64,000 bases of DNA from Desulfofustis limnaeus (GTDB taxonomy: Bacteria; Desulfobacterota; Desulfobulbia; Desulfobulbales; Desulfocapsaceae): positions 806,001-870,000 of the forward strand of contig NZ_AP025516.1 in NCBI RefSeq assembly GCF_023169885.1. The letters run 5' to 3'. Made by a program: the position numbers and the translations under genes. The notes beneath the pieces are model-generated. The model had not been told where the DNA came from, did no database searches, and saw only the letters and a program-made list of their open reading frames with translations. Shown here piece by piece: positions 1 to 64,000 of the stretch (position 1 is the first letter of the stretch; every line of letters starts with the position of its first letter).

Positions 1-1
1 C

Positions 2-1426
2 CTCGCGGCAATCTGGGTCAACGATACGGTACGGCGTTCGGTGGGCATGCCGATCGGCCGGCTCTGTCATGAGATCATTTGCAAAAACGATACACAATGC
101 AATGATTGCGCCGTGCCCAAGAGCATCCGGACCGGTGAGGTGAAGATCGGTATTCAGCGGATTGAGCAGTCCGATTCGATAACTCCGCTTTTTTTCGAGA
201 TCATCGGTACTCCTGTCAAAAATGGGGCCGGAGTGGTCGAGAGTGTTATAGTCATCGCCCGGGACGTGACCGAACGGTTCAAACTGGAAAAACAATTGCG
301 CCATGCCCAGAAGATGGAAGCCATCGGCACGCTGGCGGGGGGGATTGCGCATGATTTCAACAACGTGTTGACCCCGATCATGGGCTATGCGGAGATCCTC
401 AAGCTGAAAATGCAACAGAAGGGTCTCGCCGATGAGGCGATGAATGAATATCTCGGGGAAATCCTTCGGGCCGGCCGGCGGGCCAAGGGTTTAGTGGAAC
501 AGATCCTGGCCTTTTCCCGCAACACCGAGCAGAAGGAGAGTCCGCAGCTGCTCCATCCGATCGTCAAAGAAGTGGTCAAGCTGCTGCGCTCAACCCTGCC
601 GGCGACCATCCAGATCAAACAGGACATCGATGAGAAGTGCGGGCCGGTGCGGGTCGATCCGGTGCAGATTCACCAGGTGCTGATCAATCTCTGCACCAAC
701 AGCGCCGATGCCATCGGTGAGAACCACGGGGTACTGACCGTGGTCTTGAGAAGGGCCCGGGGGCAGGGCAGTGAGGATGAGTGGGTCGAACTCAGTATCG
801 GCGACACCGGTTGCGGCATGAAGCGTGAGCTGCGCGACCGGATCTTCGAACCGTATTTCACCACTAAGGAGAAGGGACGCGGTACCGGCATGGGGTTGGC
901 CTTGGTACACAGCATCATCAGCCGGCACGACGGCCGCATCGAGGTGGAAAGCGAGGAGGGGAACGGAACGCTTTTTCGTATCCTGCTCCCGGTTGCAGCC
1001 CAGCAGAAGAGCACCCTTGACAAGATCGTCAAGCCGGAACAGTTGGCCGGTGGTGATGGCCGAATCATGCTGGTCGATGATGAGCAACAGGTGGCCCAGG
1101 TGACCGCCGAACTCCTGCGCAGCCTCGGCTACCAGGTCAGCGGCTGGACGTCATCGGTCGAGGCGCTGAAGCACTTTCAGGAAAACCCGGAAGGATACGA
1201 CCTGGTCCTGACCGACCTGACCATGCCGCAGATGACCGGCACCGAGATGAGCGCCCAGATCAAGAAGATCCGGCCGGAGATGCCGATTATACTGTTTACC
1301 GGATACTCTGAAAGGTTGAGCCGGGAGGCGGCGGTGGATGCCGGTATCGACGAATATTGCATGAAACCGGTGGCCCTTCGCGAACTGGCCCATACCGTCT
1401 CCCGCCTTCTTGCACACCGGTCCTGA
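2..1426 (+). CDS. PAS sensor histidine kinase with C-terminal receiver (5' end outside window)
   Basis: The frame is open to the left edge, so the true start lies outside; a GTG at 41 is only an internal candidate. In order it holds the end of a PAS domain with a Cys cluster (CHEIICKNDTQCNDC), a HisKA box with the phospho-accepting His in GGIAHDFNNVLTP, a HATPase domain (N box in LINLCTNSADA, G boxes GDTGCG and GTGMGLALVHS) and a receiver domain (DDE near the start, DLVLTDLTMPQMTG acceptor Asp, Lys in CMKPVA). It is a hybrid kinase of the kind that autophosphorylates and passes phosphate to its own Asp; no membrane segment is visible in the part present. It ends 14 bases before a convergent gene. 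The input signal is unknown. Confidence 0.9.
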   Translation, partial: LAAIWVNDTVRRSVGMPIGRLCHEIICKNDTQCNDCAVPKSIRTGEVKIGIQRIEQSDSITPLFFEIIGTPVKNGAGVVESVIVIARDVTERFKLEKQLRHAQKMEAIGTLAGGIAHDFNNVLTPIMGYAEILKLKMQQKGLADEAMNEYLGEILRAGRRAKGLVEQILAFSRNTEQKESPQLLHPIVKEVVKLLRSTLPATIQIKQDIDEKCGPVRVDPVQIHQVLINLCTNSADAIGENHGVLTVVLRRARGQGSEDEWVELSIGDTGCGMKRELRDRIFEPYFTTKEKGRGTGMGLALVHSIISRHDGRIEVESEEGNGTLFRILLPVAAQQKSTLDKIVKPEQLAGGDGRIMLVDDEQQVAQVTAELLRSLGYQVSGWTSSVEALKHFQENPEGYDLVLTDLTMPQMTGTEMSAQIKKIRPEMPIILFTGYSERLSREAAVDAGIDEYCMKPVALRELAHTVSRLLAHRS

Positions 1427-1440
1427 CCCGTTTCTTCCGT

Positions 1441-1863
1441 TCAACCGGTTTCGCCGGCCCGTTTCCGGTCGGCGTGGTTGATCTGACTGATCTGCGAGTT
1501 CAGCGTCCAGAAGTCGTAGATGATTCCCACGCCGAACAGGCCGAGGGTGCAGAGGTAGAGCAGCCCGGTCAGCCACTTGCCGCAGTACATCCGGTGAGCT
1601 CCGAAGACCCCGAGGAAGGTAAGCAGCAGCCAGGCGATGTTGTAGTTAACCGGTCCGTCTACAAAGCGGTAATCGGCGTCTCGGTTCATCGAAGGAATGA
1701 GAAAGAGATCGATTATCCAGCCGACGAAGAGCAGGCCCAGGGTGAAAAAGTAGATAGTGCCGGAAATCTGACGGCCGTAATAGAAACGGTGGGCGCCGAG
1801 AAATCCAAAGATCCAGAGGAAATAGCCGATCAGTACGTCATGAGTGGTGGGTTTCGTTTGCAT
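1441..1863 (-). CDS. TM2-domain membrane protein
   Basis: 140 residues with two copies of the TM2-type module: an aromatic/hydrophobic helix followed by a GAHRFYYG or GAHRMYCG turn and a second hydrophobic helix ending near D (WIIDLFLIP, IIYDFWTLN). Four membrane segments are predicted by eye. The family is widespread and has no firm biochemical role. The start codon overlaps the end of the upstream nagZ-like gene by 26 bases, so the two are probably co-transcribed. The C-terminus is short and charged (NHADRKRAGETG). Confidence 0.8.
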   Translation of the reverse strand: MQTKPTTHDVLIGYFLWIFGFLGAHRFYYGRQISGTIYFFTLGLLFVGWIIDLFLIPSMNRDADYRFVDGPVNYNIAWLLLTFLGVFGAHRMYCGKWLTGLLYLCTLGLFGVGIIYDFWTLNSQISQINHADRKRAGETG

Positions 1864-2893
1864 TGATACGTTGTCTCTTCTTGAGGTTCTGGACGCGCCG
1901 ATAGGCGCAAGCGATCTGGTCGGTGGTCAGTGCGCCACGCTCGATACCGCTGCGCACGGCAGCGATGCAATGGGGCAACAGATCTGGATAATACATCAGA
2001 TTATTGCCGATCAGCAAGAGGTCAACCCCGGCGGCCAGGGCCAGGCAGAGGGCTTCATCGAGGCGGTAGTGCTCGGTGATAGCCTGCATCTGCAGATCGT
2101 CGCTGATAACAACGCCGTCAAATCCGAGTTGGCAACGCAGGAGCCCGGTGACGGTGGCTGATGACAGGGTCGCCGGATAACGGGGGTCGAGGCGCCGGTT
2201 GAACAGGTGGCCAGTCATCACCATGTCCACCAGACCGAGATCGAGCAGGGAACGATACGGCTGCAATTCCTCTTCGTGCCAGGTTCCGGTGATGTCGACG
2301 AAACCGAGATGAGAGTCGGAGATGGAGCTGCCGTGTCCAGGGAAATGCTTGATGCAGCTGATGATTCCGTGCTTCCTGTGGCCTCTGATCCAGGCGGCGG
2401 CATGGTCGCTCACCGGTTCTGCCCGGTTGCCGAAGCTGCGGCCGAGAGCGCCGATGATCGGGTTGTCAGCGACGCGATCGATATCGACGACCGGGGCGAA
2501 ATTGACCGTGATACCCACATCGGCCAACAGGGCTGCGGTTCGCTCTGCCTGGTGCCCGGTCTCCTCGATGCCGACGGCCGCCATCTGACGCGCCGACGGG
2601 AAATCCGGAAAACCGTTGGCGGGAGCCAACCGTTTGACGGCACCCCCCTCCTGGTCGATGCAGATCAGCGGCGGATCAGGGCGGAGGGACCGAAGTGAGG
2701 CCGTCAACCGGCGGAGACTGTCGGGAGACACGATATTGCCCGGTTGATCGGGATCGTGCAGGCAGCGACTGAATAGCACGACACCACCAAGCCCGCTTTC
2801 CCGGATATCGCGAACGATCGGTGCGGAGGCGATGAGTTGTGAGCCGCTGAAGCCAATGACGAAAAGGGCGGCGATCTGGTGGTTGAGGTCCAT
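1838..2893 (-). CDS. nagZ: beta-N-acetylhexosaminidase (GH3, NagZ-like)
   Basis: 351 residues, the usual length of single-domain NagZ. It carries the family motif KHFPGHGSSISDSH, in which the flexible loop D/H pair acts as general acid/base, and a catalytic nucleophile Asp in the VVISDDLQMQAI segment. Other GH3 landmarks are IDQEGG near residue 80 and MTGHLFN. NagZ releases N-acetylglucosamine from anhydro-muropeptides or related glycans during peptidoglycan recycling in the cytoplasm. No signal peptide is seen, which fits. No clear ribosome-binding site precedes the ATG. The following TM2 gene overlaps its 3' end. Confidence 0.9.
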   Translation of the reverse strand: MDLNHQIAALFVIGFSGSQLIASAPIVRDIRESGLGGVVLFSRCLHDPDQPGNIVSPDSLRRLTASLRSLRPDPPLICIDQEGGAVKRLAPANGFPDFPSARQMAAVGIEETGHQAERTAALLADVGITVNFAPVVDIDRVADNPIIGALGRSFGNRAEPVSDHAAAWIRGHRKHGIISCIKHFPGHGSSISDSHLGFVDITGTWHEEELQPYRSLLDLGLVDMVMTGHLFNRRLDPRYPATLSSATVTGLLRCQLGFDGVVISDDLQMQAITEHYRLDEALCLALAAGVDLLLIGNNLMYYPDLLPHCIAAVRSGIERGALTTDQIACAYRRVQNLKKRQRINANETHHS

Positions 2894-3282
2894 GTCTGAA
2901 GCGAACGATGTGGTGACAGCCGGTAATCCTTAAACTATACGAATCATTCCGAGGTAGTATACCGATTCCAGGAGCCCTTGTCTTGTTCTCTTTTGGCGCC
3001 GTGAGCCGGTCCGGAGCCTTGTCAGCGGGTGCGGCATTCTCCGACCAGCAGAGACAGATAGCGCGCTATGTCAAAAATCGGACATGTTGTCAAAAAAAAC
3101 TTGGCAACCATGCCTTGGCTGTATTTGTTGAAAACCCTTAAAAAACAGGTTGATAGCAACGATTATTCGGATTGCCGCTGCTGGCATGTATATTGCTTTC
3201 GATTCTGCTAAAGATTTCTGACACCATGCCGATACGTTTGGCAAGACCTGTATTAAACCGCTTAACCTTCAACAACGCGCCC

Positions 3283-4296
3283 ATGGGTACTTCCATAGAC
3301 CGTTCGGATCTGAACTCGCTGACGACCAGTCTGGATGAATTGAGCCAGGTCATGCTCGAGCTGCATCAATTGAAGCGCCAGTCCGAGCGTCTGGACCAGA
3401 TGAACCGGTTGCATGCCCGCCTGGCAGGAGTTCTCAGCGTTCCCGGGATGATCGAGGCCTATTCGGTGTGGCTGATGCCGATCGTAGAACACGAGTTGAT
3501 CGGCTACAACAACAATACCCGAGGCAAGAAACATCTCTTCTGTTCGGGTCATGGGCCGAACCGGCGGCGGGCCATAGCATTTGCCGAACAATTGATAGAA
3601 GAGGGAATCGATGCACCGCCCGTGGTCAGGAGCGCCGACGGGCAGTTCGGTCATAAATGGATTTTCGAGACGGTGGACGAAGCCGGTATTCTGCTGGTTC
3701 TCAAAGAGAACCGGGAGTTGACGGCTGAAGAGCTGGCGATCATCAACGACTCACTGACGATCCTGGCCGAATCGCTGAACCGTGGGTTGGAATATGAGGA
3801 GCTGTTCGAGCGGGCCAGCACCGATGCGCTCACCGGTTTGTCGAACCGCCGTGTCTTTGAACGGCGCATCACCAGCATGATGGACAGTGCCAGGCGCTAT
3901 GGAAACCCGCTCACCATGCTTTCCCTGGATCTTGATCATTTCAAAGATATCAATGACAACCTCGGACATCAAACTGGAGATGAGGTGCTCAAATCGGTGG
4001 CCGGAGTCCTTGCCGCCGCGGTGCGCTCCACCGACCTGCTGGTGCGGATGGGCGGTGACGAGTTCCTGCTGGTATTGGACAACACCAATGGGAAGCAGGC
4101 CCGTATCCTTGCCGAGCGGCTGGTGAAAAAAATTGACGATCTGGACGTGTGGGCCAATGACTCGATCAAGCTCGGCGTATCCATCGGCCTGGCCCAGATG
4201 GAACCGGGGGAGAGTCTACGGGTCTGGCTGGAGCGGACCGATGATATCCTCTATCACGCCAAGGCCGAAGGCCGGGCCAGGGTGGCGGTCGCCTGA
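3283..4296 (+). CDS. diguanylate cyclase (GGDEF) with N-terminal sensor region
   Basis: The C-terminal half is a complete GGDEF domain: DALTGLSNRR, LDLDHFKDINDNLGHQTGD and VRMGGDEFLLVL, with an RxxD inhibitory site (RSTD) five residues before GGDEF. It should therefore make cyclic di-GMP and be product-inhibited. The N-terminal half (about 170 residues) has a short coiled-coil stretch (LDELSQVMLELHQLKRQ) and a GAF-like fold by appearance. The start is uncertain: the frame extends to 3172 and another ATG lies at 3226, but the bases before 3283 have lower GC and look non-coding. A strong terminator follows the stop. Confidence 0.85.
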   Translation: MGTSIDRSDLNSLTTSLDELSQVMLELHQLKRQSERLDQMNRLHARLAGVLSVPGMIEAYSVWLMPIVEHELIGYNNNTRGKKHLFCSGHGPNRRRAIAFAEQLIEEGIDAPPVVRSADGQFGHKWIFETVDEAGILLVLKENRELTAEELAIINDSLTILAESLNRGLEYEELFERASTDALTGLSNRRVFERRITSMMDSARRYGNPLTMLSLDLDHFKDINDNLGHQTGDEVLKSVAGVLAAAVRSTDLLVRMGGDEFLLVLDNTNGKQARILAERLVKKIDDLDVWANDSIKLGVSIGLAQMEPGESLRVWLERTDDILYHAKAEGRARVAVA

Positions 4297-4323
4297 ACAG
4301 ACATAAAAACGAAAGCTCGAAAA

Positions 4324-4358
4324 AAGGCCGGCTCGGGTGCGAGTCGGCCTTTTTTTTC
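4324..4358 (+). terminator. rho-independent terminator of the GGDEF gene
   Basis: A 10-bp stem (GGCCGGCTCG with CGAGTCGGCC, one G-U pair) and a GGTG loop is followed by an eight-T run. The group II intron begins at the end of this T-run. Confidence 0.9.
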
Positions 4359-6244
<1,886 letters not shown>

Positions 6245-6626
6245 TCATACGTCCATAGCTGGTTTCCTCGCTGCGACTCTCGTCTCGAAATCAGGCCGCT
6301 ACTGCTGTCTGGTGCCGGAAGATCAGTAATCCCAGGTGAGGGATATGTAGCGTTGGTGCAGCACTTGTCGCCAGTCCCGCGGTCAGATTCCTGGTCGTGC
6401 TGGCGCGGCAGAATCGCTCGTAAGACCGTCATGGGAGAAATGGGCGCATTTTGCGCCATGACCATGGGGACAAGAGACATGGGAACAAAATGCGCCCATT
6501 TAGAATGATTCTCGTGGATGCTTCTTGGTGTACATAAGCGTTTGAAATATAATTGAATATAAAACCAATGTCTGACATTGTCGGATAAATTAATGGCAAG
6601 TAAAAGAGATTTTTTAAAGTAAATAT
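6245..6626. other. gene-free stretch after the intron with a perfect 16-bp inverted repeat
   Basis: No convincing gene is seen on either strand. Arms at 6438-6453 and 6486-6501 are perfectly complementary with 32 bases between them. The left arm can alternatively form its own hairpin (GGCGCA, TTT loop, TGCGCC at 6443-6457). A shorter imperfect dyad (TCTGACA T TGTCGGA) lies at 6571-6585, upstream of the promoter at 6628. Function unknown. Confidence 0.6.
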
Positions 6627-6627
6627 G

Positions 6628-6656
6628 TTGACAATTACTCTTTGCAAATATAGTAT
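6628..6656 (+). promoter_or_regulatory. sigma-70-type promoter
   Basis: TTGACA at 6628-6633, a 17-base spacer and TAGTAT at 6651-6656. It sits 71 bases before the microprotein start and probably drives the microprotein and the nrfD-like gene. Confidence 0.7.
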
Positions 6657-6726
6657 CGACTACAACTCAGAATGATCCATGGGGCTCCTCGTGGATGACG
6701 AGAACAACGAGGCGGAGGACACTCAG

Positions 6727-6837
6727 ATGGAAGGGCTCTTATTCTTGGTTTTCTGGTTTGGTTGCGCCATCCTTCATACCTGGTACGACTTGAAGGTGAA
6801 GCACTGGTTCCGGTCGCTGTTGAAGCGGAGCGCTTGA
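6727..6837 (+). CDS. 36-residue single-pass membrane microprotein
   Basis: The ATG at 6727 follows GGCGGAGGA at a good distance. The product starts MEGLLFLVFWFGCAILHTWY, one hydrophobic helix with a Cys, then a basic tail (KVKHWFRSLLKRSA). It lies between a strong promoter and the nrfD-like gene, with a 54-base gap to the latter. This layout suggests a small accessory subunit of a membrane redox protein, as seen with small subunits of other respiratory complexes, but that is inference. I do not recognise the family. Confidence 0.6.
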   Translation: MEGLLFLVFWFGCAILHTWYDLKVKHWFRSLLKRSA

Positions 6838-6891
6838 GGCGGGGTGGATCCGGAGGAGTGAATAAACGATAATTCAAAAGGAGTGCTGGAG

Positions 6892-8085
6892 ATGAACAAT
6901 TTACTGGCGGGTGTGATTCCTCAGGAAGGAGGATTGGAATCCACAAGTTCTTGGAAGTATACGGCTTCCCTCTTTCTTCTCGGTTTGCTCAGCGTGGCCG
7001 GGGTAGCCTACGGCATTCATTCAATTGCCGTCGGCCATGAGCATACCTTCGGGGTGACTCGTGAGGTTCCATGGGGATTGTTGATTGCGGCATACGTTTT
7101 TTTCGTGGTCACCTCGACGGGGCTGTGCATTGTTTCTTCGATCGGTCATGTGTTCGGTTTCAAGAATTTCACGCCAATTGCCAAGCGAGCGGTATTTTTG
7201 TCGATTGCCACGATCGTTGCCGGCTTTTTGGTTATTGCCTTTGAAATCGAAAACTCCTGGCGCATGCCGGTGGGTAACGTGATCGGTGCCAACCCCACCT
7301 CCAACATCTGGTGGATGGGGACGCTTTATGGGGCGTATCTCTTTTTTATGATGGTCGAGTTCGTCATGCTCCAGAAAGAGCAGCACAAAACGGCAACCAT
7401 GTTCGGATTGGCCGGTTTGCTCACCGGTGTCGTGGCCCATTCCAATCTCGGCGCCGTGTTCGGACTGCTCAACGGGCGAGAATTCTGGCACGGCCCCTAT
7501 ATGCCGATCTACTTTATTATCTCGGCTGCCATGTCCGGTTGTGTGGCGATCGTCTTTTTCACCTACATGGCCTATCGCTTCAATAACTGGGAGATGAGCG
7601 ACGACATGAAGAAGTCGCTGCAGAGCGTGGCAAAATTGGGCGCTTTGATGATGGCCGTCATCCTCTTCTTTACCTCATGGAAGATGATCGCCGGCGTTAC
7701 CGGGAACCCTCCCGGTAAATATGCCGCCATGATGACGCTGGTGAACGGCCCGTATGCCCTCAATTTCTGGATGGGAGAAATCCTGCTCGGTATGGTCCTG
7801 CCTTTCGCCCTCATTCTGGCGGTACGGGGTGGAAATATGCGCGTGATTTTTGCCGCCTCGGTAGCCGGCATGATCGGCATCTTTTTCATGCGCTACGACT
7901 TGGTTATCGTCGGTCAACTGGTGCCGCACTATCATGGCATGGGACTGGTAGATTACCCGGAATTGTTCACCTATGCACCGAAGCTGCACGAGTGGATGGT
8001 GACCATCGGCGGTATAGCCTTCTGTCTGCTGCTGTTTCTGGTGGGCGAGCGGCTTTTCCGGGGACATCTCAGTGAGGCTCATTGA
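6892..8085 (+). CDS. NrfD/PsrC-family polytopic membrane protein
   Basis: 397 residues with about ten hydrophobic helices. The opening (WKYTASLFLLGLLSVAG, then VTREVPWGLLIAAYVFFV) and HSNLGAVFGLLNGREFWHG are typical of the NrfD/PsrC/HmeB-type quinone-interacting membrane subunits. These proteins normally dock onto an iron-sulfur subunit and exchange electrons with menaquinone. No iron-sulfur, cytochrome or molybdopterin subunit is adjacent here, so it is a stand-alone member. ATG at 6892 is chosen over the GTG at 6883 because AAAGGAG lies nine bases before it. A MerR-type regulator follows closely. Confidence 0.85.
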   Translation: MNNLLAGVIPQEGGLESTSSWKYTASLFLLGLLSVAGVAYGIHSIAVGHEHTFGVTREVPWGLLIAAYVFFVVTSTGLCIVSSIGHVFGFKNFTPIAKRAVFLSIATIVAGFLVIAFEIENSWRMPVGNVIGANPTSNIWWMGTLYGAYLFFMMVEFVMLQKEQHKTATMFGLAGLLTGVVAHSNLGAVFGLLNGREFWHGPYMPIYFIISAAMSGCVAIVFFTYMAYRFNNWEMSDDMKKSLQSVAKLGALMMAVILFFTSWKMIAGVTGNPPGKYAAMMTLVNGPYALNFWMGEILLGMVLPFALILAVRGGNMRVIFAASVAGMIGIFFMRYDLVIVGQLVPHYHGMGLVDYPELFTYAPKLHEWMVTIGGIAFCLLLFLVGERLFRGHLSEAH

Positions 8086-8163
8086 TAGACAGAAGGTGAC
8101 GGTATGAGCCGCTGTCCCGTCTCCACCAGGGAGCCGGTTAGTCCCGTCAATCCGGGAGGATCG

Positions 8164-8619
8164 ATGAAAAGCAGGAAGAAAGTGGAAGTACAACCAATAA
8201 AGGCTGAGACTCCGGTGTATTCGATTGGTGTTGCCGCGCAAATTCTCAACGTTCATCCACGAACGCTGCGGATTTATGAGGATGAAGGCTTGATCAAGCC
8301 GATCCGGAAGGGGAGTAGGCGATATTTTTCCCAGAACGATATCACCTGGATCGGCTGCATCAGGTCGATGATCCACGAGGAAGGGATATCCATTCCCGGT
8401 ATCCGGAAGCTGCTCCGTTACGCACCGTGCTGGGAGATAGCCAATTGCTCCCGCGAGGTGTGTGAGTCCTGTACGGCCAGTGTCGATGTCGCCGTGCCCC
8501 GATCGCTGCGCCTGGCCGGTGATCCGGAGGGCGAACGGCGGGCCAAACAGCGGGATATCGAACTGCGCGCCCGGAAAAACGAGGGGCAAGACGTCGATAG
8601 CAAGCGATCTTCGCGCTGA
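8164..8619 (+). CDS. MerR-family regulator with C-terminal Cys cluster
   Basis: The N-terminal winged helix is typical of MerR/HspR proteins: VYSIGVAAQILNVHPRTLRIYEDEGL, then the wing with RRYFSQNDITWIGCI. The region after the DNA-binding domain carries PCWEIANCSREVCESC, five cysteines in 15 residues counting the first, a likely metal, Fe-S or redox site. The tail is highly charged. ATG at 8164 has GGGAGG upstream; an in-frame ATG at 8104 with AGAAGG is also possible and would add 20 residues. It lies just downstream of the nrfD-like gene, so it may regulate that locus. Confidence 0.8.
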   Translation: MKSRKKVEVQPIKAETPVYSIGVAAQILNVHPRTLRIYEDEGLIKPIRKGSRRYFSQNDITWIGCIRSMIHEEGISIPGIRKLLRYAPCWEIANCSREVCESCTASVDVAVPRSLRLAGDPEGERRAKQRDIELRARKNEGQDVDSKRSSR

Positions 8620-8643
8620 GTAGTCAACAGCACTATCTCCTTT

Positions 8644-8692
8644 TGACGGGGATCCGGCGAGCGCCGCACGCGCCAGCCGATCCCCGTTTTTA
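8644..8692 (+). terminator. rho-independent terminator
   Basis: ACGGGGATC and GATCCCCGT arms enclose a GC-rich secondary hairpin, followed by TTTTTATTT. It closes the nrfD-merR unit. Confidence 0.8.
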
Positions 8693-8833
8693 TTTGGATT
8701 CACCGACTCGAGTGTACGTCTCTGCAGCCGGGGACTTTGCCGGTAACTCAAAAAAGTTCGCTCAATCCGGGTGAACCTTTATTTGTCTCGGATTCTCGTG
8801 GCCACTGTCGATCTCGACGGTTCCGGAATTCTA

Positions 8834-8862
8834 TTGTCATTGTCGCAGCGGTTTCCTATTAT
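8834..8862 (+). promoter_or_regulatory. sigma-70-type promoter of ilvN
   Basis: TTGTCA at 8834-8839, a 17-base spacer and TATTAT at 8857-8862, 56 bases before the ilvN start. Confidence 0.65.
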
Positions 8863-8918
8863 AACAGGCTGACCCTAGGACAGCCGCCTGTCGGCACGTT
8901 TTGATGAAGGAGAGGAAG

Positions 8919-9458
8919 ATGGAAGAACAATCGTATGTATTGACGATGCTGGTGGCCAACAAACCGGGTGTCACCTCCAGGGTGACGGGGCTGTTTTCCG
9001 GGCGCGGATATAATATGGAGAGCATCTGCGGGGCCCCGACCCACGATCCGGGAATTTCCCGCATTACCATCAAGACCAAGGCAACGCCCGATCAATACAT
9101 CGATATCCAGAAACAGATTAACCGATTGATCGATGTGATCAAATTGCGGGACATGACCATGGAAGACAAGGCCATCAAACGCGAGATGGCTCTGATCAGT
9201 GTGGAAATCACCCCCGAGAACCGGACCGAGTTGCTCCAGATCGTCGATATTTTTCACGCCAAGATCGTCAATGCCGGAATTGATTCGTACATCGTCGAGG
9301 TAACCGGTACCGAGGACAAGATCAATGCCATGATCCAATTGCTCAAGCCGTTGGGCATAAAAAAATTGACCAGGTCTGGTATCCTGGCCTTGTACCGTGA
9401 ACTTGACGAGTCGCATCGTTCGGTCACTTCTGATCACCATTCTCACCGTGGGGCCTGA
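8919..9458 (+). CDS. ilvN: acetolactate synthase regulatory subunit
   Basis: 179 residues, the length of the two-domain small subunit. The N-terminal ACT domain begins YVLTMLVANKPGVTSRVTGL and contains SGRGYNMESI, which binds valine in this family; the C-terminal part (KREMALISVEI, then FHAKIVNAGIDSYIVEVTG) is the ALS_ss_C domain. It activates the catalytic subunit and confers feedback inhibition. ATG at 8919 is preferred because AAGGAGAGG precedes it; an upstream ATG at 8904 is in frame. It is separated from the catalytic-type gene at 10681 by an aminotransferase gene, which is not the usual ilvB-ilvN order. Confidence 0.9.
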   Translation: MEEQSYVLTMLVANKPGVTSRVTGLFSGRGYNMESICGAPTHDPGISRITIKTKATPDQYIDIQKQINRLIDVIKLRDMTMEDKAIKREMALISVEITPENRTELLQIVDIFHAKIVNAGIDSYIVEVTGTEDKINAMIQLLKPLGIKKLTRSGILALYRELDESHRSVTSDHHSHRGA

Positions 9459-9462
9459 GACG

Positions 9463-10626
9463 ATGTCGACCTTCAAAGTTGCTCAGCGTATGGAGCGGAT
9501 CGTGCCGTTTTACGTGATGGATCTGCTGGCTCGGGCAAAAAAGCTGGAAGCGGCTGGCCGTTCGATCATCCATATGGAGGTCGGCGAGCCGGATTTCACG
9601 GCGCCCCGGGCGGTCATAGATGCTGCACAGGCGGCTCTTGCCGAAGGAAAGACCGGCTATACGCCGGCCACCGGTATCCCGGAATTACGCCAGGCCATTG
9701 CCGGCCACTACCGAGACCGTTTCGGCCTACCGCTCGAGCCGCGGCGAATTGTCGTTACACCCGGGTCTTCCGGGGCTTTGCAGTTGTTGATGGGGGTCCT
9801 GATCAATCCCGGTCAGCAGGTGTTGATGACCGATCCCGGCTACCCCTGCAACAAGAATTTCGTCGAATTTGTCAGCGGCGAGCCGGTTTCGTTGCCGGTG
9901 GGGCCGGATACCGATTACCAGCTCACCGCAGAAATGGTTGCGAAGGCCTGGACGGAACGGACGCGGGCGGTGCTGGTCGCGTCTCCGGCCAATCCCACCG
10001 GAACCCTGCTGTCGCGCCAGGAGCTTGAACAGATCTATCGGGCGGTACGCAGCCGTGGCGGGGTGTTGATCGTCGATGAGATCTACCAGGGACTCATTTA
10101 CGATCAGGAGCCTTTCAGTGCCCTGGAGGTGGCTGACGATATATTCGTCATCAACAGTTTCTCCAAATATTTCGGAATGACCGGTTGGCGCCTCGGGTGG
10201 TTGGTGGCGCCGGCGGACTGTATCGACAGTATCGATTGTCTGGCGCAGAATATCTTTCTCTCCTGCTCGGCGCCGGCACAATACGCGGCGCTGCAGGCGT
10301 TCTCCCCGGAATGCCTGGCGATCTTCGAGCAGCGTCGGCAGATCTTCCGTCAGCGGCGGGATTTTCTGCTGCCGGCTCTGCAACAGATCGGCTTCTCGGT
10401 GGCGGTGGCACCCCAAGGGGCGTTTTATCTCTATGCCGACTGCTCCGCCTTGACCGACGACAGTTTTCGTTTGGCCTATGATCTGCTGGATACCCAGGGG
10501 GTTGCCGTTACTCCCGGAAAAGACTTTGGTTGTAACCGTTCTGCCCACCATATCCGTTTTGCCTATACCACCGATGTGGATCGGATGAGCGAAGGAGTGG
10601 AACGCATCCGGCGCTATTTCAGCTGA
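9463..10626 (+). CDS. class I/II PLP-dependent aminotransferase
   Basis: 387 residues. Fold-type I aminotransferase motifs are clear: GEPDFTAP, GYTPATGIPELRQAI, SPANPTGTLLS, DEIYQGLIYD, and the PLP lysine in NSFSKYFGMTGWRLGW. The C-terminus keeps the carboxylate-binding Arg region (HIRFAYTTD). This class includes aspartate, alanine and aromatic aminotransferases; the substrate cannot be read from sequence. Its place between ilvN and an acetolactate-synthase-like gene suggests transamination of pyruvate or a branched-chain keto acid. The start is placed four bases after ilvN; the frame runs back to 9397 inside ilvN, so translation may be coupled. Confidence 0.85.
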   Translation: MSTFKVAQRMERIVPFYVMDLLARAKKLEAAGRSIIHMEVGEPDFTAPRAVIDAAQAALAEGKTGYTPATGIPELRQAIAGHYRDRFGLPLEPRRIVVTPGSSGALQLLMGVLINPGQQVLMTDPGYPCNKNFVEFVSGEPVSLPVGPDTDYQLTAEMVAKAWTERTRAVLVASPANPTGTLLSRQELEQIYRAVRSRGGVLIVDEIYQGLIYDQEPFSALEVADDIFVINSFSKYFGMTGWRLGWLVAPADCIDSIDCLAQNIFLSCSAPAQYAALQAFSPECLAIFEQRRQIFRQRRDFLLPALQQIGFSVAVAPQGAFYLYADCSALTDDSFRLAYDLLDTQGVAVTPGKDFGCNRSAHHIRFAYTTDVDRMSEGVERIRRYFS

Positions 10627-10680
10627 CCGTCGAGCGGCGGCGAGCGCCATCAAGCCTGTTACGAGTAGCGGAGGTTTGCC

Positions 10681-12387
10681 ATGAACAACGCCCAGATCCT
10701 TGCCAAAAGCTTCATCGACCTCGGGGTCAAACGGATCTTCGGATTTTCCGGGGCGACCATACTCCCGGTCTTTCATGCCATCGATGAGTACGGGATCGAT
10801 ATCATCGTCGGCGCCAACGAACAGTCGTGTGCCTTTGCCGCCGGGGGCTATTCTCGATCAAGCCAAGAGGTGGGGGTGGCGGTGGTGACCTCCGGGCCAG
10901 CCATCACCAATACCTTGACGGCGGTGGCTGATGCCAATGCTGATTCGATCCCGCTGCTGGTATTTGCCGGCCAGGTGGCCCGGACCAAGATGGGCACCGA
11001 TGAATTCCAGCATATCAACGTGGCCTCCATTTTTGCCGATGCCGCCAAAAAGGTGATCCTGGTAAGCGAACTGCACAGTGTCGAAGAAGTGGTCAAGGAC
11101 GCTTACTTTCTCGCCAAGTCGGGAAAACCGGGACCAGTGGTCATCGATTTTCCCTATGACATCCAGATGACCGAAGGAGAATATCGGGGTATCGATCCGG
11201 ATCGGTTCCGTTACAAGTACGATGAGGAGCATCATCTCGGCGAGAATCAGTGCCAACAGTTTTTCGAATTGCTGCAGCAGGCCAAGCGACCGCTGCTCTA
11301 TATCGGCGGAGGACTCAATTCTGCGGAAGGAAGTGCCCGGATCAGGGAGTTCAACCGGCGCTACCGAGTGCCGTCAATCTGGAGCTTGATGGGCAAAGGG
11401 GTGCTCAACGAAAAAGGTGATTGGGCGCTTGGCATGTTGGGCATGTTCGGAGTCCCGGCGGCCAATATGGCCATCCAGAAAACCGATCTGTTTGTCGCCT
11501 TCGGTATCCGCTGGGATGATCGGGTCTCGCAGAAGGTCGGGGAGGCGGGACTGGCTGCGGATATCGCCTATTTCGACATCAACCCCCAAAAGGTCCAGGA
11601 AGTCAGGTTCTCCCGCAATCCGAAGTTCTCGTTCATCGGCAAAGCCGAGACAGCCTTGGATGACCTGCTCAATTATGCGGAACAAAACGATATCCGTCTC
11701 GACATCGGTGATTGGCAGACATATACCAAAAGCCTCAAGGAGACCTATCGCCTCAATTATAATCGTTCGGCCGCAGCCATCCAGCAGGCCGAGGTGATGG
11801 AGACGCTCTCCGATTTCATTACCGAGCAGACCATCATCACCACAGGGGTGGGCAACCACCAGATGTTGGCCGCCCAGTATCTGACCACGTTAACCCCCAA
11901 GTCCTTTCTCACCTCGGGCGGGTACGGAACCATGGGCTTCGGCTTGCCGTCGGCGATCGGCGCGCAGCATGCCAACCCGCAGAAGATCGTCATCGCCATC
12001 GACGGCGACGGCAGTCTGCTGATGAACCTCGGAGAGTTGTTCACCGTCGGCAAATATCAGCTTCCCGTCAAGGTGCTGATGTTGAACAACCATGGCGATT
12101 GCATGGTGCGTAACATTCAGGATATCGTCTACCGTGGCGCTCATGTGGGAACCAAAAAGGTGACCTCGGTCAGCTTTGCCAACGTGGCCAAAGAGATGGG
12201 ATTCTCCTACAGCCGACGGGTCGGGGAGCGGGCCGACCTGAAAGAGGCTTTGACCGAGTTCGTTCAGGCAACCGGCCCCTGCTTTCTCGAGGTTGTTACC
12301 GATGTGGATGAGATGCTTTATCCTCGCATTCCTGCCGGCCTCGGATATAAGGACATGATCCTCGGTCCTTACATGCAGCAGGCCTAG
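10681..12387 (+). CDS. ilvB: acetolactate synthase-like ThDP enzyme (catalytic subunit)
   Basis: 568 residues with the three domains of the acetohydroxyacid synthase/pyruvate oxidase family. The catalytic Glu lies in GANEQSCAFAAGGYSR, the central region has KTDLFVAFGIRWDDRV, and the ThDP-magnesium motif is GDGSLLMNLGELFT ending in MLNN. GTDEFQHINV replaces the usual G-D-AFQE segment, and GFSGATILPVF replaces the common GxPGGxILP, so it is a divergent member. With ilvN next door, acetolactate synthase (pyruvate to 2-acetolactate) is the best call, but another ThDP enzyme is possible. Upstream AGCGGAGG precedes the ATG. Confidence 0.78.
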   Translation: MNNAQILAKSFIDLGVKRIFGFSGATILPVFHAIDEYGIDIIVGANEQSCAFAAGGYSRSSQEVGVAVVTSGPAITNTLTAVADANADSIPLLVFAGQVARTKMGTDEFQHINVASIFADAAKKVILVSELHSVEEVVKDAYFLAKSGKPGPVVIDFPYDIQMTEGEYRGIDPDRFRYKYDEEHHLGENQCQQFFELLQQAKRPLLYIGGGLNSAEGSARIREFNRRYRVPSIWSLMGKGVLNEKGDWALGMLGMFGVPAANMAIQKTDLFVAFGIRWDDRVSQKVGEAGLAADIAYFDINPQKVQEVRFSRNPKFSFIGKAETALDDLLNYAEQNDIRLDIGDWQTYTKSLKETYRLNYNRSAAAIQQAEVMETLSDFITEQTIITTGVGNHQMLAAQYLTTLTPKSFLTSGGYGTMGFGLPSAIGAQHANPQKIVIAIDGDGSLLMNLGELFTVGKYQLPVKVLMLNNHGDCMVRNIQDIVYRGAHVGTKKVTSVSFANVAKEMGFSYSRRVGERADLKEALTEFVQATGPCFLEVVTDVDEMLYPRIPAGLGYKDMILGPYMQQA

Positions 12388-12407
12388 CGCACTTCTGCCA
12401 GCCACCA

Positions 12408-12444
12408 GTGAGCGCGGCGTGGTTGCCCTGCACCCCGCGCTCAC
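12408..12444. terminator. hairpin between convergent genes
   Basis: GTGAGCGCGG and CCGCGCTCAC form a perfect 10-bp stem with a 17-base loop. It lies between the stop of the ilvB-like gene and the 3' end of the DUF3943 gene. No long T-run, so termination efficiency is uncertain. Confidence 0.5.
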
Positions 12445-12445
12445 C

Positions 12446-13147
12446 TTACAACGGGATTTTCCAGCCGAAGATGGTGGTGACGCCATCTTCGTCATGATTG
12501 ATCCGCAGGTCCAGATACTCGAGTGTGGCCCAGATGGGATCCACCCAGAAATAAGAATCGCCGTGGTCGATGGCGTATCGCTTGATCTGATAACGGACCT
12601 CGCCGATCATCCAGCCGATCCCGGTGGTCAGCAGAATGTCCTTGCTGGAAGGGTGTTCGGTCCAGGATTCCAATCCGTACTCCCAGGTGAGTGAAGCCGC
12701 CAGGCTGAAGGCGATACTGCCGGGGATGCCGAAATCGCCCTCCCGAGCCCGCAGGTAGGTTTCCGATCCCATCAGGGGGTGGAGGACCAGGTTCAGCACG
12801 TCGTCATCATCGTCTTCCCGGGGTGATGGGTTGTCGAGAACTTGTTCGAAATTGTCGTAGCTGATCGAGTTGTCGTTGAGATCCAGCAGGTTGAGCGCGA
12901 CAAATTCGACGGCCAAGAGCGCCGTGGTATAGGCGACCGGGGTCACGACGTCTCGAGGAAGGGCGGTGCCCGGGCGGGACAGGATGAGGCTGAGCGTTAG
13001 GAGCCCGATACTTCCCGCCCGCAGGACATGATGGCGCTGCCTGAGGCTGCTGGCGAACGTGGTACGACGAGGGGGCCGATGGACGGTCCCCGTCGGTTGC
13101 GGCGTGGGGGCCGGCGTGCCGGTGGGTGTCGTCATGCTTGTCGGCAA
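12446..13147 (-). CDS. DUF3943-type membrane-associated protein
   Basis: 233 residues. A Pro/Thr-rich N-terminus and basic stretch precede a hydrophobic segment (AGSIGLLTLSLILS), then an acidic run (REDDDDD) and a domain with HPLMGSETYLRAR, SLTWEYGLESWTEHPSSKD and GIGWMIGEVRYQIKR. These match my memory of DUF3943, a family found at the cell envelope with no known activity. It begins seven bases after the stop of the CoA-disulfide-reductase-like gene and is probably co-transcribed with it. The name is from motif memory; the function is unknown. Confidence 0.65.
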   Translation of the reverse strand: MPTSMTTPTGTPAPTPQPTGTVHRPPRRTTFASSLRQRHHVLRAGSIGLLTLSLILSRPGTALPRDVVTPVAYTTALLAVEFVALNLLDLNDNSISYDNFEQVLDNPSPREDDDDDVLNLVLHPLMGSETYLRAREGDFGIPGSIAFSLAASLTWEYGLESWTEHPSSKDILLTTGIGWMIGEVRYQIKRYAIDHGDSYFWVDPIWATLEYLDLRINHDEDGVTTIFGWKIPL

Positions 13148-13154
13148 TTCATGG

Positions 13155-14507
13155 TTACACTTGCTTCAGAGCTTGCCGGGCTGCGATGACGAAGGGCTCC
13201 CAGACACCTGAGAAAGGGGGGGCATAGCCAAAGTCGAGGTAGAGCAGGTCGTCGAGTGTGAAACCGGCATGCAGAGCCACCGCCAGGGGATCGATGCGCT
13301 TGGCAGCCCCGGGGCCGCCGACGATCTGGCCACCGAGCAGGCGCTTGCTCTCTGGTTCGGCCAGCAGTTTCACCGTCAAGGGCGATGAACCGGGGTAATA
13401 GCGGGGCAGGGTCCGGGCCTCCACCACCGCTGAGACGAACTGGATGCCGAGTTCGTTCAAGGTCCGTTCGGGCAGACCGGTGGAACCGATCTCGGTGTCC
13501 ATGAACTTGCTGACGGCGGTGCCCACGATGCCGGGAAACTCAGCCTTTTTCCCGGCCAGGTTGATACCGGCAATTTTACCCTGCTTGTTGGCGATGGTTC
13601 CCAATGCGGCGTGTACCGAGCGGCGGCTCACCAGGTGATAGGATTCGGCACAATCGCCGGCGGCCCAGATATCGGCCCGCCGGGTCCGTTGTCTGCGGTC
13701 GACGGCGATTGCCCGGTTCGCCCCGAGCGGGATGCCGGCAGCGGCGGCAAGATCGCTGTTGGGTTCGACGCCGAGACCAAGAAGAACAATATCCGCCGGG
13801 AAGGTTTCCTGGTCGGTGATGACGCCGGTGGCGATGCCGTTGTTGCTGTCGAAGCCGGTTACCGATTGGCCGAGCTGGACATCGACACCGTGCCTTCTCA
13901 GGGAATCGGCGACCAACTCAGCCGTTTGGCGGTCCAGGGTGGCTGACATCAATTGCTCGCCGCGTTGGATCAAGCGTACCTTCATGCCGTGTAGGACAAA
14001 CGCTTCTGCCATTTCCAAGCCGATGTACCCGCCGCCGACAATGACCGCTGATTGCGGTCGCTGTTGATCCAGGCTCCGTTTCAGTGCTATCCCGCCATCA
14101 AGCGAGTTGACGTGGTGGATGTTGCTCGCTTCGATGCCGGGCAGGGGCGGGCGTACCGGTTTGCTGCCGGTGGCGATAAGGAGGTGATCAAAGTGGTGGT
14201 GATAGTCTTTGCGGCGAGCCAGATCGCGGACCAGAATCGAGTGAGAGTCAGCGTCTATGGCGATGACTTCGTGCTCGGTATGAACTTGGATATCCATCTT
14301 CTCCCGGAAGGTTTCCGGAGTCCTGGCAATGAGTTGTTCGGCAGAGTCAACCAGACCGGCGACGAAATAGGGAACTCCTCAGAGCGCAAAGGACGTATAC
14401 GGCCCTTTTTCGAATACGGTGATATCGAGATCGGGAGCCAGCCGCCTGGCCTGTGATGCGGCGCTCATGCCGGCGGCATCGCCACCGATTACGGTCAGTA
14501 GCGTCAT
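13155..14507 (-). CDS. CoA-disulfide reductase-like flavoprotein, predicted selenoprotein (Sec43 = TGA at 14379-14381)
   Basis: Reading from ATG at 14507 gives an FAD-binding N-terminus (TVIGGDAAGMSAASQARRL), then EKGPYTSFAL, an in-frame TGA as codon 43, and GVPYFVAGLVDS, continuing without any shift through ATGSKPVRP, the NAD(P)H motif VIVGGGYIGLEMAE, the FAD motif IWAAGDCAE and a C-terminal dimerisation domain (YYPGSSPLTVKLL, LDFGYAPPFSGVWEP). Length is 450 residues, normal for the family. Known CoA-disulfide reductases have SFANCALPY with catalytic Cys43, so TGA replaces exactly that Cys. A hairpin with a GGUCU apical loop and a bulged U starts 15 bases after the TGA (14346-14363), as in bacterial SECIS elements. 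The alternative is a nonsense mutation, but the rest is well preserved. A gene caller would wrongly start at 14297. A DUF3943 gene follows. Confidence 0.85.
14346..14363 (-). promoter_or_regulatory. candidate bacterial SECIS hairpin
   Basis: On the minus strand GTC-G-CC, loop GGTCT, GG-TT-GAC: outer GTC/GAC and inner CC/GG pairs, a G-U pair and one bulged U. The loop begins 22 bases after the TGA. The E. coli fdhF element also has a GGUCU apical loop and a bulged U. Confidence 0.7.
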
Positions 14508-14749
14508 TGTTCTGAACCCTCGGGAAGATGATGCAAAGCGTTGTTCTGCCTGTAGCACCCGTTGTCCCATATTTTATTCGGAGCGTCAACCGTTACTCGG
14601 CCACGCCCGCCCGTTCCGCCTGGCGAGGGTTTCCGCACAACCGCATCGGCCTTTGTTTTGCTAATGGTGGCCAGAGAGAGTAGAATAAAAAATCCCCTCT
14701 CCGTTGCCGGTGGCTGATTAAGGCATCAGATCATGAGCATGAAGACGTC

Positions 14750-16693
14750 ATGACCATGAAGACGAGCAAAAAGGTAAACGAGTATCGTGCCGATCCCGAA
14801 GTTGCCGTTGCGTATTTTCGCAGGACGGTACCCTTCGATCAGCTCGACGAAGAATTACTCCGCCGGCTGGCACGCCACTGCAAGCTCGATTTTTATCCCA
14901 AAGGAACCAGGATCCTGGTCATGGGGGAATCGGAGGTCAACTATCTCTATCTGATTCAACGGGGAGCAGTAAGTAAATTCATCGTCGATCCGCAGGGGAC
15001 GGTGTCGCTCAAGGATGTGCGTGGCGAAGGTCAGTTTTTCGGGGCCCTGGGCATCATTCAGCGGTCGCGTGCGAACGTCGATGTGGAAGCGGTGGAGGAT
15101 ACCTTCTGCCTGCTGCTGCCAAAGGAGCAGTTTCTCTGGTTGCTGGAAAATCAACCGCAGTTCGCCGCTTACTATCTCAAGGATATCTCCGACCAGCTGG
15201 TCAACACCGCCTACAGCGAACTGCGCCAGCACAAGTTGAAGCGACGGACCAGTGAGGATCTGCTGCTTTTTTCCAACACGGTGGGCGACATTGTCGGCCG
15301 GGCGGCGGTCAGCGTCGATCAGGACCTGACTATCCAGTCGGCGGCCGCTCTCATGGCACAGCAGCGGATCGGATCGCTACTCGTGCATGTGCCGGCCCGG
15401 CCTGAAGAGATTGTCGGTATCATCACCGATCGGGATCTTCGCTCCAAGGTGGTGGCGGCTGGACTGGATTACCAGCAGCCGGTATCCAGGATCATGTCGA
15501 GCCCGGTGCAGAAGGTGCTCTCCCAGACCTTGTGTTTCGATGTGCTTCTGGCCATGCTCAGCCGCGGCATTCACCACCTGGCGGTGGAACAGGGAGGGCG
15601 GATCGTCGGAGTCGTTACCTCCAACGATATCATGTCGCTGCAGGGAAATTCCCCGTACTACCTGTTCAAGGAAATAGTCAACCAGGATCGGATCAGCGGG
15701 TTGTATCCGCTCGCCCAGAAAATTCCAGATGTCATCAGAAGCTTGCTCAAGGAAGGAGGCAAAGCGAGTCACATCACCCGGATGATCGCCATCATCAACG
15801 ATCATATTCTCACCAGACTGTTGACCTTGCTCGAGGCCGAACTCGGTTCGCCTCCCGTGCCCTATTGCTGGCTTCTGCTGGGAAGTGAAGGACGACGGGA
15901 ACAGACGTTCAAGACCGATCAGGACAATGCCCTGCTTTACGCGGACCCTCGGGACCAGCGTCAGCACACAGAGGCGGTGCGATATTTTACCGAGCTAGCC
16001 GATAAGGCTGCAGATCATCTCGCCAATTGCGGTTATCCCCCCTGTCCCGGCGAGATCATGGCGCGAAACCCACGCTGGCGGCAGCCTTATTCGGTATGGC
16101 AGGGATATTTTGCCTCCTGGGTGTGCGAGCCAAATCCGCAGGAGTTGTTGAACGCCACTATCTTCTTTGATTTCAAGCCAGGCTTCGGTGAGGTCAAGCT
16201 GGCCGAAGAGTTGCGGGATTATCTGGTGGAGAAGACGCGACGGCAGGATATCTTCCTGCTGCATCTGGCCCGGCAGGCCCTCACCGCCCGGGCACCGCTG
16301 TCTTTTTTTCGCAACTTTATCGTTGAAAAAGATGGTGAGTATAAGAATCGGCTCGATATCAAGCATAAGGGGATCGCGTCCTATGCAGATTTTGCCAGGA
16401 TCTTTTCCCTTAAGCACGGCATCAAGGAAACCAACACGCTGGCCCGGTTCAAGGTCCTGGCCGACGAAGGGTACCTCGACCGGCAGTTGGCCAAGGCGGC
16501 CGAGGCCAGCTATGAACTGATGATGCAGTTGCGTCTGCTCCATCAACTGGAACAGCTGGAACAGGGGATCCTGCCTGACAACCATATCGACCCCGCCGAC
16601 TTGACCGATCTGGAAAGGCGCATGCTCAAGGAGAGTTTTCGGGTACTGGAGCGATTGCAGGCCATCCTCGAAACCAATTACCCGGCATCGTAG
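14750..16693 (+). CDS. cNMP-binding / CBS / DUF294 nucleotidyltransferase-like protein
   Basis: 647 residues. Order: a cyclic-nucleotide-binding fold (about 20-140; YPKGTRILVMGESEVNYLYLI), two CBS domains (about 185-305; IVGIITDRDLRSKVV, GVVTSNDIMSLQ), then a DUF294 putative nucleotidyltransferase (LLLGSEGRREQTFKTDQDN) and its all-helical substrate-binding partner. The domain pair resembles the GlnD-type nucleotidyltransferase core, though activity is unproven. It is followed within 14 bases by a DnaQ-like exonuclease and then by DUF4212 and a symporter. This is a recurrent neighbourhood in proteobacteria, where the protein is thought to regulate carboxylate uptake. Confidence 0.88.
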   Translation: MTMKTSKKVNEYRADPEVAVAYFRRTVPFDQLDEELLRRLARHCKLDFYPKGTRILVMGESEVNYLYLIQRGAVSKFIVDPQGTVSLKDVRGEGQFFGALGIIQRSRANVDVEAVEDTFCLLLPKEQFLWLLENQPQFAAYYLKDISDQLVNTAYSELRQHKLKRRTSEDLLLFSNTVGDIVGRAAVSVDQDLTIQSAAALMAQQRIGSLLVHVPARPEEIVGIITDRDLRSKVVAAGLDYQQPVSRIMSSPVQKVLSQTLCFDVLLAMLSRGIHHLAVEQGGRIVGVVTSNDIMSLQGNSPYYLFKEIVNQDRISGLYPLAQKIPDVIRSLLKEGGKASHITRMIAIINDHILTRLLTLLEAELGSPPVPYCWLLLGSEGRREQTFKTDQDNALLYADPRDQRQHTEAVRYFTELADKAADHLANCGYPPCPGEIMARNPRWRQPYSVWQGYFASWVCEPNPQELLNATIFFDFKPGFGEVKLAEELRDYLVEKTRRQDIFLLHLARQALTARAPLSFFRNFIVEKDGEYKNRLDIKHKGIASYADFARIFSLKHGIKETNTLARFKVLADEGYLDRQLAKAAEASYELMMQLRLLHQLEQLEQGILPDNHIDPADLTDLERRMLKESFRVLERLQAILETNYPAS

Positions 16694-16707
16694 CCTCCTG
16701 GGACCAC

Positions 16708-17406
16708 ATGTACTGGCTCAATCCCCGCACCTGGTTCCGTCGCCCGCATCCATGGCTCGTGGAGAATCAGCGCCACTTCGCGGAGTTTGTCCAATCACGT
16801 TCACTTGCGGATTATTCCTTTGTTGCCTTCGACACCGAGTTGACCGGTCTTGATCGCCGTCGCGATGAAATCATCTCTCTTGGTGCGGTGCGCATCAACC
16901 GGCTGCAGATCGATCTGAGTGATACCTTTTACCAGGTTGTTCGGCCGCGCTCCCTGGCTCGCACCGGTTCGACGGTTATTCATCGGTTGACGCCGGGCCA
17001 GTTGGAGAATGCACCCTATCTTGAAGATGTTATTCTTGATTTTGTTCAGTTTGTGGGGACATCCCTGATTGTCGGCCATTATGTCGATCTGGATATGTTT
17101 TTTCTCAACCGAGCCACCTGGTCCCATCTCGGCGGCGTTCTCTCCAATCCCGGGGTTGACACCATGCGTCTGGCCCATGGGTTCAGCCGTAGGCAACGGG
17201 GCTACTTCAGTCATGACGTAACTCCGGAGAGCTACCGGCTTGCCGACCTCAGCACACGTTTCGGCCTGCCTCGTTATACCTCGCATGACGCCTTCCAGGA
17301 CGCGGTTCAGACGGCCTGTCTTTTTCTTTGGCTCATCAAGAAGTTCCGGGCCGGGGGCATAGAAACCCTCAAGGACCTCTACCGGGCAGGCCACTACCGG
17401 TTCTGA
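16708..17406 (+). CDS. DnaQ-like 3'-5' exonuclease
   Basis: 232 residues with the DEDDh exonuclease motifs: ExoI in FVAFDTELTGLDRRRDEII, ExoII in IVGHYVDLDMFFL, and ExoIII in TSHDAFQDAVQTA with the His and Asp. The fold is that of the polymerase III epsilon subunit/RNase T family. It starts 14 bases after the DUF294 gene and probably shares its mRNA. Its substrate is unknown; in this conserved neighbourhood it may degrade RNA or nucleotide products linked to the DUF294 protein rather than act in replication. Confidence 0.85.
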   Translation: MYWLNPRTWFRRPHPWLVENQRHFAEFVQSRSLADYSFVAFDTELTGLDRRRDEIISLGAVRINRLQIDLSDTFYQVVRPRSLARTGSTVIHRLTPGQLENAPYLEDVILDFVQFVGTSLIVGHYVDLDMFFLNRATWSHLGGVLSNPGVDTMRLAHGFSRRQRGYFSHDVTPESYRLADLSTRFGLPRYTSHDAFQDAVQTACLFLWLIKKFRAGGIETLKDLYRAGHYRF

Positions 17407-17842
17407 CGGTCATCCCTGTCGCTACTTCCGTTTCTGTCCTCTCTTTTTCGCATGGCTAGCCGGGCGATAAAGTGCTGGCGGAAAATAATAGCTTGTGTTA
17501 AGAAATTAATTAACCATATATCAATATAAATGATATGTGGTTAATTATGGACTTACCAAAACACTTTTAAAATCGGTCCTTTCTCGGTTTTCAGGAACGA
17601 AGTGAAGCGATATGGCGAGAAGAAGGTTCTTGGTTACAACCGGGAAATGTTTATAAATATATGTTAATAATCATAATATTGATAATCAGGACGGATCTGT
17701 TGACTGGCTTCAAATAAAATATTGACGCACTATCAGTAATTATGATACTTACTGCAATACTGGTCATACCAAGCTGGTCGGGCCGGTGAAGGTGGGTTCA
17801 TTATCACGGCACCACGCCGCAACAACGACAAGGAGGAACCGT
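17407..17842. other. 436-base AT-rich intergenic region with a 17-bp dyad
   Basis: No gene seen. Arms 17507-17523 and 17531-17547 pair over 17 bp (one G-T) around a 7-base spacer, giving a strong AT-rich hairpin or operator. A TTGACG at 17722 with GATACT 16 bases on is a weak sigma-70 candidate for the DUF4212-symporter pair. The low GC contrasts with neighbouring genes. Confidence 0.6.
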
Positions 17843-18094
17843 ATGGCTGATAAGACTGCTTATTGGAAGGCCAACATTCGTCTGGTGATCAACTGTCTCA
17901 TCGTGTGGTTTGTCGTCTCTTATGGGGCCGGCATTCTCTTCGTGGACGCACTCAACAAAATCCGGGTTGGCGGCTACCAGCTTGGTTTCTGGTTTGCTCA
18001 ACAGGGTTCCATCTACATCTTCGTTGTTCTGATTTTTTACTATGCGGCGCGGATGAATGCCCTTGATCGCAGGTACAACGTTCAGGAAGAATAA
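17843..18094 (+). CDS. DUF4212 small subunit of sodium/solute symporter
   Basis: 83 residues with two membrane helices (VINCLIVWFVVSYGAGILF and FWFAQQGSIYIFVVLIFYY) and the family pattern YWKANIRLV near the N-terminus. DUF4212 proteins almost always precede a large symporter subunit, as here (11-base gap). ATG at 17843 follows AAGGAGG at a good distance, which decides the start over the longer in-frame extension from 17786. Confidence 0.9.
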   Translation: MADKTAYWKANIRLVINCLIVWFVVSYGAGILFVDALNKIRVGGYQLGFWFAQQGSIYIFVVLIFYYAARMNALDRRYNVQEE

Positions 18095-18105
18095 GGAGAC
18101 GCCAC

Positions 18106-19806
18106 ATGAGTCTGCAAATGATGACCTATCTTGTTGTCGGAGCAACCTTTCTTTTGTACATCGTCATCGCCATTAAATCACGGGCCACAACCACCGGCGA
18201 GTTCTACGTGGCCGGCAAGGGCGTCAATCCGGTGCTCAACGGCATGGCTACCGGAGCCGACTGGATGTCTGCGGCCTCGTTCATCTCCATGGCTGGTATG
18301 ATTGCCTTCAGCGGTTATGACGCCTCGGTATTTTTGATGGGTTGGACCGGCGGATATTGTCTGTTGGCCATGCTGCTGGCACCCTATCTGCGGAAATATG
18401 GCAAATTTACCGTTCCGGAGTTCATTGGTGACCGCTACTACTCGCAGACCGCCAGGATCGTGGCGGTCGTTTGCCTGATCGTTGCGTCGCTGACCTATGT
18501 CATCGGCCAGATGAAAGGAATCGGAGTTGCTTTTTCCCGCTTTCTCGAATTGCCCTTTGAGGTCGGTCTGGTGATCGGCATGGCCATTGTTTTCGTCTAC
18601 GCGGTCATGGGTGGCATGAAGGGGATCACCTATACCCAGATCGCCCAGTACTGCGTTTTGATCTTTGCCTATACGGTGCCGGCCGTCTTTATCTCCCTGC
18701 AATTGACCAGCAATCCGCTGCCGCAATTGGGTTTGGGTTCGACACTGAGCGACGGTGGTGGCTACTTGCTGGAACGGCTCGACCAGACGCTTCTGGACCT
18801 GGGTTTCGGGGAATATACGGAACGAAAAGGGTCGATGATCAACATCTTTCTTTACACCCTGTCGTTGATGATTGGAACGGCCGGTCTGCCCCACGTCATC
18901 ACCCGGTTCTTTACCGTACCGCGAGTCCGCGATGCACGCTCTTCAGCCGGTTGGGCGCTTGTTTTTATTGCCATCTTATATACCACCGCTCCGGCTGTTG
19001 GGGCCATGGCCTTTTATAACTTCACCAAGACCATTGAGCCGGCCAAAGGGGAGTATCTGGTCTATGAGCAGCGGCCCCAGTGGTTTAGAAACTGGGAAAA
19101 AACCGGTCTCTTGCAGTTTGAAGACAAAAACGACGATGGGCGGATCACCTACGTCAAGGGGGATGCCAACGAGATGGTAAAGGTGGATCAGGATATCATG
19201 GTCCTGGCCAACCCGGAAATCGCCCGGCTGCCCAATTGGGTGATCGCACTGGTTGCCGCCGGCGGTATTGCTGCTGCCCTGTCCACGGCCGCCGGTCTGT
19301 TGCTGGCTATTTCCTCTGCCATTTCGCATGATTTGCTCAAAGGCGTCATCGCTCCCGGCATCAATGACAAAACGGAGATGCTGGCCGGACGGGTGGCCAT
19401 GGCCGGGGCGATCATCCTGGCAGGATATCTGGGTCTGAATCCTCCGGGATTTGCCGCCCAGGTCGTCGCGCTCGCCTTCGGCCTGGCCGCGTCGTCGATC
19501 TTCCCGGCGTTAATGATGGGGATTTTCTCTAAGAGAGTAAACAATATCGGAGCAGTCTGCGGTATGCTTGCCGGCTTGTCGGTGACTCTGATCTATATCT
19601 TTTGGTTTAAAGGGTGGTTTTTTGTCAAAGGGACGGAGATGGCGGCCAACATCCCGGCCAACTGGTTCTTTGGTGTCTCTCCTGAGGCCTTCGGGGCCAT
19701 CGGCGCGCTGATCAACTTTGCCGTGGCGTTGACCATTTCCCGTGTCACGGCCGCGCCGCCGCGGGAAATCCAGAACCTGATCGATGATATCCGGGTGCCC
19801 AATTAG
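18106..19806 (+). CDS. sodium:solute symporter large subunit (acetate permease-like)
   Basis: 566 residues, about 13 hydrophobic helices, SSS family (YVAGKGVNPVLNGMATGADWMSAASFI, FTVPEFIGDRYYSQTARI, TRFFTVPRVRDAR). It resembles the ActP-type subgroup that travels with DUF4212 subunits and probably imports acetate or a related monocarboxylate with sodium. A hydrophilic insert of about 50 residues between helices carries DKNDDGRITY, which looks like half of an EF-hand loop. The gene follows DUF4212 and is closed by a strong hairpin. Confidence 0.9.
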   Translation: MSLQMMTYLVVGATFLLYIVIAIKSRATTTGEFYVAGKGVNPVLNGMATGADWMSAASFISMAGMIAFSGYDASVFLMGWTGGYCLLAMLLAPYLRKYGKFTVPEFIGDRYYSQTARIVAVVCLIVASLTYVIGQMKGIGVAFSRFLELPFEVGLVIGMAIVFVYAVMGGMKGITYTQIAQYCVLIFAYTVPAVFISLQLTSNPLPQLGLGSTLSDGGGYLLERLDQTLLDLGFGEYTERKGSMINIFLYTLSLMIGTAGLPHVITRFFTVPRVRDARSSAGWALVFIAILYTTAPAVGAMAFYNFTKTIEPAKGEYLVYEQRPQWFRNWEKTGLLQFEDKNDDGRITYVKGDANEMVKVDQDIMVLANPEIARLPNWVIALVAAGGIAAALSTAAGLLLAISSAISHDLLKGVIAPGINDKTEMLAGRVAMAGAIILAGYLGLNPPGFAAQVVALAFGLAASSIFPALMMGIFSKRVNNIGAVCGMLAGLSVTLIYIFWFKGWFFVKGTEMAANIPANWFFGVSPEAFGAIGALINFAVALTISRVTAAPPREIQNLIDDIRVPN

Positions 19807-19858
19807 CACCTCTCCCGGGGCCGTGTCTCTGGTTCGGTGACCGGCCTCCCGAAACGAA

Positions 19859-19905
19859 ACGGCCGATACCTCTGTGGTGCAAGGAGGTATCGGCCGTCTT
19901 GTTCT
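19859..19905. terminator. bidirectional terminator
   Basis: A perfect 14-bp stem (ACGGCCGATACCTC with GAGGTATCGGCCGT) and T-rich 3' flank between the convergent symporter and sigma-54 activator genes. Confidence 0.85.
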
Positions 19906-19921
19906 TTTCTTTCGGAGCGGA

Positions 19922-22333
19922 TCAGTCGGCAAGAGGATCTTCCAACTCGAATCGCTCGATCTTGCGGCGTAAGGTATCCTTGGAGATGCCAAGTTCCCGG
20001 CAGGTCATCATCTTGCGCCATTTGTTGCGCTGCAGGGATCCCAGAATCGCCTGGCGTTCGATTTGTTCGAGGGTGAGGCCGGCCTTGGGCGTTGCCGAGG
20101 CCTCGGAAGCTTCCGTTTCGCTCGGGTGAAAAGCATCGGGCAGGTGGCCTTTCTGAATGAATCCTCCTGGGCAGAGGATGAAGGCATATTCGATGATGTT
20201 TTCCAGTTCCCTGATGTTTCCAGGGAAATCGTGATGCATCAGAACCGTCATCACCTCGTCGCTGACGCCGGCGATGTCCTTCTTTTTTTCGGCGCGGAAT
20301 CGATCGACGAAATGATCCACCAGCAGCGGTATGTCCTCCCGCCGGTCGCGCAGCGGCGGCAAGGTGATGTTCACCACGTTGAGCCGGTAATAGAGATCAT
20401 CGCGGAACAAGCCTTTTTCAACGGCTCTTTTCAGGTCCCGGTTCGTGGCGGCGATGACCCGGATATCGACTTTAATCGAGTCGTTGGAACCAAGCGGTTC
20501 ATAGACATGCTCTTCCAGTACCCGGAGCAGCTTGACTTGCAAGGAGTGGGGGATGTCACCGATTTCGTCGAGAAAGATGGTCCCGCCGGCGGCCGCGGCG
20601 AACCGGCCCTCACGGTCTTTCCGGGCGTCGGTGAAGGCCCCGGAACGGTAGCCGAACAGTTCCGATTCAAGCAAGGTTTCGGGAATGGCTCCGCAGTTTA
20701 CCGAAATGAACGGTTTATCTTTCCGCGTTGAGGCATTGACGATCGCCTCGGCCATGACCCCCTTGCCGGTGCCGCTCTCTCCCAGGATCAACACGGTGCT
20801 GTCACTGGTGGCCACATCCGGCAGGATCTGAAAGTAGCGCTGCATGGCCGGGCTCTTGCTGATGATCTCGTCGAAGGTGTATCGTTGCAGCAGCTGCTTG
20901 CGCAGCGTCTCTTCGACGGAAAGATCACGGAAGGTCTCGACACCGCCGATAACGTTGCCCACTATATCCACCAGCGGTGAGGCACTGATGCTGATGGACT
21001 TGCTCTTGCCGTCGGCGTCGACGATGGTGATCGACCGGTTGGTCACCGGCCGGCCGGTATAGAGACTCTCGGCGACGGCGCAATTCTTGCCGCAGATGGA
21101 CGAGTGGAAGACATCGCTGCAGAAGCGGCCGATGGCATCTTCGCGTTCCCAGCCGGTGATGACCTCGGCGGCCATGTTGAATGAGGTGATCCTCCAGTTC
21201 CGATCAACGGTGAACACCCCATCGGCGACGGAGTCAAGGATCAGCCGTTTCTGCAGGGCCTCGGTATTGTCGCGAAAGGTCTGCACACAGCCGATGGCTT
21301 GGTTGTTGGCGTCCACCATCGAGGTGATGGACACCAAAATGGGCAGGTTGTAGCCGTCTTTGTCGGTGACAAAGCCGTCCTGGTCGATGATGTGGCACGG
21401 TTCACCCTTGCGCTCCAGCAGGGGGCAGGCGGACACCCCTTCGGAGGCGGAAAAGAGTTCGTCGCATGAGCGGTCCATCACCTCGGCCTCGCTCCAGCCG
21501 GTTATTTGCTGGGCGCCGCGATTAAACGAGGTAATGATGCCGTGGGCATCGAAGGTGACCACTCCCTCAGCGATCGCATTGATGATCAAATCGCTCTTGA
21601 TCGTGTCGCTGATGTCGCGAAACGATTCGACGCCACCGACGATGCGATTCTCAGTGTCGATCAGCGGTGAGGCGCTGATGGAGGCGGGAAAGGACGTGCC
21701 GTCTTTACGGATCAGGTGGACGTTGCGGTCGTAATAGATCCGTTCGTTCCTCATGATCGCGCTGGATACGGCGCAGGCTTCCCCGCAGATGCTGGATTTG
21801 AAGATCGCTTTGCAGGGGCGGCCGAGTACCTCTTCCTGCGTCCACCCGGTCAGTATTTCGGCGGCGGCGTTGAAAGAGGTGATTTTCATTTCCTGATCCA
21901 CGGTGAAAACACCGTCGGCAATGCTGTTGAGGGCCAGTGTCCGGGGGGTTACCGTCTCCGATCGATCGATCAGGCCGATATAGGCGCCAAGCACGGTGTC
22001 ACCGGGTCCGGGCATGCGGATAATACGAACCTCGCAATTGTCTTTGCGGCCCTTTGGATAATCGGCCACATGGAGTTGTTCGTTTTTCAGGCTGTGCAAC
22101 GGGCGACTGAGACGCTCATAGAGTGCGCGAAAGCGGGGAATGGTGGCGATAAGGGAGATGAGCCGCGTGTGCAGGAGAGCGGCTCGGTCGACCCCAAGAA
22201 TGGTTGCCGCCTGTTCGTTGCACGAAGTGACGAGTCCGTCCGCGTCAATGGTCACATAACCGATATCCGGCCCCTTGAGCCGTTGTCTCGGATATGGCCT
22301 GATGGTTGTTTGCATGATGAAGGGTCCGTTCAT
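19922..22333 (-). CDS. sigma-54-dependent activator with four PAS domains
   Basis: 803 residues. Four PAS modules fill the first 490 residues; the last three contain Cys signatures ([42 protein letters not shown]). The AAA+ domain follows with Walker A GESGTGKG (about 518), the sigma-54 loop reading GAFTDA in place of GAFTGA, Walker [12 protein letters not shown] and the R-finger region. A Fis-type helix-turn-helix ends the protein ([15 protein letters not shown]). It should activate sigma-54 promoters in response to a redox or small-molecule cue sensed by PAS. It is convergent with the symporter operon, a plausible target, though no -24/-12 site was found there. Confidence 0.9.
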
Positions 22334-22467
22334 ACTGGTTCATCTACAACCACTATTATACGGCCATGCCTGGACAGGCGCAATGCGGACCGGTCCGATT
22401 TCACGGTTTTCCGAACCGGATGGTCGTTTTTACGACAGAAATGTGACGCTGTGGCGGGAACCGGCGT

Positions 22468-23283
22468 TCAACCGAATCGTCCGGTGATGTAATCTTCCGT
22501 AAGACGATGCTTGGGATTGGTGAAGATCAGTTCTGTGGGACCCACCTCGACAAGATTACCCAGGTGGAAGTAGGCGGTCCGCTGCGAGACACGAGAGGCT
22601 TGCTGCATGGCGTGGGTGACGATAACGATCGAGTATTGGGTCCGCAACTCGGCAATCAACTCTTCGACTTTGGCGGTAGCGATTGGGTCAAGCGCCGAGC
22701 AGGGTTCATCCATCAAGATGACTTCGGGGCTGACGGCAATGGCTCGGGCGATGCAGAGACGTTGTTGCTGGCCCCCGGAGAGTCCGGTGCCCGGCTCACT
22801 CAAGCGGTCTTTCACCTCCTTCCAGAGACCGGCTTTTTTCAATGAGAGCTCGACGATCTCGTCCAACTCCGTCTTGTTACGGGCCAGTCCGTGTATCTTC
22901 GGACCGTAGGCGACGTTGTCGTAAATTGGTTTGGGAAACGGATTTGGTTTCTGAAACACCATGCCCACGCGAGCCCGCAATGGCACCACGTCGACACCAG
23001 GGTCATAGACGTCCATGCCATCCAGGCGAATGTCTCCCGTTACCCGACAGCCTGAGACGGTGTCGTTCATCCGATTCAGACAGCGGAGAAAGGTCGATTT
23101 TCCGCATCCGGAGGGTCCGATCATTGCCAGAACTTCGTTGCAGCCCACATCGATGCTGACCTTGTTGATGGCACAGGTATCTCCATAATGGACAAAGACG
23201 TCCCGGCAGGTCATTCGGGGATTTTCCACGAAGGGATTGCCGACGGTACGATCGATAGGGATATGCAAGTCGGTATCTGCCAT
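22468..23283 (-). CDS. pstB: phosphate ABC transporter ATPase
   Basis: 271 residues with Walker [11 protein letters not shown]-loop [19 protein letters not shown] (the PstB-specific sequence), signature [14 protein letters not shown] and Walker [14 protein letters not shown]. It powers high-affinity phosphate import with PstC and PstA. ATG at 23283 is chosen because AGGAGGACACC sits just before it; the frame extends 24 residues further back without a ribosome-binding site. It is last in the operon, after pstS, which is not the common order (pstSCAB-phoU). Confidence 0.95.
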
Positions 23284-23390
23284 GGTGTCCTCCTGTCCGA
23301 CGATCGTCGGGAAGGTTGGTTGGGCGACGGTTGATAGGCTGTTCATGGTGCTCAACGAAGGTTCGTGTGTTTAAGGTGGTGGTTGCAGCC

Positions 23391-23430
23391 GCCGTGATCG
23401 ATACCATTGCTTCCGATCACGGCGGCTCTT
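23391..23430 (-). other. stable hairpin in the pstS-pstB gap
   Basis: GCCGCCGTGATCG and CGATCACGGCGGC form a 13-bp stem. In the direction of transcription no T-run follows, so it is more likely an mRNA 3'-end stabiliser or processing site that raises pstS over pstB than a terminator. On the plus strand a TCTTCTCTCTT tract follows. Confidence 0.55.
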
Positions 23431-23451
23431 CTCTCTTACCCGAGGGCGGCT

Positions 23452-24495
23452 TTATTTCATGACCATCGGTTTCAGCTCTTTGACATCGGCTGCAAACTGA
23501 GCGCGTTCAGCGTCAGGCATCGGGATCATGCCTTTGTCGGCCAGGTAGCCTTCCGGTCCCCAGGCTTTCTCGCTGGTGAATTCGGCCAGGTATTCGGCGA
23601 TGCCGGGGATGGTGCCGACGTGGGCTTTCTTCACGTAGAAAAAGAGCGGACGGGACACCGGATACTTACCGGCGGCGATATTTTCAAAAGTCGGGGCCTC
23701 GCCTTCGACGATGGAGCCCTGGATGACATCCGCGTTCTGATCCAAAAACGAGAAGCCGAAGATACCGAAAGCGTTCGGGTTGGCCTGCAGTTTCTGGACG
23801 ATCAGATTGTCGTTTTCGCCGGCCTCGATGTAAGCGCCGTCTTCGCGCACCATTTGACTGGCAGCCTTGTACGCTTTTTCATCAGACTTCTTCAGAGCCT
23901 GGAGCGCCTCGATCTTGCCGGCAGCCTCCTCCATCACCAGTTCGACAAAGGCATCGCGTGTGCCGGAAGTGGGGGGCGGTCCGAGGACTTCGATGGCCAC
24001 GTCCGGGAGTTCCGGGTTGACGTCTTTCCAGGTTTTGTGGGGGTTGGCGATCAGAGATCCGTTCGGCCCGGGAATTTCACGTGCCAGGGCGAGAAAGATG
24101 TCTTGGCGGGTAAGGTTGACCGGCGGTGCCGATTTGGCGTTGGCCAGCACAATGCCGTCATAGCCGATTTTAACCTCGACGATGTCCTGAACACCATTGG
24201 CGGCACATTGTTCCTGTTCCGACTTCTTAATGGCCCGGGAAGCATTGGTGATGTCGGGGTGATCTACGCCCACGCCGCCGCAGAACAGTTTGAAGCCGCC
24301 GCCCGATCCGGTCGATTCGATCTTCGGCGACTTGAACTGGCTGGTCTTGCCGAACTGCTCGGCCACTACGGTGGCAAACGGGTAGACCGTTGACGAACCG
24401 ACGATGGAAATGTAATCGCGGTTGGCCTCTGCCGTTGAGTTCATCGCCGTCAGGCCAAGCAGGGCGCCGGCGGCAATCAGTGCTTTTACGTTCAT
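23452..24495 (-). CDS. pstS: phosphate-binding periplasmic protein
   Basis: 347 residues. A signal peptide (MNVKALIAAGALLGLTAMNS...AEA) is followed by the PstS fold: SIVGSSTVYPFATVVAEQF, ESTGSGGGFKLFCGGVG, DITNASRAI, KIGYDGIVLA and PTSGTRDAFVELV, all phosphate-contact regions of the family. It captures phosphate in the periplasm and hands it to PstCA. A good ribosome-binding site (AAGGAGAC) precedes ATG 24495. It lies downstream of pstA. Confidence 0.93.
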   Translation of the reverse strand: MNVKALIAAGALLGLTAMNSTAEANRDYISIVGSSTVYPFATVVAEQFGKTSQFKSPKIESTGSGGGFKLFCGGVGVDHPDITNASRAIKKSEQEQCAANGVQDIVEVKIGYDGIVLANAKSAPPVNLTRQDIFLALAREIPGPNGSLIANPHKTWKDVNPELPDVAIEVLGPPPTSGTRDAFVELVMEEAAGKIEALQALKKSDEKAYKAASQMVREDGAYIEAGENDNLIVQKLQANPNAFGIFGFSFLDQNADVIQGSIVEGEAPTFENIAAGKYPVSRPLFFYVKKAHVGTIPGIAEYLAEFTSEKAWGPEGYLADKGMIPMPDAERAQFAADVKELKPMVMK

Positions 24496-24567
24496 GTGTG
24501 TCTCCTTTGGGTCTTCTTTTGATGCTGTGGTTGTTCCGATCGCAGGCGATCAGAGGTAAAAACCTGA

Positions 24568-25887
24568 TTACCAGGTTATCTCGAACTTTTTGCGCAGGTA
24601 GACAGCAGCGGCGTTCATGGCCACCAGAAACACGAGCAGCACGATAATGGCTGCCGAGGTCTTCTCGGTGAAGGCTCGCTCCGGGCTGTCCGCCCACAGA
24701 AATATTTGCACCGGCAAAGCCGCTGCCGGATCGGTGATGCCGGTTGGCACGTCGACGATGAAGGCAACCATGCCGATCATCAGCAGCGGTGCCGTTTCAC
24801 CGAGGGCCTGGGCCATGCCGATGATGGTGCCGGTCAACATGCCGGGCAGGGCCAGCGGCAGGACGTGGTGAAAGACGGTCTGGATCTTTGAGGCGCCGAT
24901 GCCGAGGGCGGCCTCGCGGATCGACGGAGGGACTGATTTCAGGGATGCTCGGGCAGCGATAATGATGGTCGGCAGCGTCATCAATGTCAGCACCAAACCG
25001 CCGACCAGCGGAGTCGAGCGCGGTACCCCCCAGAAGTTGATGAAGATTGCCAAACCGAGCAGGCCGAAAATAATGGACGGCACCGCCGCCAGATTATTGA
25101 TGTTGACTTCGATGAAATTGGTGAAGCGGTTGTCCGGGGCGAATTCCTCGAGATAGATCGCCGCTGCCACGCCCATGGGAAAGGATAGGAGCAGCGTGAT
25201 CAAAAGGGTGTAAAAGGAACCCTTCACGGCGCCAAGGATGCCAGCCAACTCCGGTTCTCGGGAATCGCCTTTGGTGAAGAATGCGGCGTTGAAGCGCAAT
25301 TCGACCCGTCCTTCGTCCCGCAGTACTGAGTACCAGGCACTTTGCTTGTCCTTGATACGGCGATTAATTTCCTCCTGCTCCATATCGATCTTGCCTTTTA
25401 CCAGCATGTCGACGTCGTCGTTAGCCGGCAGCCAGATGGATTGGCGGGTACCGATCAGTTTCGGGTTTTCTCGCACCAGATCAAGAAGCTGGAAGGCCGC
25501 ACCAGGACTGATCAGGTCGTTGAGCAGCCGTCTGTCCTGCCTTCCCGTTACCTCGGGGAAGCGGTCTTGGAGCGCTTTTTTGACGAGGCTCTGATAGTCG
25601 GCACGCAACAGGTCTTCCTGGCTGAACGCCTGCTTGTCAAAGGTGATGTCAAGTTTAATGAATGTCTGTCTGAAGGCGGAATAGCCGTTGACAAAGACGG
25701 TGGTCAGCAGGAGTGCGAGAAAAGCGAGAGCGATGCCGATGGCCAGGATGCCAAGGTGCTTGAAACGCTGCTCGGCCCGGTACCGTTTTTTCAGGCGTCG
25801 GTTGAAGGCGACCGAAAAGGCTGACGGCTGTTTCACCAGCCGTTTATCAACCGCTGTCTGATGCGCTGAACTATTCATAATGTTCAC
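24568..25887 (-). CDS. pstA: phosphate ABC transporter permease, long form
   Basis: 439 residues, about 150 more than E. coli PstA. The C-terminal 220 residues are a normal permease with the EAA loop (REAALGIGASKIQTVFHHVLPLALPG). The extra N-terminal part has one membrane helix and a hydrophilic, presumably periplasmic, domain (about 60-200), like the DUF3333 extension known in other PstA proteins. It overlaps pstC by 17 bases, so translation is probably coupled. Role of the extension unknown. Confidence 0.92.
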   Translation of the reverse strand: MNIMNSSAHQTAVDKRLVKQPSAFSVAFNRRLKKRYRAEQRFKHLGILAIGIALAFLALLLTTVFVNGYSAFRQTFIKLDITFDKQAFSQEDLLRADYQSLVKKALQDRFPEVTGRQDRRLLNDLISPGAAFQLLDLVRENPKLIGTRQSIWLPANDDVDMLVKGKIDMEQEEINRRIKDKQSAWYSVLRDEGRVELRFNAAFFTKGDSREPELAGILGAVKGSFYTLLITLLLSFPMGVAAAIYLEEFAPDNRFTNFIEVNINNLAAVPSIIFGLLGLAIFINFWGVPRSTPLVGGLVLTLMTLPTIIIAARASLKSVPPSIREAALGIGASKIQTVFHHVLPLALPGMLTGTIIGMAQALGETAPLLMIGMVAFIVDVPTGITDPAAALPVQIFLWADSPERAFTEKTSAAIIVLLVFLVAMNAAAVYLRKKFEITW

Positions 25888-27259
25888 GGTATTTACGGAC
25901 GATGCCCAAGGCGATGTAGTTGAGGATCAGGGTAAACACGAACAGAACCAGGCCGAGGGCAAAGGCGGCTAGAGTTTTGGGGCTGTCGAATTCCTGGTCG
26001 CCAACCAGCAAGGTGACGATCTGTACGGTTACCGTGGTTACTGCCTCAAAGGGATTGGCCGTCAGGTTGGCGGCAAGGCCGGCGGCCATCACGACGATCA
26101 TTGTCTCGCCGATTGCCCGGGAGACGGCGAGCAGGATGCCGCTGACGATCCCGGGCAGGGCGGCAGGGAAGATCACGTGGCGAATCGTTTCGAATGTGGT
26201 GGCACCAAGTCCGTACGAACCGTCGCGCAGACTCTGGGGGACGGCATGAATAACGTCATCGGAGAGCGACGAAACGAACGGGATAATCATGATGCCCATC
26301 ACCAGGCCGGCCGCCAGGGCGCTTTCCGAGGCGATAGAGAGACCGAACAGGGTGCCGGTATCGCGGATAAACGGGGCCACCGTCAAGGCGGCGAAGAAAC
26401 CGTAGACGACGGTCGGGATGCCAGCCAGGATTTCCAGCAGCGGTTTGACCACGGTTCGCACCTGAGTGCTGGCGAATTCCGACAGGTAAATGGCTGCCAA
26501 CAGACCGATCGGAATGGCCACCAGCATGGCGATGGCAGCGATCATGAAGGTGCCGGCAAAGATCGGAACGGCACCGAAGGCCCCGGATGATCCGGCTTGG
26601 TCTGCCCGGATAGCCATTTGCGGGCTCCAGTCCAAACCGAACAGGAAATCCAGGATCGGTACGGCTCGAAAAAACCTGATCGACTCGAAGAGCACCGAGA
26701 AGAGGATGCCCAGGGTGATCAGAATGGCGATTCCGGAACAGAGCAGCAGCAACAGACGGATGGTCCCTTCCACCAGGTTGCGCGCCCGCAGTGAGGGCTT
26801 GATCGCTTGCAGACAGAACAAGCTGAGGCCGATGGACAACAGCACTACCGCTGTGGTCACCAGAGAGCGAAAGGTGGAACGAATCTCTTGGTAACGGTCG
26901 GCTGCTTCGTTGATGGTGTTGTCTTTGCTGATCGTGGTAGTGCCGGCCAGGAGGTTCTTGATATCGTTGAGCAGCAGCGATTGATGGCCGCTGTCTGCGA
27001 CCTGGGTGGGTGGCAATTCTTTGATCAGCCGGCTGTCGATCACCGTCGTTTCCACGGACAACCACAGACCGTAACAAAACAGGGCCGGCAGAAGTCCGGC
27101 CAGTGATGCCAGGACGCCGTAGTGACTGGGCAGCGAGTGAAGACGGACCGTGCCATCTGCCGCCGCGACCAGACGTCGGGCCCGATAGCGTCCGGCCGCA
27201 TAGGCGGTGCCGGCGACAATCAGGAGGATTGGCAGGAGATAGGAATATAAGATTGTCAC
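25871..27259 (-). CDS. pstC: phosphate ABC transporter permease, long form
   Basis: 462 residues. Permease core in the C-terminal half with EAA-type loop (RDGSYGLGATTFETIRHVIFPAALPG) and LLEILAGIPTVVYGFFA. The N-terminal 200 residues add two or three more helices and a loop (about 75-130) not found in the short PstC; the long form is known in alpha- and some deltaproteobacteria. It follows phoU by 22 bases and overlaps pstA. Confidence 0.92.
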   Translation of the reverse strand: MTILYSYLLPILLIVAGTAYAAGRYRARRLVAAADGTVRLHSLPSHYGVLASLAGLLPALFCYGLWLSVETTVIDSRLIKELPPTQVADSGHQSLLLNDIKNLLAGTTTISKDNTINEAADRYQEIRSTFRSLVTTAVVLLSIGLSLFCLQAIKPSLRARNLVEGTIRLLLLLCSGIAILITLGILFSVLFESIRFFRAVPILDFLFGLDWSPQMAIRADQAGSSGAFGAVPIFAGTFMIAAIAMLVAIPIGLLAAIYLSEFASTQVRTVVKPLLEILAGIPTVVYGFFAALTVAPFIRDTGTLFGLSIASESALAAGLVMGIMIIPFVSSLSDDVIHAVPQSLRDGSYGLGATTFETIRHVIFPAALPGIVSGILLAVSRAIGETMIVVMAAGLAANLTANPFEAVTTVTVQIVTLLVGDQEFDSPKTLAAFALGLVLFVFTLILNYIALGIVRKYREHYE

Positions 27260-27281
27260 AAGAGTGCCTGCTGTCGCTTGT

Positions 27282-27947
27282 TCACGAAATGGTTCTGGTA
27301 ATCACGCCTTCCACCAGATAAATCACTTCTTCAGCGATATTGGTGGTCCGATCGGCGATGCGCTCCAAGTGTCGGGCCACCAGATAGGTATTGATTAGAC
27401 CGCCCGGGTATTGCGGGTGACGACGGATGATCTCCTTGATGTCGTTGTAGACTTGGTCGCGAAAGGCATCGACCTCGTCATCAAGGAGAAAAACCTGGCG
27501 CGCCAGGGCGGCGTTACGATTGATCAGCGCGTCGAGGCTCATCTTCAGCATTTTGTTGACGGTATTCGATATCTCAGCGAAATGAATATCTTTCACCAAC
27601 TCGCGACTGGGAGACCTGGCAATGGATTCGACCCGGTTGGCGATGCTGACGGCCGTGTCGGCAATTCGTTCCAGTTCATTATTGACCTTGATGACCGTCA
27701 CCAGAAAGCGCAGGTCGCCGGCCACCGGTTGATGGAGCGCCAGAATTTTCAGGCAGTCCTCTTCGATCTCGACTTCCGCCTCGTCGATTTCATAATCCGA
27801 GCGCTTGATCGACAGGAGCTGCTCCTGATCCTGGGTCTCGATGACTGCCGCGGCGCGACGGACGCGGTCTTCGACCAGGGCCGAGAGGTTGAGCAGCTTC
27901 TTGTTGAGCCTTTCCAGCTCCAGGTGGAAGGTGTAGTAAGAGCCCAT
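27282..27947 (-). CDS. phoU: phosphate transport system regulator PhoU
   Basis: 221 residues, all helical, with the two-fold repeated PhoU pattern: a first copy (LVEDRVRRAAAVIETQDQEQLLSIKRSDYEIDEAEVEIEE region) and second copy with RHLERIADRTTNIAEEVIYLVEG, the metal-binding E/D...D helix of PhoU. It transmits the state of the Pst transporter to PhoR and dampens phosphate uptake. It leads the pst operon and is divergent from phoB; the candidate Pho box lies in the shared upstream region. Confidence 0.93.
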   Translation of the reverse strand: MGSYYTFHLELERLNKKLLNLSALVEDRVRRAAAVIETQDQEQLLSIKRSDYEIDEAEVEIEEDCLKILALHQPVAGDLRFLVTVIKVNNELERIADTAVSIANRVESIARSPSRELVKDIHFAEISNTVNKMLKMSLDALINRNAALARQVFLLDDEVDAFRDQVYNDIKEIIRRHPQYPGGLINTYLVARHLERIADRTTNIAEEVIYLVEGVITRTIS

Positions 27948-28029
27948 TGTTTTCTCAGATATTTTGATTTGAGTGATGAGACGACGAAAGGGTCTGTTCG
28001 TCCCGAGTTGGCAGAGAAGATAGAGCGGT

Positions 28030-28073
28030 TTTGTTAGTGCTTGGTTACGCTCGTATTAGGATTTGGTTATCAT
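28030..28073. promoter_or_regulatory. candidate Pho box, 11-bp-spaced direct repeats
   Basis: Four consecutive 11-base units: tttGTTAgtgc, TTGGTTAcgct, cgtaTTAggat, TTGGTTAtcat. The strongest copies (28041 and 28063) share TTGGTTA and are 22 bases apart, i.e. two helical turns. Eleven-base periodicity is the architecture of PhoB/PhoP sites in other phyla; the sequence itself is not the enterobacterial consensus. It lies between divergent phoU and phoB. Confidence 0.5.
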
Positions 28074-28210
28074 TCCGAAAAGTCTTGCGGGGGGTGGTAA
28101 AATGCTGAATGTTTAAGGCCGTGTGATGAGTGATCCCGGGCGAGAACGATTGCCGAGGCCGATGCTGGGCCTCGGCAAAGAGACGATGACAGCCACTCGT
28201 GGGTACTGCC

Positions 28211-28573
28211 ATGGGAAAAATAACCATATTGATCGTTGAGGACGAAGCCGCTATCCAGCAACTGGTCAGCTATAATCTGATCAAGGCCGGATTCCACGTG
28301 ACCTGTGCCGACACGGGTGAGGAAGCGTTGGCGTGCCTTCTGCGCGAAGATATCGATTGTGTCCTGCTGGATCTCATGCTGCCTGGCATGGGTGGTTTGG
28401 AGGTCTGCGAGAAGATCCGGGACAAAGGACGCCGCAGCGGCCGGCACGTGCCGATCATCATGTTGACCGCCAAAGGAGAGGAAGAGGACGTGGTTGCCGG
28501 CTTCGATTACGGGGCCGATGACTACATCACCAAACCCTTTAGTACGAAGTGGAAACCCCTACCCTACGGGTAG
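28211..28573 (+). pseudogene. phoB: PhoB response regulator, 5' fragment (receiver domain)
   Basis: Residues 1-111 are a PhoB receiver: ILIVEDEAAIQQLVSYNL, DCVLLDLMLPGMGGLEVCEK with the acceptor Asp, MLTAKGEEEDVVAGFDYGADDYITKPFS with the Thr and Lys. At the codon after KPFS the frame enters the IS200-type element and stops after ten foreign residues. The last receiver helix and the whole DNA-binding domain are therefore missing; they resume in the same frame at 29223. A GTG at 28199 is an alternative start. The fragment may still fold poorly as a receiver. Confidence 0.88.
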
Positions 28574-28683
28574 GGTAATAGGGATTGGCTAGGCCAGTCC
28601 CGTATGGGTATGGCCAGGAAGGCCGCCCACTGCTATCCTTACATCGAGTTGTTGCCGCAACATCAGAATGTAAGGAGGGAGCA

Positions 28684-29118
28684 GTGAGCAGATTCCGTAA
28701 GTTATCACATTCGATATGGCACTGTCAGTATCATATCGTATGGGTGCCGAAGTACCGGTTCCGTATTTTAACCGGAGCGGTAAAAGAAGCATGCGAAACG
28801 GCGATTCACGCGATATGCGGATTTGTCGGTTGTGAAGTTGTTGAAATGAATGTGCAACCAGACCATGTCCATCTGGTGCTGATGGTTCCGCCGAAGGTGT
28901 CGATTTCGCAATTGATGGGTCGGGTAAAGGGTCAAACATCGATGCGGTTTTTCCACCAGTTCCGCTATCTGAAGAAGAAGCCATACTGGGGCAACCACTT
29001 TTGGGCGAAAGGTTATTGTGTCGATACGGTAGGTCTTGATGCGGACATGATACGCAAGTATGTCCGCTATCAGGAGAAGAAAGAGAAGCAGCTGGAACAG
29101 TTACGGTTGTTTGAATAG
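28684..29118 (+). CDS. tnpA: IS200-type Y1 transposase TnpA
   Basis: 144 residues. The HUH motif is PDHVHLVLMV and the catalytic tyrosine sits in IRKYVRYQEKKE; the N-terminus HCQYHIVWVPKYRFRIL is the usual opening of IS200-type transposases. GTG at 28684 has AGGAGGG at the right spacing, which decides the start. The enzyme cuts and rejoins single-stranded DNA at subterminal hairpins. The gene is complete. Confidence 0.93.
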   Translation: MSRFRKLSHSIWHCQYHIVWVPKYRFRILTGAVKEACETAIHAICGFVGCEVVEMNVQPDHVHLVLMVPPKVSISQLMGRVKGQTSMRFFHQFRYLKKKPYWGNHFWAKGYCVDTVGLDADMIRKYVRYQEKKEKQLEQLRLFE

Positions 29119-29138
29119 AAGACATAACGCGGCATGAC

Positions 29139-29188
29139 TCCCGGCCCGCCCCCTCTGGGGGCCGGGCCTTGTCCCCCCTATGGGGGGA
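29139..29188 (+). terminator. double hairpin at the IS right end
   Basis: CCCGGCCCGCCCCC TCT GGGGGCCGGG and then TCCCCCC TAT GGGGGGA lie just after tnpA. They may stop transcription and also mark the transposon right end. Confidence 0.5.
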
Positions 29189-29216
29189 TATTTAAAGCCG
29201 CACCCTACGGGTGCGG

Positions 29217-29603
29217 ATGTTTACTCCCAAGGTCCTGATTGCACGGGTCAAGGCTGTCCTGCGCCGTGGCTTCGAGAAAGGACAGATGGAGTCGGAGGTG
29301 GATCCGGCTGTCATCGTCATTGACGGTCTGGAGATCAACAAGGGGCGCCATGAAGTGCGTATCGGCAGCGAGCAGCTGCACCTGACCATGACCGAGTTCG
29401 GCATCCTCTCTCTGCTGGCCGGAAAGCCGGGATGGGTGTTTAGCCGGCAACAGATCATCGATTCCGTTCGCGGTTATGATTTTCTCATCACCCCACGGGC
29501 GATCGATGTTCAGATCTTCGGCCTGCGCAAAAAAATGGGAGAGGCCGGTCGGATGATAGAGACGGTGCGCGGAGTTGGCTATCGTTTCCGAACGGATGCA
29601 TAG
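29217..29603 (+). pseudogene. phoB: PhoB response regulator, 3' fragment (DNA-binding domain)
   Basis: The phoB frame resumes at 29223 with PKVLIARVKAVLRRG, the last receiver helix, then the OmpR/PhoB winged helix: HLTMTEFGILSLLAGKPGWVFSRQQII, RAIDVQIFGLRKKMGEAG, ETVRGVGYRF. ATG 29217 and GTG 29211 at the end of the IS element are in frame, so a receiver-less DNA-binding domain could be made if translation starts there; no clear ribosome-binding site supports it. phoR starts 13 bases after the stop. Confidence 0.88.
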
Positions 29604-29615
29604 GAGAGGTCACTG

Positions 29616-31451
29616 GTGATAAAACAGCGTCGGTTGTTCTGGCAGATATTCCCGGTCACCTTGGTGATTATCCTGCTCACCATTTCTCTGGTTGCCTGGT
29701 TCGGGCTTCGCTCCATCGAACGGTTTTACCTCGGAGAATTACAAAATGAATTGGAGGATCGGGCCCATCTGATCAGGTCCCAGGTGGAAGCGTATGTGTG
29801 TGCCGGTGATCTGTCCGGTCTGAGAAACTTTGTGGTCGATTCGGGTCGAGCCTCAGACACCCGCATCACGATCGTCGCGGTCGATGGCTCCGTGCTGGCT
29901 GATACCATGGAAAACCCAGCCCTGATGGACGATCATCGACAACGGCCGGAGATAGCCACGGCCTTTTCCGGAGATACCGGATATTTCTTACGGTTCAGCA
30001 CTACCATCGGTGAACGTATGCTCTATGTGGCCGTCGGCCTGGAAGGAAACGGTGGTGGGGCGGGAACCGGCGAGGGGAGCGGTACCAGGGTGCAGACGGT
30101 ACTCCGCCTGGCGGTTCCCGCGGTGGCTATCGAAGCGGCACTTGACGATATCAGAGTGAAAATAGCCTTGGGCACGGTCAGTGCCCTGGTTCTCGCCTTC
30201 ATGGTCACCTACTTCGTGGCCCGCAACATCAGCAGGCCGCTGGAGGAAATGACGCGTAGCGCCGAACGTTACGCCGATGGCGATTTCAGTCAGCGCTTGC
30301 TGATCAATCACAAACAGACAGCCTCACGGGAAGTGGCCCGGTTGGCGGCCGCCATGGATAAAATGGCCGGACAGCTTGACGAAAAGATCAACACCATCAT
30401 TAACCAGCACAACCAACTGGAAGCGGTCTTTGCCAGCATGGTCGAGGCCGTTATTGCCATCGATCGGGACGAGCGGATCATCAGTATGAATGCCGCGGCC
30501 GGTCGTATGTTCTCAGTAGCGCAACGGGGAACTCCGGGGCGGTTGGTCCAGGAGGTCATTCGCAATGTCCATTTGCATGAGCAGTTTGCGCGCATCCTCG
30601 GGACCGGCCAGCCGTTCGAGGATGAGATCGTGCTTGAAGACCAGAGCGGCCAGGTGTTTCTGCACACCAATGTGGTTACTCTATCCGGAGGTGATGGCAG
30701 GACCATCGGCGCCTTGATGGTGCTCAACGACGTCACCCGGTTACGCAGACTGGAGCGGCTGCGCAGTGATTTCGTGGCCAACGTTTCCCACGAGCTGAAG
30801 ACACCCATCACCTCCATCCGCGGCTATGTGGAGACCCTGCTCGACGGCGCTCTGGACGACCGGGAACATGCCGTTCGTTTTCTCGAGATCGTCCTGCGCC
30901 AGGCGGAGCAGCTCAACACCATCATCGACGATCTGCTGACCCTGTCACGGATCGAGCGCGACACCAAGGAAGATGGCATCGTGTTTGCCGATCACCGCTT
31001 GTTGCCGGTGCTGGAGCAGGCCCTGGAGACGTGCCGCCGGCAAGCTGAAGCAAAGCAAGTGGAACTGGAGCTTTCTTGTCCCGCCGATCTATCCGTGCGG
31101 ATCAACCGGACCCTGATCGAGCAGGCGGTAGTCAACCTGCTGGTCAACGGTATCACCTACAGCGATCCCGGCCGGACCGTCACAGTGCGGGCGAAGGAGG
31201 CAGCGGAGCGGGAGGTGCCGCTGGTAGCCATCAGCGTCACCGATGAAGGGATTGGTATTGCCAAGGAACACCTGCCACGCCTTTTCGAACGCTTCTACCG
31301 CAGTGACAAGGCGCGCAACCGCAAGGCCGGCGGCACCGGACTCGGTCTGGCCATCGTCAAGCACATCGTCCAGGCGCACGGTGGTACGGTCACGGTCACC
31401 AGTACCGTTGGCAAGGGGAGCGAATTCACCATGACCATTCCCAACGGTTGA
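29616..31451 (+). CDS. phoR: phosphate regulon sensor histidine kinase
   Basis: 611 residues. Membrane helix 1 (IFPVTLVIILLTISLVAWFGL), a periplasmic domain of about 150 residues, helix 2 (VKIALGTVSALVLAFMVTYFV), HAMP (ARNISRPLEEMTRSAERYADG), PAS (LEAVFASMVEAVIAIDRDE), HisKA with DFVANVSHELKTPITSI and HATPase (NLLVNGITYSDP, DEGIGI, GGTGLGLAIVKHI). GTG 29616 follows AGGAGAGG. It is directly downstream of the interrupted phoB, so its cognate regulator may be absent or supplied from elsewhere in the genome. Confidence 0.92.
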   Translation: MIKQRRLFWQIFPVTLVIILLTISLVAWFGLRSIERFYLGELQNELEDRAHLIRSQVEAYVCAGDLSGLRNFVVDSGRASDTRITIVAVDGSVLADTMENPALMDDHRQRPEIATAFSGDTGYFLRFSTTIGERMLYVAVGLEGNGGGAGTGEGSGTRVQTVLRLAVPAVAIEAALDDIRVKIALGTVSALVLAFMVTYFVARNISRPLEEMTRSAERYADGDFSQRLLINHKQTASREVARLAAAMDKMAGQLDEKINTIINQHNQLEAVFASMVEAVIAIDRDERIISMNAAAGRMFSVAQRGTPGRLVQEVIRNVHLHEQFARILGTGQPFEDEIVLEDQSGQVFLHTNVVTLSGGDGRTIGALMVLNDVTRLRRLERLRSDFVANVSHELKTPITSIRGYVETLLDGALDDREHAVRFLEIVLRQAEQLNTIIDDLLTLSRIERDTKEDGIVFADHRLLPVLEQALETCRRQAEAKQVELELSCPADLSVRINRTLIEQAVVNLLVNGITYSDPGRTVTVRAKEAAEREVPLVAISVTDEGIGIAKEHLPRLFERFYRSDKARNRKAGGTGLGLAIVKHIVQAHGGTVTVTSTVGKGSEFTMTIPNG

Positions 31452-31687
31452 TGCCAGTGCGGCTGGCTCCGCTTCCCGATGTTTGTGGTCGATTTCCCTC
31501 CCGACGTGGACATTTGTGACCGCTTGTGTGATAATGGAGCGGGGTTATTTCACTTTCTGACGATGGATGGCTGAGCTGGATCGATTTTTCGGTTGTCGCC
31601 GGAGTGGTCCATGCAGCCCCTATTCGTTGGCACGGACGTGAGTGTCGACAACCAAACGTCGAACGCTTGATTCCTCTTGTGCATACC

Positions 31688-34009
31688 ATGAGAGAAACGG
31701 CAACAGATACGACGGCTCAGCCGTTTCGCCAGCGCCTCGCCGGACAGGTTTTGGGGTTGTTCCTCTGGCCCTTGCTCACTGTCATGCTGGTGGTGGGGGC
31801 GTTGTACCTCGACCGGATCAACAACTTCTCCGAGTTGACCGTGCAGAAGGAGACGCTTCTGGTTCGTGCGGTTTCTCTGCTTTTCGAAGCGACGGGACAG
31901 ACCGTTGCTGCCGATCTTCAGATGCTCTTTGACCACCCCGCGTTCCCTCCAGCCTTAGCCGAGGCGAGTGATGGTCGAGAGTCGTTATTGGTCGGCCTGT
32001 TCAACGAGTTGATGGCGACCAGGCGCTTTTACGTCCAGGTGCGTTTGCTCGATAGCCGAGGCCAGGTCCTCGTTCAAGTCCCCGATGCCCAGATCGAAAA
32101 CACGGATCCACCGGTCGATGACGTCGCCGCGGCCTTGCTTCGGCCCGCGGGAACACTCCTCTGCCTGCCCTCGACGATCCTGTTGTCCCGGGGAATAACC
32201 GACAGCCATGCCAATCACCTGGTACGCCTCGCTGTGCCTCTGAGTCGTGCCGGCGAGGATGCCGATACGGTGCTGACCATCAGCTGCCGCCTGTCCGAGT
32301 TGCTCGAGTTGGTTCAGGAGATCGGCGCCGGCCAGCATGGCTCTCTCGTGATCGCTAGCCATCCGGCCCGGGTCGATGACCTGGTGCGGGTCATGTCGGT
32401 GGCTGGTGCAACGAACCGGGCGGAGGTCGCACAGCAGCTGAAAAAGAGCGAGCAGGGCCATTTTTTCCAGGACGGGAGCCTCTATACCTACTCCACATCG
32501 GTTAGCATGCCGCAGCTCAGTCTACCACCTGATGGAACCGGACGTGAAGCGGCAAAGGTCGAACCGTGGCTGGTGGCCGCGACACTTCCGGCCGCCTTTT
32601 TTACCGAACAGCAGCATCGCTATCTGCTGTTTCTTATGGTCGTCGCCCTGGCGCTGCTCATTCCCTCCTTGGTGGTCTGCTTCTTCTGGGCCAAGGCCAG
32701 GATCAAGGCGCGGCAGGAAGCTGACCTGCGAACCCTGGAACAGGTTGAGCACCTGGTCGGTTTGGAAGAGCAGGTGCGTGAGCGCACCAGAGAACTGGAT
32801 GACCGAAATCTGCGGCTCAGTGCGGAGATCGCCGAACGACTCAATGCTGAAAGCAAACTGCGACAGTCAAATGAACTTCTGGCCGGGATGGTTGAGAGTA
32901 TCGACGGGGTTATCTATGTTTCAGATTTCAACACCCATGAGATCCTCTTCGCCAATACCTACCTGAAAAAACTGTTCGGCTTTAATCCCATCGGTAAAAA
33001 GTGCTGGCATTTTATCCATGCCAGCAGTGATGGCCCCTGTCATTTCTGCGTCAATCATCACCTGCTCGACGACCAGGGGGAGCCGACCGGCCCCTATCAG
33101 TGGGAGTACCAGAATCCGTTCAATAAAAAGTGGTATCGGGCCAAGGATCAGGCCATCAGATGGTCTAACGGCAAATACGTCAAGTTGGAAATTGCCATCG
33201 ATATCACCGAGCAGAAACAGCTGCAGCATTTCCTCCAGGAGGCGCGAAAACAGGCAGAAATCGCCAGAAATATGCGCAGTCGCTTTGTGGCGCTGGTGGC
33301 CCATGACCTGAAATCACCGTTTTATTCAATCACCCAGATGCTCAAACGGATTCTCGAGCGGGAGACCTTTTCTTCCGCAGTACACCGGCAGTTTCTCGAG
33401 AATATCGTTACCAACGGTTACCGGATGTTGCAGATGATTGATGACTTGCTGTCCATGGACCGTTTTGAATCGGCAGAGGTCAAGTTGGCGAGAACCTTTT
33501 TCAATGTCACCGAGATGACAAAGGAAGTGATCGATAATTTCCGGCATCTCGCTGAAGAGAAGTCGCTGCGTGTGGTTAACAGCCTGCCCGATGATTGCCT
33601 CGTCTATGCCGACAAATACCTCTACTTCGTTGTATTGAACAACTTGGTTTCCAATGCCATCAAATTCAGCGAGGCGGGGGGAACCATCGAGGTTCTGCAA
33701 CCCGACCCGCAACGACCGATGACCATCAGCGTCTGTGACGAGGGCCAAGGCATGAGCCCGGAGTATTTGGAAAACATCTTCAAGCTGGATGTGAAGACCA
33801 GTTGCAAGGGAACCAAGGGTGAGCCGGGAAGTGGGCTTGGCTTATTGTTTTGTCAGGACATCCTCAAGGCCCACGGAGGTACGCTGACGGTGGAATCGGA
33901 AGAAGGCAAGGGCTCGGTTTTCTCCATCGTCCTGCCCGAATGCTGTGCCTGTCGAGGCGCGGGTCAAGAAGAAGACGGGGGAGTGGTGTCGACCTCGTTG
34001 CCCGGTTGA
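31688..34009 (+). CDS. membrane PAS sensor histidine kinase
   Basis: 773 residues from ATG 31688 (the frame runs back to 31604 without a better site). Helix 1 (VLGLFLWPLLTVMLVVGALYL), a large extracytoplasmic sensor region to about residue 300, helix 2 (YLLFLMVVALALLIPSLVVCFFW), a coiled coil (about 340-395), a PAS domain bearing CWHFIHASSDGPCHFC, HisKA (FVALVAHDLKSPFYSI) and HATPase (NNLVSNAIKFSEAG, DEGQGM, GSGLGLLFCQDIL). No receiver domain is attached and no regulator gene is adjacent. The last 46 bases overlap the convergent yihY-like gene. The C-terminus adds CCACRG. Confidence 0.88.
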   Translation: MRETATDTTAQPFRQRLAGQVLGLFLWPLLTVMLVVGALYLDRINNFSELTVQKETLLVRAVSLLFEATGQTVAADLQMLFDHPAFPPALAEASDGRESLLVGLFNELMATRRFYVQVRLLDSRGQVLVQVPDAQIENTDPPVDDVAAALLRPAGTLLCLPSTILLSRGITDSHANHLVRLAVPLSRAGEDADTVLTISCRLSELLELVQEIGAGQHGSLVIASHPARVDDLVRVMSVAGATNRAEVAQQLKKSEQGHFFQDGSLYTYSTSVSMPQLSLPPDGTGREAAKVEPWLVAATLPAAFFTEQQHRYLLFLMVVALALLIPSLVVCFFWAKARIKARQEADLRTLEQVEHLVGLEEQVRERTRELDDRNLRLSAEIAERLNAESKLRQSNELLAGMVESIDGVIYVSDFNTHEILFANTYLKKLFGFNPIGKKCWHFIHASSDGPCHFCVNHHLLDDQGEPTGPYQWEYQNPFNKKWYRAKDQAIRWSNGKYVKLEIAIDITEQKQLQHFLQEARKQAEIARNMRSRFVALVAHDLKSPFYSITQMLKRILERETFSSAVHRQFLENIVTNGYRMLQMIDDLLSMDRFESAEVKLARTFFNVTEMTKEVIDNFRHLAEEKSLRVVNSLPDDCLVYADKYLYFVVLNNLVSNAIKFSEAGGTIEVLQPDPQRPMTISVCDEGQGMSPEYLENIFKLDVKTSCKGTKGEPGSGLGLLFCQDILKAHGGTLTVESEEGKGSVFSIVLPECCACRGAGQEEDGGVVSTSLPG

Positions 34010-35418
34010 GTTTCGCCCACCGTTTGCTCCGGCTTAGCGACGTGGTCTTTTGAGCTTTGATTCCGGAGGATGGCCACCAGTCGGTCCGAGGCGCGCCCAC
34101 CGGGCGAATCGGTGTGCCTTGTTCCGAGTATGGCATCGATGATGCATTGATGGCTGCTCGCTGCCGGCGGTAGGGACGGCATCAGTTCGTCGGTCTCTCG
34201 GGAGTGATGCAGCAGGCCGCCATTTATCAACAGATCGACAACGACGGCAAGGAGGTTGGGGGGGTAACAGGGATGCGCTGCGACCAGGTCGTCCAGCGTT
34301 GTTCCCTGATGACGGTTGAAGCGATCGGCGATGGTGGCGTAGCTATCGAAAGCGGCACTCAGTTGCATCTTCGGTACGTCCGGTTGCCTGACCAGTCGGT
34401 AGGTCGATCGGTGGTGAATGGCATAGGCCATTTCGGCGCCGATCAAGATAAAGAGCCAGCCGAAATAGATCCACACCAAAAAAAGCGGGATGGTGGCGAA
34501 TGAACCGTAAATGGCGTTGTAGTTGGCCACGCCGATCTGCAGGCTGATAAATAGGTTTTGCGTGGTAAACCAAAGGGTTCCGGCAAACAATGCACCGACC
34601 AGGGTGGGCAGGGTCTTCACTTTGGTGTTGGGGAAGAAAATGTAGGCCACGTACAGCGCTGCGGTCAGAAAGAGAATCGGGACGCCCCGTAACAGGAGAG
34701 ATTGGAGCCAGGCGACGGGAATGAACCGGTCGAGATGGACGTTGAGCGTCTCGCTGGTCAGCATCGTTCCGGCGGCCAGGGCGATGTTGATGGCGATGGG
34801 TAGCAGGACCATCAGGGTCAAATAGTCGGCAATTTTGCGTAGCGGCGAGCGGCTGTCGGCCACATGCCAGATGGTATTCATGGCCGTTTCAATCTGGCTG
34901 AGCACCAGGATGACGGAAAGAAAGACGCCGAGTATGCCGACGGTGCCAAGGGTGGCGAAACTGGTCCGATCCACATAGTCAAATACCCGGTCGGCGGCGG
35001 CGCGGAGGTGGTCGGTGAGCCTCGCCGACGTTTCCTCAGGCTGATCGGCCAAGTGGCGCGTTGGTTCCGGAAAAGAATCGGCGTGTCCGTCGTCATCAGC
35101 CGGGGCGGCTTGCTCCAACGTATCGATATAGCTGTGGACGATCTGCCTCAGTTGGTCGCCCCCGCCAAGCCCTTTGACCACCGCCGTGCTCATGGCCAGC
35201 AGCGGCACCATGGACAGTATCAGGGCATAGGTCAGGGCAGAGGTACGCAGGGTCAGGTGGTTCGCTTCCATTTCCCGGAAGACGATCAGGGCAATACGGA
35301 CCAGGGTGTGCAACCATGATCCCGCCAGTTGCGTCGGTGCCGGGCGATCGGCCCAGCCAACGAGGCGGCGCAACAACGAAGCGTTGCCAGTCGGTGTGGT
35401 GGTTGAATTATCGTTCAT
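33964..35418 (-). CDS. YihY/BrkB-family inner membrane protein
   Basis: 484 residues. The YihY core (about 60-330) has six or so helices with [46 protein letters not shown] and [17 protein letters not shown]-terminal cytoplasmic domain of 150 residues follows ([35 protein letters not shown]), which looks like a winged helix by its spacing. The family was once called ribonuclease BN but is not a nuclease; its role is unsettled. The start overlaps the hybrid kinase gene by 11 bases, so it ends a five-gene operon. Confidence 0.88.
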
Positions 35419-37543
35419 GCCATTTTTCGATCAATTTGAAGACATCCTCTCGCTTCAAAGGCTTGGCAAGGTAGTCACTCATCCCGGCGGCCAGGCATTG
35501 CTCCCGGTCCCCTTTCATCGCATTGGCGGTCATGGCGATAATCGGCACCTGAAATCCCTCCGATCTTAATAACCGGGCTGCCGTCAAACCGTCCATTTCC
35601 GGCATCTGGACATCCATCAGGATCAAATCGAATTGGTTCGGGGCGGCTCGCAGGGCCTCCACCGCCAACCTCCCATTCTCGACCAGCGTTACCGAATACC
35701 CTGCTTTGTGCAACATCATCTGGGCAAGTTTCTGGTTGACCGGATTGTCCTCGGCCAGCAGCAGCCTGGTGGACTGTTTGATGGCCTCCCGCACCGAGTA
35801 CTGGGTGATGAGCGGCTTGTCGATATCCTGCTTGCCGTCTTCCTCGGCCAAAGCCCTGGCCATGGTTTGGTAGAGGATCGAGCGCCGGGCTGGTTTGGTG
35901 AGAAAGGCGGAAAAACCGGCTTCCTTGCATTTTGCAGCTATCCGCTCGGTGGATGAGGTATAGGCCAGCAGCGGCATGGCGCCGGTGGGATAAGGCTCAT
36001 TGCGGATGGCGGTGGCCAACTCATAGCCGGAGAGGTGCGGCAGGATGATGTCGATGATCGCCAGGTGATAGGGGCGGCCCTGGCGTGCCGCCTGTTGCAG
36101 CATGAAAAGCGCCTGGCGCTCGTCGAGCAGGGTATCGACAGACATGCCGGCCTGTTCCAGGAGAGAACGGAGAATATCGTTGTTGGCCCGGTTGTCATCC
36201 ACCACGAGAACGCGGATTCCGAGCAGATCATCGTTGTTGAGCGGTGTTTGCGGGAGTCGGTCGGCTTTGCGCATTTCGGCGGTAAAATGGAAGGTTGCCC
36301 CTTCGTCTTCCCGGCTTTCCACCCAGACGCGACCATTCATCAGCGCGGCAATACTGCGGCAGATGGACAATCCCAGGCCGGTTCCGCCATATTTTCTGGT
36401 TGTTGAGCCGTCTGCCTGCTTGAAGGCAGCGAAAATCGCTTCGTGCTTTACTGGCGCGATACCGATGCCGGTATCGCGGACGCTGCTGAGCAGGACGATG
36501 GTATCGTCGGTTTCCCGGAGCACCTGCAGAGACAGCTCTATCTCCCCCTGATCGGTGAACTTGGCCGCGTTGCCGAGAAGATTCATCAGCACCTGGCGGA
36601 AGCGTCCCGGATCTCCCTTGATGCGGGCCGGCACCTCCTCGCCGATGCGGCATAACACTTCGATTCGCTTGCCGGAGACCCGCGGACGAATCATCTCACA
36701 GACATCGTGAGCAGTGATCTCCGGATCAAAATCGATAAACTCGAGACTCATCTGGCCGGCTTCCACTTTGGAGAAATCGAGGATGTCGTTGATCAGATCA
36801 AGCAGCGCTTCGCCACTGCGTTTGATGATCGAGGCACAGTCCCGTTGTTCGTCATCCAGATTCGAGCTTAGAAGCATTTCGGTGAAACCGATGATGCCAT
36901 TCATCGGGGTCCTGATTTCGTGGCTCATGCTGGCCAGGAATTGGCTCTTGGCAATGCTTGCCGCTTCTGCCGCCACCTTGGAGGCACGCAGTTCCTTGGT
37001 CTGTTGGTCGATTTCCACCTGCAGGGTCTTTGAGTAGCGGTCCTGTTGTTCCTGGATGATGCGGTAGCTTCGTTCCGACTCTTCAAGCATTTCCTGATAC
37101 TTGTTTTCCAGGACGTGCACTCTTCGCTCGAATTGTCTTTTTTGTACGGCCTGCCGGCGTTGCGCATCGTCGAGCCGGTGCTGACAGAAGAAGAGTTCAA
37201 CCAACAGGGACAGCTGTTGGGCGCTGCCCCCTGCTCTGCTCGTGTCTTCTTCGGGGCGGCAGTAGAGGGTGGCGCCGGTGGGCGGGATGGGGACAATCAG
37301 GTAGCCGTCAGCCCGGATAATCGGTGGAGCGGAACCTTCAGCCAGAGAGGGCCTGGGCGGAAGCTGGCTCTTTGGCGGTGCTGCCGGTGAGGCCGGTGTT
37401 AATTCCGGAAAGGTCCGGCCTGTCCGGTCGACGACGAACAGGGGGCATCCCGGCAAACGATCACGGAGAAAAGCGAGCAGACCGTTATAGATGGTTTCCG
37501 CAGCCTGGGTCTGGTTGAGTAACGATCCAGCCGGTCGATCCAC
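35408..37543 (-). CDS. soluble hybrid histidine kinase with two receivers
   Basis: 711 residues, GTG start. A variable N-terminal region (about 1-120), a coiled coil (about 125-210), HisKA with [19 protein letters not shown], HATPase ([33 protein letters not shown]), receiver 1 ([12 protein letters not shown], acceptor in [13 protein letters not shown]) and receiver 2 ([13 protein letters not shown], acceptor in [13 protein letters not shown], Lys in [10 protein letters not shown]). No membrane helices. It begins two bases after the HDOD gene stop, and the HDOD protein may be its partner. Confidence 0.92.
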
Positions 37544-37545
37544 GA

Positions 37546-38400
37546 TTACTGCTCCGCCGGGTTGTAGATCTCGCTTGCTTTGCTCATTTCGGCCGGCAGG
37601 TCATCCAGGAGGACCTGGTATTCGTCAAGGTTCTGCTGGATATGCTCTTGCAGCGATGGCGCCAGCTTGGGGGTCGTCCCGGAAAGGACGGTATAACCGA
37701 GTTGGCCGGTGAGGTATTCGGCGAGTTGCAGGATGCCGGTCAGACTGGTGGGGTCGATGTCGTGCACCAGCCGGTGATGGTCCCGAATGGCTGTCCTGAT
37801 GGGCAGGGAGATCCCCCATTGGGAGGTGATCAGGAAGCCGATTTCGCTGTGGTCGGTGTTGAGCACGGCCTGCTCCTGTTCCGGAAGGTCGCCGCTCTCA
37901 CGATAGGCCTGGCAGATCTGCAGGAAGGCTTCCTCGGCGGCCTGTTCTTCAACGATGAGGCCGAAGTCATGGAGAATCCCGCAGAGATAGGCATCGTCTC
38001 CCTTGATGCCGAAGAGGCGTTCGGCCAGCATTTGGCTGCAGATGCTGACGGCGGCACAATGTAGCCAGAGTTTCTGGCGGGAGAAGATGGATGGGGTGGC
38101 GGCTTCCTCAAAGAGATGTTTCAGAGCGTCGGTAACGGCGATCGTATAGAGATTTTTCATGCCCACCAAGGCCACCGCCCGGCCGATCGAATCGATATGC
38201 TGACTGAGTCCGTAATAGGGACTGTTCACCAGTCGCAGCAATCTGACCACCAGGGTGGGATCCATTTTGATGACTTCTTCGAAGTCTCTCATGGTGGTTG
38301 TGTTGTCAGCAATGAGTTGCGATAGCTTGGTGACCACGTGGGGCAGCGTTTTAATGCTACGGTAGCTGGCGATCAACTCATGGGCGGCGGATGCGGTCAT
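37546..38400 (-). CDS. HDOD-domain signalling protein
   Basis: 284 residues with the HDOD fold: [78 protein letters not shown] and [14 protein letters not shown]. The HD catalytic pair is partly replaced, as usual for HDOD, so it is likely a binding or scaffold domain rather than a phosphodiesterase. It lies between a MoaE-like gene (15-base gap) and a hybrid kinase gene (2-base gap) in the same operon. Confidence 0.9.
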
Positions 38401-38415
38401 GCGGTGTCAATTTCT

Positions 38416-38781
38416 TTATTTTTCGGGTAATTCGCGTTTCCGGACCGCCTCAGTTTTTACATGGTCGAGAAGGTGAGCCAGGGTCTGCTTGACATGCTCC
38501 CTAATATCTCCGGCAACGATGATGAAGAGCAGGTCATCGCCCGGTTGCAGCAGGCCGTCCCGAGCTTCGATGATAATATCATAGATGCCCGGGTGTTGTA
38601 AAAATTCCCGGCGAAGCCGCTCGATATGGTCTCTGTCGACCGAGACCTCAATCGCCGTGACGGGAGCTCCGTCACCCCGCGACCAGGAACGAACCGTGCC
38701 GTTATGAATGAGTATCATGCCGACATGATCGGCGAAGTCGGGGCGGGCCTTGAGGGCGGCGATGGCGGCGTTGAAGTCCAT
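38416..38781 (-). CDS. MoaE-like molybdopterin synthase large-subunit family protein
   Basis: 121 residues, shorter than E. coli MoaE (150). The pattern HVGMILIHNGTVRSWS resembles the Arg-containing loop of MoaE, and the C-terminal VKTEAVRKRE resembles the catalytic Lys region. MoaE with MoaD makes molybdopterin; here no moaD is adjacent. It sits in an operon with a lytic transglycosylase, HDOD and kinase genes, an odd setting, so it may have another role. Confidence 0.65.
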   Translation of the reverse strand: MDFNAAIAALKARPDFADHVGMILIHNGTVRSWSRGDGAPVTAIEVSVDRDHIERLRREFLQHPGIYDIIIEARDGLLQPGDDLLFIIVAGDIREHVKQTLAHLLDHVKTEAVRKRELPEK

Positions 38782-38798
38782 GGTGGGTCAGTGAGAGG

Positions 38799-40700
38799 TT
38801 ATAGCTCTTTGACGACTGGAACGAGCAAAGAGGCCGCCACATCGAGCTTGGTGAAGGAGAGGGAGTCGTTGTATTTTTTCAGCAGCCAGAGGGGTATTTC
38901 AAAGGTGTTGGCGCACAGATCCCAAAGCGTATCGCCCGGTTTGACGATATAGGAGGTGACGTCGATGACCTTGTAGGCACTGAAAAAATCCTGCTGTTTC
39001 TCCTGGTGGAAGTCGAACCGGACTGTCTCGAAGGTCTCCGCGTCGATAGTGACAAAATCGACGGAAATGATTTGTCCCGGCATGATTTCCATTTCTTCGC
39101 CGATAAGGTTGGCCAGTCGGATCGATCGCGGGGTTGAGCGTAGCCAGGAAGCGATCAGGCCAATGGTTTCATCGGGTTGCACCTCGATCTGTCCGGAGGA
39201 CAACTCACCTTTTTTTGTGATCCCTGATACCTTCAGATTGCCGCTTACTGCCAGGTCGGGCATTGACGGGGCACCGTCGATCTTGGCTGGGGGGCTTTTT
39301 TTCTGTTGGGAGAGTATGGGGGGGCCTGCTCGTGTCGTGCCGGCTTCGGGTTGCTGTCGCTTACCGGCTGTTACCGGGATACGCAAGTTCTGGCCGATCC
39401 TGACCATGGCCTGCTTATCGAGGTTGTTGGCCGCAACCAGGCTTTGCAAGGATACCTGGTGGGCCTGGGCGATACTGCCGGCAGTATCGCCCGGACGGAC
39501 CTGGTAGAACAGGCTGGGGCGCTGTTCCCGGTGGAAGAGGCTCGGCCCCAGCTGCGCCTGCTTTTGACTGGATCCGAATTTGGCCGGCAGCTTGAGAAGG
39601 TAACCCGGGGGGAGGTATTTTTGTCCTTGCCAGACCGGTTCCCGCAGTGCCGGGTTGTATCTGGCCAGCGTCTCACAGCTGATTGCCAGCGAACGACAGA
39701 GAGCGCTGCTGTCGGCATAGCCGGGGAGACGCAGAGTGGAAAAAGGTACCGGGGCATCCAGCTTGTATTGGCCAGACCCTTCAATTTTTTTTGCCGCCTT
39801 GACGGCGGCGAGAAAGGATGGATAGAAATTACGGGCCGCAAATTTGAACCACCCCTTGCGATAGTTCAGAAAAATCTGTTCGTAGCCGCCCTGCTCGACC
39901 TTCGCTCGCTTCATGCCGGCGGTCCCGTAATTATACGCGGTGAGGGCCAGTGGCCAGGTGCCGAGCTGACGATAGTTGTTTTTCAGAAAACGAGCGGCGG
40001 CGTCGGCGGCGATGAACGGGTCGCGCCGTTCGTCGATGATATAGTCTATCTGCAGATAATCCCTGCCGGTATCGGTGGTGAACTGCCACATCCCCGAGGC
40101 TCCGAACTTGCTGAAGGCCGAAGGGTTGAACGATGATTCCACATGGGGGAGATAGGCGAGATCCTCCGGCAGGCCGTGAGATGTGAAGGTCTTCTTGAAG
40201 GCGGGCAGATAGGCTCCGGAGCGGATGACACCCTCGAGAAATTGTTCCTTGAGGCCGGTCTGGGCGCGGATGTTGTCTGCGGCTCGGAGATAGGTCTGTG
40301 GCGAACTGCGACTGGAAAAGAGCCGCGCCACCCGTTTTTCCTCGTCGCTGTGCGGACTTCCGTGCGCCAGCCGGCGCAATAGCCCGGCGTAATGATTTTT
40401 CTGTTTCTCGATCAACAGCTCGTTTTGTTTTGCGGCTCCAGGCAGTCTGCGATCAACCAAAGCGATGACCCCGTAGACCCGGCCCAGGTTTTCCCGGTCG
40501 TGGATTATTGCGGTATTTACTGAATAGGTGGAGTATATTTTTTCCCAGAAGGCGATATTGGCAACGATTGACCGGTATTCCGGAAACAGCTTGGGGTCGG
40601 CCGCCGCTTCGGCTTTCAGGGGCAGCACGGTGATCAGAAAAAACAGCAGGCCCCACCGGAACCGGCCGCCGATGGGGAAAACAGTAGCTGATACGGTCAT
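38799..40700 (-). CDS. mltD: LysM lytic transglycosylase (MltD-like)
   Basis: 633 residues from ATG 40700, which gives a proper signal peptide (FRWGLLFFLITVLPLKAEA); a GTG at 40757 is also in frame. The SLT goose-lysozyme-like domain (about 180-330) has the catalytic Glu in HVESSFNPSAFSKFGASGMWQ and ALTAYNYGTAGM. Three LysM modules follow (FYQVRPGDTAGSIAQAHQV; a central one; SYIVKPGDTLWDLCANTF). It cleaves peptidoglycan glycan strands with formation of 1,6-anhydro sugars in the periplasm, feeding recycling enzymes such as the NagZ at 1838. First gene of the operon down to yihY. Confidence 0.9.
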   Translation of the reverse strand: MTVSATVFPIGGRFRWGLLFFLITVLPLKAEAAADPKLFPEYRSIVANIAFWEKIYSTYSVNTAIIHDRENLGRVYGVIALVDRRLPGAAKQNELLIEKQKNHYAGLLRRLAHGSPHSDEEKRVARLFSSRSSPQTYLRAADNIRAQTGLKEQFLEGVIRSGAYLPAFKKTFTSHGLPEDLAYLPHVESSFNPSAFSKFGASGMWQFTTDTGRDYLQIDYIIDERRDPFIAADAAARFLKNNYRQLGTWPLALTAYNYGTAGMKRAKVEQGGYEQIFLNYRKGWFKFAARNFYPSFLAAVKAAKKIEGSGQYKLDAPVPFSTLRLPGYADSSALCRSLAISCETLARYNPALREPVWQGQKYLPPGYLLKLPAKFGSSQKQAQLGPSLFHREQRPSLFYQVRPGDTAGSIAQAHQVSLQSLVAANNLDKQAMVRIGQNLRIPVTAGKRQQPEAGTTRAGPPILSQQKKSPPAKIDGAPSMPDLAVSGNLKVSGITKKGELSSGQIEVQPDETIGLIASWLRSTPRSIRLANLIGEEMEIMPGQIISVDFVTIDAETFETVRFDFHQEKQQDFFSAYKVIDVTSYIVKPGDTLWDLCANTFEIPLWLLKKYNDSLSFTKLDVAASLLVPVVKEL

Positions 40701-40890
40701 GCTGATGATAGACTGTCGCACCGAAAAACAGGAAAGCAGTAAGAGACGTTTCGCCACCGTGTGTAAGGCCGGATGGGGGACGGAGTCCGGATTCAGTTGA
40801 TTTCCGGCACACGATACCGAAAAACGGCTTCTTCATCATTGTTGCAAGGCCACATTTTAACGCAAATCAAGGGAATAACAAGGAGAGAGT

Positions 40891-41376
40891 GTGTATACCC
40901 CGATTGTGGCCTCCCTCGGTTACGTTATGTCGTCGAACAAACGAGAAACCTTGTTGGTGCATCGCAATCGGCGTGCCGATGACGCGCATTACGGCAAATA
41001 TAACGGCCTCGGCGGCAAGATGGAGGCGAATGAGTCTATCTATCAATGCCTCTGTCGTGAGTTGCTTGAAGAGGCCGGCATTACCTGTGAGCAGGCGATA
41101 TTGCGGGGGACCATCAACTGGACCGGTTTTGGCCCCCATGGTGAGGACTGGTTCGGTTTCATCTATCGGGTGGAGCGCTTCAGCGGTATCCCTTATGCGA
41201 CAAATGACGAAGGTGAATTGATCTGGTATCCGGTCGATAAGGTGTTGCAGTTGCCGTTGTGGGAAGGGGACAGGTATTTTCTGCCGATGGTTTTTGACGA
41301 CCATCCCCTCCCTTTTCATGGGTACATGCCGTATCGAGGTGACAAACCAGTTAGTTGGACCTATCATCGTGCGTAA
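40891..41376 (+). CDS. Nudix hydrolase (8-oxo-dGTP diphosphatase-like)
   Basis: 161 residues. The full Nudix box is present as GGKMEANESIYQCLCRELLEEAGI, split here as GGKMEANE then RELLEEAGI. The GKYNGLGGKME context and C-terminal aromatic-rich tail resemble MTH1/YtkD-type purine nucleotide sanitising enzymes. GTG 40891 follows AAGGAGAG; an ATG at 40927 is in frame. Substrate specificity cannot be set from sequence. Confidence 0.88.
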   Translation: MYTPIVASLGYVMSSNKRETLLVHRNRRADDAHYGKYNGLGGKMEANESIYQCLCRELLEEAGITCEQAILRGTINWTGFGPHGEDWFGFIYRVERFSGIPYATNDEGELIWYPVDKVLQLPLWEGDRYFLPMVFDDHPLPFHGYMPYRGDKPVSWTYHRA

Positions 41377-41418
41377 GCGATGACGAGGATAAGAAGAGAA
41401 GGAAATAAAAGGAGCGTT

Positions 41419-41814
41419 ATGGGCAGAGATAGTGAGTTGCTCCGGTTGGAGCAGTATATAGAGCAGTTGTTACACCGTTTCTCCGTTCTGCAGGCCGAAA
41501 AGAAGCGGCTCGAAAGTGATTTGCAGAAAGCCAAGGACGACAATCACCAGCTCAGGCAGCAGTTGGATGCGCTCCACGGCGAGCGGGGCGACATCAGAAC
41601 CCGAGTCACGTCTTTGATCGAGCGAATCGAACGTTGGGAAGCGGACTCCGAAGTTCCGCCGGCTATCGCCGATGCGGACAGCCAGGCGCTGGCGCCGGAA
41701 CAGGAAACCGTTCAGGATAATGACCCGGGGGAGGAAGAGTCGGAGCAGGAGACGACCGCGGTGCGCAAAGCGGAGCGGGACGGCAGCGTTCAGGGCAGTC
41801 TTTTTTCCCGCTGA
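41419..41814 (+). CDS. coiled-coil protein upstream of zapA (ZapB-like)
   Basis: 131 residues. The first 80 form a continuous heptad pattern (LRLEQYIEQLLHRFSVLQAEKKRL, then DDNHQLRQQLDAL), followed by an acidic, low-complexity tail (EQETVQDNDPGEEESEQET). ATG 41419 has AAAGGAG before it; the frame extends to 41380 with no site. Placement directly before zapA and the short coiled coil suggest a ZapB-like divisome partner, but this is inferred from context. Confidence 0.65.
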   Translation: MGRDSELLRLEQYIEQLLHRFSVLQAEKKRLESDLQKAKDDNHQLRQQLDALHGERGDIRTRVTSLIERIERWEADSEVPPAIADADSQALAPEQETVQDNDPGEEESEQETTAVRKAERDGSVQGSLFSR

Positions 41815-41891
41815 ACGTCCCGGCAGGACACGGCCGCTGGCAAGAGATGTCCCGACGATAGTCGCAAACGCATCTGGAGGTTGAACAGGTC

Positions 41892-42203
41892 ATGCCCGAG
41901 ACGGAAAGATTAGTCAGGTTCCATCTGCTTGGGCAGGATTTTGCTTTTTACACCGGCTCCTCGGAAGAGGAAATGGACGCCATTCTGGCCCTGGTTCGGA
42001 AACAGATCGAGGATAACGGCGGCCGGCCCGGTGGTACGATCCCAGTGAGCAAAGTCGCCGTCATGGCCTGCCTCAATATCGCCTCCCGGTATCTACGCTT
42101 GAAAAACGATCATGAGTCGTACCGGAAAGAGACCGAGGAACGGATTAGGACACTCAGCGCGCGATTGAATGCGACCTTGTCGGGAGAAAGAGATGGGCCA
42201 TGA
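41892..42203 (+). CDS. zapA: cell division protein ZapA
   Basis: 103 residues matching ZapA: VRFHLLGQDFAFYTGSSEEEMDAILALV, then KVAVMACLNIASRYL and a C-terminal coiled coil (NDHESYRKETEERIRTLSARL). ZapA binds FtsZ protofilaments and stabilises the Z ring. Upstream is a ZapB-like coiled-coil gene, downstream a 6S RNA candidate; zapA-ssrS order is conserved in many proteobacteria. Confidence 0.9.
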   Translation: MPETERLVRFHLLGQDFAFYTGSSEEEMDAILALVRKQIEDNGGRPGGTIPVSKVAVMACLNIASRYLRLKNDHESYRKETEERIRTLSARLNATLSGERDGP

Positions 42204-42264
42204 AATTTTGCCTTTCGTTTTTGCCAATTTCTGCTATGATGAAACCAGTTGATGAAAAGGTTGT

Positions 42265-42293
42265 TTGTTGTTTTTATTGTGATTATAAGACAT
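42265..42293 (+). promoter_or_regulatory. sigma-70-type promoter before the 6S RNA candidate
   Basis: TTGTTT, a 17-base spacer and TATAAG lie just after zapA in an AT-rich stretch. Position accurate to a few bases. Confidence 0.45.
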
Positions 42294-42348
42294 CAATAAG
42301 GGTATGTGACACAACCGTCGGCAACCACGGCGGAGGTGTCGTCGGTTA

Positions 42349-42535
42349 GGGAGTTTTCCCTGCGCTGTTGGTGATTTGTAGTGTTGTTGAGCCAACTCTC
42401 ACTACAAGGGAGCTACCACTGTCAAGCTGAACGGAAATCGTAAGATTCCCCTGATGTTGATACGCGGTTCCCACCTATTTCTATAGGTTTAACGTGATCT
42501 ACAGACACGGCAGGGTGGGGAAAAGCTTTGTGATA
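42349..42535 (+). ncRNA. ssrS: probable 6S RNA
   Basis: The 5' segment TTTTCCCTGCGCTGTT pairs with the 3' segment GGCAGGGTGGGGAAAA, giving the closing stem of a long rod-like RNA of about 190 bases. The interior contains further opposed halves (GGGAGC.../...GGTTCCC) around an open central region, the shape that mimics an open promoter. Location directly after zapA is the classic ssrS position. Called from structure and synteny only; ends approximate, and the transcript may start nearer 42297. Confidence 0.65.
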
Positions 42536-42536
42536 C

Positions 42537-42577
42537 GATGATCGTCACGGAGGCGGTCATCGTCTTTAATATACTTT
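42537..42577 (+). terminator. terminator of the 6S RNA candidate
   Basis: ACGATGA and TCATCGT arms (extended by TCG/CGG) are followed by CTTTAATATACTTTAATTT. Confidence 0.7.
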
Positions 42578-43000
42578 AATTTACTCTATGGGCGGCCGGG
42601 AGATATCTTCAGGAGCAACAAGTCCGGTCGTCGTAACGGTAATGAAAGAGATTACAGCAGTGCCTCGGGGTGGCAGACTGTAACAAAAGTTGACGGGTTG
42701 TTCATCGGCCTCGATCGCGATGCATCCACTCCTGGTGGGTGGATCGCTCCGGTGGCTGGTTTTTCGATACATGGTGGGTATGGTTTTCAGTCTTCTGGGT
42801 GAACGTCTCGAAGGCGTTACTGAATAGATGGGTGTCTCGCCACCCGATCTCTTCGTGTGATAGCGGCGTGCCGGCACCAGAAGCAGCCAGCATTACCGTT
42901 CCTGTCAACCACCTGCAGTTCTCCGCACGTACACGCTCCACCCTTGCTACATAGGCCTCCTGCTTCCGGTAATCACTGCCATTTTTGAGGGAAGCATTTC
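42578..43000. other. 423-base region before rny with no recognised feature
   Basis: Short frames on both strands show no ribosome-binding sites or family motifs. It probably holds the rny promoter, but no convincing -35/-10 pair was found. Confidence 0.4.
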
Positions 43001-44566
43001 ATGGACGCATTGAACCACCCTTCCGTATTTGTCTTTGTCGGTTTGCTTTTAGGCGCCTCGCTCGGGTTTTATCTGCGTAAGCGTTTCGTCGAAGGACATG
43101 CCAGAAACATCAAGGAGCAGGCCCGCCAACTCATTGAAAACGCCATTGTCGAGGCCGAGCAGCTGAAAAAGGAGGCCCAGCTGCAGAGCAAGGAAGAAGC
43201 CTACCAGGTCAAACAGGCCGCCGAAGAGGAGTTGAAAGCCGATCGGCGGGAGATCAAGGAGGAACGCCAACAACTTTCAAAAAAACGGGAGTTACTGAAG
43301 AAAGAATGGGATAGTTGCGATCGGAAACGAGAGGAGCTGACGTTTGCTGAAGAGGCTCTGGGCGCACGAGAGCGGGAGTGCGAAGCAAAGGAAAAAGAAG
43401 CAGCGGCCCTGCTGGAAAAACAGCGCTATGAGTTGGCGCGGATCGCCGAAATCAGTAAGGAAGAGGCGAAAAAGCAACTGATGGACTCGCTGGAGAGTCA
43501 GGCCCGGATGGATGCAGCTAAACGATTGGCCCGAATCGAGAACGAAATGAAAATGGAAGCCGATCGTAAGGCCAAGAACATCATCGCCCTTTCAATAGCC
43601 AGGTATGCCGGTGACTACGTGGCGGACCGGACGGTATCCATGGTGCCGTTGCCATCGGATGAGATGAAGGGGCGGATTATCGGGCGTGAAGGGCGCAACA
43701 TCAGAGCTATCGAGGCGGCGACCGGCATCGACATCATTATCGATGACACTCCCGAAGCGGTGATCTTGTCGGGCTTTAACCCGGTGCGTCGGGAAGTGGC
43801 TCGATTGGCGTTGCATCAGCTGATCAACGACGGTCGGATCCATCCCGGGCGAATCGAGGAAGTGGTGGCCAAAGTGACCAAGGAACTTGATACCGACATG
43901 CGCGAGGCGGGAGAACAGGCGACCTTCGATGTGGGGGCGCATGGTGTGCACGTGGAGTTAATCAAGATCCTCGGCCGGTTGAAATATCGAACCAGTTACG
44001 GCCAGAATGTCCTGCAGCATTCACTGGAAGTGGCTTTTCTGTGCGGTATCATGGCGGCGGAGTTGGGTCTTGATGTGAAGCTTGCCAAAAGGGCCGGGCT
44101 GCTTCACGATATCGGCAAGGCGGTGGACCACGAAGTGGAAGGGTCGCATGCCATCATTGGGCGAGATCTGGCCAAAAAATACGGTGAACAAGAAGAGATT
44201 GCCTATGCCATTGGCGCGCATCATGAGGATATTCCGCCCCAGAGTGTTCTCGATATTCTGGTGCAGTCGGCTGATGCCCTTTCCGGTGCCCGGCCCGGCG
44301 CCCGTAAGGAGATGCTGCAGAGTTACGTGAAACGGCTCGAGGATCTCGAGGGCATCGCCAACTCGTTCAAAGGCGTGGAAAAGTCTTACGCCATTCAGGC
44401 CGGTCGCGAGTTGCGCATCATGGTCGATTCCGGTCATATCAACGACAGCGAAGCAGTATTGCTCAGCCAGGATATCGCTAAGTCGATTGAACAGAAGCTG
44501 ACCTATCCGGGTCAGATCAGGGTGACGGTCATTCGCGAGACGAGGGCCGTCGAATATGCACGGTAA
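43001..44566 (+). CDS. rny: ribonuclease Y
   Basis: 521 residues. N-terminal membrane anchor ([17 protein letters not shown]), long coiled coil (about 30-200), a KH domain ([25 protein letters not shown]) and an HD domain ([20 protein letters not shown], then [11 protein letters not shown]). This is the standard RNase Y layout; the enzyme starts mRNA decay at the membrane. The 3' end overlaps a possible upstream start of tyrS by 11 bases. Confidence 0.96.
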
Positions 44567-44600
44567 CACAGAGGAAGGCCGGAGAGTGGAAGCACCAGTC

Positions 44601-45812
44601 ATGGATGAATTGGGAAAGCAGTTAGCGTTGATCGAACGAGGCGTTGTTGATTTCATTTCCCGCGAAGAGTTGACGGAGAAGTTGAAAAGGTCGATCGAAA
44701 CAGGCATTCCGTTGAAGGTGAAAGCCGGTTTTGACCCAACCGCGCCCGATCTCCATCTCGGCCACACCGTCCTTATTCAGAAGCTCAAGCATTTCCAGGA
44801 ACTCGGTCACGACGTCTATTTTTTGATCGGCGATTTCACCGGCTTGATTGGTGATCCGACCGGTAAATCGGAAACGAGGAAACCGCTTACCCGTGAGGAT
44901 ATCGCTCGAAACGCCGAAACCTATAAGGAGCAGGTATTTAAAATCCTTGACGAACGGCGGACAAAGATCGTTTTCAACAGCGAGTGGCTCGGCAAGATCG
45001 ACTCTTTCGACATGATCCGTTTGGCTTCGGAATTGACGGTGGCGCGAATGCTGGAGCGGGATGACTTCAAGAAACGTTTCGAATCCGGCCGCCCCATATC
45101 TATCCACGAATTTCTCTACCCCCTCATTCAGGGCTACGATTCGGTGGCGATGCAGGCGGATGTGGAACTGGGCGGTACCGATCAATTGTTCAACCTGCTC
45201 ATGGGACGGGATCTGCAGCGCAACCGGGGCCAAGAGCCCCAGGTGGTAATCACTCTGCCGTTGCTGGAAGGTCTGGACGGGGTCAACAAGATGAGCAAAT
45301 CCCTGGGCAACTACATCGGAATCAGCGAGGATGCCAACAGTATCTATGGCAAGACCATGTCCGTCTCCGACGATTTGATGTTTCGCTACTACGAATTGCT
45401 CAGCGATATCTCAACGGAGGAGTTGAAGGCGCTGCAACAGGGAGTCTCCGCCGGCAGTCTCCATCCCAAAGAGGTGAAGCAGCAATTGGCGCGGGAGCTG
45501 ACGGCACGGTTTCACTCCCCGGCGGCGGCCCTGCAAGCGGAACAGAATTTCGCCAACGTGTTCAGCAAAAATGAAACACCCGATGATCTGCCGGAGTATA
45601 CCGTCTCCACCGCCGAGGCGGTGTGGTTGCCCAAGCTGTTGGCCGATGCCGGACTGGTTGCTTCCACCTCGGAAGGTCGGCGGATGATCGATCAGAAAGC
45701 GGTCAGTATAGACGGGGAAAAGATTGCGGACAGTTCCTATACCGTTGAGCCGAACGGAGCGTTCGTCATCAAGGTGGGGAAGAGAAGATTCTGTAGGGTC
45801 GTCTTCACCTGA
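44601..45812 (+). CDS. tyrS: tyrosyl-tRNA synthetase
   Basis: 403 residues, class I, TyrRS of the KMSKS type: [21 protein letters not shown] contains the HIGH-like signature, [15 protein letters not shown] follows, and [15 protein letters not shown] is the KMSKS loop. A C-terminal S4 RNA-binding domain ends the protein ([20 protein letters not shown]). It charges tRNA-Tyr. ATG 44601 gives the usual N-terminus; ATG 44556, inside the end of rny, would add 15 residues. A strong terminator follows. Confidence 0.96.
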
Positions 45813-45836
45813 CCAAGTATCTTTCGTGGCAGAAAG

Positions 45837-45873
45837 CAAAAAGGCGTTTCCCGGTCCGGGAAACGCCCTTTTG
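45837..45873. terminator. terminator between tyrS and the Fur-family gene
   Basis: GGCGTTTCCC and GGGAAACGCC arms around GGTCC, flanked by an A-run on the left and TTTT on the right; can serve both convergent genes. Confidence 0.88.
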
Positions 45874-45906
45874 CTCGACCTGGTTCGGGACGAACCGAGC
45901 AGGCGC

Positions 45907-46338
45907 TCAGTTGATGGTCTCTTCGTGCTTGATGTCTGTATCGCTGCATTCCGGGCAGATACCGGAGAATTCGATATGATGCCCGAGGATCTGATAATCG
46001 CAGGCCTTGGCCGCCACCCGATCGAGCTTGTTTTGCACTGGTAGCTCGATGTCGTCGACGCGGCCACAGATCCCGCAGCGCACGTGATAGTGGAGATTGG
46101 TGGTGGCATCAAACCGTTTCTGGGTGCCTCCCACCTCCAATTTCAGAATCATGCCGCTTTCAGCCATTAATTCGAGGTTACGGTAAACCGTTCCCAAGCC
46201 GATACGGGGGAGCCGTTTGCGCACCATATCGTACACCTCGTTGGCCGTCGGGTGAGATGTCACTTTCCCGAGTTCTTCAAGAATGATTTGCCGCTGGGCG
46301 GTCAGCCTCATTTTGGGTGATTGTTCGTCAATAGCCAT
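45907..46338 (-). CDS. Fur-family metalloregulator (PerR-like)
   Basis: 143 residues. Winged helix with LTAQRQIILEEL and RIGLGTVYRNLELMAESG, then the metal-binding dimer domain with HYHVRCGICGRVDDIEL and GICPECSD, i.e. two CxxC structural zinc sites, plus HHIEFSG. The spacing is closer to PerR than to Fur, but ferric, peroxide or zinc sensing cannot be assigned. A radical SAM gene lies downstream on the same strand after 120 bases in the other direction of transcription order, so it is its own unit. Confidence 0.85.
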   Translation of the reverse strand: MAIDEQSPKMRLTAQRQIILEELGKVTSHPTANEVYDMVRKRLPRIGLGTVYRNLELMAESGMILKLEVGGTQKRFDATTNLHYHVRCGICGRVDDIELPVQNKLDRVAAKACDYQILGHHIEFSGICPECSDTDIKHEETIN

Positions 46339-46424
46339 GGCTCGCTTCCATCAGATAGGGCAAGATAATAAAGTCTCCCATTAACATATTGAGACCGGGA
46401 GAATAATTCAATTAAAAAAGGAAA

Positions 46425-47714
46425 TCAACCCGATAGTTGAATATTTGGATTGAAATAGCCAAAACGGAGTCGCGGCAGCCGTTTTTTCAACAGAGCAAAC
46501 CAACTGCGCATCCCCAGGGCAGGGGTGGGGGGGACCTGCAGGGCGGAGAAATAGTATTCCGGATCCAGATTGAGGTTGCGTAGCTGAATGAAGTCGACGC
46601 CGGTTGTTGCCACCAGATCGGTCAGAGCGTCGAGTTCCTCCGGAGTATCGGTGAACCCGGGCAGGACGAAGTAATTGAGGGAGACGAATCTGCCGTGGTC
46701 CTTCATGGCCGCGATGGATTGGCGGACATCTGCCAGTTGATAACCGCGAGGTCGGTAGTAGCGGGAATAGTATGCTTCCTGAGACGAGTTGAGCGATACC
46801 CGCAGACTGTCGAGACCGGCCCGGGCAAGGCGGGCGACCTCGTCCGGCAAACTGGCGTTGGAATTGCAGTTGATGGTGCCGCGTTGGGTCTGTCGGCGCA
46901 TCGCTTGAATTGAGCTCTCGAGCAAGGTTGCCTGGAGTAACGGCTCGCCCTCGCACCCCTGGCCAAAACTGACGATGGGCGAAGGAGCCTGGCCCAGATG
47001 GGGAACTGCCACTTCAAGGACTTCTTGCAGGTGTGGGACGAAAGTGATCCGGTCCTGCGTGGAGGGGCAGCACCCCGATTCCTGCAACGATATGCAGCCG
47101 AGGCAACGGGCATTGCACACCGGGGAAGTAGGGAGGGGCGCCTCCCAGCGTTTGAGGAAATAGTTGCGGGCAGCCGGACATTGATAGGTTAAGCAGCAGT
47201 GGCCGAGATGCTGAATCAAGCGGTTGTGCCGATGACGGTGCAGAACTTTCTTGGTTTGCCGGTCGACTCGCTCCTGGTGAAACGTGCGGGCATCCTGACG
47301 ATGATCTGGATCGCTGCGAAAGCCGGTTACCCAAAAGCGCCCATGGTGCCAACCGACGGCGCTATAGGCGAACAGCGGCAGGCGTGGAGCATCCGGCGTC
47401 GTTCGGTAGGCGGCAGTGTAGAGCGCTGTGTGAGCGGGGGCCATGAAGGCGGCCACTGCTTGCACCGCTTTACCAGCCCGGTACGGGTCTTCTTCCAGGA
47501 GCAGCGGTTCGCCGCTGCGCGGATCGGTACCCACCGGCAGGCGTCCCGGCAGGGTGAAAAGTTCACTGCCTTCCGGCAGCTCGATGAGTTCTTCTCGATC
47601 GGGTCTAATATAGCGGCCGTTACTCATGCCGGCCATGGTGAGCCCGGGAAAATCGTTGATGCGACCCTGCTCGTCGGCGAAGACCAAGGAGGGTATCGCG
47701 CCGGGATGCTTCAC
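46425..47714 (-). CDS. radical SAM protein
   Basis: 429 residues. The [4Fe-4S] motif is PVCNARCLGCISLQ (CX3CX2C) at about residue 200, unusually far from the N-terminus; other Cys follow (ESGCCPS). FGQGCEGEPLL is the SAM-binding GGE-like segment, and INCNSNASLPDE resembles motif 4. The N-terminal 190 residues (FADEQGRINDFPGLTMAG, GSELFTLPGRLPVG) form a separate domain typical of a small deltaproteobacterial subgroup. Substrate unknown. The start overlaps the end of the upstream unknown gene by four bases (ATGA), so the pair is translationally coupled. Confidence 0.88.
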   Translation of the reverse strand: MKHPGAIPSLVFADEQGRINDFPGLTMAGMSNGRYIRPDREELIELPEGSELFTLPGRLPVGTDPRSGEPLLLEEDPYRAGKAVQAVAAFMAPAHTALYTAAYRTTPDAPRLPLFAYSAVGWHHGRFWVTGFRSDPDHRQDARTFHQERVDRQTKKVLHRHRHNRLIQHLGHCCLTYQCPAARNYFLKRWEAPLPTSPVCNARCLGCISLQESGCCPSTQDRITFVPHLQEVLEVAVPHLGQAPSPIVSFGQGCEGEPLLQATLLESSIQAMRRQTQRGTINCNSNASLPDEVARLARAGLDSLRVSLNSSQEAYYSRYYRPRGYQLADVRQSIAAMKDHGRFVSLNYFVLPGFTDTPEELDALTDLVATTGVDFIQLRNLNLDPEYYFSALQVPPTPALGMRSWFALLKKRLPRLRFGYFNPNIQLSG

Positions 47715-48136
47715 TTGGGACGCAGCACCTTGGTAACAGAATCCACCGCCCGATAGATGTCGATGTCCTCGCCGAACACATCTTGAATGGCGGCGTGGTT
47801 CACCAGGTCTTCGATGATGAACTGCGTGAGATAAAGGGTAACGATGTTGGGATCTTGGACCAGGGTGCGAACCGGGGCGAGCTTGAGCTGCAGGTCGAAC
47901 TCTTCAAGCAGGTGCAGGCCACGCAGTTGTTTCTCAAAAGAGGCTCGGACATCCTCGACGGAGTCGGTTTCGATGATGTTACGGTCGATCAGGCGTTGGA
48001 CCAACTTGGTGGCCAACAGATCGGCGTGGTCCCTGGCAAAGAGAAACATCTTTTTTCGTTCTTGCTCGCGTTTCCGGTCGATTGCCCGGACAGCTTTGTC
48101 GGTGGCGCGATTTGGGTTGACATGCATTTTAGCCAT
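47711..48136 (-). CDS. unrecognised helical protein coupled to the radical SAM gene
   Basis: 141 residues, no membrane segment or signal peptide, predicted mostly helical with an Arg/Lys-rich N-terminus (RKREQERKKMFLFARDHADLLATKL). It contains no Cys and no motif I know. Overlap of ATGA with the radical SAM gene implies a joint function, perhaps a substrate carrier or partner of that enzyme, which is inference from layout only. Confidence 0.6.
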   Translation of the reverse strand: MAKMHVNPNRATDKAVRAIDRKREQERKKMFLFARDHADLLATKLVQRLIDRNIIETDSVEDVRASFEKQLRGLHLLEEFDLQLKLAPVRTLVQDPNIVTLYLTQFIIEDLVNHAAIQDVFGEDIDIYRAVDSVTKVLRPK

Positions 48137-48300
48137 TGAAGTGTCTCCTGGTCAGAACCTGGTTTATCGTGAGGTTATGACGGTCGTTGATCATGGTGAA
48201 TCATGTACACTACCTGATAAAAAAAAAATGTACCAGCTCAAAGTGTTGCATCATCGATCCGGAGCGATTGTTAAAATCGTTGAACCTTTTACGATTGTTC

Positions 48301-48328
48301 TTGTGTTTTTAGTACAATTTTTTATATT
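48301..48328 (+). promoter_or_regulatory. candidate promoter of pal
   Basis: TTGTGT, a 16-base spacer and TATATT in an AT-rich stretch, 106 bases before the pal start. Confidence 0.4.
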
Positions 48329-48434
48329 TAGGAATCAAAGAAAGGTACCATTGTACGTGTCAATGGTCCAATCCGAGCGTTCCTGCGAGTAAATTCGCAA
48401 TTCAAACAACTTTATCAAATCGGGAGGTCTTACC

Positions 48435-48944
48435 ATGTTGAGCGGAATTCGGGCTTTGTTGCCTGCGTTGATGATTTTGAGTCTTGTCCTGTTTTCGGGA
48501 TGTGCCGACAGTGACACTGACGAGGCCATGAAGCCGGCAGCCGATACCGGGGCCATGGGCAAAGAGGAGTCTTTGGAATCAAAAGGTGTCGGTATTTCGG
48601 AAGGACGCACGTCGGAAGGAATGTTGCCCGTCTATTTCGACTTCGATTCATCCGACATTCGTCAGGATCAGGTTTCCCGGGTCCAGGTCAATGCTGACTT
48701 TCTCAAGGGAAATGAAGTGAAGGTTCGTATCGAAGGCAACTGCGATCCCCGCGGCACCAACGAGTACAACATGGCTCTTGGCGAACGTCGGGCATTGAGT
48801 GCCAAGAAATATCTGGTCAATCTCGGTGTTGCCGAAGATCGTCTGTCGACCATCAGCTATGGTGAGGAGCGATTGCTGGTACATGGCCAGGACGAGCTCT
48901 CCTACGCGCAGAATCGTCGCGACGATTTCGTTATCGCTGAATAA
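48435..48944 (+). CDS. pal: peptidoglycan-associated lipoprotein Pal
   Basis: 169 residues. Lipoprotein signal peptide with lipobox LFSGC (Cys23). An OmpA-like C-terminal domain binds peptidoglycan: VYFDFDSSDIRQDQVSR, IEGNCDPRGTNEYNMALGERRA and SYGEERLL, with RRDDFVI at the end. It anchors the outer membrane to the wall, usually with TolB, which is not adjacent here. The ribosome-binding site GGGAGG precedes ATG 48435. A terminator follows. Confidence 0.93.
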   Translation: MLSGIRALLPALMILSLVLFSGCADSDTDEAMKPAADTGAMGKEESLESKGVGISEGRTSEGMLPVYFDFDSSDIRQDQVSRVQVNADFLKGNEVKVRIEGNCDPRGTNEYNMALGERRALSAKKYLVNLGVAEDRLSTISYGEERLLVHGQDELSYAQNRRDDFVIAE

Positions 48945-48971
48945 TTCTCCAACCGATTTTTGCATGTGATA

Positions 48972-49005
48972 AGAGATGCGGGCGAGCGGCCCGCATCTCT
49001 TATTT
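48972..49005 (+). terminator. terminator of pal
   Basis: GAGATGCGGGC and GCCCGCATCTC form an 11-bp stem with a short loop, followed by TTATTTT. Confidence 0.88.
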
Positions 49006-49015
49006 TGGGGGTGTT

Positions 49016-49549
49016 ATGGTACGTCGATTGGTAAGTTCCGCCGGTGCTGTACTCTGTGCGCTGCTCCTGGTCTGTGCGGTCGATGCTCGGGCGCAGGAAT
49101 TGAAACTGGGGGTTATGAATGTCCAGCGAGTTCTTGTCGAGTGTGCTGCCGGCAAAGATGCGAAGCAGCGTTTTGACCAGAAAATGAAAGAGTTACAGGC
49201 CTCTTTGCAGACTGAGGAACAGAGTTTGGAGGCGATGCAGAAGGACATAGAGGTAAAGAGCTCCGCCTGGAGCGAGGAGACAAAGCAGGAAAAGATGCGG
49301 GAATTTCAACGAAAACGCCGGGAGGCCCAGGAAAAGGCCGAAGATGCGCGTTTCGAGTTGAAAACCATGCAGGATAAAGAGCTGGCGCCTATTCTGAATA
49401 CGTTGGAACAGGTCGTTGCCGCTTATGGTGAAACCCACGGGTATGCCTTGATCCTCGATTCCCGGAACGGTGTCGTCTTCATGACCAAGTCCATAGACAT
49501 CACCGAAAAAATTGTAACCGAGCTGGATGCCGCGATGGCCAAGCAATAA
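49016..49549 (+). CDS. skp: periplasmic chaperone Skp/OmpH family
   Basis: 177 residues. Signal peptide ends at DARAQ; the mature part starts LKLGVMNVQRVLVECAAGKDA, then a long coiled coil with high charge (KEEQSL... EKMREFQRKRREAQEKAEDARF), and a C-terminal beta region (HGYALILDSRNGVVFM). Skp-type proteins hold unfolded outer-membrane proteins in the periplasm. Closed by a terminator at 49600. Confidence 0.9.
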   Translation: MVRRLVSSAGAVLCALLLVCAVDARAQELKLGVMNVQRVLVECAAGKDAKQRFDQKMKELQASLQTEEQSLEAMQKDIEVKSSAWSEETKQEKMREFQRKRREAQEKAEDARFELKTMQDKELAPILNTLEQVVAAYGETHGYALILDSRNGVVFMTKSIDITEKIVTELDAAMAKQ

Positions 49550-49599
49550 CCGGTTGCCAACGACGGTGTTGCAAGACACCGAGGTGGTGAAGTAAAACG

Positions 49600-49633
49600 A
49601 TGCACGGGCAGTTGCAACCCGTGCATTTTTTTT
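49600..49633 (+). terminator. terminator of skp/ompH
   Basis: ATGCACGGG and CCCGTGCAT arms followed by TTTTTTTT. Confidence 0.9.
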
Positions 49634-49658
49634 GTTCAATCACAGTCTGGGGCAGTCC

Positions 49659-50540
49659 ATGGGATGGAGAAGCATGACCGGCTACGGCCGGGCCGAGATG
49701 GAGCACAAGGGCCGGATCTGGACCGTCGAGGTGCGCTGTGTCAACAATCGGTTCCTTGATGTCAAGATAAAACTGCCACGCGATTACGGAACATTGGAAG
49801 AGATTGTCCGGCGACGGGTCGGAGACTTCCAGCAGCGTGGCCGGGTTGATGTGAGCCTGACGGTCTCCGGAGATTTTTCCGATCTGGTTTCCGTTCGTGT
49901 CGACCGCAACCTGGCCGCCACCTACCAGCGTGCCCTCGCAGTTCTCGCCGAGCAGTTGGGCGTTGCTCCTGAATACGACCTGCTGCGCTTTGCCACTCTG
50001 CCCGATGTTCTTACCCGTGAGCAGCAGCAGGAAGATGTCGATGCGCTCGCCCCGGTGGTGGACCAGGTGGTCAGCCAAGCCTTGCAGCGTTGTCTCGAGA
50101 TGCGCGAGCAGGAGGCGAGGCATCTGGCCGACGATTTGAGGGAGCGGCTTGGCTCGTTCACTGCTGTCCTCCAGTCAATCGAAGATCAGGTACCCATACT
50201 GGTTCAACAACGGCAGTCGGCGCTTCAGGAGCGATTGACGAAACTGCTCGGCACCGTTGACCTCGACCCGGCTCGACTGGCTCAGGAGGTGGCGATACTG
50301 GCCGATAAAACAGACGTGACCGAAGAACTGGTGAGGTTGCGAAGCCATATCCGAAAATGGGAGCAGCTTTTTGCTTCGACTGAGCCGGTGGGTCGGACGC
50401 TTGATTTTCTAATACAGGAATTTCTTCGTGAAGTCAATACGATAGCTTCAAAAATCAACGACGCTCGGATCGCTCATCAAACGGTTGCCCTGAAGAGTGA
50501 GCTGGAAAAAATGCGGGAACAAGTGCAAAATATCGAGTGA
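49659..50540 (+). CDS. yicC: YicC-family endoribonuclease
   Basis: 293 residues with the YicC N-terminal signature RSMTGYGRAE, VRCVNNRFLDVKIKLP, and the C-terminal DUF1732 region ending REVNTIASKINDARIAHQTV and VALKSELEKMREQVQNIE. YicC proteins are RNA-processing endoribonucleases in E. coli. ATG 49659 is chosen because upstream codons overlap the previous terminator. It begins a compact cluster yicC-remA-gmk-rlmB. Confidence 0.92.
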   Translation: MGWRSMTGYGRAEMEHKGRIWTVEVRCVNNRFLDVKIKLPRDYGTLEEIVRRRVGDFQQRGRVDVSLTVSGDFSDLVSVRVDRNLAATYQRALAVLAEQLGVAPEYDLLRFATLPDVLTREQQQEDVDALAPVVDQVVSQALQRCLEMREQEARHLADDLRERLGSFTAVLQSIEDQVPILVQQRQSALQERLTKLLGTVDLDPARLAQEVAILADKTDVTEELVRLRSHIRKWEQLFASTEPVGRTLDFLIQEFLREVNTIASKINDARIAHQTVALKSELEKMREQVQNIE

Positions 50541-50578
50541 CACGGCGCTTGCTCTTGTTCTTTCTGTGAGAGATTCCC

Positions 50579-50878
50579 ATGCAATTGCTCAATATCGGTT
50601 ACGGCAACACGGTGATGGTGGAGCGGGTGATCGCCGTTATCAACACCGGCTCATCACCGGCGCGTAAACTCAAAGAGTTAGCCAAGAGCGGTCAACGATT
50701 GATTGATGTCACCGAAGGACGGCGGACACGATCCATCATTATCACCGATTCCAATCATGTGATTCTCTCCTCGGTTCAGCCTGACACGCTGGCACAACGG
50801 CTCGCAGCGCTGCAGGTTGCCCCGCACCTGACGGAGGCAAGAGACATGCGAAATCCCGAAGAGGATAAGACACGATGA
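50579..50878 (+). CDS. RemA/DUF370-like regulator
   Basis: 99 residues: LLNIGYGNTVMVERVIAVINTGSSPARKL and IDVTEGRRTRSIIITDSNHVILS are the DUF370/RemA core. In Bacillus RemA is a DNA-binding activator of biofilm genes; the role in Gram-negatives is unknown. Its stop overlaps the gmk start (ATGA). The yicC-DUF370-gmk order is common in deltaproteobacteria and firmicutes. Confidence 0.88.
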   Translation: MQLLNIGYGNTVMVERVIAVINTGSSPARKLKELAKSGQRLIDVTEGRRTRSIIITDSNHVILSSVQPDTLAQRLAALQVAPHLTEARDMRNPEEDKTR

Positions 50879-51486
50879 TGATCGGCAGCCTGTTCATTGT
50901 TTCCGCCCCTTCCGGGACCGGCAAAACTACCTTGCTGCGACAAGTGATGGACAAGGTCGAGCGGCTGGTATTCTCCGTCTCCCATACAACCCGAGCACCA
51001 CGCCGGGGTGAAGAGGACGGGCGCGACTATTACTTTGTCAGCGAAGAGCGTTTTACGTCGATGATCAAGGCCGGCGCATTTCTTGAATGGGCACAGGTGC
51101 ATGACAATTATTATGGAACGGCCGTGTCGCCGTTGGCGAACCGGTTGGAACGGGGATACGACGTCATCCTGGACATCGATGTCCAGGGGGCCGCTCAGGT
51201 CCGGTCCGCCGACAAGTTTCCCTGCGTCTCGGTCTTTGTGGCACCGCCTGACCTGCAGGAATTGGAAAAGCGCCTACGGGGCCGGGAGAGCGACGACGAG
51301 CGCACCATAGCCCGACGGCTGGCGAACGCCCGTCGGGAGTTGGAGCGGTGCCATGAGTACCAGTACCTCATTGTCAACGATCGTCTCGCTGACGCGGTCC
51401 GCATGTTGTGCGGTATTCTCTACGCGGAGCGCGCCAAGAACCGCAGAGCCGTCGACGGCATTGTTCTGGATGAGCGCTACCGATGA
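50875..51486 (+). CDS. gmk: guanylate kinase
   Basis: 203 residues. P-loop APSGTGKTTL, GMP-binding SHTTRAPRRGEEDGRDYYFV, and IDIDVQGAAQV; FVAPPDLQELEKRLRGRESDDERTIARR carries the lid arginines. It makes GDP from GMP and ATP. ATG 50875 overlaps the previous stop; a second ATG is at 50878. Its stop overlaps the rlmB start. Confidence 0.96.
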   Translation: MMIGSLFIVSAPSGTGKTTLLRQVMDKVERLVFSVSHTTRAPRRGEEDGRDYYFVSEERFTSMIKAGAFLEWAQVHDNYYGTAVSPLANRLERGYDVILDIDVQGAAQVRSADKFPCVSVFVAPPDLQELEKRLRGRESDDERTIARRLANARRELERCHEYQYLIVNDRLADAVRMLCGILYAERAKNRRAVDGIVLDERYR

Positions 51487-52304
51487 ATCAAAAAAGGCAA
51501 AAGGATCGGCAGGGTGGTGCAGAACAGCGGATTCGTTACAGCGATGACCTGATCTGGGGGGTGCATCCAGTGGCTGAAGTCCTGCTCTCAGACCCGCAAA
51601 GAATCAGTGAAGTATACTTTCAAAAAGACCGGCAGGGGGGGCGATGGCAGGAGATGATCGAGGCGGCCCGGGCCGCTGGGGTGAAATGCTCGTTTGTCGA
51701 GCGGCTCAAGATTGTCGGTTCGCCTGACGGTGTCGTGCTCCATCAAGGGGTGGTGGCCCGTGGCACGGCAGTCCGGCTGACCCCTTTTGACGAGCTGTTG
51801 GCGCGGTTCGCGGCGGCGGTGGCGGCTGGCGCCAAACCGAAAGTCCTCGCTTGTGATTCGCTGCAGGATCCTCATAATCTGGGGGCTCTGATCCGTTCTG
51901 CCCATGCGGCTGGGGTGGGCTACGTGGTTCTTACCCGGGAGCGTTCGGCACCCTTGGGAGGGACTGCCGCCAAGGCTGCGGCCGGCGTTCTCGCCCGGGC
52001 AACCATCAGTCATGTAACGAACCTCGTCGATGCGCTGCTGGCCCTGAAGAAGGCCGGGGCCTGGGTGTTTGGCGCAGTTAAGGAGCCTGATGCCGTATCG
52101 ATCTATGAGGTTGATTTCGAGGTGCCGGCATGCCTGGTCGTTGGCAACGAGGCTCGGGGAATCCGGCCGCTGGTGCGCCGGCACTGTGATCAGCTGGTGA
52201 CCATTCCAATGGCTGCAGAGGTGGAATCCTTGAACAGTTCAGTGGCCGGGGCGGTTATTTTGTTCGAGATGTTTCGGCAGGCCATCGTCCGCCCCCGCCC
52301 CTGA
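51483..52304 (+). CDS. rlmB: 23S rRNA (guanosine-2'-O-)-methyltransferase RlmB-like
   Basis: 273 residues. N-terminal substrate-binding domain (IWGVHPVAEVLLS) and C-terminal SPOUT knot: DSLQDPHNLGALIRSAHAAGV, VVGNEARGIRPLVRRHCDQLVTIPM and SLNSSVAGAVILFEMFRQ. It methylates G2251-type positions of 23S rRNA in the family; TrmH-type tRNA activity cannot be fully excluded. Start ATG overlaps the gmk stop. Confidence 0.92.
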   Translation: MNQKRQKDRQGGAEQRIRYSDDLIWGVHPVAEVLLSDPQRISEVYFQKDRQGGRWQEMIEAARAAGVKCSFVERLKIVGSPDGVVLHQGVVARGTAVRLTPFDELLARFAAAVAAGAKPKVLACDSLQDPHNLGALIRSAHAAGVGYVVLTRERSAPLGGTAAKAAAGVLARATISHVTNLVDALLALKKAGAWVFGAVKEPDAVSIYEVDFEVPACLVVGNEARGIRPLVRRHCDQLVTIPMAAEVESLNSSVAGAVILFEMFRQAIVRPRP

Positions 52305-52323
52305 GAGCTTGTCCCGAATAACC

Positions 52324-52362
52324 GTCAGCCGATCACGTCAGGTCTCGGTGATCGGCTGTCTT
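52324..52362. terminator. hairpin between rlmB and the S1-repeat gene
   Basis: CAGCCGATCAC and GTGATCGGCTG form an 11-bp stem between convergent genes; a short T-containing tail follows. Confidence 0.65.
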
Positions 52363-52393
52363 CCGCTCTTGCCGGCCCCGCCGGGCGGGAGGG

Positions 52394-53593
52394 TTACGGC
52401 TTTTTTCGATCGAGCTGTTTCTTCAGCAGCGCCCCGAAGCTCCCCATACTTTGATTTTCCTTCGTCTGCCGGTGTGTGGCGCGAAATGACTGCAATTGCC
52501 GTTTTTCCTCTTCAGCAACCGCTTCGGGGGATTGGTAATCGGCGGGAGCCAAGGAGATGCGGCGCGATTCGGGGTCGATCGACTCGATAACCACCTCGAT
52601 CTGTTGTCCGGTCTCCACCACTTCTCGCGGATGGTTGATTTTTCGCCCCTGGCCCAGTTTTGACACGTGCAACAGTCCGTCGACACCCGGAGCAAGCGTA
52701 ATGAATGCTCCGAACGGTGCCAGGCGGCTGACGGTTCCCGTATGGTTGCTGCCGGTGGCCAAATCGGCTACCGCTTCGTGCCACGGGTCCGGGAGGGTCT
52801 CTTTGATACTCAGGCTGATGCGGTCGTTGTCCCAGTCCAACCCCTTGACGATAGTCGTGATCGGTTGTCCGATCCGGAACAACTCGGCCAGATTTTCCAC
52901 CCGGCTCCAGCCGATTTCAGCCAGAGGCACGAGGCCGTCGATGCCGCCGATATCGACAAACAGTCCGAAGGGACGGATCGAGGAGACGGTACCCTCAACC
53001 TGCTGCCCTTCGCTGAGTGTCTGTCGCAACTCCTCTTTTTTCTGACGCCGCTGTTCTTCCTGCAGGGCCCGGGCCGAGACGACGATATTACGGCCACCGG
53101 CTTCGAAGCGGGTGATCAGGAAGTCGAGTTGCAGGCCGACAAACTCCTCGGCAGGGTTCTCCGTGCGGCGCAGACTGATTTGTGAGTAGGGACAGAAGGC
53201 GCGAACCGAGGATGACAAGGTCACCTCGAAACCGCCCTTGATCTCCGCTTTGACCAAGCCGTGGACCGGGATGCCGCCATGCCATGCTTCTTCGAGGTGC
53301 GCACCGCCACTGCCGGCGCCCAGTCGGCTGGTGAAAACCTGGCCACTCGGCCCGCTTTTCAGGCAATAGACCTCGATGCGGTCGCCCACCGTGACGCTGA
53401 GGCAACCGTTTTCATCGATAAACTCGGAGGCCTCCATGATGCCTTCGCTTTTGGTGCCGACATCGAGAAACAGCGTTTCGCCGTCGATACCGACAACGGT
53501 TGCGGTCACTTTCTGTCCGGGCGAGAGTGTGCTGAACGAGGTTTCCTGGCTGGCGTTGAACAGGGCTTCAAAACTGTCATTGTCGGGGGCCAT
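52394..53593 (-). CDS. S1-repeat RNA-binding protein (ribosomal protein S1-like)
   Basis: 399 residues with four S1 domains by pattern: GQKVTATVVGIDGETLFLDVGTKSEGIM; VHGLVKAEIKGGFEVTL; GQQVEGTVSSIRPFGLFVDIGGIDGLVPLAEI; GSNHTGTVSRLAPFGAFITLAPGVDGLLHVSKL. It is shorter than ribosomal S1 (six domains) and resembles RpsA-like or Tex/YhgF-independent S1 proteins that bind mRNA. AGGAAAG precedes the ATG. The last domain is followed by a Lys/Gln-rich tail. Confidence 0.88.
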   Translation of the reverse strand: MAPDNDSFEALFNASQETSFSTLSPGQKVTATVVGIDGETLFLDVGTKSEGIMEASEFIDENGCLSVTVGDRIEVYCLKSGPSGQVFTSRLGAGSGGAHLEEAWHGGIPVHGLVKAEIKGGFEVTLSSSVRAFCPYSQISLRRTENPAEEFVGLQLDFLITRFEAGGRNIVVSARALQEEQRRQKKEELRQTLSEGQQVEGTVSSIRPFGLFVDIGGIDGLVPLAEIGWSRVENLAELFRIGQPITTIVKGLDWDNDRISLSIKETLPDPWHEAVADLATGSNHTGTVSRLAPFGAFITLAPGVDGLLHVSKLGQGRKINHPREVVETGQQIEVVIESIDPESRRISLAPADYQSPEAVAEEEKRQLQSFRATHRQTKENQSMGSFGALLKKQLDRKKP

Positions 53594-53680
53594 GGTTTCT
53601 TTCCTGGTGTGAGTGAAAAATGAACGGTCGTGCTCGTCTCGTCAAGGAGCGGTCGTTTCTCTCTGGCGGCTTCGGCCGGG

Positions 53681-54400
53681 TCATTGCCTGATGATTTCGG
53701 TGCCGGGCGGGGGGACAAAGGAGAATATTTCGAGGATGGCGGTGTTGTCCATGTCGTCCAACGGGTTGATGATCAGCGAGTCGATGTCGATGACGGTGCG
53801 GGTGTCGAAATGGTCCATCAGGTCGATTCGTCTGATCAACGACTCGTCGTCGATGAAGAGATGCACACTACGCAATTGCGCATGTGGTTGTCTCGGCAGC
53901 AGTTGCGCCCCGTGCAACGATGGCGACAGTTCCTCGGCGGCGGCGGCGATTTCAGGATCTGGATCGACCATCAGAAAGCTTTCGTCGAGCGCTTTGTCGC
54001 CGCTGAAAAAGGAGGCCAGGACATCGGACTGGCCGGCGTCACCAGGGGCGATGATCATTTGCTGGAGGTTCTCGAAATACATGGACACTTCTTCACCGTT
54101 GCTGATGATCACCTGCCGTTCCGGTCGCTCGTAATTCCACCGCATCAGAGTCTGAGAGTCATGGTGATAGAGGATACCGCTGCCGTTGCCGGTCTTGGGC
54201 CGACCGGACAGTTGGCCGCTGGTTTGCTGTCCGAAGGTGAAACTAAAGCTGGTGAGTTCCTGGTAGCGCTTCTGCATCCGCTCGACTACCTGTTCCGGAG
54301 GTTCAACGGCTGCGGCAATTCCGGCCATCAGCCCGACGATCAGGCAGGTGAGCAGCGGCTGCCGGAGGCGGTGGAGACTTCGGGGCGACAATCTGTTCAT
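53681..54400 (-). CDS. lolA: outer-membrane lipoprotein carrier protein LolA
   Basis: 239 residues from ATG 54400, giving signal peptide LTCLIVGLMAGIAAAVEPP. The mature part has the LolA pattern: VVERMQKRYQELTSFSFTFGQQ, GSGILYHHDSQTLMRWNYERPERQVIISNGEEVSMYFENLQQMI region, and a late VIDIDSLIINPLDD. LolA ferries lipoproteins such as Pal across the periplasm. An upstream in-frame ATG at 54427 overlaps the racemase-like gene. Confidence 0.85.
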   Translation of the reverse strand: MNRLSPRSLHRLRQPLLTCLIVGLMAGIAAAVEPPEQVVERMQKRYQELTSFSFTFGQQTSGQLSGRPKTGNGSGILYHHDSQTLMRWNYERPERQVIISNGEEVSMYFENLQQMIIAPGDAGQSDVLASFFSGDKALDESFLMVDPDPEIAAAAEELSPSLHGAQLLPRQPHAQLRSVHLFIDDESLIRRIDLMDHFDTRTVIDIDSLIINPLDDMDNTAILEIFSFVPPPGTEIIRQ

Positions 54401-54404
54401 AAGG

Positions 54405-55181
54405 TTAGAGGATACGAAGGACGGCACGGTGGCCGAAAAGTTTGTTCAGCATCTTTTCCACCGCTTTGTTTGATCGGGTAATGCAGATTTGCGGTGAGAT
54501 TCCGTTATCACGGTTCAGATCTGTACCAGACGATTCGATGGAGGCACACAGGACCGCTGACAGTTCGGCAAACGGATCGATTACCTTGGTCCGGCGACCG
54601 ACGCGGGTGTGCAGCAGCGGCAGTACGAGCTGGAAGAGGGAACTGGCGGGCAACAAGGCGTCGATCTGTCGGTCTTTCAACGGACGCAAGCAGTGCTTGA
54701 TGATCATTTTCGTCTCTACCCGGTTATACCATCCTTCCTCGATAAGGGGAAGCAACAGCGGGCAGGAATGACCGAAAATGGTGCTTGCCGGAGCCACTGC
54801 TTTGATGAGTGGGGGATAGCCATGATGATCGACGATGGTACGGCTGCCGAGTATGCCGATGGTTCCGGATCCACACTCTCGAGCCGCTGCGGCGGCGCTG
54901 ACCGAGGCGATATCGACAACCGGGACGGCGGTGAGACAGCGGAGCGAGTCGATCGCCAGCGTGCTCGCTTCATGGCAGGCTACAACCACGGCCTGCGCCC
55001 CCTGCTTGTTGAGAAACCGAAAACCCCGTTCGGCCTGTTCGACGATTCGTGATAACGGTCGTGCCTGGAGGGGCGCGCCGTCGGTGTCGGCGTAGACGAG
55101 CAGTGGCAGGGAAGGAAAACGGCGGGCCAGCATGGTGGCCAGCAGGAGACCACCCATACCCGAGTCGTAGACGCCGATCAT
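54405..55181 (-). CDS. glutamate racemase-like protein lacking the second catalytic Cys
   Basis: 258 residues from ATG 55181, matching the Asp/Glu racemase fold: MIGVYDSGMGGLLLATML with Asp6, YADTDGAPLQAR, and VVVACHEAST with the first catalytic Cys69. The second catalytic region, GCTHYP in MurI, reads LPASSLFQL, so the partner Cys and His are both gone. A two-base racemase mechanism is then not possible as drawn; it could be a one-sided enzyme, a regulator or a recent derivative. The frame extends to 55256 without a ribosome-binding site. Whether another murI exists lies outside this window. Confidence 0.82.
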   Translation of the reverse strand: MIGVYDSGMGGLLLATMLARRFPSLPLLVYADTDGAPLQARPLSRIVEQAERGFRFLNKQGAQAVVVACHEASTLAIDSLRCLTAVPVVDIASVSAAAAARECGSGTIGILGSRTIVDHHGYPPLIKAVAPASTIFGHSCPLLLPLIEEGWYNRVETKMIIKHCLRPLKDRQIDALLPASSLFQLVLPLLHTRVGRRTKVIDPFAELSAVLCASIESSGTDLNRDNGISPQICITRSNKAVEKMLNKLFGHRAVLRIL

Positions 55182-55378
55182 GCGCAAGCCTTGCTTAGAG
55201 AAGCGTCGAAGACGCCAATGGTTGTTTGATGGAAAGGCCGTCGAGCTGAAGCTCACCGCCCCACGTCAGGCGATACCGGCAATCATCTATACCAGATCGC
55301 CGGGCCGAGGACAACAGCCTCGTGGCGACTGTGCCGGTTCCCATCGTCTCAAAGAGGAGGGGAAAAACGGTCATATTG

Positions 55379-55407
55379 TTGACATCCGGTGGAGCGATCA
55401 TTACATT
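55379..55407 (+). promoter_or_regulatory. sigma-70-type promoter of the FmdB-like gene
   Basis: TTGACA at 55379-55384, a 17-base spacer and TACATT at 55402-55407, 84 bases before the start codon. Confidence 0.6.
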
Positions 55408-55490
55408 AGCAGCCGGAAAAAAATCTCACCGATCAGGCTGCCGTCGTCCCGGAGACAGTGTCGGCAGGTAACAACCATAGGAGTGGCGCC

Positions 55491-55769
55491 ATGCCGGTAT
55501 ACGAGTATCAGTGTTCAGACTGTCAACACGTTTTCGAAGTACAACAGAAAATCAGCGATCCGCCCGTTGACCAGTGCCCGGAGTGCTTTGGCCCGGTTCG
55601 GAAACTGGTGTCCATGACCTCCTTTCAGCTCAAAGGCGGCGGTTGGTACAGCGATCTCTATGCCTCGTCCAAGGATAAGCCGAAAGAGAAGACCGAAAGC
55701 ACGCCAACGCCACCCCCGTGTCAATCCGGCGCCGGTTGCGCCAGTTGTCCTGCTGCCGCGGGAAAATAG
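55491..55769 (+). CDS. FmdB-family zinc ribbon protein
   Basis: 92 residues. The N-terminal zinc ribbon MPVYEYQCSDCQHVFE with a second CPEC and LVSMTSFQLKGGGWYSDLY is the FmdB pattern. The C-terminal tail is Pro/Thr-rich and ends with another Cys pair region (CQSGAGCASC), a possible second metal site. AGGAG precedes ATG 55491. Role unknown in general; FmdB is thought to be a regulator in methylotrophs. Confidence 0.9.
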   Translation: MPVYEYQCSDCQHVFEVQQKISDPPVDQCPECFGPVRKLVSMTSFQLKGGGWYSDLYASSKDKPKEKTESTPTPPPCQSGAGCASCPAAAGK

Positions 55770-55786
55770 CGAGTTCCGACCCGCGG

Positions 55787-56872
55787 TCAGATGATGGCCA
55801 TGGCGTCGCCGTAGGAATAGAAACGATAACCCGAACCGATCGCCTCCCGGTAACACGAGAGCAGCACCTCTCTGCCGCACAGAGCGGCCACCAGGAACAG
55901 CAAAGACGAGCGGGGCAGGTGAAAGTTGGTAACGAGGCGATCCACGACCCGGAAAGTAAAGCCCGGGGTGATGTAGAGGTCGCACCAGCCGGCGAGCGGC
56001 TCGACGCCACCGTTACCGCGGCCGGCGAACTCGAGGGTGCGGACGGTGGTGGTGCCAATGGCCCAGACTGCATTGCCGGCCGCTTTCGTAGCCCTGATCA
56101 TCTGTGCCGTGCTTTCCGGCACCTCCACATACTCTCGATGGATCGCGTGCGATCGGATGTCTTCGCTCTCCACCGGGGCAAAGGTTCCATAGCCCACGTG
56201 CAGGGTGATGGAGGCTAGGCCGACCCCTCGTTCTCTCAGCAGGTCCAGCAGTTCAACGGAGAAATGCAGCCCGGCGGTGGGCGCGGCCACCGCGCCCGGC
56301 CGTTCAGCGTAGACCGTCTGGTATCTGGCAGCATCTCCTGGCGAGGGGCCGTCCGGCCGTTTGATATAAGGCGGCAGCGGCACCTGACCAGACGCATTGA
56401 GCAGGTCGGCCAGTGATAGGCTGCTGTCCACATCCAGCCGCACTCGCCATTTGCCGCGTTCGAGATCGGTTAGAATCAGGCACGAACAACGCTCATTGAC
56501 CATGATGCGGGAACCGAGCGACGGTCGCCGGGATGATTTGATCAAAGCTTCGCAGGTAAAGGAACGGGTGGAGCTTGGCGGTCCGCCCGCTGGGTCTGGT
56601 TCGGGGTAGTTGAGCAAAAACAGCTCGGCTTTCCCTCCGGATTCTTTTTTGCCCTGCAACCGGGCGGGGAAGACCTTGGTGTTATTGACCACTAGCAGGT
56701 CGCCCGGCCGGATGAAGCCGACGATGTCGGCGAACAGCAGATGATGGCGGCGACCGCTGCCGCGCTCGAGGACCAGCAAGCGGGATTGTTCACGCCGGTC
56801 GGTTGGAAATTGAGCGATGCGCTGTTCAGGCAGATCGTAGTCGAAGGCCGCCAGGGCGAAATCTTCTTGCAT
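55787..56872 (-). CDS. queA: S-adenosylmethionine:tRNA ribosyltransferase-isomerase
   Basis: 361 residues from ATG 56872, which gives the usual QueA N-terminus (FDYDLPEQRIAQFPTDRREQSRLLVL). Further motifs: DLLVVNNTKVFPARL, RPGAVAAPTAGLHFS, TLHVGYGTFAPV, HREYVEVPE, VGTTTVRTLEFAG-like GTTTVRTLEFAG, and NFHLPRSSLLFLVAALCG. It transfers ribose from SAM to preQ1 in tRNA, making epoxyqueuosine. The frame extends to 56947 and would overlap the divergent mqnB start, so the shorter start is chosen. Confidence 0.94.
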   Translation of the reverse strand: MQEDFALAAFDYDLPEQRIAQFPTDRREQSRLLVLERGSGRRHHLLFADIVGFIRPGDLLVVNNTKVFPARLQGKKESGGKAELFLLNYPEPDPAGGPPSSTRSFTCEALIKSSRRPSLGSRIMVNERCSCLILTDLERGKWRVRLDVDSSLSLADLLNASGQVPLPPYIKRPDGPSPGDAARYQTVYAERPGAVAAPTAGLHFSVELLDLLRERGVGLASITLHVGYGTFAPVESEDIRSHAIHREYVEVPESTAQMIRATKAAGNAVWAIGTTTVRTLEFAGRGNGGVEPLAGWCDLYITPGFTFRVVDRLVTNFHLPRSSLLFLVAALCGREVLLSCYREAIGSGYRFYSYGDAMAII

Positions 56873-56945
56873 CGTCAGGTACGGTTTTTTACAAAGATGA
56901 AACGCCATCAGTGGCAGAGAGTCCCTTAAGGCGGGTTTACTTACC

Positions 56946-57620
56946 ATGCTCCTGGCCGTTGCCGCAACCGAAATTGAGATGCAACCGCTGCTGTCGATGC
57001 GCCCACCCGATGCCGGGGTTTCCTACCTGCTGTCAGGAGTCGGGCCACTTGAGACGGCGGTGCGGCTGACCAGTCACCTAGCGAGACTGGCGGAGCTGCC
57101 GGCGGCCGTGCTCAATTTCGGAGTGGCCGGGGCCTACCTCCCGCCGGCGCCGGGTGACTCGATGCCCGAAGTGCTCGATGTCTGTCTCGCCGAGCGGGAA
57201 GTGTTCGGCGATTTCGGTATCGCTTTCGGAGATCGGGTAGAACCGTTTGCAGTCCCTGAGCTTGGAGGCGTTGACGACATGACCTTGGATCCGGAACTGG
57301 CCCTACGGGCCGGTGCAATACTGAGCCATGTCGGGGTCCGATTCCATCGCGGCCCCTTCGTCACCGTTGCCGCGGCCAGTGGTACAGCGGATCGGGGACG
57401 TTTTCTGCAGCAGCGTCATCGGGCGCTTTGCGAAAACATGGAAGGAGCGGCGGTGGCTCGAGTCTGCCGGGAATTCGGGATACCACTGGTCGAATGCCGG
57501 GTCATCTCCAACCTGGTTGAAGATCGTCCGGGCCGGCCCTGGCACCTGCAGCCGGCTTGCCGAAAATCGGCGGAGATTGCCGGACTGTTACTGGATCATT
57601 TACGTGACGAGTTGCCATGA
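56946..57620 (+). CDS. mqnB: futalosine hydrolase
   Basis: 224 residues of the nucleoside phosphorylase/hydrolase fold: LLAVAATEIEMQPL, SGVGPLETAVRLTSHL, LNFGVAGAY and CENMEGAAVARVCREFGIPLVECRVISNL, with the catalytic Glu/Asp positions. MqnB splits futalosine to dehypoxanthine futalosine in the alternative menaquinone pathway. Its stop overlaps the mqnD start by four bases. Menaquinone would serve the NrfD-type protein at 6892. Confidence 0.9.
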   Translation: MLLAVAATEIEMQPLLSMRPPDAGVSYLLSGVGPLETAVRLTSHLARLAELPAAVLNFGVAGAYLPPAPGDSMPEVLDVCLAEREVFGDFGIAFGDRVEPFAVPELGGVDDMTLDPELALRAGAILSHVGVRFHRGPFVTVAAASGTADRGRFLQQRHRALCENMEGAAVARVCREFGIPLVECRVISNLVEDRPGRPWHLQPACRKSAEIAGLLLDHLRDELP

Positions 57621-58462
57621 CCCTGCTAACCCTCGGATTTTCCCCGTGCCCCAACGACACGTTCCTCTTTGCCGGCTTGGTCAACGGCTGGTGCGCTCAT
57701 GGGGTATCGCTGTTTGCCCCGCCTTTCCTGGAAGATGTGGAAACGCTGAATCGCTGGGCCTTCGAGCGTCGCCTCGACGTCACTAAGCTCTCCTTTCATG
57801 CGCTCGGCCACGTCCTTGACGAGTACTGTGTACTGGCTGCCGGCAGTGCTCTCGGTCGCGGCTGCGGTCCGTTGCTGGTGACTGCCGGCGCCACCTCGGT
57901 CGCCGCTCTGGACGGGGCCCGGATCGCCATTCCTGGCGCGTACACGACAGCGGCTTTGCTGTTCACTATGTATTTCCCGGGATCGGCCGAGACCGTGGAA
58001 ATGCGTTTTGACCGCATCCTGCCGGCGGTGGCAGCCGGAGAGGTAGCGGCCGGGGTGATCATTCACGAGAGCCGATTCACCTACCGTCAGCTGGGGATGA
58101 CGTGCCTGCAAGACCTGGGCCAGTGGTGGGAGGACACCACCGGTCTGCCCATACCGCTTGGCTGCATCGCTGCCCGGCGGAGTCTCGGGCAGGCGCGCCT
58201 GCGGTCGATCGAGGATCAGATCCGCGCCAGCCTGCAGTTTGCCCGATGCCATCCGCAGCGCTGCCGCGACTATATCCGACACCATGCCCAGGAGACCGAA
58301 GAAGCGGTGATCGATGCCCATATCGACCTCTATGTCAACGACTACACGATGGATTTGGGTGATGCGGGACGGGCTGCGGTCGCGGCGTTTCTGCAGCGGG
58401 GCCGGACCAGCGGCAGCCTGCCGACGGGAGAGTCGGGGTCCTTTTGTAGCGGTTGTGCGTGA
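57617..58462 (+). CDS. mqnD: 1,4-dihydroxy-6-naphthoate synthase
   Basis: 281 residues: LTLGFSPCPNDTFLFAGLV, RLDVTKLSFHALGHVLDEY and GRGCGPLLVTAG are MqnD signatures. It converts cyclic dehypoxanthine futalosine to the naphthoate core of menaquinone. It is coupled to mqnB by ATGA and followed after two bases by a MobA-like gene. mqnA, mqnC and mqnE are not in this window. Confidence 0.92.
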   Translation: MTLLTLGFSPCPNDTFLFAGLVNGWCAHGVSLFAPPFLEDVETLNRWAFERRLDVTKLSFHALGHVLDEYCVLAAGSALGRGCGPLLVTAGATSVAALDGARIAIPGAYTTAALLFTMYFPGSAETVEMRFDRILPAVAAGEVAAGVIIHESRFTYRQLGMTCLQDLGQWWEDTTGLPIPLGCIAARRSLGQARLRSIEDQIRASLQFARCHPQRCRDYIRHHAQETEEAVIDAHIDLYVNDYTMDLGDAGRAAVAAFLQRGRTSGSLPTGESGSFCSGCA

Positions 58463-58464
58463 CG

Positions 58465-59391
58465 ATGCTCGATCTCCCCCTCCATGTACCGGTGTGCCGG
58501 CTCGAGACAGGAGGCGACCCGGAAAAGAAGTTGATGCTGGCCCGACTCATCGACGAGTTGGCTGTTCATGAACTGGCGGCTGCCAGCATTGACGTTTCGG
58601 TGCTGAACCATGGGGTGGAGGAAGCAAGCAGTACGTTCGTCCGCGCGGCTGCTGCTCGTGCCGACCTGGTTTTGGTCGACGGGCCCTATGCCGGGAGCAC
58701 CGCTTTCCTGCAACTCGGAGCGCCATCAGTAGCCGATCCGGGGCCGGTTCCCACCTTTGCCTGCGCTGGCTTGGACGAGATCAAAGCGTGTTGCACCGCT
58801 CTTGTCCTTTGGCTTCATGAATGTCTGGCCCGGACGCCGGTGGGCGGGTGCGTGTTGATCGGCGGGCGAAGCTCGCGGATGGGACGGCCGAAACACCTGC
58901 TGCGTCGGGCCGACGGAAGAACTTGGCTGGAAGGCACCATCGATCAGCTGCGGCCTTTTGTGTCCCGCTGCGTCCTGGCAGGAGACGGGGACCTTCCAGC
59001 GAGCTGTATCGATCTCGAGCGGGTCTCCGACCTGCCAGGCGTGATCGGGCCGCTGGCCGGTATCGGTGCGGTTCTCCAGTGTCATCCTTGGTCCTCCTGG
59101 CTGGTGGTGGCCTGTGATATGCCCGATATCGGCACTGACGCAATCGACTGGCTGCTCAGCAGGCGACGGCCCGGAATCGTGGCGGTCATTCCGGTAAATC
59201 AGGAGCGCGGCGGCAATGAACCCCTGTTCGCCTGGTACGATTTCCGGAGTCTGATGCTGGTGCAGCAGCTGCTCCGCCAAGGGAGCCTGCGACCCCGCGA
59301 GATGGCGGCGCACAAGAGGGTGCTGCAACCGCCAATACCCGCCCCTCTTGTCCACTGCTGGCGCAACGTTAATCGGCCCGAGGAGCTGTAG
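58465..59391 (+). CDS. MobA-like nucleotidyltransferase with extra N-terminal domain
   Basis: 308 residues. The C-terminal 190 residues are a MobA-type domain: VLIGGRSSRMGRPKHLL with the NTP-binding motif, VIGPLAGIGAVL and VVACDMPDIG. MobA attaches GMP to molybdopterin. The N-terminal 115 residues (LARLIDELAVHELAAASIDV, ADLVLVDGPYAGSTAF) resemble a nucleotide-binding fold of MobB type but have no Walker A motif. The gene follows mqnD and probably shares its transcript. An in-frame GTG at 58453 is less likely. Confidence 0.75.
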   Translation: MLDLPLHVPVCRLETGGDPEKKLMLARLIDELAVHELAAASIDVSVLNHGVEEASSTFVRAAAARADLVLVDGPYAGSTAFLQLGAPSVADPGPVPTFACAGLDEIKACCTALVLWLHECLARTPVGGCVLIGGRSSRMGRPKHLLRRADGRTWLEGTIDQLRPFVSRCVLAGDGDLPASCIDLERVSDLPGVIGPLAGIGAVLQCHPWSSWLVVACDMPDIGTDAIDWLLSRRRPGIVAVIPVNQERGGNEPLFAWYDFRSLMLVQQLLRQGSLRPREMAAHKRVLQPPIPAPLVHCWRNVNRPEEL

Positions 59392-59565
59392 ACTGCGGTC
59401 ACGTCCGTTTTCCTCTCTCTTCTCCTGATTCCGATTCGGTTAGCCGTTTCTTTTTCCTTCGATCGATACTAAGATACCAGATAAACAGACCTGCGCACCG
59501 AACTCTCCTCCGGCTGCCGGACAGGCTATCAGCCGGCTGCGACGTGCCCGCCACGGACCGGTATC

Positions 59566-62535
59566 ATGACTGTACATCCCACCATCCTGCCCACTGCTTT
59601 TGATCCGCATTTCAAGGTATTCCATGAGTTGATGCCGTTCAAGGTTCAGGAGATCTTGTTGGTTTCCAGCCTCTATGATGCCTATATCATGGAGGAAGAC
59701 GGCAGTATTACGACCCGTTTGATCCACGAGTATCATGGCCTCAACCTGAGCAAGGCGCCCAAGGTGACGCGAGTCTCCACCGGAGAGGAAGCGCTCGAGG
59801 TGCTGGCCCGCAAACGGTACGACCTGGTCATCACCATGCCCTATCTGGGCGGCATGAACGCCTATGAACTCGGTCGGAAGATCAAGGAGAATCGGCCGCG
59901 GCTGCCGGTGATCCTGATGGCCCACAACCTCCGTTCCGTCTATCCGCTGCCCATCGATTACCCATCGCGCTGTATCGACAACATCTTCCTCTGGTGCTGC
60001 GAGGATGATCTGCTGATGGCCATCATCAAGAACGTCGAGGATCATGCCAACGTCGACAACGACACCGCCCGCGCCATGGTCCGGGTGATCATCTACGTCG
60101 AAGACTCGCCCGACTTCCGGTCTCTTTTTCTGCCGGCCCTCTATCGGGAAGTGGTTCGGCAGACACAGGCGGTGCTGGACGAGAGCATCAACGAGCGCCA
60201 TCGACTGCTGCGGATGCGGGCTCGCCCGAAGATCCTGCTGGCCCATACCTACGAGGACGCCAGACGGCTCTACGAGACGTATAAACCGTATGTCTTTGCG
60301 GTGATTTCCGACGCCCGTTTTCCCCGGGGCGGCAAGATCGACCCTCGGGCCGGCGAACGGTTTCTCTCCGATATTCGTGCCGAGGTCTCAGATCTGCCGC
60401 TGTTGATGATCTCGTCGGAAGAGCAGAACCGTATTCGTGCCGAGGCCATTCCGGCGGTATTCATTGCCAAGCAGTCAACGGAAATCAGAAACGACCTGCA
60501 TGAGTTCTGTTTGACCTACCTCGGTTTCGGCGACTTCGTCTTCCGTACGCCGGATGGCAAACCGGTGGCAACCGCTTCCAATATTATGGAATTTGAACGG
60601 GCGGTTGGCGTGGTGCCAGCCGACAGCCTGCGTTACCATGCGCTGCGCAACCATTTTTCCAACTGGATGATGGCCCGCTCCGAGGTCGGTCTGGCCCGTC
60701 AGGTGCACCGTGACTTCATCGGCGACCTCAACAATGCCGAGGATGTGCGCCGGGAAATCATCACCAAGGTGAGGGCCCTGAGGAAACTACGGCAGCAGGG
60801 AGTGATTACCGGCTACGATGCCGAATATTACGACCCTGAGATTAACGAATTCGTCAAGATCGGCGAGGGGCCCATCGGCGGCAAGGCGCGCGGGCTGGCT
60901 TTTATGTGGGCTTGTCTGCAACGGCCCGGGGCCAAGCAATCGGTGTTGAACGAATTCCCGGTGGTCATTCCGAAGACCGTGGTCGTCTCCGCCCAGGGGT
61001 TCGACGATTTCCTCACGCAGAACCAGTTTAGCCAGTGGGATGCGATTCCGGACGAGCATATCGCCGATCTGTTTATCGATGGCCGGTTGCCGTCCTGGTT
61101 GCGCCAGGAGTTGGAAGCACTCTTGCGCAAATGTCATTTCCCGCTGTCGGTCCGGTCGTCCAGCCTTCTTGAAGACGGCCAGTTCCGTCCTTATGCCGGG
61201 CTCTATTCCACCTATTTTCTGGCCAACAACCACCCTGATTTCGACACCCGCTTCGCCCATCTCGAATCGGCCATCAAGATGGTCTATGCCTCCACCTGGT
61301 TCGAGAGTCCGCAGGCCTTTTCCCGGGGAATCGGGTCTGGTTCGCGGGAAGACTCCATGGCGATCATCATCCAGGAACTGGTGGGAGCCGATTACGGCGG
61401 CAGGTGGTACCCGTCCATTTCCGGGGTGGCACAGTCACACAATTATTACCCGGTCCAGGGCATGCTTGCCTCCGAAGGCATCGCCCATATCGCCGTGGGT
61501 ATCGGCAAAACGGTGGTGGAAGGGGAGCGGAACCTCCGGTTTTCTCCGGCTCATCCGCAGAAGCTGATCCAGTTCTCCACGGTGGAAGACATGCTGGCGA
61601 ATTGCCAGCGCCAGCTCTACGCCCTGGACCTGACCACCGGCTGCGTCAACCGCTACAATGCCAACCTGGAGCGTTACCATATTCAGGACGTGGCGGACGA
61701 TCCGCCCGTACGAATGACGGCTTCTGCTTACATCCCCGAAGAACAGCGGATCAGAGATGCGGACATGCCGGGGATCAAGGTGATCACCTTTGCCCAGATC
61801 CTCAAGTATTCCGATTATCCGCTCGGCGATATCCTCAGGGAGTTGTTGACCATCGGGCGCACCGGCATGGGTAGCGAGGTGGAGATCGAGTTTGCCGTAC
61901 AATTGGCCCCCCGACTGGCCGATTCCACCTTTTACCTGTTGCAGATCAGGCCGATGGTCACCGGCGGTGAACGGGAGGATGTGTTTATCGAGTCGGCGGA
62001 GGTCCCGACCGCTCTCGTCTATTCCCGGCAGAGTCTCGGACATGGAAGGATTACTACGGTCCGCGACATTATCTATGTGAAACCGGATACCTTCGAGGCC
62101 GCTGCGACTCGGGAGATGGCCCGAGAGATCGGCGTGTTGAACCGCAAACTGGCCGGCGAAGGGCGCCATTTTCTGCTCATCGGCCCGGGGCGCTGGGGCT
62201 CCAACGACCACTGGCTCGGCATTCCCGTGCAGTGGAGTGACATCTCCAATGCTCAGATCATCGTCGAGGTGCGCAACCAGCTGCTGCGTGCCGATCCATC
62301 CCAGGGCTCGCACTTCTTCCAGAATCTCACCTCGCTCGGCATACCGTATCTGACGGTCGATGAAGAAAACGGTGGAACCGACACGTCGGACCGGGACAGG
62401 ATTGATTGGCAGATCTTGCAGGGGCTTCCGGTTGAATCGGATGGTCGCTGGGTCCGCCATGTGCGATCGGAAAAAGCGCTGCTCGCCAAATGTGACGGCC
62501 GATCCTCTATCGGTCTTATCTCGTTGACGAATTAG
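59566..62535 (+). CDS. PEP-synthase-like ATP-grasp protein with two receiver domains
   Basis: 989 residues. Two receiver folds lead: the first (about 25-145) has DLVITMPYLGG where the acceptor Asp should be, so it is a pseudo-receiver; the second (about 180-320) keeps YVEDSPD, ISDARFPRGG and AKQS and may be phosphorylated. Next is the PPDK N-terminal ATP-grasp region: GPIGGKARGLAFMW, PLSVRSSSLLEDGQ, SMAIIIQELVG and GPGRWGSNDHWLG. The swivelling-His and PEP-binding domains of true PEP synthase are absent, so it cannot be a complete PEP synthase. It ends with the bpt start on the next base. Confidence 0.85.
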   Translation: MTVHPTILPTAFDPHFKVFHELMPFKVQEILLVSSLYDAYIMEEDGSITTRLIHEYHGLNLSKAPKVTRVSTGEEALEVLARKRYDLVITMPYLGGMNAYELGRKIKENRPRLPVILMAHNLRSVYPLPIDYPSRCIDNIFLWCCEDDLLMAIIKNVEDHANVDNDTARAMVRVIIYVEDSPDFRSLFLPALYREVVRQTQAVLDESINERHRLLRMRARPKILLAHTYEDARRLYETYKPYVFAVISDARFPRGGKIDPRAGERFLSDIRAEVSDLPLLMISSEEQNRIRAEAIPAVFIAKQSTEIRNDLHEFCLTYLGFGDFVFRTPDGKPVATASNIMEFERAVGVVPADSLRYHALRNHFSNWMMARSEVGLARQVHRDFIGDLNNAEDVRREIITKVRALRKLRQQGVITGYDAEYYDPEINEFVKIGEGPIGGKARGLAFMWACLQRPGAKQSVLNEFPVVIPKTVVVSAQGFDDFLTQNQFSQWDAIPDEHIADLFIDGRLPSWLRQELEALLRKCHFPLSVRSSSLLEDGQFRPYAGLYSTYFLANNHPDFDTRFAHLESAIKMVYASTWFESPQAFSRGIGSGSREDSMAIIIQELVGADYGGRWYPSISGVAQSHNYYPVQGMLASEGIAHIAVGIGKTVVEGERNLRFSPAHPQKLIQFSTVEDMLANCQRQLYALDLTTGCVNRYNANLERYHIQDVADDPPVRMTASAYIPEEQRIRDADMPGIKVITFAQILKYSDYPLGDILRELLTIGRTGMGSEVEIEFAVQLAPRLADSTFYLLQIRPMVTGGEREDVFIESAEVPTALVYSRQSLGHGRITTVRDIIYVKPDTFEAAATREMAREIGVLNRKLAGEGRHFLLIGPGRWGSNDHWLGIPVQWSDISNAQIIVEVRNQLLRADPSQGSHFFQNLTSLGIPYLTVDEENGGTDTSDRDRIDWQILQGLPVESDGRWVRHVRSEKALLAKCDGRSSIGLISLTN

Positions 62536-63279
62536 ATGGCTCTCTACGATCGATTCTGCAATCAGGAATTTGCCCGGCTGGAGAGGCAGCTCGATCGTTA
62601 CTTCATCAGCCTGCGCATGGAGTGCCCTTACCAGCTGCCCTATGAGGCGACGTTTTACCAGGCCTTGTTCGGGCCGTTGACCGATCATGTCATGGAGTTG
62701 TTTCTGGCCGCCGGCTATCGTCGCAACGGCAACAGTCTCTATACCATGCGCTGTGCCTCCTGCTCATCCTGTATCCCAATTCGCCTGCACCCTGCCGAGT
62801 TCCGGATGAATCGCAACCAGCGCCGGGTGATGAAAAAAAATGCCGATCTTTCGGTGCATTTCAATTCGGTGCAGATGAACGAGGAAAATCTACTTCTCTG
62901 CGAGCGGTTCCTCAGGGAGCGCTACCCCCAGAGGTCGAATACCGCCCTTGGCTACTATTCCGGGTTTTTCCTCAACCATATCGTCACCTCGCTGGAACTC
63001 CACTATCGTCTCGACGGCCGTCTGCTCGGCAACGGCATTATCGACATCGGCGAAAACTGGATGAATGCCGTGTACTTCTATTTTGATCCGGATCAGGCGG
63101 GGCGTAGCTTGGGATCCTTCAATATCCTGACGATGGTCGATTTCTGCCGGCAAAAGGGAATCGATTACCTGTATCTCGGTTACTATATCCCCGGTGTTTC
63201 GGCCATGGACTACAAGGCACGTTTTTATCCGCATTATCTGCGGCTGGACAACACCTGGCGACGCTTTGACCGGCCCTGA
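62536..63279 (+). CDS. bpt: aspartate/glutamate leucyltransferase (Bpt)
   Basis: 247 residues of the Ate/Bpt family: ECPYQLPYEATFYQALFG, AAGYRRNGNSLYTMRCASCSSCIPIRL with the Cys cluster, FRMNRNQRRVMKKN, and a GNAT-like region with AVYFYFDPDQAGRSLGSFN and YYIPGVSAMDYKARF. The enzyme puts Leu (or Arg) on proteins with N-terminal Asp or Glu for N-end-rule degradation. It begins at the base after the previous stop. Confidence 0.92.
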   Translation: MALYDRFCNQEFARLERQLDRYFISLRMECPYQLPYEATFYQALFGPLTDHVMELFLAAGYRRNGNSLYTMRCASCSSCIPIRLHPAEFRMNRNQRRVMKKNADLSVHFNSVQMNEENLLLCERFLRERYPQRSNTALGYYSGFFLNHIVTSLELHYRLDGRLLGNGIIDIGENWMNAVYFYFDPDQAGRSLGSFNILTMVDFCRQKGIDYLYLGYYIPGVSAMDYKARFYPHYLRLDNTWRRFDRP

Positions 63280-63388
63280 GAGGACCACATGCCGGACTAA
63301 TTACCGATTGACTCCGACCGTATCCGGTATGATATTATAACGTATAAACCACACCAACGATGTCCCGTTCATTTGGGTTGGAGAATCT

Positions 63389-63577
63389 ATGAAGCGGTGG
63401 CAGCTGGAGAGTATCATCAGGGTCGCCGATAATCACCGTGCCAGAAAATTGGAGCTGCCCGATTGGCGGAGCGAAGGACTATTTTCGGGTCATTACAAAA
63501 TAGAATTTCGCAACGAATCGCGCTTGAGCGGTTGGCGCCGAAGGCTGGTGACGATCGTTCGTCGCCGGCGGGTGTGA
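63389..63577 (+). CDS. small basic ORF, possible protein
   Basis: 62 residues, 15 of them Arg. TTGGAGAATCT precedes the ATG. No motif is recognised (MKRWQLESIIRVADNH, ends RRRRV). It reads in the same frame as the following radical SAM gene, but the stop does not align with any Cys. May be spurious. Confidence 0.3.
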   Translation: MKRWQLESIIRVADNHRARKLELPDWRSEGLFSGHYKIEFRNESRLSGWRRRLVTIVRRRRV

Positions 63578-63637
63578 CGGCTCCGGGTGCCTGGCAAACA
63601 GACGAAGAGTCGGCCGCAACCGCGGAGGGGCGAGATC

Positions 63638-64000
63638 ATGAAGGAAGCATTGCTCTATCAACCAGGCGACGACGGTTCGGTCCATTGCCGTCTCTGTTCC
63701 CATCAATGCACTGTCAAGCCCGGCCGACGGGGTATCTGCGGTGTTCGGGAAAACCGGGAAGGAAAACTCTATTCGCTGGTGTACGGCAAAGTTGCCGCGG
63801 AACACATCGACCCGGTGGAAAAGAAACCGCTGTTCCATTTTCTCCCCGGTTCGCTGACCTATTCCCTGTCCACCGTTGGGTGCAATTTCCGCTGCCTGCA
63901 CTGTCAGAACCATACCATCTCCCAGGTTGTCGGGTCGCCTGATGAGATGCCTCATCAGCGCCGTCGGCCGGCAGACATCGTCGCCGCAGCGGAGGCGTCA
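63638..64000 (+). CDS. amrS: AmmeMemoRadiSam-type radical SAM protein (3' end outside window)
   Basis: 121 residues present, open to the right edge. N-terminal zinc-like Cys set (CRLCSHQCTVKPGRRGICGVREN), EKKPLFHFLPGS, then the radical SAM motif VGCNFRCLHCQNHTISQ (CX3CX2C). This arrangement is the AmrS (PflA-like) type, often next to AmrA/AmrB genes, which would lie to the right. GGAGGGG precedes ATG 63638. Confidence 0.85.
   Translation, partial: MKEALLYQPGDDGSVHCRLCSHQCTVKPGRRGICGVRENREGKLYSLVYGKVAAEHIDPVEKKPLFHFLPGSLTYSLSTVGCNFRCLHCQNHTISQVVGSPDEMPHQRRRPADIVAAAEAS

Follow-up and report, generated by a model that had tools for sequence, protein, structure and literature searches.

Across an in-frame TGA in Desulfofustis limnaeus: a probable selenocysteine form of a CoA-disulfide-reductase-like enzyme

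Described relatives and the gene in the window

CoA-disulfide reductase (CoADR) and the NADH-dependent persulfide reductase Npsr use NAD(P)H to reduce persulfides, polysulfides or sulfur, and about 100 residues at the C-terminus of Npsr form a rhodanese-like domain, according to the accessible part of one paper (PMC7969121). Selenocysteine (Sec) forms of the family are in print: an “FAD-dependent oxidoreductase (CoA-disulfide reductase)” (TIGR03385) with one Sec in a UGxP motif, represented by WP_011365774.1, stands as a high-confidence predicted family in the portion seen of one listing (PMC13188914), and the same accession is given again in an excerpt of another (PMC9312934). The available text of two older surveys gives one Sec NADH oxidase in Geobacter metallireducens, in 2006 (PMC1794560), and, for ocean samples, one Sec NADH oxidase (PRK09564) with 99 Cys homologs (PMC2398784). 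The first-pass annotation had left open whether a Sec form of this enzyme had been described; these sources, as far as they were accessible, answer that it has, and the gene reported here adds one more member to a published Sec family and is not new in kind. Among the titles listed in our literature search, which had most subscription journals outside its reach, none dealt with the biochemistry of the Sec form.

The gene lies in a 64,000-nucleotide stretch of D. limnaeus DNA (NZ_AP025516.1, positions 806,001 to 870,000), the whole of which is called the window below; feature positions are collected in Table 1. An ATG at 14507 had been read as opening a frame that meets TGA at codon 43 (14379-14381) and runs on for more than 400 codons, and this was borne out on the minus strand, where the TGA is the single stop inside a frame of 450 codons plus TAA, 407 codons are open from the TGA to the TAA, and homology is unbroken across the TGA. 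The chance of 407 open codons after the TGA is about 3e-6 at the base composition of the gene itself, and a mechanical scan of the whole window gave 8 frames with one internal TGA; homology across the TGA is a stronger test of an intact gene than the chance of an open frame.

Table 1. Positions of the features discussed, in window coordinates
Feature	Position	Strand	Details	Basis
Sec-CoA-disulfide-reductase-like gene (putative)	13155..14507	minus	450 residues with U43; ATG 14507, TAA 13157-13155	ORF reading, profile and structure matches
In-frame TGA, codon 43, read as selenocysteine	14379..14381	minus		ORF reading and homolog loci
Predicted bacterial SECIS hairpin, GUCGCC-GGUCU-GGUUGAC	14346..14363	minus	loop 14357-14353	pair counts, covariation, RNAalifold
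DUF3943 ORF	12446..13147	minus	directly downstream of the enzyme gene; start codon uncertain	
cNMP-binding/CBS/DUF294 protein	14750-16693	divergent from the enzyme gene	upstream	domain matches

With C put for U, residues 5-442 were matched to positions 3-438 of the 439 in profile TIGR03385 (E=1.4e-132), and profile NF007123 was matched at E=2.2e-131. Both scores fell short of the curated equivalog cut-offs (442.6 against 578.8 bits and 438.6 against 458 bits), and because of this the assignment of CoA disulfide as substrate is unproven. The Pfam domains Pyr_redox_2, Pyr_redox and Pyr_redox_dim were found in the protein, whose second Cys is C286, with none besides. Solved relatives were matched from residue 4 or 5 to about residue 446, across the TGA, and the best of these were 6ruz, 3cgb and 5l1n. 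The flanks of U43 read SFAL-U-GVPYF, and residue 43 aligned with the Cys of the (A/Q/P)CG(L/I)PY motif in these three homologs (SYGACGLPY, SYAQCGLPY and SHAPCGIPY), in agreement with the initial placing of the TGA at the catalytic Cys; the aligned Cys is the catalytic one in the CoA-disulfide reductase family. By homology, the predicted read-through protein belongs to the CoA-disulfide reductase/NADH oxidase class.

The Cys CoA-disulfide reductases 3cgb, 5l1n and 4fx9 and the “NADH oxidase” 6ruz resemble the window protein over their full length, with FAD and NAD motifs, the redox residue at the same place, and the C-terminal RYYPG and GYAPPF tyrosine motifs common to both; they carry Cys, whereas the window protein would carry Sec. 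Npsr is homologous to it in the FAD part, and Npsr entries such as 6pfz and 3nta were among the structure matches. Unlike Npsr with its rhodanese-like domain, the window protein ends at residue 450 and gave no rhodanese match in the domain search. Just outside the window, at G000:C1:796693-798027 (plus strand), the enzyme has a paralog without internal stop (35% identity) in an open frame of 608 aa, a length consistent with an additional C-terminal domain. The listed Sec FAD-dependent oxidoreductase, as far as its entry could be seen, is of the same family (TIGR03385) with one Sec and a UGxP motif, which reads UGVP in the window protein; WP_011365774.1 is from another organism, has another sequence and is likened here by description, and Geobacteraceae Sec copies among our loci were about 54-56% identical to the window protein.

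Codon 43 and the hairpin that follows it

A search of homologs for Cys or Sec at position 43 had been proposed, and it gave a column made up of Cys codons and TGA only: TGC in 63, TGT in 16 and TGA in 31 of 110 loci, with no other codon. These loci comprise 30 from one search, including the window's own copy (L022), and the best 80 from another, with TGA in 7 of the first set and 24 of the second; L026 and L052 look like one contig, so not all loci are independent. The alignments of all 31 TGA loci were without any further stop; one Cys locus (L084) has a stop elsewhere in its alignment. Among 32 further loci the position was Cys in 11, TGA in 20 and not covered in 1, the 20 TGA loci including a remote paralog (L183) and a copy in pieces (L185). 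L183 (G043:C233, about 404-1729, minus strand) is a second, remote CoADR-like protein with about 30% identity to the window protein and 254.9 bits against TIGR03385 (under the cut-off of 578.8); it has one TGA at the aligned redox position, in the context IVR-U-ALPH followed by GGCCGGTCTGGC, and may represent a separate Sec subfamily.

The same-genus ortholog (L023) has TGA at the same codon. Compared with it, the window gene differs at codon positions 1/2/3 by 9/9/22 in the 42 codons before the TGA and by 92/70/199 in the 406 codons after it, coding-type substitutions by which both sides of the TGA look as if they evolve as protein. When 395 genomes of the phylum were surveyed, with at most four candidates scored per genome, 62 had a match at E<=1e-100; there were at least 64 such matches, 39 of them with one TGA, and in the 19 of these 39 for which loci were at hand and the place was checked, the TGA was at codon 43 each time. 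Two genomes, G218 and G354, each had one strong match with TGA and one that is stop-free, presumably a Cys paralog.

A quick tree (LG+G4, SH-aLRT only) was built from 108 homologs, 40 Sec and 68 Cys, after 34 of 142 loci had been set aside: 20 remote loci, the three loci L183-L185, and 11 whose rows were identical or short. At least 8 changes between Sec and Cys, counted without direction on a tree for which the program gave a long-branch warning, were found, 5 of them forced by well-supported branches. The window gene falls in a well-supported group of 10, of which 8 are Sec and 2 Cys.

Downstream of the TGA the sequence reads GGAGTTCCCTATTTC-GTCGCC-GGTCT-GGTTGAC, which places a predicted hairpin just after the TGA, with a G early in the loop and 21 nt from TGA to loop, as expected of a bacterial SECIS element; the GGUCU loop may resemble that of the E. 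coli fdhF SECIS. The five core pairs were formed in 139/145 cells for 29 distinct Sec sequences (drawn from the 31 loci) compared with 188/280 for 56 Cys sequences, all from the best-80 set, the 23 more remote Cys loci of the 30-locus set being left out of this count; all five pairs were present in 23 of the 29 Sec and 11 of the 56 Cys sequences. In the 29-sequence alignment, pairing held in 96.6% of the 174 cells of six pairs; 24 sequences have G-C and 5 have A-U at 19-36, and pair 18-37 is C-G in 12, U-A in 10, U-G in 1 and unpaired in 6, the window's own sequence among the latter. Cells changed on both sides numbered 15 (shuffled mean 5.8; 0/500 shuffles as high), and RNAalifold, unprompted, found the same hairpin. 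Other measures of covariation were no better than shuffles, both for the number of pairs with two-sided change (299/500 as high) and for further pair types (500/500 as high), and sliding the pairing by +3 still paired 78.2% of cells. The window's 55-nt stretch, folded alone, was no better than its shuffles (z 0.11), and Sec and Cys loci were not told apart by minimum free energy (p 0.23); a custom SECIS score gave a modest separation (p 0.0066). All 31 Sec loci have Val at codon 53 and Asp at codon 54. In the 79 Cys loci Val is commonest at codon 53 too, but GTG, absent from the Sec loci, occurs in 16, and at codon 54 the commonest codon is GAC, yet in 15 only. The Val53/Asp54 pattern fits a constraint of the RNA on the protein.

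Selenocysteine machinery and neighbouring genes

It had been suggested that the genome be checked for selA, selB, selD and tRNA-Sec, and three of the four were found: a tRNA-Sec (72.5 bits) and selB (364.7 bits), both above cut-off in the genome search, and two selD genes above cut-off (L017, G000:C1:281600-282523, and L018, G000:C1:929270-930196), each with one internal TGA, so that both probably encode selenoproteins. The fourth, selA, was not found: TIGR00474 gave 0 hits in the genome and PF03841 a sub-threshold match only, the ORF with that match reading by eye as a Cys/Met-metabolism PLP enzyme and being rejected as selA. The likely place of selA reads N in the sequence examined. In the same-genus genome G026 the selA ORF overlaps by a few bases the ORF of a large protein, TPR-like by eye; the window's genome has a counterpart of that neighbour (48% identity), next to which the sequence is N. 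Since this syntenic place is unreadable, a real loss of selA was not accepted. Across the family, selA was found in 72 of 93 genomes (70 over cut-off), G026 among them. In many draft genomes of the family the start of selA is a few hundred bases away from where its contig ends. The single-contig relatives G027 and G037 have rRNA some kilobases or less from selA, and in G037 the 16S rRNA adjoins it, so this position is probably due to assemblies that break at rRNA operons, which may also leave selA undetected in drafts.

The co-occurrence of tRNA-Sec was of no use as a test and was set aside, because over-cut-off hits were similarly frequent in genomes with a TGA copy (41/45), with stop-free copies only (20/23) and without a strong match (12/12). 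The four TGA genomes without an over-cut-off tRNA-Sec (G113, G136, G138 and G146) are drafts of 350-450 contigs.

At the same-genus locus the gene again has the DUF3943 ORF (67% identity) and the DUF294 protein (79%) on its two sides; of the other loci searched, many of which have short flanks, L066 alone gave a match, to DUF294. The plus strand further down carries genes for an acetolactate-synthase-like TPP enzyme and for an aminotransferase. Among the genes of the window and the loci searched, the neighbours gave no clue to the substrate, and the DUF3943 ORF has no known link to the enzyme. Elsewhere in the window (6883-8085, plus strand) is an NrfD-family membrane protein weakly similar to HmcC and DsrP of sulfate-respiration complexes.

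Reading of the locus

The gene is very probably a functional selenoprotein gene, with Sec inserted at codon 43 by way of the hairpin and SelB. The original proposal of Sec at residue 43 is supported because the column holds only Cys codons or TGA, a hairpin follows the TGA, substitutions are of coding type on both sides, and tRNA-Sec, selB and selD are present. Were the TGA instead a nonsense change of a Cys codon, in a pseudogene or through sequencing error, translation would yield no more than the first 42 residues, or else a protein from a later start such as ATG 14297, where a 380-aa ORF does begin; the lack of a selA hit and the unexceptional stability of the window's hairpin when folded alone would also suit such a reading. 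However, the same TGA stands at the same codon in 30 other loci, one of them in the same genus, with no other stop in the alignments, the part after it evolves like the part before, and a start at 14297 would lose the FAD motif together with the redox residue. We rejected a pseudogene or error because the column holds Cys codons or TGA alone and because the codon-position pattern is of coding type on both sides, and consider it very improbable.

A further rival is near-cognate or suppressor read-through, in which the TGA would be decoded as another amino acid such as Trp or Cys. Nothing specific was seen in its favour, and against it stand the sense codons at position 43 in the 110 loci, which are Cys codons only, the presence of tRNA-Sec, selB and selD, and the conservation of the hairpin at SECIS distance; we consider this reading very improbable as well.

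If Sec is inserted, codon 43 would receive its Sec-tRNA from SelB docked on the hairpin immediately downstream of the UGA, and Sec would stand in for the single redox Cys next to FAD in a dimeric disulfide reductase that draws on NAD(P)H. FAD, reduced by NAD(P)H, would in turn reduce the Sec adduct, and the selenolate would attack a new substrate molecule, whether CoA disulfide, CoA persulfide or polysulfide, with release of thiol or sulfide. Relatives are the basis here for the substrate, for bound CoA, for dimerisation and for any gain in rate: CoA disulfide or persulfide may be what is reduced, and Sec might make for a faster reductase. A more ambitious proposal is that the Sec form is a distinct enzyme of sulfur metabolism, a selenium-dependent NADH:CoA-persulfide/polysulfide reductase that takes part in sulfate or sulfur respiration and has repeatedly exchanged Sec and Cys, with the SECIS hairpin also dictating Asp54 and the codon of Val53; taken as a whole we think this unlikely.

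Annotation is otherwise liable to call a gene of this kind a pseudogene, or to reduce it to a 380-residue fragment that lacks the active site. The two genomes G218 and G354 offer natural Sec/Cys pairs with which to probe the contribution of selenium in a disulfide reductase. The Sec CoA-disulfide reductase family, known from a single genome in the 2006 listing, is common in this phylum, with 39 one-TGA copies among the at least 64 strong matches in 395 genomes.
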